Of a stretch of 37,816 nt of DNA, positions 1-37,816 are shown in pieces; positions within the stretch are counted from its first letter, which is position 1; each line of letters begins with the position of its first letter. The stretch comes from Pseudomonadales bacterium (GTDB lineage: Bacteria > Pseudomonadota > Gammaproteobacteria > Pseudomonadales > JAHRWD01), in contig JAESUM010000055.1 in assembly GCA_016763075.1 (NCBI GenBank), forward strand, positions 1 to 37,816, written 5' to 3'. The translations under genes and the position numbers were made by a program. The notes beneath the pieces were generated by a model. It had not been told where the DNA came from and searched no databases. It was given only the letters and a program-made list of their open reading frames with translations.

Positions 1-152
1 CAATGTTGTACCGGCGTTTATTGGCTAAAGCACCAAGTACGTTTATTTTTGGTCGCGGAAATAGTATGCAATTGTATAAAGAGGTACAAGCACTCAATCT
101 GCCGGGTGACTTCCATCATTCAAAATCCCTACTGCCCTCAGTATCGCCGTGA
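1..152 (+). CDS. Possible 3' end of an upstream gene, cut by the window edge
   Basis: The third forward frame is open from the left edge to a TGA at 150-152, about 49 codons. Its residues (for example RRLLAKAPSTFIFGRG and LPGDFHHSKSLLPSVSP) look like ordinary protein and not random translation. I do not recognise the family. A second forward frame is also open here, in phase with the aldehyde dehydrogenase downstream, but its composition is less protein-like. If this is a gene it would lie just upstream of the dehydrogenase on the same strand. Confidence 0.3.
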   Translation, partial: MLYRRLLAKAPSTFIFGRGNSMQLYKEVQALNLPGDFHHSKSLLPSVSP

Positions 153-381
153 TAGAAAACCAGCTAGACAACCCGCAATGCACACTATTGCACGCACGCA
201 CAGTAGTCATAATTACGGTTTTTTATTGGCCATTATCTACGAAATAACTAATCGCCAGCAAACCTCAATGAAACAAAAAATTTCCCTATTCACAACAGCC
301 TCCGAGTATGAAAAACTACCCTACTATTCGTTTAACGCGATCTCGTTAAAAACCATCCATTCATACTCAGAGACTCCCAAC

Positions 382-1854
382 ATGAACTCACTTACCGCCG
401 CTGCCGTAAATGAAACCCCAGAGGCTGCTTCTGGGCCCAAAGAAAACCCATATCGTTCAATACTAAACGCCCAGCGCAAAGCCTTTATGGCCAACGGCGT
501 ACTCAGTTTTGAACAAAGAATTGCTCATCTAGACACTTTAAAGCGCGCCATCGGCGAGTTTAAAGACCCGCTCATAGAAGCCGTCATGTCTGATTTCGGC
601 CACCGCAACGAAGTTGAAACCATTGCCACAGAAGTGATCGCCCCTGCGGGTGAAATAGGCTTCACCAAAAGTAAATTGAAGGGCTGGATGAAACACCGCC
701 GCGTGCGCCCTACCCTGCAAACCCTTGGTGGTACAGGGAAAATTCTCTATCAACCAAAGGGTGTCATCGGCGTGATGGGCGCATGGAACTACCCCGCATC
801 GCTAAGCCTAAGCCCACTCATTGGCGCAATGGCAGCGGGCAACCACTGCATGGTGAGACCTTCTGATTTATCCCCTGCTACCACCGAGGTCATGAAACAA
901 ATGCTGGCCAAGCATTTTGAAGATAATTACATCACCGTTATCGATGGCGATGTAAATGCCTCTATCGCCTTCTCAGAATTACCCTTCGACCACTTGGTAT
1001 ACACCGGCGGTACGCAGGTTGGCAGCATGGTGATGCAAGCCGCCGCCAAAAACCTCACACCAGTTACGCTTGAAATGGGCGGAAAATCCCCCGTTATCAT
1101 TGCTGACGATGCCGACATGAACCGTGCCATTGAAAGCATTTTGATGGGCAAGCTAATCAACTCGGGGCAAACCTGTATTGCACCGGACTACATTTTAATT
1201 CCCGAACAAATGAAAGAACGCTTCATAGAACTGTGCAGCGAAAACATTGCGCAGCGTTACCCAAGCCTTGCCCAAAATGACGACATCACCTGGATTATCA
1301 ACGAGCGCCATTTCCAGCGCATCCAAGGATTAATCGACGATGCCAAAGAAAAAGGCGCACGGGTTATTCAGGTCAACCCCGCATCAGAAACCATTCCCGA
1401 AGGTAAACGAATCATCCCGCCCACATTAATCACCGACGTCAACGACGATATGGAAGTGATGCGCGAAGAAATTTTCGGCCCGCTGTTACCGGTGCTTGGC
1501 TACCAAAAAATGGACGACGCCATCCAATACATTAATGACCGACCAAGACCGTTAGCGCTGTACTATTTTGGTAAAAACAATCAACGCGCAATCGACACGG
1601 TGTACTCCACTACTTCTGGCGGAGCCTGCGTGAACGAGACGATGCTACACGTCTCGCACAACAACATGCCCTTTGGTGGCATTGGCCCCAGCGGCTTAGG
1701 TGGTTACCACGGCTTTGATGGTTTTGTGGAGTTTTCTCACAAAAAATCGGTTTATTATCAAGGCCCTATTTCACCCGCAAAATGGATCAAGCCGCCCTAT
1801 GCGCCCAAAGCAAAAAGCGTCATGACCTGGGTGGCTAATAAGGTTACCGGTTAA
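382..1854 (+). CDS. Coniferyl-aldehyde-dehydrogenase-type NAD(P)+ aldehyde dehydrogenase
   Basis: A 490-residue member of the aldehyde dehydrogenase superfamily, closest in layout to the short CalB-like branch that oxidises aromatic or fatty aldehydes to acids in the cytoplasm. Visible motifs: AWNYP with the catalytic-site Asn near 136, the general-base Glu in LEMGGKSP near 231, and the nucleophilic Cys in SGQTCIAPDY near 265. The C-terminus carries the PFGGIGPSGLGGYHG signature. The Lys of the usual KPSE cofactor-binding motif reads RPSD here (Arg near 159), which is unusual. The frame is open upstream to base 1, but that extension resembles no dehydrogenase, so I choose the ATG at 382, which gives a normal family length; no strong ribosome-binding site is seen. 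A terminator follows. Family assignment is firm; the substrate is inferred. Confidence 0.9.
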   Translation: MNSLTAAAVNETPEAASGPKENPYRSILNAQRKAFMANGVLSFEQRIAHLDTLKRAIGEFKDPLIEAVMSDFGHRNEVETIATEVIAPAGEIGFTKSKLKGWMKHRRVRPTLQTLGGTGKILYQPKGVIGVMGAWNYPASLSLSPLIGAMAAGNHCMVRPSDLSPATTEVMKQMLAKHFEDNYITVIDGDVNASIAFSELPFDHLVYTGGTQVGSMVMQAAAKNLTPVTLEMGGKSPVIIADDADMNRAIESILMGKLINSGQTCIAPDYILIPEQMKERFIELCSENIAQRYPSLAQNDDITWIINERHFQRIQGLIDDAKEKGARVIQVNPASETIPEGKRIIPPTLITDVNDDMEVMREEIFGPLLPVLGYQKMDDAIQYINDRPRPLALYYFGKNNQRAIDTVYSTTSGGACVNETMLHVSHNNMPFGGIGPSGLGGYHGFDGFVEFSHKKSVYYQGPISPAKWIKPPYAPKAKSVMTWVANKVTG

Positions 1855-1900
1855 ACACCGTAACTCATTTCCAGACTTACCAGCTACGCCATCAAAAACT

Positions 1901-1952
1901 GCCAAGCTACCCCCATTTTCCGGGTGTAGCTTGGCTACTTATCGTTTTTATA
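1901..1952 (+). terminator. Intrinsic terminator after the aldehyde dehydrogenase
   Basis: The 10-base arm GCCAAGCTAC (1901-1910) pairs exactly with GTAGCTTGGC (1926-1935). The stem is extended inward by CCC/GGG across one unpaired T. A T-rich stretch (CGTTTTTAT) follows about ten bases after the stem, further than in an ideal terminator. Confidence 0.55.
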
Positions 1953-2414
1953 CCTGGAGCTGTTTCAGTGCTGCTTCCAGATGATGTCTAGTACGTAAAC
2001 GCTGTATACCGACTAAATCCTATAAACTTTGATGACGCACCGGGTATGTTTTCAGCGCAAAAAATATCCGTTAATGCCCCCCATAAGAAGCCCTTTGAAT
2101 TGCGCTCGATTGTCTATGACATTCACGCTCGGCTACCCAATATCGCACAGTTCGTTGTATTAAAACCCGGCAAACAACCCTAGTTTTTCAGGCTTAAAAC
2201 CAGCCTCAAGATACCGCATCATCTGCCGCCCACTCTTGTAAAAATGCCCGCCAAAGCATACTATTTCTGGCTGACTTCCCAGCTGGGGGCAAATGATTAC
2301 AGCAGCGCACCGATTGACTTTACCGGTTGCTTCTAACGTGTCTTTCGCATGCATCATTTAGCTAACGCTCTCCTGCTTCCAAAATAACCAAAACATCATC
2401 ATGAGGTCATCTCG
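1953..2414. other. Gene-poor gap with small unexplained frames
   Basis: No recognisable gene lies between the terminator and the acyl-CoA dehydrogenase. One forward frame is open from 1992 to a TAG at 2181-2183 (ATG at 2046, 45 codons). It reads like natural protein (RLNPINFDDAPGMFSAQK, then FELRSIVYDIHARLPNIAQF) and ends in KPGKQP. It could be a small gene or the surviving tail of a decayed one. A reverse-strand frame overlaps its end and is listed separately. Confidence 0.25.
2160..2357 (-). CDS. Hypothetical small protein, 65 residues
   Basis: A reverse-strand frame opening with two ATG codons and preceded by AGGAG about 13 bases upstream, which is too far to be convincing. The product contains two Cys (in AAVIICPQ and EIVCFGG) and ends in LGLFAGF. 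There is no signal peptide or membrane segment, and I recognise no family. Its end overlaps the end of the forward frame described in the gap entry, so at most one of the two is likely to be real. Confidence 0.2.
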   Translation of the reverse strand: MMHAKDTLEATGKVNRCAAVIICPQLGSQPEIVCFGGHFYKSGRQMMRYLEAGFKPEKLGLFAGF

Positions 2415-3635
2415 ATGGATCTAAATTTCAGCGCTGAGGACATCGCATTTCGCGATGAAGTAAAGGCATTCCTAAAAGAAAACTGGACCGACCAGGACCG
2501 TAAAGATATGGGCAACGGTCTTTCCATGGATCACGACATGCCGGTTCGTTGGCATCGTAAACTGGCCGCAAAAGGCTGGGCTGCTCCCAACTGGCCGCTG
2601 GAACTTGGCGGTTGTCCATGGACTTCAACCCAGAAATACATTTTTGATATTGAGACGGCTAATGCCAACTGCCCACGTTTAATATCCTTTGGGTTGAACT
2701 TGGTTGCACCGGTTCTTTACACCTTCGGAAATGAAGAGCAGCAAAAAAAATATCTGCCCAGTATTCTTTCCGGAGACACTTGGTGGTGCCAAGGTTACTC
2801 TGAGCCAGGTGCTGGTTCTGACCTTGCTGGGCTTTCTACCCGCGCAGAACTCTCTGACGATGGCACACACTACGTGGTTAACGGTCAAAAAACCTGGACC
2901 AGCACAGCACGCTACGCTGACATGATTTTCTGCCTGGTACGTACTGATCCGACGGCGAAAATTAAACAACAGGGTATTTCGTTCCTGTTGATCGATATGA
3001 AAACCCCGGGCATTACCGTCAAACCGATCTCCACACTTGACGGCCAACAGCACGTCAATGACACCTTTTTCGACAATGTGAAGGTGCCGGTTGAAAACCG
3101 GATCGGCGAAGAAAACATGGGCTGGACCTACGCCAAGTTACTTCTGACCCACGAACGTACCGGCATCGCTGGTGTTGCTCGTTCCAAAAATCGTCTCTCT
3201 GAGTTAAAGATTGTTGCTAGCGCCGAACCCACTGGAACTGGCCAAGCTCCTTTAATTGAAGAGCCTACTTTCCGCGCCAAGATTTCTCAGATCGAGATTG
3301 ACTTAATGGCATTAGAAATCACTGACCTACGTACGTTGGCCGGTGTTCAAAAAGGTGGCGCACCCGGGCCAGAATCATCGATTCTAAAAGTCCGAGGCAC
3401 TGAAATCCAGCAAGCGATTGCCGAGTTATTCCTAGAAAGTGCAGGCTACTATTGCCAGCCATTCGTTCAAGATACCCACTGGGGTAGCTACGAAGGCGAA
3501 ATGATTGGAGCGGATTACAGCACATCAACTGCGCTGCAGTACTTTAGTACCCGACCCGCAACAGTTTACGGTGGCTCATCTGAAGTGCAGCGCAACATTA
3601 TTTCAAAAGCTGTTCTCGGCCTTAAATTTAAATAG
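2415..3635 (+). CDS. Acyl-CoA dehydrogenase, probable catalytic member of a pair
   Basis: A 406-residue FAD-dependent acyl-CoA dehydrogenase (COG1960 type) introducing a 2,3-double bond into an acyl-CoA. Visible features: the helical N-terminal domain, the flavin and substrate-binding segment QGYSEPGAGSDLAGL (126-140), the beta-domain NGQKTWTSTARYAD, and the C-terminal RPATVYGGSSEVQRN. The MCAD-type catalytic Glu near the C-terminus is absent (YGGSSE), but a Glu is present at 247 in LLLTHERTGIAG, where isovaleryl-CoA-type enzymes carry theirs. AGGT lies before the ATG. A second dehydrogenase begins 24 bases downstream, so the two are almost certainly co-transcribed and may form a mixed complex. 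The substrate is unknown; aromatic, branched or sterol side chains are possible. Confidence 0.93.
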   Translation: MDLNFSAEDIAFRDEVKAFLKENWTDQDRKDMGNGLSMDHDMPVRWHRKLAAKGWAAPNWPLELGGCPWTSTQKYIFDIETANANCPRLISFGLNLVAPVLYTFGNEEQQKKYLPSILSGDTWWCQGYSEPGAGSDLAGLSTRAELSDDGTHYVVNGQKTWTSTARYADMIFCLVRTDPTAKIKQQGISFLLIDMKTPGITVKPISTLDGQQHVNDTFFDNVKVPVENRIGEENMGWTYAKLLLTHERTGIAGVARSKNRLSELKIVASAEPTGTGQAPLIEEPTFRAKISQIEIDLMALEITDLRTLAGVQKGGAPGPESSILKVRGTEIQQAIAELFLESAGYYCQPFVQDTHWGSYEGEMIGADYSTSTALQYFSTRPATVYGGSSEVQRNIISKAVLGLKFK

Positions 3636-3659
3636 ACAGGATAAAACAGGAGCAACACG

Positions 3660-4787
3660 ATGGATTTTAATCTTTCTGAAGAGCAAACCATGCTACAGGA
3701 TAGCGTCTCCCGCTTTATCCAAAACAGTTACGGTTTTGAAGATCGCAAAAAATATATCGCTGCAGACAATGGCTTCAGCGCAGAAAACTGGAACATGTTT
3801 GCCGAGCTGGGCTGGTTAGGTATCCCCTTTGCTGAAGAGCACGGTGGCTTTGGCGGCGGCGCACTAGAAACCATGATGGTGATGGAAGAGTTTGGCAAAG
3901 GTCTTGTGATCGAGCCATTCTTGGCAACCGTTGTATTAGGCGGCGGATTCCTAAGCAAAGGCGGCACACCCGTGCAACAAGAACAGTTGATCCCTTCTAT
4001 TATTGAAGGAAAATTACAACTGGCTTTCGCATTTGTTGAGCCACAAGGTCGCTTCAACTTAGCAGACCTTACAACCACAGCCACTGCTTCTGGCGATGGT
4101 TACAGCATCAGTGGGCACAAAGGTGTGGTACTCAACGGACCAAGCGCCGACAAGCTTATTGTGACTACGCGTACCTCTGGTGATCAACGTGATGAATCTG
4201 GCATTACCGTATTTTTGGTCGATGCAAATGCAGCAGGAGTTTCACGTAGAAACTACCCTACCATTGATGCGATGCAAGGTTCTGAAATCACATTTAACGA
4301 TGTAAAAGTCAGCGCCGACGATATTATCGGCGAGCTCAACAACGGCTTACCGTTAATCCAAAGCGTGGTTGATGACGGTTTGCTAGCCATCTGCGCCGAA
4401 GCAGTAGGCGCAATGGAAGTGCTGTACAAAACTACCGTTGATTACTCCAAACAGCGTAAGCAGTTTGATGTTGCGATTGGTTCATTCCAGGCGCTTCAGC
4501 ACCGTATGGTGGATATGTTCATCGAACACGAGCAGTCCAAATCATTGATGCTGCTAGCCGCTATGCGTTTGGCCGAAGGCAGTGATGAAGCTAGCAAAGC
4601 TATCTCTGCGCTAAAAGTACAAATTGGTAAAGCGGGCCGTTATGTTGGCCAACAAGCTGTGCAACTGCACGGTGGAATGGGACAGACTGAAGAACTTAAT
4701 GTCGGTCACTATTTCAAACGCCTCACCATGATCAGCCATACTTTTGGCAACGCTGACTTCCACTTAAATCGTTTCGGCGAGTTGTAA
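3660..4787 (+). CDS. Acyl-CoA dehydrogenase, possible non-catalytic partner
   Basis: A 375-residue acyl-CoA dehydrogenase homologue with a good ribosome-binding site (AGGAG, nine bases before the ATG), directly after the first dehydrogenase. The N-terminal helices contain LGIPFAEEHGGFGGG, and the C-terminal domain has RKQFDVAIGSFQALQHRMVDM and VQLHGGMGQTEE. By eye, the catalytic-Glu position of isovaleryl-CoA-type enzymes falls on VVDDGLLAI (Asp238/239), and no YEG-type C-terminal Glu is seen. The CoA/FAD segment is weak too: FVEPQGRFNLADL replaces the usual EPxAGSD. Shorter, divergent partners of this sort are known in actinobacterial steroid side-chain degradation, where two different dehydrogenases form an alpha2beta2 enzyme. 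The partner role is inferred from this; family membership is clear. Confidence 0.92.
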   Translation: MDFNLSEEQTMLQDSVSRFIQNSYGFEDRKKYIAADNGFSAENWNMFAELGWLGIPFAEEHGGFGGGALETMMVMEEFGKGLVIEPFLATVVLGGGFLSKGGTPVQQEQLIPSIIEGKLQLAFAFVEPQGRFNLADLTTTATASGDGYSISGHKGVVLNGPSADKLIVTTRTSGDQRDESGITVFLVDANAAGVSRRNYPTIDAMQGSEITFNDVKVSADDIIGELNNGLPLIQSVVDDGLLAICAEAVGAMEVLYKTTVDYSKQRKQFDVAIGSFQALQHRMVDMFIEHEQSKSLMLLAAMRLAEGSDEASKAISALKVQIGKAGRYVGQQAVQLHGGMGQTEELNVGHYFKRLTMISHTFGNADFHLNRFGEL

Positions 4788-4795
4788 GCAGCCCT

Positions 4796-4827
4796 ATTTC
4801 TGGAGTAGCACGCGCTACTCCAGAAAT
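4796..4827 (+). terminator. Perfect 14-bp hairpin after the dehydrogenase pair
   Basis: ATTTCTGGAGTAGC (4796-4809) is the exact reverse complement of 4814-4827, with a four-base loop ACGC. It starts nine bases after the stop codon. There is no T-run on either side, so it may act as an mRNA 3'-end stabiliser or a weak terminator. Confidence 0.45.
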
Positions 4828-4889
4828 ATTAACTAGCGTCTTCACGACTAGTTCCCTATTCCCTACCCCGCATAATTAGTAGTTCATTT

Positions 4890-5780
4890 ATGACCGATAC
4901 AGTTGCAGCAACTCCGGCATGGTTCACAAAAGCCATCGAAACACCCCGTAAAGATTGTTATGTTGAAGTAGATGGATGCCCCATTCACTACCTAAAATGG
5001 GGCGACGACGATAAACCCGGACTGTTATTTGTTCACGGCAATGGCGCACATGCCCACTGGTGGGATTTTATTGCGCCGTTTTTTATCGACCAATACAGCG
5101 TCGCCGCAATAGATTTAAGCGGCATGGGCGACAGCGGGCATCGCGATGAATACGTAGCCAACTGCTACGCCGATGAACTCATGGCCGTCATCAAAGATGC
5201 CGGTTTTGGCGACGATACTATCGTGGTTGGCCACAGCATGGGTGGGTTTATGACCCTTCGTACCGCAGCTATTTACGGCGAACACCTTAAAGGCATTGTG
5301 TTGGTAGACTCGGCTATTCGGCCGCCAGACTACGAATGGAAAAGCGCGATGCCTATCCGCAAAAAGAAAGTATATCCAGACTTCGAAACCGCCCAGCAGC
5401 GCTTTAGGTTAATGCCACCACAGCCTTGTGAAAACCAGTATATTCTTGATTACATTGCCAAGCACTCCATCACAGAAGTAGACGGCGGCTGGACTTGGAA
5501 ATTCGACGACAAATTTAAATCGCCGTTTTGGAAAGAAAAGAAGCGCGATGATTTCAAAAAAATTGCATGCCGAATGGGTGTAATCAACGCAGAAAACAGC
5601 AGTGTGGTAGTCCCCGATGTTGAGGAATACATGTTTCAAATGCTAGATGAAAGCGTGCCTTTTGTATCGCTGCCGGAATGTCATCACCACCTGTTTCTTG
5701 ACCAGCCAATCGCTTTTGTTTCTTCGCTTAAAACGATGCTAGCAGAGTGGACTCACTCTAAGCCAAACCGAGGAAGGTAG
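4890..5780 (+). CDS. Alpha/beta-hydrolase fold esterase or thioesterase
   Basis: A 296-residue cytoplasmic alpha/beta hydrolase. The oxyanion-hole segment VHGNGAHAHWW is at 48-58. The nucleophile elbow GHSMGG places the catalytic Ser at 116. The late histidine lies in PECHHHLFLDQP (265-267), and Glu235 or Asp243 is a candidate acid. The cap region contains a very basic stretch (MPIRKKKVYP). It lies about 100 bases after the dehydrogenase pair on the same strand, past the hairpin, so it may belong to the same pathway, for instance by hydrolysing an ester or thioester. The exact reaction cannot be read from the sequence. The fold and catalytic Ser are secure. Confidence 0.88.
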   Translation: MTDTVAATPAWFTKAIETPRKDCYVEVDGCPIHYLKWGDDDKPGLLFVHGNGAHAHWWDFIAPFFIDQYSVAAIDLSGMGDSGHRDEYVANCYADELMAVIKDAGFGDDTIVVGHSMGGFMTLRTAAIYGEHLKGIVLVDSAIRPPDYEWKSAMPIRKKKVYPDFETAQQRFRLMPPQPCENQYILDYIAKHSITEVDGGWTWKFDDKFKSPFWKEKKRDDFKKIACRMGVINAENSSVVVPDVEEYMFQMLDESVPFVSLPECHHHLFLDQPIAFVSSLKTMLAEWTHSKPNRGR

Positions 5781-5801
5781 ACTCTGCTAAGTAGCTGCCT
5801 G

Positions 5802-6209
5802 TCACTTGATTTCAGAGTGGTTGGTGATTTCAGAATTTTTGGATTCTAAAAGCGTGATAATTTGTTCACTGGCATTTAAACAGCTGTTCACTAGCTCTTT
5901 CTTTTTAGCTGCGGTCAATTTTTTAATCGCAGCTTCACGAATACTCGCACTGCTTCTGTTGTGCTGCCCTTCGCAATACACTATTTTTTTTGGCTTGCGC
6001 CCACGGAAAAACTTAGCGCCTTTCTTTTGAGTATGATGTTCGGTAAAACGGCGCAAAGGGTCGGTACTAATACCTGTGTAGTAACTGCCATCATCCGAAA
6101 GAATAATGTATACATACCAATGTATTGAGGGTGCCTCTGTACTTTTTAGATCTTCGTTATTCGAAACTTTAGCTTCTGTTTTTTTATTATTATTTTCGAT
6201 AATTTTCAT
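5802..6209 (-). CDS. GIY-YIG domain protein (UPF0213/YhbQ-like)
   Basis: A 135-residue small protein with a single GIY-YIG nuclease-like domain. It shows WYVYIILSDDGSYYTGIS as the GIY…YIG core, then RRFTEHHTQKKGAKFFRGR and the helix with SIREAAIKKLTAAKK. Members of this family (for example YhbQ) are proposed structure-selective endonucleases acting in the cytoplasm, with poorly known roles. A short charged, Asn/Lys-rich N-terminus precedes the domain. The frame continues to a TTG at 6239, but the ATG at 6209 is the better start; neither has a strong ribosome-binding site. It lies directly downstream of the PRPP-synthetase-like gene on the same strand and converges with the hydrolase. Confidence 0.85.
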   Translation of the reverse strand: MKIIENNNKKTEAKVSNNEDLKSTEAPSIHWYVYIILSDDGSYYTGISTDPLRRFTEHHTQKKGAKFFRGRKPKKIVYCEGQHNRSSASIREAAIKKLTAAKKKELVNSCLNASEQIITLLESKNSEITNHSEIK

Positions 6210-6241
6210 TATGTATAGTTCTAGAAAATAACCGACCAAGC

Positions 6242-7138
6242 TTATGGTCGAGTTATCTCCTTTATAGCCGTAACAATGCCCTCATTAACATCAATGCTAT
6301 TTGAGTGATGAAAAACCGTATTACACGTAATGACTCGTGCGCCGGCACGCTGCAGCTCAAGGTAAGTGGCATCATTAAATAATGCGTGAATGCCAATACA
6401 AACTGGCGCGCTGAACCCTGCATTTTTAAGGTAGGTAATGGTCTCTAACATGGTATGTCCGCTAGAAATAATATCGTCTACCAAAATGGGTTCAAACCCA
6501 TGCCACTGGCTGAAGTCGTCGCCGCTAACTGCAACGTCTCGGTCTCCTGAACGTATTTTCTCTAAACACAAATACGGGATACCGGATAAATCAGAAATCT
6601 CAGAAAGCCATTGAGCACTTTCGCTATCTGGCCCTACTAACAAGGGTTTTTCAACTTGGTCTTTTATCCAACACGCTATCGCTTTAGCGCTGGAAACCAC
6701 CCTGTTAGGAATGCTGTAAATTTCATCAAGGCTGTTGTAGCGGTGCAGGTGTGGATCTACCGTTACCATCCAATCAAAATGTTGGCTTATTAACGCTGCG
6801 AATGTTTTTGAGCTAATGGCTTCGCCGGGGTTAAAGCGAATATCCTGACGCATATACGCCAAGTATGGCGCAACGAGCCCAATGGATTTTGCGCCCATAT
6901 CTTTTAGCGCATCTACCAAAAACAGTAACTGCAATACTTTTTCATTGGGGTTATCTAATGAGCAAACCACGATGGCATCGATGCCCTTCGCATCTTCAGT
7001 AATCCGAAGATAACTCTCGCCATCAGGGAATGTACGAGATACCACTTCGATGCACGCACCGGTCATGCGCGTTGATACCGCCTGAGCCAGTGCTTCATTG
7101 TGATCATCAAGGCAATAGATACGAGTATTCACATTCAT
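6242..7138 (-). CDS. Accessory ribose-phosphate pyrophosphokinase (PRPP synthetase homologue)
   Basis: A 298-residue PRPP synthetase family protein, which would transfer pyrophosphate from ATP to ribose 5-phosphate. Visible motifs: FPDGESYLRI (37-46), PYLAYMRQD (91-99), the DPHLHR metal/ATP segment (128-133), the KIR flexible-loop pair (Lys194, Arg196), and the PRPP-binding loop ILVDDIISSGHTM (218-230). The loop has DDIISSGHT where the housekeeping Prs usually has a DDMIDTGGT-like sequence. With the short length this points to the accessory class found in some Proteobacteria and archaea and not to the housekeeping enzyme. AAGG abuts the ATG; a GTG two codons later would have better spacing. 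It probably supplies PRPP for a salvage route. Family is certain, specific role inferred. Confidence 0.85.
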   Translation of the reverse strand: MNVNTRIYCLDDHNEALAQAVSTRMTGACIEVVSRTFPDGESYLRITEDAKGIDAIVVCSLDNPNEKVLQLLFLVDALKDMGAKSIGLVAPYLAYMRQDIRFNPGEAISSKTFAALISQHFDWMVTVDPHLHRYNSLDEIYSIPNRVVSSAKAIACWIKDQVEKPLLVGPDSESAQWLSEISDLSGIPYLCLEKIRSGDRDVAVSGDDFSQWHGFEPILVDDIISSGHTMLETITYLKNAGFSAPVCIGIHALFNDATYLELQRAGARVITCNTVFHHSNSIDVNEGIVTAIKEITRP

Positions 7139-7198
7139 CCTTAATTACAATTACAAGTAAAAATAGCCCATTGGCTAGAGCTACTTCAATAATTTGTA

Positions 7199-7204
7199 AT
7201 TATA
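7199..7204 (-). promoter_or_regulatory. Candidate -10 element for the PRPP-synthetase-like gene
   Basis: On the reverse strand a perfect TATAAT lies about 60 bases upstream of the start. No good -35 hexamer is seen at 16 to 18 bases, so this is a tentative call. The rest of the 7139-7465 interval shows only a small hairpin (TAGCC/GGCTA) near 7165-7178. Confidence 0.3.
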
Positions 7205-7465
7205 CAACACACATTCGTATTCATCCGGGTTAAAACCCTCAACATACCCCGACCATTCGTACTCAGCTTTCTCATGACATTTAAACGATTCAACTCGATC
7301 AAATAAAAAGTGTTCTTGTTGTCAACCAAAGCTTAAAACCAAGCGTTATAAGACGGTAGATATTGAATCTATCAAAGACTCAATAGATGACTTGTCGCCG
7401 AAGTGTTTTTAGATGTAACGGCACACCTTTGGAAATTTACGCTTTCACATACTAGGTATCAAACC

Positions 7466-9337
7466 ATGAAACTATTCAAACCAGGCTTTATCAAGAAACG
7501 TTCAAAACAGACGCTGCCGTACCTATACACACTCATCGCGGCGTTCATGGCTGTGACGTTAACGGCTTGTGATACCAGCAGCTCAACCGGTGCAAGTGAC
7601 GGCAACCTCACGGTTTCGTTAACCGATGCCCCAGGAGACTTTAGTGTTTATGCGGTAGACGTAACCGCCATCAGTTTGACCAATAAAAACGGCACGGTGA
7701 TCGAGACACTCCCGCTTTCTACCACTGTAGATTTCAGTCAATACGTTGATATGACTGAGTTTTTAACCGCCGGTACAGTACCCTCTGGTGCTTATACCCA
7801 TGGCTCTATGACATTAGATTTTAGCGCCGCAACCATTGAGGCCGAAGACCTGAACGGCAACCCAATTAGCATTACTCAATTTGTTGATACCGACGGGCAA
7901 GCGATCACAACGTTAGAGGTCAACATTCAGCTGGATGGCAAACATGCGCTGGTTATTGCCCCTGGCGTTGCATCTCATTTATCTTTAGATTTTGACCTTA
8001 AGGCGTCTAATTCAGTTGATTTCAGCGACCCCAATAACCCAGTACTGACTATTGACCCGGTCTTGATTGCTGAGGTTAATTTCGAACGAGATAAGCCTCA
8101 TCGTATCCGCGGTGCGATTAAAAACGTTGATGTCGACCAAAGCAGTTACACCGTTATTCTTCGGCCTTTTTTACACAAACAATCCAATGACAACCGTTTT
8201 GGTGAGCTAACGGTGATTACTGATTCACAAACGGTTTTTGATATCGATGACGTCAGCTACACCGGTGAGGGCGGGCTTAATGCCATGGCAGACCTGCCTG
8301 AACTAAGCGCCACCCGAGCCATTGGCCATCTTAAATTTAACCCGCGGCGCTTCGTTGCAACACAGGTATTGGCAGGAAGTAGTGTCGAAGGAGGGCAACA
8401 AGATGTTGTTCGCGGCACTGTAACCGCCCGAACTGGTGACACCCTAACGATTCAGGGCGCAACGCTAATTCGTGCAGACGGTAGCTTTGTGTTTAAAACC
8501 ACTATTGATGTATTGGTAGCAGATTCAACCCTAGTCAAAAAGCAGTTTTCAGTTGAAACACATAGCATCCTGGATGTGTCCGTTGGCCAGCGAGTCGCTA
8601 TATTTGGCCTGATAGTAGACCCCACCGCAGAGCAATTGGAATTAGATGCGAGTAACGGAGCCCTTAGAATGCTGATGACTGCGTTACGAGGGCATGTCGC
8701 GCAGAACGGTAACCTCAGCGCATCGGAATTGGCTATCGAGTTACAGTCCATAAACAGGCGACCCGCAGCAGTGTTCGACTTTAGCGGCACTGGCAAAGAT
8801 GCATCCAACGACGCGATGCCAAGCTTTTATCAAGTGGGCAACTCAACCTTAAACTTGAGTGAATTTAAACCTGGCTCGCCGTTGTTGGCTAAAGGCTTTG
8901 TGACGCCGTTTGGGTCGGCACCGATCGATTTTGAAGCGCACACATTAGTCAGCTTTGATGCATTAGCCGCCAATTTGGTCGTCATTTGGAACCCCGCAGT
9001 ACTTGATGCTTTCGCGACATTGAGCCCAACAGGGTTTACGCTCAATTTAACCGATAGCGGGCAGTTTCATCATTTAAGCCAAGGCGGGGGTTTGATTGAT
9101 TTAGCAGAGTTGGAAAGCGCTGTTCAAATAACCCCCACCGAAGCCGATTCAGCAGCCTATGCCATCACTCAGCCAAATTCACCACGAGTGGTGCATACAA
9201 CGTTTGCAGAGCTTGTAACGGACTTGCAAGCCAGACTAGATGCCGGAGCGGCCACGCGAAAGGTACATGTTCATGGCAATTATGATGCTGCAGCGCAGCA
9301 GCTGATAAGCGGGCGGATTTGGATACAGCTTCGATAG
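7466..9337 (+). CDS. DUF4382-type outer-envelope lipoprotein
   Basis: A 623-residue exported lipoprotein. The chosen ATG at 7466 opens a positively charged signal peptide (KPGFIKKRSK, then LIAAFMAVTLTAC), with lipobox LTAC and lipidated Cys35; 21 more codons are open upstream but do not fit a signal peptide. Residues about 45-190 match DUF4382 (LTVSLTDAPGDFSVYAVDVT, then VDFSQYVDMTEFL). Later segments (IRGAIKNVDVDQSSYTVIL, VRGTVTARTGDTLTIQG) resemble the small beta DUF5666-like modules often found after it. Asp follows Cys35 at the +2 position, which in enterobacteria favours inner-membrane retention. Function is unknown. It appears monocistronic and ends at a strong terminator. Confidence 0.85.
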   Translation: MKLFKPGFIKKRSKQTLPYLYTLIAAFMAVTLTACDTSSSTGASDGNLTVSLTDAPGDFSVYAVDVTAISLTNKNGTVIETLPLSTTVDFSQYVDMTEFLTAGTVPSGAYTHGSMTLDFSAATIEAEDLNGNPISITQFVDTDGQAITTLEVNIQLDGKHALVIAPGVASHLSLDFDLKASNSVDFSDPNNPVLTIDPVLIAEVNFERDKPHRIRGAIKNVDVDQSSYTVILRPFLHKQSNDNRFGELTVITDSQTVFDIDDVSYTGEGGLNAMADLPELSATRAIGHLKFNPRRFVATQVLAGSSVEGGQQDVVRGTVTARTGDTLTIQGATLIRADGSFVFKTTIDVLVADSTLVKKQFSVETHSILDVSVGQRVAIFGLIVDPTAEQLELDASNGALRMLMTALRGHVAQNGNLSASELAIELQSINRRPAAVFDFSGTGKDASNDAMPSFYQVGNSTLNLSEFKPGSPLLAKGFVTPFGSAPIDFEAHTLVSFDALAANLVVIWNPAVLDAFATLSPTGFTLNLTDSGQFHHLSQGGGLIDLAELESAVQITPTEADSAAYAITQPNSPRVVHTTFAELVTDLQARLDAGAATRKVHVHGNYDAAAQQLISGRIWIQLR

Positions 9338-9415
9338 CAGGAGCCTTATACGCTGCTACACAGCTTCCTAAATGCAACAGTTACTCCCCTGCTTAGCTTC
9401 GCTGCTAGGCGCTTT

Positions 9416-9439
9416 ACGGGCCGAAAGGCCCGTTTTTTT
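9416..9439 (+). terminator. Intrinsic terminator after the DUF4382 lipoprotein
   Basis: ACGGGCC, loop GAAA, GGCCCGT, followed by a run of seven T in total. This is a textbook rho-independent terminator for the forward transcript, lying in the convergent gap before the REC-EAL gene. Confidence 0.9.
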
Positions 9440-9470
9440 GCTTACCAATTATGCTTCTCAGGTTATTCGG

Positions 9471-10667
9471 TTAACGTGATTGAGACCATTCCAGCAATGA
9501 ATCTGCTGGCATAGGCCGAGCGATATGATAGCCCTGCCCAAAATCACAACCATAACTAACCAATATGTCCCATATTTCTTGGGATTCAATACCCTCCGCA
9601 ACAACTTTCATATCCAATTCATGACCTAACATGATGCATGTTTTTGCGATCGCCCGTGCTTCTTCATCATTGACCATGTCCATTACAAACCCACGGTCTA
9701 TTTTTAGCTCGGTAAAAGGAATGCGGTGCAAATGCGAAAGAGAAGAATAGCCCGTGCCAAAGTCATCAATAGAAAGAGAGAACCCTTTCATCCTTAGCCG
9801 AGTAAGGATGTCCAATGAGGTTACCAGTTCACCCATTAGTGTGCTTTCGGTAATCTCTAATGTAATGTCTGACGGCTCACATTGGTTTTTATGCAGCAGC
9901 GCCATGAGCTGCTCAGGCAAGCCTAAACTGGTGATGTTATCGGCTGATATATTGATTGAACAATGAAGTGCTAAACCCTCCTTCAACCATGCTTGACGGT
10001 CTTTCAGTACGGCGCCCAATACATACCCAGTTAATTGCTCCATCAAGCCGTTTTGCTCCGCTACGGGTATAAACGCATCAGGGAATATTAGGCCTTGCTC
10101 AGGGTGTTGCCAGCGTACCAGTGCCTCTACTCCAACCATGTCGCAGGTGGTCATATCCAGCACCGGTTGATAATGAATCAGTAGCTGCTCTTGGGTAATT
10201 GCTTGCACTACTTCTTCTGGCTTAGCGAGTGCTATTTCGCAGGAATGATAAAGTTTTTTTGTTGCTCGAAAGGAAGCAAATTGTTTCAGCAATATGCGTT
10301 GCAAATGTGGTATTTGGATGGGTTTACTCAGCGTGCCAATCACTTTAAGCGAGTGCGCTTTTGCTAGCTGCTCTGCGGAATGCAGTACGCCACGGTCATG
10401 ACCACTGATAAGAACCAAAGCGATGGGGAGCTTATTGGCCGACAAAGTTCGAATGACTTCGATACCATCAATACCCGGCATACTGAGATCGAGCAACACG
10501 ATATCTTGCCGATCAAGATCATGCGCAAGAAAATCAATAGCATGGGTGTAAATATGGGTATTAAAACCAACAATGCTCGCCGCCGTCGCCAACATTTCTG
10601 CGACCAGTCGATCATCGTCAACAATAATAATCTCTGTACCCAAAATCCTTCTCTCTGATTTTCCCAA
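9471..10667 (-). CDS. REC-EAL response regulator, cyclic-di-GMP phosphodiesterase
   Basis: A 398-residue two-domain protein. The N-terminal receiver domain has the acidic pocket VDDD (17-19), phospho-acceptor Asp60 in LLDLSMPG and Lys115 in TLSKP. A linker leads to an EAL domain (about 160-395) with EALVR (Glu181), NISA, EITES, DDFGTGYSS (301-309), KIDRGF and AEGIE (Glu358). All residues expected of an active phosphodiesterase degrading c-di-GMP to pGpG appear present. There is no ATG: the TTG at 10667 has a poor ribosome-binding site, whereas a TTG eight codons later (10643) is preceded by GAGAAGG. It lies 236 bases downstream of the large hybrid kinase on the same strand and is a likely output of it; that link is inferred. 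Confidence 0.92.
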   Translation of the reverse strand: MGKSERRILGTEIIIVDDDRLVAEMLATAASIVGFNTHIYTHAIDFLAHDLDRQDIVLLDLSMPGIDGIEVIRTLSANKLPIALVLISGHDRGVLHSAEQLAKAHSLKVIGTLSKPIQIPHLQRILLKQFASFRATKKLYHSCEIALAKPEEVVQAITQEQLLIHYQPVLDMTTCDMVGVEALVRWQHPEQGLIFPDAFIPVAEQNGLMEQLTGYVLGAVLKDRQAWLKEGLALHCSINISADNITSLGLPEQLMALLHKNQCEPSDITLEITESTLMGELVTSLDILTRLRMKGFSLSIDDFGTGYSSLSHLHRIPFTELKIDRGFVMDMVNDEEARAIAKTCIMLGHELDMKVVAEGIESQEIWDILVSYGCDFGQGYHIARPMPADSLLEWSQSR

Positions 10668-10903
10668 AGTACAAGTAGAGCGCCGTTCAAACGACCCACT
10701 GAAACCAGACGCAAAACCGTTGTGACCTAACCTAAATTAATAGGCTCTGTGGATGAGCGTAAAGGTAAGTTTCCCGAAGTATAGTCAGCTATTTAGAAAC
10801 GCGCCGTAGAATTTATCTGCACTGTGGTTGCGTACGTAAGCACTTGTCGCTATGACTATCGTTATAACCAATGATACTGTGCTACATTCATTCGAAAACT
10901 TGG

Positions 10904-13900
10904 TTATTCAGCGTCAAGTAATTCACGTACGCGCTTGTATAGTGTTGTAGATTTAACCGGTTTAACCAACAATTTGTGTTGTAAACCCAGGTCCAGAGCA
11001 TCGGGCTGATAATCACCTGTAAAACCACTTACCAGCTGAATTTTAATGCTTGGAAAGCGCAGCTTAAGCTCTCGTGCTAATTGATAGCCGTCCATCATTG
11101 GCATAACAACATCGCTAATTACAAGGTCTACCGCGGTAGTCTCCAATATCTTTAACGCTTCATGAGCATCCTCAGCGCTGATCACTTGATAACCGACATT
11201 GGATAATAATTCTTGATTTAACTCTCGTATTGCAGGCTCGTCGTCGACGATTAAGATAGTTTCCTTTCCATGTGCTGATAAATTAAGCGCAGCTTCAAAA
11301 GTTTCTACCCTTGGTACCACCTCCACGATATGGCGAGGGAAGAATAATTCAAACCGAGTTCCAATTGTCGGCGTCGAGGTAACCGTAATAGTTCCACCGC
11401 TACGCTGCATAAAACCATACACTTGGCTAAGACCAAGGCCGCTACCCGCTTCGCCTTTGGTAGTAAAAAACGGATCAAAGATACGTGAGCTGACTGAGCT
11501 GTTCATCCCTATTCCGCTGTCATCTACGCAAAACACCACATAGTCGCCTGCAGATATATTCAGTTTATCCCCAGCGCTACGGTCTACAGTACGGTTAGAA
11601 GTCATGAGCGTAAGCTCACCCGCGCCTTCAATTGCATGCATTGCATTGATCGAAAGGTTTAGCAGGGCATCTTCAAATTCACCTTGATCTGCCCATGTTA
11701 ACCACAGGTTTTCTTGCATTTTTGTTATCAAAGTAATGCGAGGTGTTAGGGTTTTTTCTAGCATCTCGCGCTCATCTTCAATCAACGTATTAATAAGTAC
11801 TGCCTCTGATTCTGTTGATTTCTGCCTCGAGAATGCTAGTAATTTATTGGTAAGGCTCGCGCCGCGCTGACCTGCCTTTTTTATCTGGTCAACGTACCGC
11901 GCGACATCTTCATCAATTTCTTTTTCTTGAAGTAAATCAACATAGCCAAGAACTACACCCAACATGTTGTTGTAATCGTGTGCTATTCCGCCAGTTAACT
12001 TCCCCAATGCCTGCATTTTACGAACTTGCTGAAGCTGTAATTCCTGCTTTTGTAGCTCCGTTACATCTTTACAAGAAATGACGTACCGTTTTTCTCCAGA
12101 TGCCGACATCGGTAACTCGGCGGTTGAAAGCCGCACATCGAATGGCTCCCCATTTTTACGTTGAGCGGACAACACTTTATTAAACCCAAGGGTTAAAGGA
12201 TCGTTAGCAGATCCAGTCTCTGCACGACTACTGTATTGCTCTTCGACGATTAGGTTCTCAATCCGGCGGCCTATAATTTCTTGGCTTTTATACCCAAATA
12301 AGGTCTCAGCTGAACGGTTAAAGCTTAAAATAACCCGCCCTTCATCTACGGTAATAACACCATCTACGATATGGTTTAAGATCTGGTCCCGTTCAATTTC
12401 TTGCGCTTTCAATTCTTTTTCTACCCGATTCTGGGTTGAAATATCTTGAATTGAAGACGCCACACCAATCACATAACCATTCTCGTCAATGATCGGTGTA
12501 TTTTCCCACTGGCAAAAAATCGCTTTTCCTGACTTGGTTATATTTTCGTTCGCGCTCAACTGACCGCCAGTCTGATGTCCAAGCGATTCGCTAATACCCT
12601 GAACATATGCCTGTATATGCTCAGGTACAATCAAATCGTTCGCATGGCGACCCATGGCTTCTTCTTTGCTGTACCCAAATAATTTCTCGGCGGCTGGGTT
12701 CCAATCCACAACTTTGAACTCGGGACTCCATTCAACAAAGGCGAATGGGTTTTGTTCGCGATAGAGCCTTAAATGCCGTTCCGACTCTATCGCTGCCTGT
12801 TCCAATAAATAACGCGCAGTGATGTCGGTTGATATACCGCCAATAGCGTAAATCACTTTATCTTCATCAATCAACGGAAACATAACGGTCAAGAAATGAC
12901 GCTCTTCGCCGTCTATTTGATACTGCTCTACAAATTCTTGAGTTTCGCCGCATTGTTGAATTAATTGTTGGTAAGTGGAGTGTTGTTCTGCCTCAGCGGC
13001 AGACATAAGGCCATCAATTTTCGCACCAATAATTTGCTCCAACGGTATACCGAATAAATTCGATAATTTCTGATTTGCTAACAGAAATGTCCCTTCTAAA
13101 TCCTGCGTATAAATAATGGCTGGAGCGTGGTCTATAATCGCTTTTAGGTTATTGTTTGAATCTTGCAGCTTATTTAGCAACGATAACTGTTCACTGATAT
13201 CAAGCGACATACCACAAATCGCGTAAACTTCTTCTTTATGGTCGTAAAGCGGGAATTTTGTGGTCAGGTAGGTACGTGTACCCAATATGGTTTCAGCTTC
13301 ATTCTCCCAACTAAGAGATTTCTCTTCTCTAAGAACCATCTCGTCGTTTTGTTCGAATATTTCAGCGATAGTTGCAGGAAAAACATCTCTAGTTGCTTTG
13401 CCAATAACAGATTCATTCTCAAAACCAAAAGCTTTATCAAAAGCTCTATTTACGTTAATAAAACTTCCATCCAGGTTTTTTATAGCTAACAGCTGAGGCA
13501 TATTATCTAACACAGCCTCAAGCAATTGGTTGCGTTGAAAAATACTTTGTTGGAGTTTAAAATACTCGGTAATGTCTCTAAAAACGAGTATGACCCCTAA
13601 GATTTCTCCATCTTCAGTTTTAATCGGGGCGGCGCTGTCGGAGATTTGATATTCAGAACCGTCTCGAGAAACCAACAGCGTTCGATTATCTGGATTCGCG
13701 GCTCGCCCAGTAGACAATACACTCGCTACGGGATCTACTACCTTCTCCCTGGTTTCACTGTCTACGACAGAAAAAATATCTGTCAATAATCCCCCTTCGG
13801 CTTCTGAAAAATTACACGCGGTTAGATCTTCAGCTACAGCATTCATTCGTATAACACGCGCCTGAGTATCCGTTGCTATAATTCCATCACCAATACTATC

Positions 13901-14758
13901 AAGCATCAGCGATAAACCTTTTTCCCGAACGGCAATCGCTTCAACAGCGGCGGTTAACTCATTTTGTTTTTTTTCTACAAACTTATATGAACGCTGTTCC
14001 AATATACCAAATAGCTTGGTTATTTTTTTTGTCTCGCTAGGAAAAGAAGCTGATGAACGTACAATATTACGTTGGAGTGAAATATCTTTGACTAGCTGGC
14101 TCAACACCTTTAAACGGCGTGTGTGTAGCAGGTTTGCAAGTATCGCAAAAAATATCGCGCCAAGAACTACCGGTAAAAGAGTTGGGATCACACGCCAAAC
14201 TAAGCCAGCCTGAGTTCGCTCTTCTACCCACGTAAGATCAATTTTCTTGACCAAAAAACCAACTTGAGTAGATTCGGTACTGTTTTTAGGGGAGGGGAAA
14301 ACTATGGGTTGAAATAAGACCCAGCAATTCATTTCATCTAACAGCATGGTTTGAAATCGAAGTGTATTCGTAGCAGAAACCAATTTTTCTTTATACGGCG
14401 TATTAGCTAAACCTTGGAACAATTGCGCAAAACTCTTGCCATTGTCCGCGCGCTTAGTGCTTGCTAGCGCGATCATGTGCTGATCAAAAAACACCGCTTT
14501 AGAAACAGCCGGTTCAATGCTCATCATCGAGATTTCTTCCTGAATTTGCTCCATATCTTGCTTTCGGAGCAAATATTGCAGTATTCCTTGAAACTGCATG
14601 GCATCTGCAATCTCTGCTCTAAACAGTTCGTTTCGCAGCTCTTCAGTCAGCTGTAAATAATTCACATAAAGCGCAAGGCTCACCTGCAATGCCAAGATAA
14701 TGCAAATGACCCCCATCGATGCAATAAATGTGTTCGCCCTGATGCGCGTAAATTTCAT
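10904..14758 (-). CDS. Hybrid sensor histidine kinase with five PAS-like domains
   Basis: A 1284-residue inner-membrane hybrid kinase. TM1 is at about 12-32, a periplasmic sensor of about 155 residues follows, and TM2 is at about 188-211. Then come five PAS-like regions beginning near 283, 410, 535, 660 and 790 (each with a DGxI/LxxNxA core, for example GDGIIATDTQARVIRMN and VDGVITVDEGRVILSFN). The HisKA H-box is GGIAHDYNN (His927), the ATPase domain shows NLSINAMHA, DDSGIGM and GEAGSGLGLS, and the C-terminal receiver has Asp1216 in VISDVVMPMMDG. It should autophosphorylate and relay phosphate to its own receiver. The ATG at 14758 is chosen because it opens directly before TM1; a GTG 19 codons upstream overlaps the preceding reading frame. 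The upstream lipoprotein suggests a sensing partner. Confidence 0.93.
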   Translation of the reverse strand: MKFTRIRANTFIASMGVICIILALQVSLALYVNYLQLTEELRNELFRAEIADAMQFQGILQYLLRKQDMEQIQEEISMMSIEPAVSKAVFFDQHMIALASTKRADNGKSFAQLFQGLANTPYKEKLVSATNTLRFQTMLLDEMNCWVLFQPIVFPSPKNSTESTQVGFLVKKIDLTWVEERTQAGLVWRVIPTLLPVVLGAIFFAILANLLHTRRLKVLSQLVKDISLQRNIVRSSASFPSETKKITKLFGILEQRSYKFVEKKQNELTAAVEAIAVREKGLSLMLDSIGDGIIATDTQARVIRMNAVAEDLTACNFSEAEGGLLTDIFSVVDSETREKVVDPVASVLSTGRAANPDNRTLLVSRDGSEYQISDSAAPIKTEDGEILGVILVFRDITEYFKLQQSIFQRNQLLEAVLDNMPQLLAIKNLDGSFINVNRAFDKAFGFENESVIGKATRDVFPATIAEIFEQNDEMVLREEKSLSWENEAETILGTRTYLTTKFPLYDHKEEVYAICGMSLDISEQLSLLNKLQDSNNNLKAIIDHAPAIIYTQDLEGTFLLANQKLSNLFGIPLEQIIGAKIDGLMSAAEAEQHSTYQQLIQQCGETQEFVEQYQIDGEERHFLTVMFPLIDEDKVIYAIGGISTDITARYLLEQAAIESERHLRLYREQNPFAFVEWSPEFKVVDWNPAAEKLFGYSKEEAMGRHANDLIVPEHIQAYVQGISESLGHQTGGQLSANENITKSGKAIFCQWENTPIIDENGYVIGVASSIQDISTQNRVEKELKAQEIERDQILNHIVDGVITVDEGRVILSFNRSAETLFGYKSQEIIGRRIENLIVEEQYSSRAETGSANDPLTLGFNKVLSAQRKNGEPFDVRLSTAELPMSASGEKRYVISCKDVTELQKQELQLQQVRKMQALGKLTGGIAHDYNNMLGVVLGYVDLLQEKEIDEDVARYVDQIKKAGQRGASLTNKLLAFSRQKSTESEAVLINTLIEDEREMLEKTLTPRITLITKMQENLWLTWADQGEFEDALLNLSINAMHAIEGAGELTLMTSNRTVDRSAGDKLNISAGDYVVFCVDDSGIGMNSSVSSRIFDPFFTTKGEAGSGLGLSQVYGFMQRSGGTITVTSTPTIGTRFELFFPRHIVEVVPRVETFEAALNLSAHGKETILIVDDEPAIRELNQELLSNVGYQVISAEDAHEALKILETTAVDLVISDVVMPMMDGYQLARELKLRFPSIKIQLVSGFTGDYQPDALDLGLQHKLLVKPVKSTTLYKRVRELLDAE

Positions 14759-14759
14759 A

Positions 14760-14942
14760 TTAATACTCACGCTTCTCAGGGAATAAAGACTCAAACACCA
14801 CAGAGCTAGAATCACTCATAAAAGCATTAAAATTATTGCCTGAGGCTTGCCATCCACTGCATTGGGGATTCTGGTAAGCAGGAAAATGATTTGATCTAAA
14901 AAAATGCTGAGGCCACAAACTATCCACTAGAAATTGAGCTCC
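14760..14942 (-). other. Out-of-frame C-terminal extension of the binding-protein gene
   Basis: If the reading frame of the binding-protein-like gene slips by -1 at the seven-A run, it continues for 60 residues (starting GAQFLVDSLWPQHF, ending SLFPEKREY) to a TAA at 14760-14762. That stop lies one base before the kinase ATG at 14758. The tight junction and protein-like composition argue that this is the true or ancestral C-terminus. Confidence 0.6.
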
Positions 14943-15643
14943 TTTTTTTCTACTCCAATATTCAGTTGTTCGGCTTTCGAAAAATTCACTGCATGTTCAG
15001 TTATATAATTTGCGGCCCGGCGCCAACCGTGAACTAATAAATTTACAGTATTTTCGTTCGCTAAAAGAAACTTTTGCCTGATAACCAGTACCTTAAGTTT
15101 TTCGGTAGAAGGTTCGGCCCGCTCAAACAATGAAGCGGAACCCATTGGCTCCAGTGCTTTTTTAATTGGATCTAATGTTGGGAAGAGATTCCCATGAAGA
15201 AACCCGTGTGAATTTATTGGTTTCACAGAAATAGTACTCGTTTGAGACCAATCAGCCCTCACGTTAACGGTTTCTGAGGGGTGATCCATAAGCAAGACCA
15301 CGCGAGGCTGGTAACCTTGATTTAGCAGTAAAGAAGATTCAGAAAGGGTAAGTGCGGCCCCATCAATCTGGCCATTACGATAGGCTCTCATTACCTGAGA
15401 GGTAGAAGAAAACTCAATCAGTCGAATATCTTCGCCATTGAAATAATTGAGCTGGTCAGCAAGGTACAGTGAATCGTAGCCAAGCCCAATATTGGTCCCT
15501 ATTCGCAACTGTTGATTGCGAGGGCTGTCGGTAGAGCAGCCAAGCATCAGTGCCAGAACTAGCCCGATAGTCACATGATTTGTGTAAGATTTCCTTCGAT
15601 CCCCAAGTCCATGGGGTAACAGCTTCTTCAAAACAATTGCCAA
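14927..15643 (-). CDS. NMT1/THI5-like periplasmic binding lipoprotein, frame broken near its end
   Basis: As read, 238 residues. The TTG start is supported by AAGGAG six bases upstream. A signal peptide ends in the lipobox LMLGC (Cys36). The mature part resembles SsuA/NMT1-type solute-binding proteins: LRIGTNIGLGYDSLYLAD, then FSSTSQVMRAYRNGQIDGAALTL, YQPRVVLLMDH and KVLVIRQKFL. The stretch that family members usually carry after the MDHS-like motif (a DLKGKxVGVE-type lobe crossover) seems missing or much shortened. The frame ends early at a TAG after the heptamer A AAA AAG (14942-14948); the -1 frame continues 60 residues to the kinase gene. It could be a sensor partner of that kinase, or a decaying gene. 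Confidence 0.7.
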   Translation of the reverse strand: MAIVLKKLLPHGLGDRRKSYTNHVTIGLVLALMLGCSTDSPRNQQLRIGTNIGLGYDSLYLADQLNYFNGEDIRLIEFSSTSQVMRAYRNGQIDGAALTLSESSLLLNQGYQPRVVLLMDHPSETVNVRADWSQTSTISVKPINSHGFLHGNLFPTLDPIKKALEPMGSASLFERAEPSTEKLKVLVIRQKFLLANENTVNLLVHGWRRAANYITEHAVNFSKAEQLNIGVEKKELNF

Positions 15644-15880
15644 AACAATCTCCTTGAATTAACCACACGATACTGTGTTTTAAACGATATTAGCTTAGAA
15701 CCATAATTAGTAGCAACCTATGAATAACATTTTAGGCAAGCAATAATCATGGCAACTCATTGTTTAGAATAGAAATTGCGCGGTGCGCAAGGCCACCCTA
15801 ACCTGCTATGAAGGTGTTATTGAAGAATTCAAGAAGTAATTTAAAGTCAATTTACAGCATCAAATTGCCAAATTTTAGGC

Positions 15881-15914
15881 AAAAAAAAGGGCCACGTGAT
15901 TCACGTGACCCTTA
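15881..15914 (-). terminator. Intrinsic terminator for tRNA-Asn
   Basis: On the reverse strand AAGGGTCACGTGA and TCACGTGGCCCTT form a 13-base stem with a one-base turn and one G·U pair, followed by eight T. In practice the loop will open the last pairs. It lies 26 bases after the CCA end of the tRNA. Confidence 0.85.
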
Positions 15915-15939
15915 AAAAACTAGACAGCGCTAGGAAATT

Positions 15940-16015
15940 TGGCTCCTCGACCTGGGCTCGAACCAGGGACCCAATGATTAACAGTCATTTGCTCTACCAA
16001 CTGAGCTATCGAGGA
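15940..16015 (-). tRNA. tRNA-Asn (anticodon GTT)
   Basis: A 76-base tRNA on the reverse strand. The acceptor 5' strand TCCTCGA pairs with TCGAGGA before an encoded GCCA end. The D-arm contains AGCTCAGTTGGTAGAGC, the anticodon loop is CTGTTAA with anticodon GTT, and the T-arm is CCTGGTTCGAGCCCAGG. It reads AAC and AAU codons. It has its own promoter and terminator, so it appears to be a single-gene transcript. All arms pair as expected. Confidence 0.97.
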
Positions 16016-16032
16016 AGATATTGAGGGCGCAG

Positions 16033-16061
16033 ATTCTAAAGCGAATTGACTCATAGGTCAA
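16033..16061 (-). promoter_or_regulatory. Sigma-70-type promoter for tRNA-Asn
   Basis: On the reverse strand TTGACC, a 17-base spacer, then TAGAAT; the mature tRNA starts 17 bases after the -10. The bases after the -10 are CTGCGCCCTC, a GC-rich discriminator of the sort associated with growth-rate and ppGpp control of stable RNA. Confidence 0.75.
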
Positions 16062-16108
16062 CAAACTCTTTATAACCAAGCGCAATTATTTTTAACCCCA
16101 GTTAAAAC

Positions 16109-17083
16109 CTAACCGCCTATCATTTTCATTACAGTCGTTTCGCCGGTAAACGCAAGATCTTGCTTATCTTTCATCGCGGTATTCAAAACCTCCTGCATAG
16201 CCGCCAGCGCTTGCTCATACTCTAGCTTCAAGGTATCGACAATATAATGACGACGGGTATTGCTCAAACAACCGTAAATAAAGCCCGCTGAAGAAAGCCG
16301 AAGCCGGCTGCAGGTACGGCAAAAGGGTTTGCTTTCGTTTGCTATTATTCCGAAATCACCCTTACCAGGTATGTTGAATCGTACTGCGGTTGAATCCTTG
16401 GGTGCGCTGGTAGGCGCATAGTCATAATGTTCAGATATCTGATCCAGCAACGACTTCATTGACCAAAATTCTTGCTTAAATTCATCACCCGTAGCGAGAT
16501 GCCCCATTTTCATCAATTCGATATATCGAAGCTCTATTCCGCGTTCGAGGCAGTAATCCAGCATCGGAACGACTTGGTCGGCATTGTGCTGCTTCAGCGG
16601 AACCATATTGATTTTAAGCTTCATGCCCGCTTCAACGGCTTTGTCGATGCCCCGCAATACGGTAGGCAAATCCCCGCCCCGGCAAATTTCTTTGAAACGC
16701 ACTGGGTCAAGGGTATCTAAACTCACGTTGATGCGATTCACTTTTGCATCCAATAGCGCGGGTAGTTTTTGCTCTAAAAATTGCCCGTTTGTAGTTAGGC
16801 ACAATTCTGGAATATTGAGTTGTTTAAGGCCAATCAAAAACCCTTCAAGTTTGTTAGAGATCAAAGGCTCACCGCCAGTGATTCTTATTTGATCTATTCC
16901 GGCAGACGCAACAATCAAACCAACGGCTTTAATAAACTGCTCAACACTCATTTCGTGCTTGGCCTTCAGTAGCTTTTTACCGTTGGGCACACAGTATTGG
17001 CAGGCATAGTTGCAGGCTGCGGTTAGGCTGACTCGCAATTTACGGTATTGGCGTTGATAAGGATCTTGGTACATAAAGCTCAT
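16109..17083 (-). CDS. moaA: GTP 3',8-cyclase, molybdenum cofactor biosynthesis
   Basis: A 324-residue radical-SAM enzyme catalysing the first step of molybdopterin synthesis from GTP. The N-terminal cluster motif CNYACQYC holds Cys24, Cys28 and Cys31. The SAM-binding ITGGEP segment is at 68-73. The C-terminal cluster has Cys255, Cys258 and Cys272, with Arg260 and Arg262 between them (CRTCSRLRL), the arrangement that binds GTP in MoaA. The protein ends in the conserved Gly-Gly tail. The product goes to MoaC, but no other moa, moe or mod genes are in this window, so it is apparently unlinked. It lies about 70 bases downstream of the MscS-type gene on the same strand. Identification is firm. 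Confidence 0.93.
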   Translation of the reverse strand: MSFMYQDPYQRQYRKLRVSLTAACNYACQYCVPNGKKLLKAKHEMSVEQFIKAVGLIVASAGIDQIRITGGEPLISNKLEGFLIGLKQLNIPELCLTTNGQFLEQKLPALLDAKVNRINVSLDTLDPVRFKEICRGGDLPTVLRGIDKAVEAGMKLKINMVPLKQHNADQVVPMLDYCLERGIELRYIELMKMGHLATGDEFKQEFWSMKSLLDQISEHYDYAPTSAPKDSTAVRFNIPGKGDFGIIANESKPFCRTCSRLRLSSAGFIYGCLSNTRRHYIVDTLKLEYEQALAAMQEVLNTAMKDKQDLAFTGETTVMKMIGG

Positions 17084-17100
17084 AATAACAGCGCTGGCGG

Positions 17101-17144
17101 GGTTCTAATAGCGCAAGGTTCTAATACAGCCGCTTAGCCGCTTA
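17101..17144. repeat. Short tandem duplications between moaA and the MscS-type gene
   Basis: GGTTCTAATA occurs at 17101-17110 and again at 17117-17126 (period 16). It is followed by AGCCGCTT repeated directly at 17128-17135 and 17136-17143. They lie in the 3' flank of the channel gene. Confidence 0.6.
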
Positions 17145-17156
17145 ATCGGTGCGGCG

Positions 17157-18260
17157 CTACCGGTGCAACTTGCCTTCAATTTCTTGGGGAATATCCAAGG
17201 TAGTGGTTGGGAACGCGCAATCTGCTCCGTTGTTATGAACCACTTCAAGTACTTTCAGCAGTACATCTTGCTTCACTTCATGGAAATAAACCCAGTCTGT
17301 GGTTTTGGTGAAGGTATAGATGAAAAAATCGACCGATGATTCCGAGAACTTATCAAAATTCACAATCAGCGTTCGGTTGCTATCAATTTCTGGGTGCTGT
17401 GCCAACATGGCTTTTACTTGTTGAACGATATCCCCCAGCTGGCGGGTGTCTTGGTACCGCAGGCCAATGGTTTCATAGATCCGCCGATTCGTCATACGTG
17501 ACGGGTTTTCTAATGAGATGGTCGCAAATACCGCATTGGGCACATAAAGCGGTCTTTGATCAAAGGTTCTAATGCGGGTTAAACGCCAACCGATATCTTC
17601 GACGGTGCCTTCGATTTCACGATCAGGTGAGCGAATCCAGTCGCCTACTTTAAACGGTCTATCGAGGTAGATCATCAAGCCGCCAAAGAAGTTGGACAGC
17701 AGGTCTTTTGCAGCAAAACCTATCGCAATCCCGCCAATACCACCAAAGGCCAGCACACCGGAAATGCTATAACCCAAGGTTTGCAAGATAACTAACAGGG
17801 ATGTAACGACTACCGATGCCCGCAACAGCTTACCAAGCGCTGAGGCGGTAGTTTCATCCAACGGTTTTACCATACGTTGGGGGTCAGCAATATGTTGCTC
17901 TGCTTCGCGGATAAAACGCACTACAAACCAAGTAATAAGGGCGATGATCGCCATTTCACGAAAGGGCTGTATGTTTGCAAAAATACTGGATACGGAGCTT
18001 TCTTCGATGATTTCCATCGCTACGCTTAACCCAATAATCCAGATCAACACACGCAATGGCTGGCGGGCAGCTTCAAGTATTGCATCGTCCCAAAGGTTTG
18101 CAGTTTTAGTTAACTCATGGGTCAAGCGATTAATAAAACGGCGAATAAAAAAATTGATCAAGCTAGTGAGAAAGACCACACCAAAAACTTGGTATACCCA
18201 CAGACTATCGCTATTGAAAAACGCGCCAAAATAACCGCTCAGCTCACTTAAATCATTCAT
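17157..18260 (-). CDS. MscS-family small-conductance mechanosensitive channel
   Basis: A 367-residue inner-membrane protein. About five hydrophobic segments occupy roughly 17-180 (for example VFGVVFLTSLINFFIRRF, VLIWIIGLSVAMEII, MAIIALITWFVVRFI). The Gly/Ala-rich pore helix SGVLAFGGIGGIAIGFAAK is followed by DLLSNFFGGLMIYLDRPFKVGDWI, the MscS core and start of the beta domain. A cytoplasmic domain continues through EGTVEDIGWRLTRIRTFDQR and VPNAVF. It is longer than E. coli MscS (286) owing to the extra N-terminal helices. The role is osmotic-shock release, inferred from family. Its ATG begins one base after the nagZ stop, so the two are probably translationally coupled. Confidence 0.92.
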   Translation of the reverse strand: MNDLSELSGYFGAFFNSDSLWVYQVFGVVFLTSLINFFIRRFINRLTHELTKTANLWDDAILEAARQPLRVLIWIIGLSVAMEIIEESSVSSIFANIQPFREMAIIALITWFVVRFIREAEQHIADPQRMVKPLDETTASALGKLLRASVVVTSLLVILQTLGYSISGVLAFGGIGGIAIGFAAKDLLSNFFGGLMIYLDRPFKVGDWIRSPDREIEGTVEDIGWRLTRIRTFDQRPLYVPNAVFATISLENPSRMTNRRIYETIGLRYQDTRQLGDIVQQVKAMLAQHPEIDSNRTLIVNFDKFSESSVDFFIYTFTKTTDWVYFHEVKQDVLLKVLEVVHNNGADCAFPTTTLDIPQEIEGKLHR

Positions 18261-18261
18261 T

Positions 18262-19287
18262 CTAAAATTCTAAACCTTTAATTCGTTCCGAAGCCATTTT
18301 CCAACGCTTACTATTTTTTAGTGCCTTGAAGTCAACACTATGGTTAGTGCTAGTGTTACCCAACATGCGCTTCATTCGGGCATCGTTTTCGCCTGATTGA
18401 GGGCGCTCCAACTCAAGTAATTCAAGTGCCCCAGCACGGTTATTGCAGGCCAATAGTATGTTGCAGCCCGCCTCTATGGCAAGCTTGCCGCGGGTTTTGT
18501 AGTCGCCGGATCCTGCGATCCCTTCCATGCTTAAATCATCGCTGATGATCAGGCCATCAAACCCTAGCTGGCCGCGCAAAATGTCTTTCAGCCATATTTT
18601 TGAGACCCCAGCAGGCACAGCATCTACCGAGTTGTACAGCACGTACGCGGGCATGATGGCATCCAATTTTGGCGCTAAACGTTGAAACGGGATTAGGTCA
18701 AACTGCTCTAGTTGTTTAAAATTTCTACGGTCAACCGGAAGTTCCAAATGTGAATCTGCCGCGACTGAACCATGCCCAGGGAAATGCTTGCCTACCACCG
18801 GCATTCCGGCTTCGTGCAAGCCGTCTATCAAACAAGATGCTAAGGACACCACCAGCTGGTGGTCGCTGCCAAAAGCTCTGTCGCCAATCACCGAGCTGTT
18901 ACCGGTGTCGATATCCAATACCGGCGTAAAACTGAAATCCACCCCCGCCGCAAGTAACTCTGAAGCCAGCAACCAACCACAACTGCGGGCGGCTTCGAGC
19001 GCCTGGATAGGAGATTGCTTAAAACAATCACCCAGCACTCGCATTGCAGGTATTCGCGTGAATGGGTCTTTAAAGCGCTGTACGCGTCCGCCTTCTTGGT
19101 CGACCGCTATTAACAGTTCAGACCTAACACGCCTCAAACTGGCTGTTAGCTGCGCAAGCTGCTCAAAGGAGTGATAATTCCGAGCGAATAGAATAACCCC
19201 GCATACCTTTGGGTTAGCCATCAGTTCCAGCTCATCTTGGCTGGCGTGCTGACCTTCAAGGTCGAGCATAATAAAACCGTTATTCAT
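18262..19287 (-). CDS. nagZ: Beta-N-acetylhexosaminidase, peptidoglycan recycling
   Basis: A 341-residue glycoside hydrolase family 3 enzyme that removes GlcNAc from anhydro-muropeptides in the cytoplasm. Signature KHFPGHGSVAADSH is at 167-180 (the terminal His is the family's acid/base candidate), and the nucleophile Asp250 is in LIISDDLSMEG. The N-terminal MLDLEGQHASQDE, the QEGGRVQRF segment and the substrate loop RIPAMRVLG are present. The length matches the single-domain enzyme, and there is no signal peptide. It precedes the channel gene by one base and lies 124 bases downstream of an L,D-transpeptidase gene on the same strand. A link to cell-wall turnover is therefore consistent with the neighbour. 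Confidence 0.95.
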   Translation of the reverse strand: MNNGFIMLDLEGQHASQDELELMANPKVCGVILFARNYHSFEQLAQLTASLRRVRSELLIAVDQEGGRVQRFKDPFTRIPAMRVLGDCFKQSPIQALEAARSCGWLLASELLAAGVDFSFTPVLDIDTGNSSVIGDRAFGSDHQLVVSLASCLIDGLHEAGMPVVGKHFPGHGSVAADSHLELPVDRRNFKQLEQFDLIPFQRLAPKLDAIMPAYVLYNSVDAVPAGVSKIWLKDILRGQLGFDGLIISDDLSMEGIAGSGDYKTRGKLAIEAGCNILLACNNRAGALELLELERPQSGENDARMKRMLGNTSTNHSVDFKALKNSKRWKMASERIKGLEF

Positions 19288-19411
19288 TCATCAAAAACCT
19301 TTGAGCAATCTTGAAACACATACACCGCAGTCTCAGCGGTGGCTGTAATCAGCTAGAAAACAGCCTGCATTTATAACATATGAAGTGTGTCGACTAGCAC
19401 GCAGGCGAGGG

Positions 19412-19885
19412 TTAACGAATATCTACCGTAGTGCCTTTTTCTACCGCCTTAAATAATTCGATTAAGTCGGTATTTCTCATTCGTACGCAGCCGTGGGAAG
19501 CAGGAATACCCATGGGTTCAGTATCCGGGGTACCGTGAATGTAGATGTAGCGTCTAAGGCTATCGACTGGGCCATTTTTATTCACACCGGGCTCGCAGCC
19601 AGACAACCACAAAATTCGGGTAAGAATCCAATCACGTTGTGGAAACTGCTGCGCAAGCGATTCGGTGTATATTTCGCCGGTAAAACACCGGCCTACAAAA
19701 ACTGCCCTTTCGGGTGCATCCGCACCAACTTTAACCCGAATATAATGTTTGCCCAGCGGTGTTTGTTCACTGCCGAATTGCTGCCCGGTTCCACGAGTAG
19801 CGGTAGACACGGTGTAATGTTTTTCCGCGCCTACATTATCGGTAAACGAAAGCCTTTGAGCGTCGATATCAACAATGATATTCAC
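19412..19885 (-). CDS. L,D-transpeptidase (YkuD domain)
   Basis: A 157-residue YkuD-domain protein. The catalytic motif is IHGTPDTEPMGIPASHGCVRM, with His117 and nucleophile Cys133, followed by NTDLIELF. These enzymes make or exchange 3-3 peptide bonds or attach proteins to peptidoglycan. No signal peptide or membrane segment is visible at the N-terminus (MNIIVDIDAQRLSF), so either it acts in the cytoplasm or is exported in another way; similar short homologues beside nagZ are known in gammaproteobacteria, where a recycling role is possible. It ends 124 bases before nagZ. Confidence 0.9.
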   Translation of the reverse strand: MNIIVDIDAQRLSFTDNVGAEKHYTVSTATRGTGQQFGSEQTPLGKHYIRVKVGADAPERAVFVGRCFTGEIYTESLAQQFPQRDWILTRILWLSGCEPGVNKNGPVDSLRRYIYIHGTPDTEPMGIPASHGCVRMRNTDLIELFKAVEKGTTVDIR

Positions 19886-19934
19886 TAATCAGCACTACGT
19901 GTCATTAGGTAATTAAAAGCGCTCATCACTCAAT

Positions 19935-20921
19935 TTAACGACTGGGCCAAACAGAGGGCTCTGATTGCATTTGCGGTTTGCAGAGCTGCTTTGGCAACAG
20001 ATAACTAGGGGCGCAATAGCTTACTCTTTCTACGCTAGCGTCTTTGTTGCCATAGACGTTTTGCGATGGCGCCTCGACAAAAGGGTCAACAAACGATAAA
20101 TCTGTAGCTACCAATTGAAGATCAATCAGTTCGGTTGGGCCTTCTGTCTCGCTTGCTTTGCAAGCCTGATCTTTCTGGTCTGTTCCATTTTTATCATCTG
20201 TAGTGCCATAAAGCCTATCGCCCAAAATAGGGTACCCAGCTTCCGCTAAGTGACGCCGAATCTGATGTTTGCGGCCAGTTTCAATTTCGACTTCAAGTAA
20301 CGAGCAATTATTGTCTGCATCGAACTCTAATAGATTTGCGCGGCTCAGGGCTGTTCGGCCCTCGATATCGTTATCGAACACCATGGAGGCCGGTTCAAAC
20401 TTTCCTATGACTCGTGTGCGGTATTTCTTTTCTACCAAGCGTCGCTCAAACAATGCCGATAATTTCGCCGCGGCTGTTTTTGTATGGGCAATAAGCATTA
20501 AACCCATTGCTGCGCGATCAAGCCTATGCACTACAAAAGCAGGCCGGTCCATATTTTGTTCCACCCAGCGGTTAATGGTGCATTGGTCGCCCCATTTCGA
20601 ACCTTGGCTGTACATACCCTGGGGTTTAAAAAATACTGAATAATCCCCTTGGTCTGCAATCAATTCCGGTGTTTTGGGCACAGCTGCTTGAATGGTTTCG
20701 TCGTAATAAAAGTGCAACTCACTTCCTATCGCAAGTGCGCGTTTGGCGCGGCGTAGTCGACGCGTATTTTCTTGATGAGTCAGCCAAACAGCGCCATTTT
20801 TCATGACTTGTTTAACACGTTGTTTAGAGAATCCGCTAGCGGCGGCTAGCAAATCAACTGCTGACTCGCCCTCCTTTTCAATAGGAAGGTGAATTTCAAA
20901 TTTTTCAGGTTCTGAGGTCAT
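19935..20921 (-). CDS. RluA-family pseudouridine synthase
   Basis: A 328-residue RNA pseudouridine synthase. The N-terminal part resembles a short S4-like RNA-binding domain (VDLLAAASGFSKQRVKQVMKNGAVWL). The catalytic motif HRLDRAAMGLM contains Asp135, and the core continues through LFERRLVEKKYR and the late motif GRKHQIRRHLAEAGYPILGDRLYG. The C-terminus after about 240 is low in similarity and contains a polar insert (GTTDDKNGTDQKDQACKA). The target RNA, whether 23S rRNA or tRNA, cannot be decided from the motif. It is followed, after 49 bases, by the transpeptidase gene on the same strand. Confidence 0.9.
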   Translation of the reverse strand: MTSEPEKFEIHLPIEKEGESAVDLLAAASGFSKQRVKQVMKNGAVWLTHQENTRRLRRAKRALAIGSELHFYYDETIQAAVPKTPELIADQGDYSVFFKPQGMYSQGSKWGDQCTINRWVEQNMDRPAFVVHRLDRAAMGLMLIAHTKTAAAKLSALFERRLVEKKYRTRVIGKFEPASMVFDNDIEGRTALSRANLLEFDADNNCSLLEVEIETGRKHQIRRHLAEAGYPILGDRLYGTTDDKNGTDQKDQACKASETEGPTELIDLQLVATDLSFVDPFVEAPSQNVYGNKDASVERVSYCAPSYLLPKQLCKPQMQSEPSVWPSR

Positions 20922-20984
20922 GAACGAATAGTTTTCTATAGGTGAATTGATTCAGGTGGCCAGTTAGTTGAAGCTACTGTTTAC

Positions 20985-21030
20985 ATCAAAGTAAGTTGAA
21001 TCAAAGTAAGTTAAGCCAAAATAAGTATTT
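20985..21030. repeat. 15-base tandem repeat just after the acetyltransferase stop
   Basis: ATCAAAGTAAGTTGA (20985-20999) is followed directly by ATCAAAGTAAGTTAA (21000-21014) and a decayed third copy (GCCAAAATAAGTATTT, 21015-21030) running into the stop codon of the GNAT gene at 21029. The GNAT coding end (TTAACTTAA on the reverse strand) resembles part of the unit. Confidence 0.7.
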
Positions 21031-21679
21031 AAGTTAAAACAAGCTCCATTTTTTTTGAGTCCGGCACGGCAATCCCTTCTCGTTTCCCTTTGAAGGTTTT
21101 GGTTTTCACAACCGCCAAACCATGGCGTGTATATAGCGCTTCTGCCCTAGGGTTGGTATCTGCAACATCTAATGAAAAAATTAAATACCCAGAATTTCGA
21201 GAAAATTCAATTTTATTTTCAAGCATTTTACTTCCTAACCCTGTGCCTCTTACTTCTGGGCTGACGCCAAAATTCGAAAGATACAACTCTTTTTTAAGGG
21301 GTTCTTCCATTACCTGGCCTGCATGGCCAGATCGTTCAAGCACCTTCCAAATCTTGAACAACCCATAAAATTTAAACATGTTATACAACGTACCAAACAG
21401 CAGTTTTTTATAGGCATGGCCATCGTAAAAACAACCGGTGCCCACTATCGTGTCATCTTTAAGGGCAAGGGTGACATTTTTGTATCCACAAAATCCAATA
21501 CCTGATTTAAATTCATATTCAATAAATTCGACCGGTGTTGTATCGTCTGTTTTGTAGATAAAGTCATAAATTTCTGGGCCAGCGCTGTACATCATATCTG
21601 CAACTTTAGTTATATTTTTCTTGGTATCATTTTTTGTGGCGAGTCGAATTTCTATCATCGGATTTTTAGCCTCTGACAT
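21029..21679 (-). CDS. GNAT-family N-acetyltransferase
   Basis: A 216-residue acetyltransferase of the GNAT fold. Motif A is SNFGVSPEVRGTGLGSKMLE, with the acetyl-CoA-binding RGTGLG. The downstream strand FSLDVADTNPRAEALYTRHGLAV is typical of motif B. The N-terminal half (MMYSAGPEIYDFIYK) is of the type seen in GNATs acting on small molecules. The substrate is unknown. The ATG at 21679 overlaps the end of the kinase gene upstream by 14 bases, so the pair is translationally linked; a second ATG at 21658 has a better placed AGAGG and could be the true start. Confidence 0.88.
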   Translation of the reverse strand: MSEAKNPMIEIRLATKNDTKKNITKVADMMYSAGPEIYDFIYKTDDTTPVEFIEYEFKSGIGFCGYKNVTLALKDDTIVGTGCFYDGHAYKKLLFGTLYNMFKFYGLFKIWKVLERSGHAGQVMEEPLKKELYLSNFGVSPEVRGTGLGSKMLENKIEFSRNSGYLIFSLDVADTNPRAEALYTRHGLAVVKTKTFKGKREGIAVPDSKKMELVLT

Positions 21680-22226
21680 CTAAAGGTTTAGAATAAAACC
21701 GATTAAGTTGCTGAATAATTTCTTGTCGCCCACCCTGATTAACAATTATTTTGGTATTGCTATCTGGAAGCTCAAAATCTTTTCGTAGCGCCGCAGCACT
21801 TTGCGCGGTTATGCCGCCTTCTCTATCACCGAGCCGCTCACCAATACATTGATTCGACGCATCCACACAAAGCATTTCCAACATAGGAATACTGCTTACC
21901 AAAATATCGCGGTGACGCTGCTTATACACCCCTTGGGTCACCACCAATCGTTGGTGTTTATTTTTCAACTCCAAAATACGTTCAACCACTACCGGAAAGT
22001 AGTTGTCTCGCATGGTTTCTGTAAACGGTCTTTTTTCTTTTAGGGCCAATTTCATTTCATCGGTTAGATCATCATCAGCATGGTATACATGCCAACTATC
22101 TAGCTCCGCAATAAGGTTTCCCACGTAGGATTTCCCGGAGCCAGACAACCCAAATAAGAATAATGTAACCGGTGCATTAGCGAGGTCTAAGGGTATGTTT
22201 TCGGCTGAATTACGAGCGTCGTTCAT
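21666..22226 (-). CDS. P-loop kinase, gluconate/shikimate-kinase-like
   Basis: A 186-residue small nucleotide-dependent kinase. The Walker A motif is FGLSGSGKS (25-33), followed by YHADDDLTDEMKLALKEKRPFTE, at the position of the DGDxLH substrate segment of gluconate kinases. ERLGDREGGIT then resembles the R-rich lid. The substrate cannot be assigned because the DGDALHP motif is altered to HADDD. It overlaps the acetyltransferase gene and follows the Nudix gene by about 45 bases, so the three appear to form one operon acting on related small molecules or nucleotides. Confidence 0.82.
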   Translation of the reverse strand: MNDARNSAENIPLDLANAPVTLFLFGLSGSGKSYVGNLIAELDSWHVYHADDDLTDEMKLALKEKRPFTETMRDNYFPVVVERILELKNKHQRLVVTQGVYKQRHRDILVSSIPMLEMLCVDASNQCIGERLGDREGGITAQSAAALRKDFELPDSNTKIIVNQGGRQEIIQQLNRFYSKPLDVRG

Positions 22227-22271
22227 AACTGATCTTGCAGTGAGCCTTAATTATGCACTTATGATTTGAAT

Positions 22272-23033
22272 CTAAGATTCAACTGTATTTTCAAATATAA
22301 AATGATCATCCGTCATTGTGAGCCGGTGCCTAGGGCCTTCAACTCTGGCATCCCAAGCTTCATAACCGGCATCACCCGCCCACATCACAATACGGTTGGT
22401 AGCCTCACCTTTATTCATGTGGGTTTGATAAACATCAACCGTAGCGCCCTCTAAAGATTTCAAAAATAACTTAACGGTTGAATGTTTGGACAACGTATTG
22501 AGGGTAACCCAAGTAGGCGCAACCAAGTCGATCTCGCCTTTATCACGCATTATTATTGCCTGAGCTGGGTTTATCCATTGATGCGCATGAATTTCTTGGC
22601 CATCAATTTTAATTTCTAACTGATCCGGTGCATGTGCTGCAAAGAATGCGGTTTCAAACCGCTTTTGGGTAATGGCTGGTGGTGTCCACTGGGCAAACTG
22701 AACAAACTTGCTGGCATCAATGCTAATACCGGCTTCTTCTTTAGCTTCGCGCGCAGCAGCGGTACGTGCAGCTATTTTCTTGTCGCCGTCTGCGGGGTAA
22801 TCTTCTGGGTCAATACGCCCACCGGGGAACACCCACATGCCACCAAAACCAATCTTGGGGTTTTTGCGCAACATCAGTACTTCCATGCCATTGGTACCGT
22901 CTCTTAACAACACTACGGTTGCAGCCGGTATCGCCGGAGGGATCGGTTCATTCGCGCTGTTACCTGAAGTTTTGTAAATATCAGCATCAATCGTATTACT
23001 CTTGTTCGTATCAGGTGATTGCTGTTTGGTCAT
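22272..23033 (-). CDS. Nudix hydrolase, NUDT19-like
   Basis: A 253-residue Nudix family protein hydrolysing a nucleoside diphosphate linked to another moiety. FGGMWVFPGGRIDPED opens the Nudix segment, and AAREAKEEAGI (93-103) closes it with the REx2EExG core. An insert (YPADGDKKIAAR) lies between the two parts, as in NUDT19-like coenzyme-A-type hydrolases. About 35 polar residues precede the fold. GGAG lies before the ATG. It is the first gene of an apparent Nudix–kinase–acetyltransferase group. The substrate is uncertain; CoA esters are one possibility from the insert. Confidence 0.85.
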   Translation of the reverse strand: MTKQQSPDTNKSNTIDADIYKTSGNSANEPIPPAIPAATVVLLRDGTNGMEVLMLRKNPKIGFGGMWVFPGGRIDPEDYPADGDKKIAARTAAAREAKEEAGISIDASKFVQFAQWTPPAITQKRFETAFFAAHAPDQLEIKIDGQEIHAHQWINPAQAIIMRDKGEIDLVAPTWVTLNTLSKHSTVKLFLKSLEGATVDVYQTHMNKGEATNRIVMWAGDAGYEAWDARVEGPRHRLTMTDDHFIFENTVES

Positions 23034-23443
23034 AGTGATTCTCCGTTGCTACAACGCGACATATCTTCAATACGTAACGGCGTGCATTTTCAGCTATTGC
23101 TCAAAGCGAATAGAACGAGTTAAAAAACAGGTGGGCGAATACGATTCAAGCGTTTAGTTTACACCAAAAATAGCCGTCATTGAGACACTTCCATCGACAA
23201 TTATTACTTCATGCACAGCGGCTATATCAACGGATATATCGCCGATAATATTACTCCTTCGCGCACGGCACTCACCCAGCACTTATTAGTAAGCACTGTT
23301 TCTATACAAGTTTGATGACAAATCCCGGTATTGCTACAATACGGCGCTGCTGTTATGCACGAAATATGCACCCAAGCTAATAAAGCTGCACGGCTGGTGC
23401 ATTACTACTAATTAACCATTTCCAATCAAGGGACTGATGACTC
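23034..23443. other. Intergenic region before the outer-membrane gene
   Basis: About 410 bases with no gene I can support. It separates the divergent Nudix gene (-) and the beta-barrel gene (+). It contains a good promoter (listed separately) and an imperfect hairpin, TATATC/GATATA with outer CGGC/GCCG arms, around 23219-23244. Confidence 0.5.
23312..23340 (+). promoter_or_regulatory. Sigma-70-type promoter for the beta-barrel gene
   Basis: TTGATG (23312-23317), exactly 17 bases, then TACAAT (23335-23340). It lies about 100 bases before the ATG at 23444, leaving a 5' leader of roughly 95 bases. AAGGGA lies ten bases before the ATG. Confidence 0.65.
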
Positions 23444-24064
23444 ATGAAATTCAAGATACTTTCAAACACGCTATTAGCTGGCTTAGCATTAACCATCGGC
23501 ACGGCTTAAGCCGCAGACCCGATGCTTGACCCCATGCTTGATCTAACTAAAGAAAAGCCTAACGCGTTTAGTTACAACTATGTTGAAGCAAACTATGTCA
23601 ATCTCTCCGGTGGCTTCAACGGTATTGAATTTGCTGGTTCATTCGACTTCCGAAAAAACCTCGGCGTCGCTGCATCATACTTAACAGCAAGTACAGGTGG
23701 ATTTGATTACGACCTCATTTCAGTAGAGGGCCTCTATCACTTTCAGTTTGACCGGATCGACGAGCTTAAAGATCTCGACGTAATCGCTCACGTTGGCATA
23801 GAAAATGGCGAAACCAGTTTTAATTTTTTGGGTACCACCCTTTCAGTTAGTGACACTGGTTTGCGTTTCGGCGTGAAAGTAAGAGCTCAGATCGCCCCTC
23901 AAATCGAGGCATTTGCCGACATGTCCTACACCACTTTATTTTCTGGTGACCTGAATATTCTCGGTGGTGGCGTGTTCAGCATTAATGAGCAAATAGGTGT
24001 TTATGCAAGCTACGAGCTAGCAGATGCCAATATCATTTCAATTGGCGCGCGTTTTTCATTCTAA
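23444..24064 (+). pseudogene. Outer-membrane beta-barrel protein gene with an in-frame stop in the signal peptide
   Basis: From the ATG at 23444 the frame reads MKFKILSNTLLAGLALTIGTA, then TAA (23507-23509), then AADPMLDPMLD and onward to the stop at 24062-24064. Ignoring the TAA it is a complete exported protein of about 206 residues: signal peptide, cleavage near the AADP junction, alternating strands (FDFRKNLGVAASYLT, LYHFQFDRID, YASYELADANI) and a C-terminal Phe (GARFSF) as outer-membrane proteins have. One base change, CAA to TAA, would give TAQAADP, an ordinary signal-peptidase site. The downstream ATG at 23522 would give a 180-residue protein without a signal. I do not recognise a specific family; a porin-like function is possible. 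It may be inactivated, recoded or a base error. Confidence 0.75.
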
Positions 24065-24176
24065 GGCTTAACGCTTGCTGCTAGTTTAGCGGGGATTATT
24101 TTCCCTGCTAAGCCAGCTTGGCAATAAACAACCATTGCCTTCATCCCCTGCTGAATATCTACTGCTCGCCATCTAG

Positions 24177-24935
24177 CTACAATCTAACTTCAACACCTTC
24201 GCTCTGCATGGCTTTTTTTGCAGCTTCAATGGTGTACTCGCCAAAGTGAAAAATGCTAGCGGCTAATACGGCATCGGCTTTGCCTTGCAACACGCCGTCG
24301 GTCAAATGTTGAAGGTTTCCAACGCCACCGGATGCAATGACCGGTACTGATACCGCTTCGCTAACGGCTCGCGTGAGCCCAAGATCAAAACCATCGCGGG
24401 TACCATCGCGGTCCATACTGGTTAATAAAATTTCTCCCGCGCCGCGCACAACCATTTGTTTGGCCCATTCGATGGCATCAATGCCGGTGGCTTTACGGCC
24501 GCCGTGGGTGAATATTTCCCAATGATCGCCTTGGCGCTTGGCATCAATGGCAACCACAATACACTGCGAGCCAAAGCGCAGGGCCGCTTCTGTGACAAAA
24601 CCTGGGTTATGAACCGCAGCGGTGTTAATGCCTACTTTATCGGCCCCGGCATTGAGCATGGCTCGGATATCTTCAACGGTTCGTATACCGCCACCAACGG
24701 TCAGTGGAATAAACACTTGACTGGCAATATCTTTTACCATGTCGATGGTGGTGTCTCGGCCTTCGTGGCTTGCGGTGATGTCTAAAAAAGTGATCTCATC
24801 TGCGCCTTCGCGGTCATAACGTTTGGCCACTTCAACGGGGTCGCCGGCATCGCGAATATCTACAAATTTAACGCCTTTTACGACGCGGCCTTTATCTACA
24901 TCAAGGCAAGGAATAATACGTTTAGCAAGGCTCAT
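24177..24935 (-). CDS. hisF: Imidazole glycerol phosphate synthase, cyclase subunit
   Basis: A 252-residue TIM-barrel enzyme of histidine synthesis. It makes imidazole glycerol phosphate and AICAR from PRFAR using ammonia from HisH. Catalytic Asp12 is in [13 protein letters not shown] and Asp131 in VVAIDAKR. Phosphate-binding segments include LTVGGGIRT and the late VIASGGVG. Length matches the family. It lies 60 bases after hisA and is the last gene of the his cluster here. Confidence 0.97.
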
Positions 24936-24995
24936 ATGCTGTTCTCTGGTGCAAAGAGTAGTACACGCAAATAGGGTTTAAAAAGTATTCTGTGC

Positions 24996-25727
24996 TTATT
25001 GGTTATCGCAATATTTTTGCGCGGCTTCCAAGTCTATTGCGCCATCGTAAATAGCACGGCCGGTGATTGCGCCGCTAATGCCCTGAGCAGATACTGCGCA
25101 CAGTTCTTCGATATCTTTCATATTGGTCACACCGCCAGAAGCAATTACTGCAATTGAAGATGCTTTGGCCATGTTTAATGTCGCTTCGACATTCACCCCT
25201 TGCATCATGCCGTCGCGGCTGATGTCGGTATAAACGATAGACTCTACCCCGCTTTGCTCAAAGCGTTTGGCCAGCTCTGTGGCGAGTACGCCGGTATCTT
25301 TAGCCCAACCTTCTGTGGCCACTTTGCCATCACGTGCGTCTAGGCCAACCATAATGTGGCCAGGGAACTCTTTGCAGCACAGATCAACGAATTCGGGGTC
25401 TTCAACCGCTTTAGTACCGATGATGACGGACTGTACGCCAGCGGCTAAGTAATGCTCGATAATTTCAAGCGTGCGAATACCGCCACCAATTTGAACCGGT
25501 AAGTCTGGGTATGCTAAAGCAATGCCGGTAACCGCTGCACCGTTAACTGGCTTACCAGCAAAAGCGCCGTTGAGGTCAACCAAGTGTATTCGGCGTGCGC
25601 CGGCTTTAACCCAACGGCCTGCCATGGCGATGGGGTCTTCACCGAAGGTCGTGGAGTCTTCCATTCGGCCTTGGCGCAGCCGTACGCAGTGGCCATCTTT
25701 TAGATCAATTGCGGGAATAATTAACAT
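24996..25727 (-). CDS. hisA: Phosphoribosylformimino-AICAR-phosphate (ProFAR) isomerase
   Basis: A 243-residue TIM-barrel isomerase converting ProFAR to [25 protein letters not shown] opens the protein with catalytic Asp8; the second catalytic Asp lies in the [14 protein letters not shown] segment or its mate in [24 protein letters not shown] and VIASGGVTN are the phosphate loops. The frame continues 20 codons upstream to 25787, but those residues overlap the end of hisH and are foreign to the family, so I choose the ATG at 25727, preceded by AGAGAG. Sits 41 bases after hisH. Confidence 0.96.
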
Positions 25728-25768
25728 CTTCAAACTCTCTTGTGTTTCGACATTGGGGTTATCACTGC

Positions 25769-26413
25769 CTAGCAGGAACCGTCCCAATTGATAAAATTGT
25801 TAAGCAAAGCCAAACCGGCATGCTGGCTTTTTTCTGGGTGAAACTGTACTGCGACCAAGTTTTTTTCGGTTAGCGCGGCGCTAAAATTGGAGCCATATTC
25901 CGTGCTCCCGATTATTTGGTCGCTGTTTTGCGCTTCAACGTAGTAACTATGAACAAAATAGAAGCGGCTATCCGGCTCTATACCGTGCCAAATGGGGTGA
26001 TCTCGAACCTGCTGTACTTGGTTCCAGCCCATGTGGGGTACTTTCAGTTCTTGGCCGTCACTATCCACCAAATGGTCACCAAAGAAACGTACTTTACCCG
26101 GCAATACGCCAATGCAATCAACCCCGCCGTTTTCTTCGCTGGAATCCATTAAGGCTTGCATACCAACACAAATGGCCAGCACCGGGCGAGTTTTTATCAG
26201 CTCTGGTAACAGGGTATCGAGCTGTAGCCGGCGTATTTCAGCCATGCAATCTCGTATGGCGCCAACCCCAGGAAATACCACTCGTTTGGCGTTGAGGATT
26301 TCATCCCGATCACTGGTTACCAGGATTTTTTTACCCGGCGCTACAAATTCAAGTGCTTTGGATGCGGAATGCAGGTTACCCATTCCGTAATCGATGACCG
26401 CTACGTCGACCAT
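25769..26413 (-). CDS. hisH: Imidazole glycerol phosphate synthase, glutamine amidotransferase subunit
   Basis: A 214-residue class I glutaminase supplying ammonia to HisF. The triad is Cys82 in [10 protein letters not shown], His192 and Glu194 in VQFHPEKSQ. The N-terminal [15 protein letters not shown] and [11 protein letters not shown] are conserved. The Val in ICVGMQ replaces the common Leu, a tolerated change. The gene lies 263 bases after hisB, a larger gap than in most gammaproteobacterial his clusters, and 41 bases before hisA. Confidence 0.96.
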
Positions 26414-26626
26414 ATTTTTTGCCTACTGCTGTTTACTAACTAGGAAATTTTTGAAAGAAGTACTGATAAGTTGCCGGGGCCACTGGGCCATTCTTTAACG
26501 CGAATATTGATCCACGTTAATTACATCACCCAACATTCCGGCTCAAATCATAAGAACATGCGCGCCTTAAGTTAGCCGTGCATGTTTTTATTTACGGCTG
26601 TTCTTACCCCGGCCATGCTTATGTAC

Positions 26627-26693
26627 TTAAAGCGCGGCTTGGTTTAAGCGTACCTTTGGTTAAAGCGCGCCTATGGTTAAAGTGCGCCTTTGG
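26627..26693. repeat. Four tandem 17-base units at the hisB stop codon
   Basis: Read on the forward strand, copies start at 26627 (16 bases), 26643, 26660 and 26677. The consensus is TTAAAGCGCGCCTTTGG. The copy at 26677-26693 encodes the last five residues and TAA of hisB; the other three, with 1 to 4 changes each, lie downstream of the stop. The array thus looks like serial duplication of the gene's own 3' end. Confidence 0.85.
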
Positions 26694-27270
26694 TCGAAGG
26701 CAATATGCCTTCTGCGCGCGGGTCTAGCTCAACGGCCATACGCAAGGCGCGGCCAAAAGCCTTGAACAGTGTCTCAACCTGGTGGTGGCTGTTATGGCCG
26801 CGCAGGTTATCCAGATGTAATGTCACGTTGGCGTGATTCACAAACCCTTGAAAGAACTCGTAAACCAACTCAAGGTCGAAATTGCCAACGCTTGACTGAG
26901 TAAACTTAACGTTGAAGGTCAGCCCAGGACGGCCCGATAGATCAATCACAACGCGAGACAATGCTTCGTCTAAAGGAACGTACGCATGACCGTAGCGTCG
27001 AATACCCTGCTTGTTACCAATGGCCTGGGTAAATGCTTGGCCAAGGGTAATACCGATATCTTCAACCGTGTGGTGAGCGTCAATTTCTAGATCACCCACG
27101 GCATGTACGTCTAAATCCATCATCCCATGGCGCGCAATTTGATCCATCATGTGGTCCAAAAAGGGTACACCGGTATCAAATTTAGAATGGCCCTTACCGT
27201 CAAGATTAACCTCAACGGCGATCTGGGTTTCAAGGGTATCTCTTTTAACTTTGGCCCTTCGGTCAGCCAT
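26677..27270 (-). CDS. hisB: Imidazoleglycerol-phosphate dehydratase
   Basis: A 197-residue monofunctional dehydratase of histidine synthesis, without the phosphatase domain of E. coli HisB. Metal-binding His motifs: [12 protein letters not shown] near 62-72 (HHTVED) and the mirror motif [19 protein letters not shown] near 159. [13 protein letters not shown] and the ARG/DLSGRP regions are present, typical length. It leads the cluster hisB–hisH–hisA–hisF. A promoter candidate lies just upstream. Its end lies in the 17-base tandem array, so the C-terminal ProSerThrLysGlyAlaLeu tail is encoded by repeat sequence. Confidence 0.96.
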
Positions 27271-27306
27271 AGGTATTTCCTGAGTTGTGCTGTTTTGAGG
27301 AGCGTC

Positions 27307-27312
27307 ATTATA
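27307..27312 (-). promoter_or_regulatory. Candidate -10 element for the his genes
   Basis: On the reverse strand a perfect TATAAT lies 37 bases before the hisB ATG. The matching -35 is weak (TGAAAT at a 17-base spacing), so the call rests on the -10 and position. Confidence 0.45.
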
Positions 27313-27410
27313 CGGTGAAAGGTTCGATCATTTCATGCACTTTTCGCAGGACGTTAATGGTGACTGTAGGTTGGGGGCTAGGCAGTACAAAATCTAGATC
27401 AAAACGGTAT

Positions 27411-27440
27411 TTAACCTGATACGAAATAATCCGGTATACT
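27411..27440 (+). promoter_or_regulatory. Candidate promoter for the LPS/rpoN block
   Basis: TTAACC (27411-27416), an 18-base spacer, and TATACT (27435-27440), about 85 bases before the antiporter ATG. Four of six -35 bases and five of six -10 bases match the sigma-70 consensus. Confidence 0.45.
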
Positions 27441-27525
27441 CGCCCGTTTTGGTCATCAAAAAATCAGTTTCTGGTAGGTTACCAAATGAATAATTCAATC
27501 ATTATGAGAAGTATCTGAGCCAATA

Positions 27526-28518
27526 ATGTCCACCTGGTTAGCCGTTTTTGCAATTTTTGCTGGTTTTGTTGTGTTGGCAAAAAGTGCTGATGCCTTTGTT
27601 GATGGTGCCGCCGCCTGCGCTGGGAACTTCGGGATGTCGCCTGCCATGGTGGGACTCACCGTCGTGTCTATCGGTACTTCAGCACCTGAAATTCTGGTTT
27701 CTATCATGGCTACTTTAGACGGCGCACCTGAGCTAGCCGTTGGCAACGCACTGGGTTCCAACATTGCGAACACCGGCATGGTGCTGGGTATTACCGCTCT
27801 TATTGCCCCCATACCGGTACGCGACTGGGTGGTTAGGCGCGAATTACCCATTCTGTTTATGATTACCGTGGGTGCTGGCTTAACCCTCGCAGATTTAATA
27901 TTAGACCCTATTGATGGCGCACTTTTGTTATTGGGTTTGGCGGCTGTTATTTATATTTTGGTTTCTGAGCAAGGCAAAGAAAAAGCCTTCCTCGAAGAAG
28001 TTTTGGAAGAAGAAACCAAAGAGAATGTCATCGACTTACCGCAAATCAGCACCACTCACGGCGTTCGTCTACTGGTGATAGGCCTGGTATTGCTACTCAT
28101 CAGTTCAAAAATACTGGTTTGGGGCGCAACCAGCATTGCCGTTACGCTGGGCATTAGCGAAGCGGTGATCGGACTGACTATTGTTGCCATTGGCACAAGC
28201 CTACCCGAGCTAGCGGCAACCATTAGCTGCGCGCTCAAAGGTCACCATGATATTGCTCTGGGTAATATCATCGGTTCAAACATATTCAATATGGTAGCGG
28301 TACTGCCGATACCTGCCCTACTGGGCCCTATGGCACTGGACTCAGCCTTCTTGTTCCGTGACTTTGGCTTTATGCTGCTGTTAACCGTACTACTTATGGC
28401 CTTCGCCTTTGGGTATCCAATGAAGATGTCCGGCGGCGTCATCTCTCGTCAAAAGGGCGTGGTTTTGCTGCTGGCTTATGTAGCGTTTAACGCCATTTTG
28501 TATATCACTGAGGTTTAA
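27526..28518 (+). CDS. Calcium/sodium antiporter family protein (YrbG type)
   Basis: A 330-residue inner-membrane exchanger of the CaCA superfamily with the usual internal duplication. The first alpha repeat has SIGTSAPEILVSIMA and NALGSNIANTGMVLG; the second has AIGTSLPELAATISC and NIIGSNIFNMVAVLP. A charged cytoplasmic loop separates the halves (FLEEVLEEETKENVIDLPQ). About ten hydrophobic segments are visible. E. coli YrbG sits in the same place ahead of kdsD, which supports orthology; the transported ion is not shown by the sequence. The ATG at 27526 is assumed; no obvious strong ribosome-binding site is seen. It heads the LPS block and is 49 bases before kdsD. Confidence 0.93.
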   Translation: MSTWLAVFAIFAGFVVLAKSADAFVDGAAACAGNFGMSPAMVGLTVVSIGTSAPEILVSIMATLDGAPELAVGNALGSNIANTGMVLGITALIAPIPVRDWVVRRELPILFMITVGAGLTLADLILDPIDGALLLLGLAAVIYILVSEQGKEKAFLEEVLEEETKENVIDLPQISTTHGVRLLVIGLVLLLISSKILVWGATSIAVTLGISEAVIGLTIVAIGTSLPELAATISCALKGHHDIALGNIIGSNIFNMVAVLPIPALLGPMALDSAFLFRDFGFMLLLTVLLMAFAFGYPMKMSGGVISRQKGVVLLLAYVAFNAILYITEV

Positions 28519-28523
28519 CCTTC

Positions 28524-28556
28524 TTAAACCCTTTCACATTTTATTAAACCCTTTCA
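28524..28556. repeat. Direct repeat just after the antiporter stop
   Basis: TTAAACCCTTTCA occurs at 28524-28536 and 28544-28556 (period 20), filling most of the gap before kdsD. Confidence 0.6.
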
Positions 28557-28567
28557 AACGGTCAACT

Positions 28568-29545
28568 ATGTCCTTTAACGATCAGGAGCTGATCAACTCA
28601 GCTCGGCGCACTATTCAAACTGAAACCGATGCGCTGGCGGCACTTCAGCCCAGAATTGACCAATCCTTCGTCGAAGCGTGCCGGTTAATGCTTTCATGCG
28701 AAGGCCACGTAGTGGTCACGGGCATGGGTAAATCAGGCCATATTGGCAAGAAAATCGCCGCTACCCTTGCCAGCACAGGCACACCCTCACATTTTGTTCA
28801 TCCCGGTGAAGCCAGCCATGGTGATTTGGGCATGATCACCAATAAAGATGTTGTACTGGCGCTTTCAAACTCCGGCACTACTAGCGAATTACTGATGATC
28901 GTTCCACTTATCAAACGATCTCACATCCCAATGATCAGCATGACAGGCGATGCCAACTCGGCACTTGCGCTAACTGCGCAGGTACATTTGGATGCCTCGG
29001 TAGATAAAGAAGCTTGCCCACTAGGCCTTGCACCCACTTCAAGCACAACCGTTGCATTGGCATTGGGCGATGCGCTTGCTATTGCCTTGCTTGAGTCCCG
29101 AGGCTTCACCGCGGAAGATTTTGCCTTTTCTCATCCCGGTGGCCGTTTGGGCCGTCGATTACTGGTAAAAGTCCAAGAGATCATGCACAGCGGCGACACC
29201 ATGCCTTTGGTTAAAAGCGGCACGAATTTGGGCGCAGCGTTACTTGAAATGAGCAGCAAAGGGCTTGGCATAACTGGTATCGTAGATAGCAACGGCGAAC
29301 TGCTCGGAGTGTTTACCGACGGCGATTTACGCCGAGCGCTGGATCAATCACTGGATGTCCACGCCATCGAGATTGACAAAGTCATGACCCGCAATTGCAA
29401 AACCATCTCGGCGAATATTCTGGCTATCGATGCGTTTAATCAGCTCGAAGACAATAAAATTATGGCGCTATTTGCGGTAGACGCAGACAACAAACCCGTT
29501 GGCGCACTGCATATGCACGACCTGTTTCGATCAGGTGTTGTGTAA
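28568..29545 (+). CDS. kdsD: D-arabinose 5-phosphate isomerase
   Basis: A 325-residue isomerase making arabinose 5-phosphate from ribulose 5-phosphate for Kdo synthesis. The N-terminal SIS domain has VVVTGMGKSGHIGKKIAATL, HPGEASHGDLGMI and LALSNSGTTSELL; LAPTSSTTVALALGDALAI follows and HPGGRLGRRL closes the domain. Two CBS domains follow (about 205-325; IMHSGDTMPLVK and VMTRNCKTIS). Standard length. Position between antiporter and kdsC matches other gammaproteobacteria. Confidence 0.97.
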   Translation: MSFNDQELINSARRTIQTETDALAALQPRIDQSFVEACRLMLSCEGHVVVTGMGKSGHIGKKIAATLASTGTPSHFVHPGEASHGDLGMITNKDVVLALSNSGTTSELLMIVPLIKRSHIPMISMTGDANSALALTAQVHLDASVDKEACPLGLAPTSSTTVALALGDALAIALLESRGFTAEDFAFSHPGGRLGRRLLVKVQEIMHSGDTMPLVKSGTNLGAALLEMSSKGLGITGIVDSNGELLGVFTDGDLRRALDQSLDVHAIEIDKVMTRNCKTISANILAIDAFNQLEDNKIMALFAVDADNKPVGALHMHDLFRSGVV

Positions 29546-29612
29546 CGCAGCTCGCTAAAACCCAATCAACATCCAGTCAACCTCCAATAAAACCAAACAC
29601 GGCGGCCTAACC

Positions 29613-30158
29613 TTGATTCAATACTCCGACGATATCCGCACAAGAGCCTCGAAAATACGCCTTTTATGCCTAGACGTTGACGGCGTGCTCACCAGCGGCC
29701 ACCTGCATTATGGCGCAGATGGCGAGCAAATTAAGGTATTCAACAGCCTCGATGGCCACGGCATAAAAATGCTGCAAGCCTCTGGGGTTGAAGTTGCAAT
29801 TATCAGCGGCCGGCGCTCAGAAGCACTGATTCGCCGTGGAAATGATTTGGGCATCAAGCACTTATACCTTGGCTGTGAAGACAAACTAACCCACGCGCGC
29901 GAACTGCTCCAAAAGTTGGGCCTGGATTTCGATCAGTTTTCTCATGTAGGTGACGACCTCCCTGACCTACCGCTCATTACACGTGCTGGGCTGGGTATCT
30001 GCGTGAATAACGCCCACTGGCTCCTGCAAAAAAACAGTCATTTACAAACCCAGCTCTCTGGCGGCGAAGGTGCCGTTCGAGAAATTTGCGATCTGATCAT
30101 GGATGCTCAGGGCACGCTAGAGTCCGCCCATGCAGCCTATTTGGATCCGAACGCGTAA
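29613..30158 (+). CDS. kdsC: 3-deoxy-D-manno-octulosonate 8-phosphate phosphatase
   Basis: A 181-residue HAD-superfamily phosphatase that dephosphorylates Kdo 8-phosphate. The catalytic Asp pair is Asp21/Asp23 in LCLDVDGVLTSG. The IISGRRSEALIRR segment and HVGDDLPDLPLI complete the HAD motifs. It is of the cap-less KdsC type. The start is a TTG; no ATG lies upstream in frame at a sensible place, and the ribosome-binding site is weak. Followed after 23 bases by lptC. Confidence 0.96.
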   Translation: MIQYSDDIRTRASKIRLLCLDVDGVLTSGHLHYGADGEQIKVFNSLDGHGIKMLQASGVEVAIISGRRSEALIRRGNDLGIKHLYLGCEDKLTHARELLQKLGLDFDQFSHVGDDLPDLPLITRAGLGICVNNAHWLLQKNSHLQTQLSGGEGAVREICDLIMDAQGTLESAHAAYLDPNA

Positions 30159-30181
30159 TTCCTTAGGGCTGTATTAACCGT

Positions 30182-30832
30182 ATGTTACGTCGTAACCGCT
30201 TCCTTATTATTATTGCCTCAACAGCAGTCATGCTATTTAGCTATTTGATTGGTGAAATCACCTTTGACCCTTTTGACCCCTTTGACCGAAAATGGCTACG
30301 CGAAGTAAAACGTGGCCCGCAATACATTATGCAGGGCACCACCACTATTCAGTACGACGAACTTGGCACAGAACGTTTTAGGATGACCGCTGCGCAGCTA
30401 TCACAAGCCTCTGGCAGCGACTCCACCGAGATACTCAAACCAAAAATCGTATTGCAGAAATCGACTGGGCAATCGGTGCAACAATCTTGGATCATACAAG
30501 CGGACAAAGGCACGATCCATAGTTCGCCGCAAGCATCACAAGAGCAATTATCGCTGCAGCAAAACGTTAGCATTAGTAATCTAAGTAGTGATGCAGTGCT
30601 TAGTACCGAGCGCTTTAGTTTGAGCACCTCGCAACTCGATATTTTCCCGCAACAAAAACACGCACATTCCACCGAGCAAGTAACGCTTCGCACCAAGGGC
30701 GTAGATACACAGGCTGTAGGCCTAGATCTTGATTTTGATCGTGGAGTTGTTAAGCTCAAATCGAACATTCAGACCAGCATCCGCCCCCGAAAACCGTCGA
30801 CGGTTCCAACCCATTCCACCTTAGGCCCATAA
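30182..30832 (+). CDS. lptC: LPS export protein, inner-membrane anchored bridge subunit
   Basis: A 216-residue bitopic protein of the Lpt machine. One N-terminal membrane helix (FLIIIASTAVMLFSYLIGEI, about 7-26) anchors a periplasmic beta-jellyroll domain (YIMQGTTTIQYDELGTERFRM onward). LptC receives LPS from LptBFG and passes it to LptA. Sequence is poorly conserved in this family, so order in the operon is the main support: it lies between kdsC and lptA as expected. The polar tail (SIRPRKPSTVPTHS) is a little longer than usual. Confidence 0.93.
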   Translation: MLRRNRFLIIIASTAVMLFSYLIGEITFDPFDPFDRKWLREVKRGPQYIMQGTTTIQYDELGTERFRMTAAQLSQASGSDSTEILKPKIVLQKSTGQSVQQSWIIQADKGTIHSSPQASQEQLSLQQNVSISNLSSDAVLSTERFSLSTSQLDIFPQQKHAHSTEQVTLRTKGVDTQAVGLDLDFDRGVVKLKSNIQTSIRPRKPSTVPTHSTLGP

Positions 30833-30836
30833 AACA

Positions 30837-31403
30837 TTGATCGTTTCGATAACACCCTACGGACTTCAAATCTCACATGTTCGCCGCTGTTTAAGCCGCA
30901 CTTTACTGTGTGTAGTGCTGCTTTCATCTGCCAGTTTTGCGGCGCAAGAAGGCACTGAAACGGCCGCAGCCAACACCAATTATTCGATAGAAATACAGGC
31001 TGATTCCGCAGTATTTGATGAGCAGAAAAAACTCATCCAATACGATGGATCAGTGATTATGCGCCAAGGCCCGCTAAAAATTAGTGCCGACTCCATCACA
31101 ATAATGAGCGATGACGACGGCGTTACCGAATTGATCGCTAAGGGAAACCCGGTACGTTACCACCAAACCAAAACCGCGACCGTGCCGTCCATTAAAGCAG
31201 AAGCCGATAGTATTCATTATTTTAAGATCGATGAGCGAATGGAGCTAACCGGACAGGCCTTCTTAGAACAAAACGGGCAGTCCTTCCGTGCCCCACGTAT
31301 TGAGTACCGGCTCACTGAGCAAACACTAAAAGCACTTGGCCATTCTGCTGATGGACCCAAAGGCCGAGTTATCATGGTTATCCCACCGCGCACCACTCAA
31401 TAG
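30837..31403 (+). CDS. lptA: LPS transport periplasmic bridge protein
   Basis: A 188-residue periplasmic OstA-like protein. The signal peptide runs from the start through [15 protein letters not shown] with cleavage before AQEG. The mature part is a jellyroll of repeated strands ([38 protein letters not shown]). LptA oligomers carry LPS across the periplasm. The start is a TTG four bases after the lptC stop, with no clear Shine-Dalgarno. Located between lptC and lptB, as in E. coli. Confidence 0.94.
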
Positions 31404-31408
31404 GTCTA

Positions 31409-32143
31409 TTGCACTTGAATTCAACATTAGAAGTCGTCGGTCTTGAAAAGCAGTTCAAGCAACGAAAAGTCGTTCAGGGTGTTTCACTTTCGGTCAAAGC
31501 CGGTGAAATCGTTGGTTTGCTGGGCCCAAATGGAGCAGGGAAAACCACCTGCTTTTATATGATTGTTGGTTTAATTCAACAAGATAGCGGCCAAATCTCC
31601 ATCGATGAGTTGGACCTTTCATCGTTCCCGATGCACAAACGTGCACAGCATGGCATTGGCTATTTGCCCCAAGAAGCGTCGATTTTTAAAACATTAACGG
31701 TTGAGCAAAACATCTTGGCCATATTAGAGACTCGTAAAGATCTCAATAAAACCCAGCGTTTAGAGCGACTCGAGCGGCTGTTATCTGACTTTAGTATCAA
31801 CCATATTCGTACCAATAAAGGACAAGCTTTATCCGGTGGCGAACGCCGCAGAGTAGAGATTGCCCGAGCGCTAGCAACAGACCCTGCATTCATTCTACTG
31901 GATGAGCCCTTTGCTGGTGTAGACCCCATTTCAGTTAATGACATTAAGCTCATCATTAAAGACCTAAAAGCCCGCGGAATTGGGGTATTGATCACAGATC
32001 ATAATGTTCGTGAAACCCTCGATATCTGCGAGAAAGCCTATATCGTAAGCGAGGGAAAGGTCATTGCCCAAGGGAATGCCGAGCAAATTATGAACAATGC
32101 CGATGTGCGAAAGGTCTATCTTGGCGAGCAGTTCAGGCTGTAA
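31409..32143 (+). CDS. lptB: LPS export ABC transporter ATPase
   Basis: A 244-residue ABC ATPase that powers LPS extraction with LptF and LptG. Walker [10 protein letters not shown] (39-47), signature [15 protein letters not shown] (141-155), Walker [11 protein letters not shown] (161-170) and the switch His in [10 protein letters not shown] are all intact. The C-terminal YLGEQFRL matches the family. Start is a TTG at 31409, five bases after lptA; a second TTG two codons later is possible. lptFG are not in this window. Identification is firm. Confidence 0.97.
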
Positions 32144-32256
32144 ACGCTATAATCATAGGTAACTAAACGTAATATGTAGCGCATTTGCGCTGCCATCGAC
32201 TCCAAAAAGGATTAAGATCGCTCCATGGCAATACAAAATAGGCACCTGTTAGTTTT

Positions 32257-33765
32257 ATGAAACCATCGCTACAGCTCAAGTTGGGTCAGTCTCTGACCAT
32301 GACGCCTCAGCTGCAGCAGGCGATCCGCCTACTTCAGCTATCAACCCTTGACCTACAGCAAGAGATTCAAGAAGCGCTTGAGTCTAACCCGATGCTAGAA
32401 GTTGAAGAACCGGTAGCCGAGCCCGCAACAGACAAACAAGAAAGCAATACTCAACAGTCTTCGGCGGATAACAGTACCGACCACAGCCAAACCGCACCTG
32501 CCGAAAGTGCATCCGATGATCAAAACCTCGAAGCTACCGACCAATGGGATGACAAAGTCATTCCGTCGGAGCTGGCTGTCGACACCAATTGGGATGATCT
32601 TTATCAGCCACCAGGGCCCAGTTCTTCTGGCCCAGCGGACTCTAGCGATTTCAATTTCGACGAACGCAATAGCGCCGATGAAACACTGCAGGACCATCTT
32701 CATTGGCAACTAAACCTCAGCATGATGTCCGATACCGACCGTGTTATCGCAATGTCGATTATCGACGGAATCAACCCGGATGGCATGCTGACCCACCCTC
32801 TTGAAGAAATTCACGCCAGTTTTGAAGCTGACCTTGATATTGATCTCGATGAAGTCGTCGCTGTTTTGCGCCGAATCCAACAATTTGACCCGGTTGGAAT
32901 TGCCGCCCGTAATCTCAACGAATGCCTTCTACTACAATTAAATCAGTTGCCCGAAAGCACGCCGTCGCTCAAGGAAGCTGCGGCCATTATCACTGACTAT
33001 CTCGAAGCACTGGCCATTCGCGATTACGCAACGCTTAAGAAAAAGCTCAAATTGAAGGATGAAGGGCTCCATCAGGCAATTTTGCTGATCCAGACTCTAA
33101 ACCCTAAACCCGGCGCATATTTATCCAATAGCCGAACCGAATACGTGGTACCTGATGTTTACGTCAGTAAGGTCAACGAGCGGTGGCGAGTAGAATTAAA
33201 CCCAGATATTTCACCCAAAATTCAGATCAATAACCAATACGCGTCAATGGTAAAACGTGCCGATAACGGCAAAGATAACGTATTCCTTCGGGATAATTTG
33301 CAAGATGCACGCTGGTTTATAAAAAGTTTAACCAGCCGTAACGAGACATTACTTAAAGTGGCATCTCGTATTGTAGAAGTACAGCAGGGCTTTCTCGAAC
33401 ACGGGGAAGAAGCTATGAAACCATTGGTTTTGCACGATATTGCTGAAGTTGTTGAGATGCATGAATCGACTATTTCGCGGGTCACCACGCAAAAATATAT
33501 GCATACGCCACGGGGCATCTTCGAACTGAAATACTTCTTTTCGAGTCACTTGGGTACAACTTCTGGCGAAGAGCGCTCCTCTACTGCGATACGCGCTATC
33601 ATCAAGAAATTAGTACTGGCAGAAAACCCAATAAAACCCTTAAGCGATAACAAAATATCAGGCATCCTCAAGGATCAAGGTATCAACGTTGCACGAAGGA
33701 CGATTGCAAAATACCGGGAGGCGATGCAGATCCCCCCATCTAACGAGAGAAAACAACTACTTTAG
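32257..33765 (+). CDS. rpoN: RNA polymerase sigma-54 factor
   Basis: A 502-residue sigma-54. Region I is at the N-terminus ([20 protein letters not shown]) and interacts with enhancer-binding ATPases. An acidic, Gln/Ser-rich region II spans about 50-130. The core-binding and DNA-binding regions follow, including [19 protein letters not shown] (helix-turn-helix) and the RpoN box [10 protein letters not shown] (479-488). It directs transcription from -24/-12 promoters such as nitrogen, motility and formate genes. Located 113 bases after lptB, it may also have its own promoter. Neighbours hpf and ptsN fit the conserved cluster. Confidence 0.97.
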
Positions 33766-33821
33766 GACACACAGTATTTCTTTAAACTTTTCATAATCAT
33801 GTCTGCGTAAGGAGACTCACT

Positions 33822-34127
33822 ATGCAAGTAAATATCAGCGGTCATCACATTGATTTAACCACTGCCTTAAAGGATTACGTTACGCTCAAAACGGATCGAC
33901 TTGCCCGTCATTTCGATCAGATATCCAATGTCGATGTAGTGCTCAGCGTTGTCAAACAACGACAAAACGCCGAAGCCAACGTCCACCTGTCCGGCAAGGA
34001 TCTATTCGCCAATGTTGAAGACAGCGATATGTATGCCGCAATCGACAAATTAGTCGACAAACTTGACCGGCAACTCATAAAACACAAAGAAAAAATCACC
34101 AACCGCAAACAAGGAAATGCTCAATAG
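33822..34127 (+). CDS. hpf: Ribosome hibernation promoting factor, short form
   Basis: A 101-residue HPF/YfiA-family protein that binds the 30S decoding region and helps form inactive 100S dimers in stationary phase. MQVNISGHHIDLTTALKDYV opens the domain, followed by VDVVLSVVKQRQNAEANVHL and the basic C-terminal helices (KLVDKLDRQLIKHKEK). It lacks the long-form C-terminal dimerisation domain. AAGGAG lies seven bases before the ATG, the strongest ribosome-binding site in this block. Between rpoN and ptsN as in other gammaproteobacteria. Confidence 0.96.
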   Translation: MQVNISGHHIDLTTALKDYVTLKTDRLARHFDQISNVDVVLSVVKQRQNAEANVHLSGKDLFANVEDSDMYAAIDKLVDKLDRQLIKHKEKITNRKQGNAQ

Positions 34128-34188
34128 TGCAACCACAAGGTTCATGAGAGCATTTCAACCTGCCTAAATTTAAGACTCCATCTTAAAG

Positions 34189-34228
34189 CGAATGTTGTCT
34201 ATAATGCGCTACCCATAGACAACATTCG
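34189..34228. repeat. Perfect 14-base inverted repeat upstream of ptsN, with an embedded TATAAT
   Basis: CGAATGTTGTCTAT (34189-34202) is the exact reverse complement of 34215-34228, with a 12-base loop. TATAAT (34200-34205) overlaps the left arm and the loop, without a good -35. There is no T-run after the stem. It lies 62 bases after hpf and ends 57 bases before ptsN. It could be an operator, an RNA hairpin or an mRNA-processing site. Confidence 0.7.
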
Positions 34229-34285
34229 GTAACCTCGCTAGAGGCTTACAATCAATCTACCGGTGAAATCAGGCCATTTTTTACC

Positions 34286-34747
34286 ATGAAAATTGACAAA
34301 ATTCTGACCCAAAACCGCTCTCTGGTTATTTCCCAGGGCAGAAGCAAAAAAAGGCTGCTTGAAAAAGCCTCCCAGCTACTCTCGCGAATGTTCCCAGAAC
34401 TCGATAGCACTGAGCTCTTTGAAGGTTTGATCGCTAGAGAGCGCCTTGGCAGCACTGCAATCGGAGATGGCGTAGCGATACCACATTGCCGTGTACCGCA
34501 CTGCCGAGAAATACTTGGCATGCTTATTTTGCTAGACGAGAGCGTTGATTTTGACGCAACCGACGACCAACCCGTGGATTTGCTCTTCATACTCTTGGTG
34601 CCAATGGAGTCAACCCATGAACACCTCGAAACCCTCGCGTTACTTTCGAACCAATTTAGTGACCCAAATTATTGCGAGCAACTAAGAGCCGCAACTGATT
34701 CAGAAATACTCTTCAAAACCGCGATCGAATACACCAAAACAAGCTAG
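34286..34747 (+). CDS. ptsN: Nitrogen PTS enzyme IIA
   Basis: A 153-residue EIIA-Ntr protein, a phosphorelay regulator without a sugar. The phosphorylated His67 is in GVAIPHCRV. The C-terminal helices contain ESTHEHLETLALLSNQF. Its phosphoryl donor is NPr (PtsO), normally encoded two genes downstream but not found here. It controls potassium transport and sigma-54-linked functions in other species. No clear ribosome-binding site precedes the ATG. Followed by rapZ. Confidence 0.96.
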   Translation: MKIDKILTQNRSLVISQGRSKKRLLEKASQLLSRMFPELDSTELFEGLIARERLGSTAIGDGVAIPHCRVPHCREILGMLILLDESVDFDATDDQPVDLLFILLVPMESTHEHLETLALLSNQFSDPNYCEQLRAATDSEILFKTAIEYTKTS

Positions 34748-34815
34748 ACTTTCTAAGCAAATCTACCCTATATACTCTCTACACCCTCTATAAATTAGCC
34801 AACGAGAACGAAGGA

Positions 34816-35670
34816 ATGAAGCTTGTAATCATCACCGGACGTTCAGGCGCAGGAAAAAGTACAGCTCTTCATGTTCTTGAGGACCTTGGTTTTTTTGCAA
34901 TCGACAATGTTCCCGCAGAGCTAATTCCAGACATCACGCACAAAGCAATAGAAAGCAATGAACCTGACTACCAACGTTTGGCGATTATTGTTGATGCTCG
35001 CAACATAACTCATACGCTGGATCAATTTCCTGAAATAGTACGTCAGTTAGAACAACAAAACATCAGCTTAGAAGTGATTTATCTCGATGCTGATGATTCT
35101 GTGCTTCTGCACAGGTTTAGCGAAACCCGTCGTAAACACCCCCTTAGTAATAACGATGTTATTTTAACTGAAGCAATTGCAGAAGAGCGCATACTGCTAG
35201 AGCCTTTTTTACAGCTGGCCGACCTCACAATCGATACCAGCCAGCTGACCATTCATCAATTACGAGACCTTATCTCAACCCGTTTAGCCAGTCGCAAAGA
35301 AGGTCAGCTAGCACTATTGTTCCAATCCTTTGCGTTTAAAAAAGGCATCCCCTCTGATGCAGATATGGTTTTCGACGTACGTTGCTTGCCCAACCCGTAC
35401 TGGAATGTAGCGCTTCGCACGCTCACCGGAAAAGATGAAAAAGTCGCAGAATATTTACGTCAACAGCTTGATGTAACCGAAATGCTAAATGACATACGAA
35501 GCTTTTTAGATAAATGGCTGCCGCGCTTTATTGATACCAATCGAAGTTATATCACTGTCGCCATTGGCTGTACTGGCGGCCAGCACCGTTCTGTTTTTTG
35601 CTGCGAGCAACTGGCCAAGTATTTCACCGATGAACTGCCAAACGTGCTGGTAAGACACCGCGAGCTATAG
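34816..35670 (+). CDS. rapZ: RNase adapter protein / nucleotide-binding protein
   Basis: A 284-residue P-loop protein. Walker A GRSGAGKS is at 8-15, followed by ALHVLEDLGFFAIDNVPAELIP. The C-terminal domain keeps GCTGGQHRSVFCCEQL and RHREL at the end. In E. coli RapZ controls GlmS and cell-wall precursor supply by guiding RNase E to the small RNA GlmZ. Orthologues in other groups (YvcJ) bind nucleotides. A GAAGGA precedes the ATG directly. It is the last conserved member of the block; ptsO does not follow. Confidence 0.96.
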   Translation: MKLVIITGRSGAGKSTALHVLEDLGFFAIDNVPAELIPDITHKAIESNEPDYQRLAIIVDARNITHTLDQFPEIVRQLEQQNISLEVIYLDADDSVLLHRFSETRRKHPLSNNDVILTEAIAEERILLEPFLQLADLTIDTSQLTIHQLRDLISTRLASRKEGQLALLFQSFAFKKGIPSDADMVFDVRCLPNPYWNVALRTLTGKDEKVAEYLRQQLDVTEMLNDIRSFLDKWLPRFIDTNRSYITVAIGCTGGQHRSVFCCEQLAKYFTDELPNVLVRHREL

Positions 35671-35803
35671 TTAAAATCGACATGAACACCTAATAAACTA
35701 TGAGCCCGCCCGAACAAACGCGTCACCGTAGGCCCATGCTTCTGACGGGTTAAATCTACAGCTCATGCTGTAGTGATTCACAACAATTTTTTGAAAAAAA
35801 CCG

Positions 35804-37162
35804 ATGGTAAAAAAACAAAAAATAGAGGCTAACCAAGCTCGACTACTCGAGCTAAACCAAGCCCTCGATAGCGGTACATTCGCTCCTATTCGCTCCATGC
35901 TTAATGGCTTGAAAGCTGCGGATGTCGCCCGCTTGCTAGAGTCATCTCCGCCAAAATTGCGAAGCGTACTGTGGCAATTGATTGAACCCAACAAAGAAGG
36001 TGACATTCTTCAATACCTGCCTGATGACCTTCAGGCATATTACCTAAAACGTATGGATGCGGAAGAAGTCGTCGCAATTACTGAAGGATTGGATACTGAT
36101 GATGTCGCAGATATCCTTCATCAGCTTCCTAATACCATCATCAAGCAAGTCCTCCATGCAATGGACAGTCAGGACCGTCACCGCGTTGAGCGAGTACTGT
36201 CTTACCCAGAGGAAACTGCCGGTCGCTTGATGGATTCCAGCATGATCACCGTACGGCCGCGTTTTACGCTAGATGTCGTATTGCGCTACATTCGTCGACA
36301 CGAAGAACTACCCACCATGACCGACAATATTGTCGTCGTGAATAGCAAAGACCAGTTCGTGGGTTTATTACCGCTTACCAAATTATTGGTGAGCGACCCA
36401 TCGGTTACCGTACGCGAAACCATGCTTACGGATATCGAACCTATTCAAGCAACCATGACAGACCTTGAGGTATCGAATTTATTTGAACTTCACGATTGGG
36501 TCTCTGCACCTGTCGTTGATGAAGACGGCGTACTGGTTGGCCGAATAACCATTGATGATGTCGTTGATGTCATCCTCGAAGATGCGAGCCATTCTATTTT
36601 GAGCATGGCAGGTCTGGACGAAGACGAAGATGCTTTCGCGCCGGTAAAAATTACCGCAACCAACCGTCTTCCATGGCTTGGAGCAAACCTAGTCACCAAC
36701 ATCATTGCCGCTGGTGTCATTTCAATGTTCACCGATGCCATTGAAAAGGTCGTTGCACTTGCTGTGCTTATGCCCATCGTTGCAAGCATGGGTGGTGTTG
36801 CTGGCAGCCAAACCTTAACCTTAGTGATACGCGGTATGGCACTGGGGCAAATAGGCTCGGCCAACGTCTCGTGGCTGATGCGCCGCGAGTTATTTGTTGG
36901 CCTCATTAACGGCGTGGTGTGGGCTGCAGCCCTAGGCGCCTTTGCAGTCTTCTGTTTTGACGATATTGCCTTAGGCTTTATCATTGCCGCAGCCATGATT
37001 TTAAACATGCTTGCGGCGCCGTTGGCCGGTGCTTTTTTGCCCCTATTTCTGACAAAAATGAATATCGACCCTGCATTAGCCGGAACGGTATTGCTCACTA
37101 CCATCACCGACATTGTTGGTTTCGTCGCCTTTTTGGGGCTCGCCACACTGGTTTATTTGTAA
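35804..37162 (+). CDS. mgtE: Magnesium transporter MgtE
   Basis: A 452-residue Mg2+ channel/transporter. The N-terminal superhelical domain (LLESSPPKLRSVLWQL, then LDTDDVADILHQLP) is followed by two CBS domains (about 135-250; MITVRPRFTLDVVLRYIRR, VLVGRITIDDVVDVILEDA). The membrane domain has five helices from about 285 (LPWLGANLVTNIIAAGVISMF, PIVASMGGVAGSQTLTLVIRG). Acidic residues in the CBS/linker region bind Mg2+ and gate the pore in studied homologues. It lies 133 bases after rapZ; that gap has only a small hairpin (CTACAGC/GCTGTAG, 35756-35773). Confidence 0.95.
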   Translation: MVKKQKIEANQARLLELNQALDSGTFAPIRSMLNGLKAADVARLLESSPPKLRSVLWQLIEPNKEGDILQYLPDDLQAYYLKRMDAEEVVAITEGLDTDDVADILHQLPNTIIKQVLHAMDSQDRHRVERVLSYPEETAGRLMDSSMITVRPRFTLDVVLRYIRRHEELPTMTDNIVVVNSKDQFVGLLPLTKLLVSDPSVTVRETMLTDIEPIQATMTDLEVSNLFELHDWVSAPVVDEDGVLVGRITIDDVVDVILEDASHSILSMAGLDEDEDAFAPVKITATNRLPWLGANLVTNIIAAGVISMFTDAIEKVVALAVLMPIVASMGGVAGSQTLTLVIRGMALGQIGSANVSWLMRRELFVGLINGVVWAAALGAFAVFCFDDIALGFIIAAAMILNMLAAPLAGAFLPLFLTKMNIDPALAGTVLLTTITDIVGFVAFLGLATLVYL

Positions 37163-37186
37163 CTAAGGCTACGTTTACCTACAAAT

Positions 37187-37235
37187 AAAGGTGAATATAA
37201 ATAAGCTAGTTAGTAGCCTTTTTATTCACCTTTTT
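37187..37235. terminator. Bidirectional terminator between mgtE and the nitrilase gene
   Basis: AAAGGTGAATA (37187-37197) is the reverse complement of TATTCACCTTT (37223-37233), with a 25-base loop. A T-run follows the right arm, and the left arm gives T-rich RNA on the other strand. A competing stem AAGGCTAC/GTAGCCTT (37165-37172 with 37213-37220) also exists. Confidence 0.55.
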
Positions 37236-37263
37236 GCTCACGTTTTATTATCGTCTTTATCGG

Positions 37264-37816
37264 CTAAGTATTAATCTTTGTATTCACGGTAAAGCGTTGA
37301 TGCTCACCTACTGGTAAATCAGCTCGGTGTTGATTCAATAAATCAAGATCAATTTCAGCGGCAATTACGCAGGGTTCAGTTCCTGCTTCGGCCAACACCT
37401 TTCCCCAGGGATCAATAATCATACTGTGGCCCCAGGTTTGCCTATTGGGCCCGTGGGACCCACCTTGATTGCTAGCCAATACATAACTTAAATTTTCGAT
37501 CGCACGCGCTCTTAACAAAGGCTCCCAATGGGCTTTCCCGGTAGTAGCGGTAAACGCCGAAGGCACGGTAAGTAGCTGCGCACCGGCATTAAATAGCACT
37601 CGATACAGCTCGGGGAATCGCAAGTCGTAACACACGCTCATTCCTATATTCCCTAACGGTGTTTCTATACACACCGCTGAATCACCAGGTTCGAAAGTGT
37701 CGGATTCTCGGTAGCTACCTTGACCATCGGCTATTTGAGCATCGAACAGATGAATTTTGTCGTAACGAGCGATTTCTGCACCCGTGTCGTCGTACAAAAA
37801 ACTGGCGGCACGAACA
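37264..37816 (-). CDS. Nitrilase-superfamily amidase (Nit1/YbeM-like), 5' end beyond the window
   Basis: A C-N hydrolase family enzyme, cut by the right edge. The frame is open through to base 37816 (VRAASFLYDDTGAE…), so the start is outside. The catalytic Lys is in RYDKIHLFDAQI and the nucleophilic Cys in SVCYDLRFPELYR; the first Glu lies beyond the edge. YRESDTFEPGD and the late ENLSYVLASNQGG match the deaminated-glutathione amidase subgroup, which repairs damaged glutathione. In many gammaproteobacteria such a gene lies between yhdP and tldD. It converges with mgtE and is separated by a terminator. Confidence 0.92.
   Translation of the reverse strand, partial: VRAASFLYDDTGAEIARYDKIHLFDAQIADGQGSYRESDTFEPGDSAVCIETPLGNIGMSVCYDLRFPELYRVLFNAGAQLLTVPSAFTATTGKAHWEPLLRARAIENLSYVLASNQGGSHGPNRQTWGHSMIIDPWGKVLAEAGTEPCVIAAEIDLDLLNQHRADLPVGEHQRFTVNTKINT

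Follow-up and report, generated by a model that had tools for sequence, protein, structure and literature searches.

A broken substrate-binding lipoprotein gene carrying an A AAA AAG heptamer is probably a decaying pseudogene beside an intact hybrid kinase gene

The window, a stretch of 37,816 nucleotides from contig JAESUM010000055.1 of a Pseudomonadales bacterium, contains on its reverse strand an open reading frame of 238 residues (14927..15643, -) that encodes an eroded NMT1/SsuA-like substrate-binding lipoprotein. It begins with a TTG at 15643, which is preceded at a distance of 6 nt by a perfect Shine-Dalgarno sequence AAGGAG (15650..15655, -). The 3′ end of this zero frame reads gta GAA AAA AAG gag ctc aat ttc TAG, with the stop codon at 14929-14927 (-), and harbors an A AAA AAG heptamer (14942..14948, -) in the zero-frame phase, the A residues of which belong to a seven-A run (14949-14943, -). 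In addition, a GGAG motif (14953..14956, -) ends 4 nt upstream of the heptamer. The -1 frame would give a product of 294 residues (234 + 60) terminated by a TAA (14762-14760, -), one base before the ATG of the kinase gene at 14758. Of these features, those given in a preliminary description of the locus were verified here: the sequence, position and phase of the heptamer, the zero-frame stop four codons past it, the nearby GGAG, and the 60 residues added by the -1 frame up to the kinase junction. As the zero and -1 frames are both open over 67 nt (14996-14930), the site of the break cannot be fixed to the heptamer from the sequence alone. Upstream of the gene, a terminator-like hairpin of 12 pairs followed by a T-run (15913-15887, -) separates it from a moaA-like gene. 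Given this hairpin, the binding-protein gene may start its own transcript; promoter-like sites were no commoner than in shuffled sequences (2 versus 3.1).

The adjacent hybrid histidine kinase gene (10904..14758, -) is intact and encodes a protein of 1284 residues composed of PAS repeats and HisKA, HATPase and receiver domains. The next gene on the same strand, also intact, encodes a receiver-EAL response regulator (9471..10667, -). Beside these signalling genes lies a gene on the opposite strand (7403-9337, +) for a 644-residue protein with a DUF4382 domain (residues 67-202), which is 63% identical to its counterpart in the relative G001.

The homologue search covered 145 genomes, including that of the window, and gave matches in 31 of them. 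Among these genomes the family is represented by two only, that of the window and G001, the latter belonging to the same genus and being the sole close relative found. A scan of GTDB contigs, which reaches close relatives only, returned a single locus, again that of G001 (MAG contig JARGPR010000008.1), and a plasmid search gave no match. The two genomes share the gene order of moaA-like radical SAM protein, binding protein, hybrid kinase and receiver-EAL regulator. The binding protein of G001 has 362 residues encoded in a single frame that lacks the heptamer, and its stop codon lies 2 nt before the kinase ATG. At the position aligned to the heptamer, G001 reads GGGCTTAGCCCTGAACAG, without an A-run. 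The kinases of the two genomes are 59% identical across 1284 residues; over the first 240 residues, where the membrane and periplasmic parts lie as judged by eye, identity is 40-57% per 60-residue block. Altogether 31 window genes, the kinase gene among them, each align in a single frame with their G001 orthologue, at identities of 56-94%. These genes were picked for having a single-frame orthologue in G001, a choice under which broken genes without an orthologue are undetectable, and the ORFs at 5802-6239 and 23522-24064 fall outside the set.

The wider set of homologues gave the same picture at the frame break. All 28 homologous genes examined for the motif read in one frame, and neither A_AAA_AAG nor A_AAA_AAA was found in phase in any of them; this count refers to 28 of 30 loci (L021 and L032 left out), with some weaker matches outside the set. 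The preliminary description had proposed to check whether homologues keep the phased heptamer together with an out-of-frame tail, and neither is present in these 28 genes. The profile, similarity and conserved-site counts given below rest on 24 of the 30 translated loci, after exclusion of L021 (no full-length gene), L032 (a duplicate of L002), L015 (cut short by the choice of start) and L009, L011 and L029, which were judged by eye to be near copies of retained rows.

Comparison with these 24 intact homologues revealed damage well beyond the frame break. Profile positions 8-106 and 181-245 were found in the zero frame, whereas no match was obtained between positions 106 and 181 or after 245 in any of the three frames, even with the filters off. 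The missing part corresponds to a replaced or deleted middle (15164..15283, -; limits approximate, from the alignment), where the window copy has 40 residues compared to 79 in the orthologue, and only the 3′ edge of this region reaches a profile match. The frame break is therefore not the sole lesion. The zero-frame ORF does not encode a complete two-lobe protein: the N-lobe is recognizable, but the second lobe is gutted. Pfam NMT1_2 still recognizes the protein with 35.1 bits (cut-off 24.7), yet only over profile positions 3-84 of 252. The SsuA_fam model scores the window copy at 24.1 bits and the intact orthologue at 129.2 bits, both under the cut-off of 163.5. Structure predictions, built on alignments of two sequences only, reached mean pLDDT values of 42.2 and 38.6, too poor for a judgement.

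Many conserved sites are altered as well. At columns conserved in at least 80% of the homologues, the window copy keeps 12 of 29 residues, one of the misses being the TTG start written as L, whereas in a leave-one-out control each of the 24 intact homologues keeps at least 21 of 32. Among the lost residues are the near-invariant W73 of the GTNxWPGY motif (present in 22 of 24 homologues) together with S, G and D in the SAGAD motif (in 24, 23 and 22 of 24, respectively). Over five segments of the protein, the window copy is less similar than the G001 protein to 22, 23, 22, 21 and 23 of the 23 other homologues. Codon usage points the same way in part: the body scores 0.113 bits per codon (234 codons), compared to a lowest value of 0.184 among the 31 intact genes, although two of the five windows of body and tail score normally (24.9 and 23.9 percentile) and the intact G001 gene is also low at its ends (-0.024 and 0.075). 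By contrast, the N-lobe is 54-56% identical to that of G001 with a pN of 0.27 versus 0.26 for the kinase, suggesting selective constraint on it up to recent times, if not to the present. With synonymous sites close to saturation (pS 0.63 to 0.91), dN/dS cannot show decay. In sum, the gene bears the marks of a pseudogene in its frame, which is broken relative to an intact orthologue, in its faster change and in its loss of conserved sites. Frameshift-aware alignment also offered a second break near the N-terminus (~15604), which was rejected as it gained a total of only 2, 7 and 10 points at penalties of 15, 10 and 8, and further shifts at 14937 and 14927, which appeared at penalty 8 only and were treated as noise.

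The 60-codon tail in the -1 frame is open but resembles the C-terminus of no homologue. Its local alignment with the C-terminus of the G001 protein yields a score of 23 (mean of shuffles 21.0), which 575 of 2,000 shuffles reach; the homologue profile gave no match to it in any of the three frames. Its codon score (-0.069) lies under those of all 297 60-codon windows of intact genes (lowest -0.014). The shifted frame had been suggested to be the true C-terminus, which is supported for the frame, given the position of the G001 stop just before the kinase ATG, but not for the residues, which match no homologue. The simplest reading is that the tail is a diverged remnant in the old C-terminal frame. 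Its freedom from stops is somewhat out of the ordinary: when the tail was shuffled by mononucleotides, 510 of 20,000 sequences were stop-free, as were 18 of 1,706 wrong-frame and 240 of 2,559 antisense windows of 60 codons in intact genes. As DNA, the heptamer is not rare: AAAAAAG occurs 14 times in the window compared to a mean of 15.4 in shuffles. Within the 10,240 codons of the 31 intact genes, A_AAA_AAG is found in phase once and A_AAA_AAA seven times. The single in-phase A_AAA_AAG lies in the kinase gene (10904-14758, -), which also has two in-phase A_AAA_AAA and no frame break, and thus provides a useful internal control.

Against this background, several other explanations of the frame break were weighed. 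Programmed -1 frameshifting at A AAA AAG would yield the 294-residue protein beside the 238-residue one, and the locus resembles E. coli dnaX in having this heptamer in the zero-frame phase, followed by a -1 frame that is open to the kinase junction. It differs from dnaX in the absence of a hairpin, in the damage to the host gene and in the lack of conservation of the motif in the genes examined. Moreover, the Shine-Dalgarno sequence of dnaX lies ~10 nt upstream of the heptamer, compared to 4 nt for the GGAG here. The 80 nt downstream of the heptamer fold with only -7.0 kcal/mol in a pseudoknot-free model (z = +1.91), a stability equalled or exceeded by 196 of 200 shuffles, which bears out the earlier remark that no convincing hairpin follows. 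A AAA AAG is reported among the best motifs in E. coli when stimulated, but the best such heptamers shift at ~0.3% without stimulators, and the best 3′ context raises the unstimulated shift to at most ~3.7% (PMC4066793). The poor fold, the GGAG spacing, the low unstimulated rates and the missing conservation in the 28 genes examined together make a programmed signal extremely unlikely, and both of its products would be without the core of the second lobe. Transcriptional slippage was set aside: seven A residues fall short of slippage-prone runs, reported as nine and in some organisms eight (PMC1088944), and the product would still miss this core. A homopolymer error in the reads or the assembly would fit a break in a seven-base A-run of a draft genome of 95 contigs. 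Nevertheless, the 31 genes, chosen as intact, contain 14 runs of at least seven bases in 30,813 coding bases, none of them frame-broken relative to G001. Frequent read errors are therefore unlikely, and we regard such an error as quite improbable. Even if it were real, the core of the second lobe and most conserved sites would be missing and the gene would be judged in the same way. The preliminary description had left open programmed frameshifting, a real mutation and a sequencing error, and held that eight A residues would make this a plain intact gene. Its caution was sound, but its premise of an otherwise good gene does not survive the 12 of 29 conserved sites and the 40 residues in place of 79, as this damage lies far ahead of the A-run. 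The idea that the gene still encodes a functional sensor, shortened to one lobe and keeping the N-lobe for contact with the kinase without binding a ligand, agrees with the N-lobe identity to G001 and its kinase-like pN, with the good start site, and with the 40-57% identity per block over kinase residues 1-240. However, this N-lobe is less similar than that of G001 to 22 of 23 homologues and no longer has the nearly invariant tryptophan of GTNxWPGY, leaving a one-lobe sensor highly unlikely.

A further arrangement, missed in the preliminary description, would be compatible with decay. A perfect AAGGAG (14939..14944, -) emerges from the end of the A-run and is followed 11 nt later by a GTG, which shares a base with the zero-frame stop (TAGTG) and opens a 55-codon ORF in the tail (-1) frame (14760..14927, -), ending one base before the kinase ATG. 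Ribosomes on the mRNA of a dead or dying protein might thus still translate up to the kinase start, by stopping at the TAG, restarting at the overlapping GTG via AAGGAG, reading 55 codons and stopping at the TAA before the kinase ATG. Without such a restart, the 168-nt gap after the zero-frame stop would uncouple the kinase, since translational coupling is reported to be nearly abolished at ~20 nt in gene pairs of E. coli and Haloferax (PMC10666635). The kinase ATG itself has a poor Shine-Dalgarno sequence with 3 of 6 matches, and at 15 of 26 homologous loci the next ORF begins no more than 6 nt from the stop of the binding-protein gene, counting overlaps (L021 and L032 dropped; start taken as the first ATG; downstream genes of whatever identity), L012 and L013 lacking a downstream ORF of 150 aa or longer. 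Counting both strands, the window has 3,661 stop triplets, and no other combines an out-of-frame start at a distance of 4 nt or less with a perfect AAGGAG 4-12 nt upstream of that start; the stop here also has the 55 open codons after the restart GTG. However, the arrangement was seen first and counted afterwards, so that the count is a description rather than a test, and at 5 of 6 matches 52 of the 3,661 stops qualify, 14 of them having 55 or more open codons. A spacing of 11 nt is long, the Shine-Dalgarno sequence stems from an A-run that may be a mere indel site, the arrangement is found in one genome only, and the kinase may need no coupling, as 17 of 21 other window starts scored match 4 of 6 or fewer. 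Compared to known termination-reinitiation pairs (PMC10666635), the locus shares the out-of-frame stop/start overlap with an upstream Shine-Dalgarno sequence, whereas what follows its start is a remnant of 55 codons and not a gene. Judged from these sequence features, reinitiation up to the kinase is plausible and would need no functional binding protein, though on balance we think it rather unlikely that it operates. It is likewise unlikely that the dead sensor gene has been kept as a translational leader, with the A-run having at once broken the frame and supplied a new ribosome-binding site, a case in which selection would keep the openness and the handover but not the protein. If the relay did operate, the operon would keep its downstream gene expressed while the upstream gene decays.

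Taken together, the binding-protein gene is probably a decaying pseudogene beside an intact kinase gene. We propose that the ancestor encoded an NMT1/SsuA-type lipoprotein directly before the hybrid kinase, and, judging from the gene order, this lipoprotein was probably the periplasmic sensing partner of the kinase. In the lineage of the window, about 40 codons of the second lobe would have been lost and many conserved sites altered, and the reading frame would have broken within 14996-14930, the seven-A run being the simplest site. As a result the zero frame would now stop at 238 residues, leaving the old C-terminal frame as an open, diverged tail, and the heptamer would be the A-rich run where the frame happened to break rather than a conserved recoding signal. 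The kinase-like pN of the N-lobe, the retained start with its perfect Shine-Dalgarno sequence and the stop-free tail speak against decay. Nevertheless, we infer that the locus no longer yields a working binding protein and that its frame was broken by a genuine mutation, not by an error in the reads. The kinase would then either sense its signal directly through its own periplasmic part or belong to a pathway in the midst of rewiring.

Both halves of this reading have parallels. In the GeneTack catalogue of frame transitions, 4,010 pseudogene clusters are reported compared to 146 recoding clusters (PMC3711429). The present case is like those pseudogenes in having a frame shift in a gene that is intact in relatives, but differs in that theirs were clustered, whereas the single genome here cannot be. 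Genes for substrate-binding proteins adjoin those for sensor kinases in AgtB/AgtS and PA4985/AruS, as they do here, although adjacent pairs are reported not always to be functionally linked (PMC11113362). In the window, by contrast, the second lobe is gutted and the frame is broken. The locus may serve as a warning case: where a frame breaks at a slippery heptamer of the textbook kind, the motif may be no more than an incidental stretch of A residues in a gene under decay, and one intact relative was enough to settle most of the question about the heptamer.

A distant homologue, L021 (G010:C12, ~1501-1764), is likewise reduced to an N-lobe remnant, which matches profile positions 12-94 with 59.1 bits in an open frame of 114 aa. 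Nothing of the remaining protein was found in six frames, nor any A-run of 6 or more within the stretch examined, indicating that such genes decay elsewhere too, without a slippery motif. The genome of the window (95% complete) has a single NMT1_2 match, the broken gene itself, compared to four in G001, which fits a lineage that is losing such proteins. Two of the G001 matches are in adjacent genes (L045, G001:C14:86000-97000), and this pair adjoins, as judged by eye, genes for an ABC ATPase and a permease.
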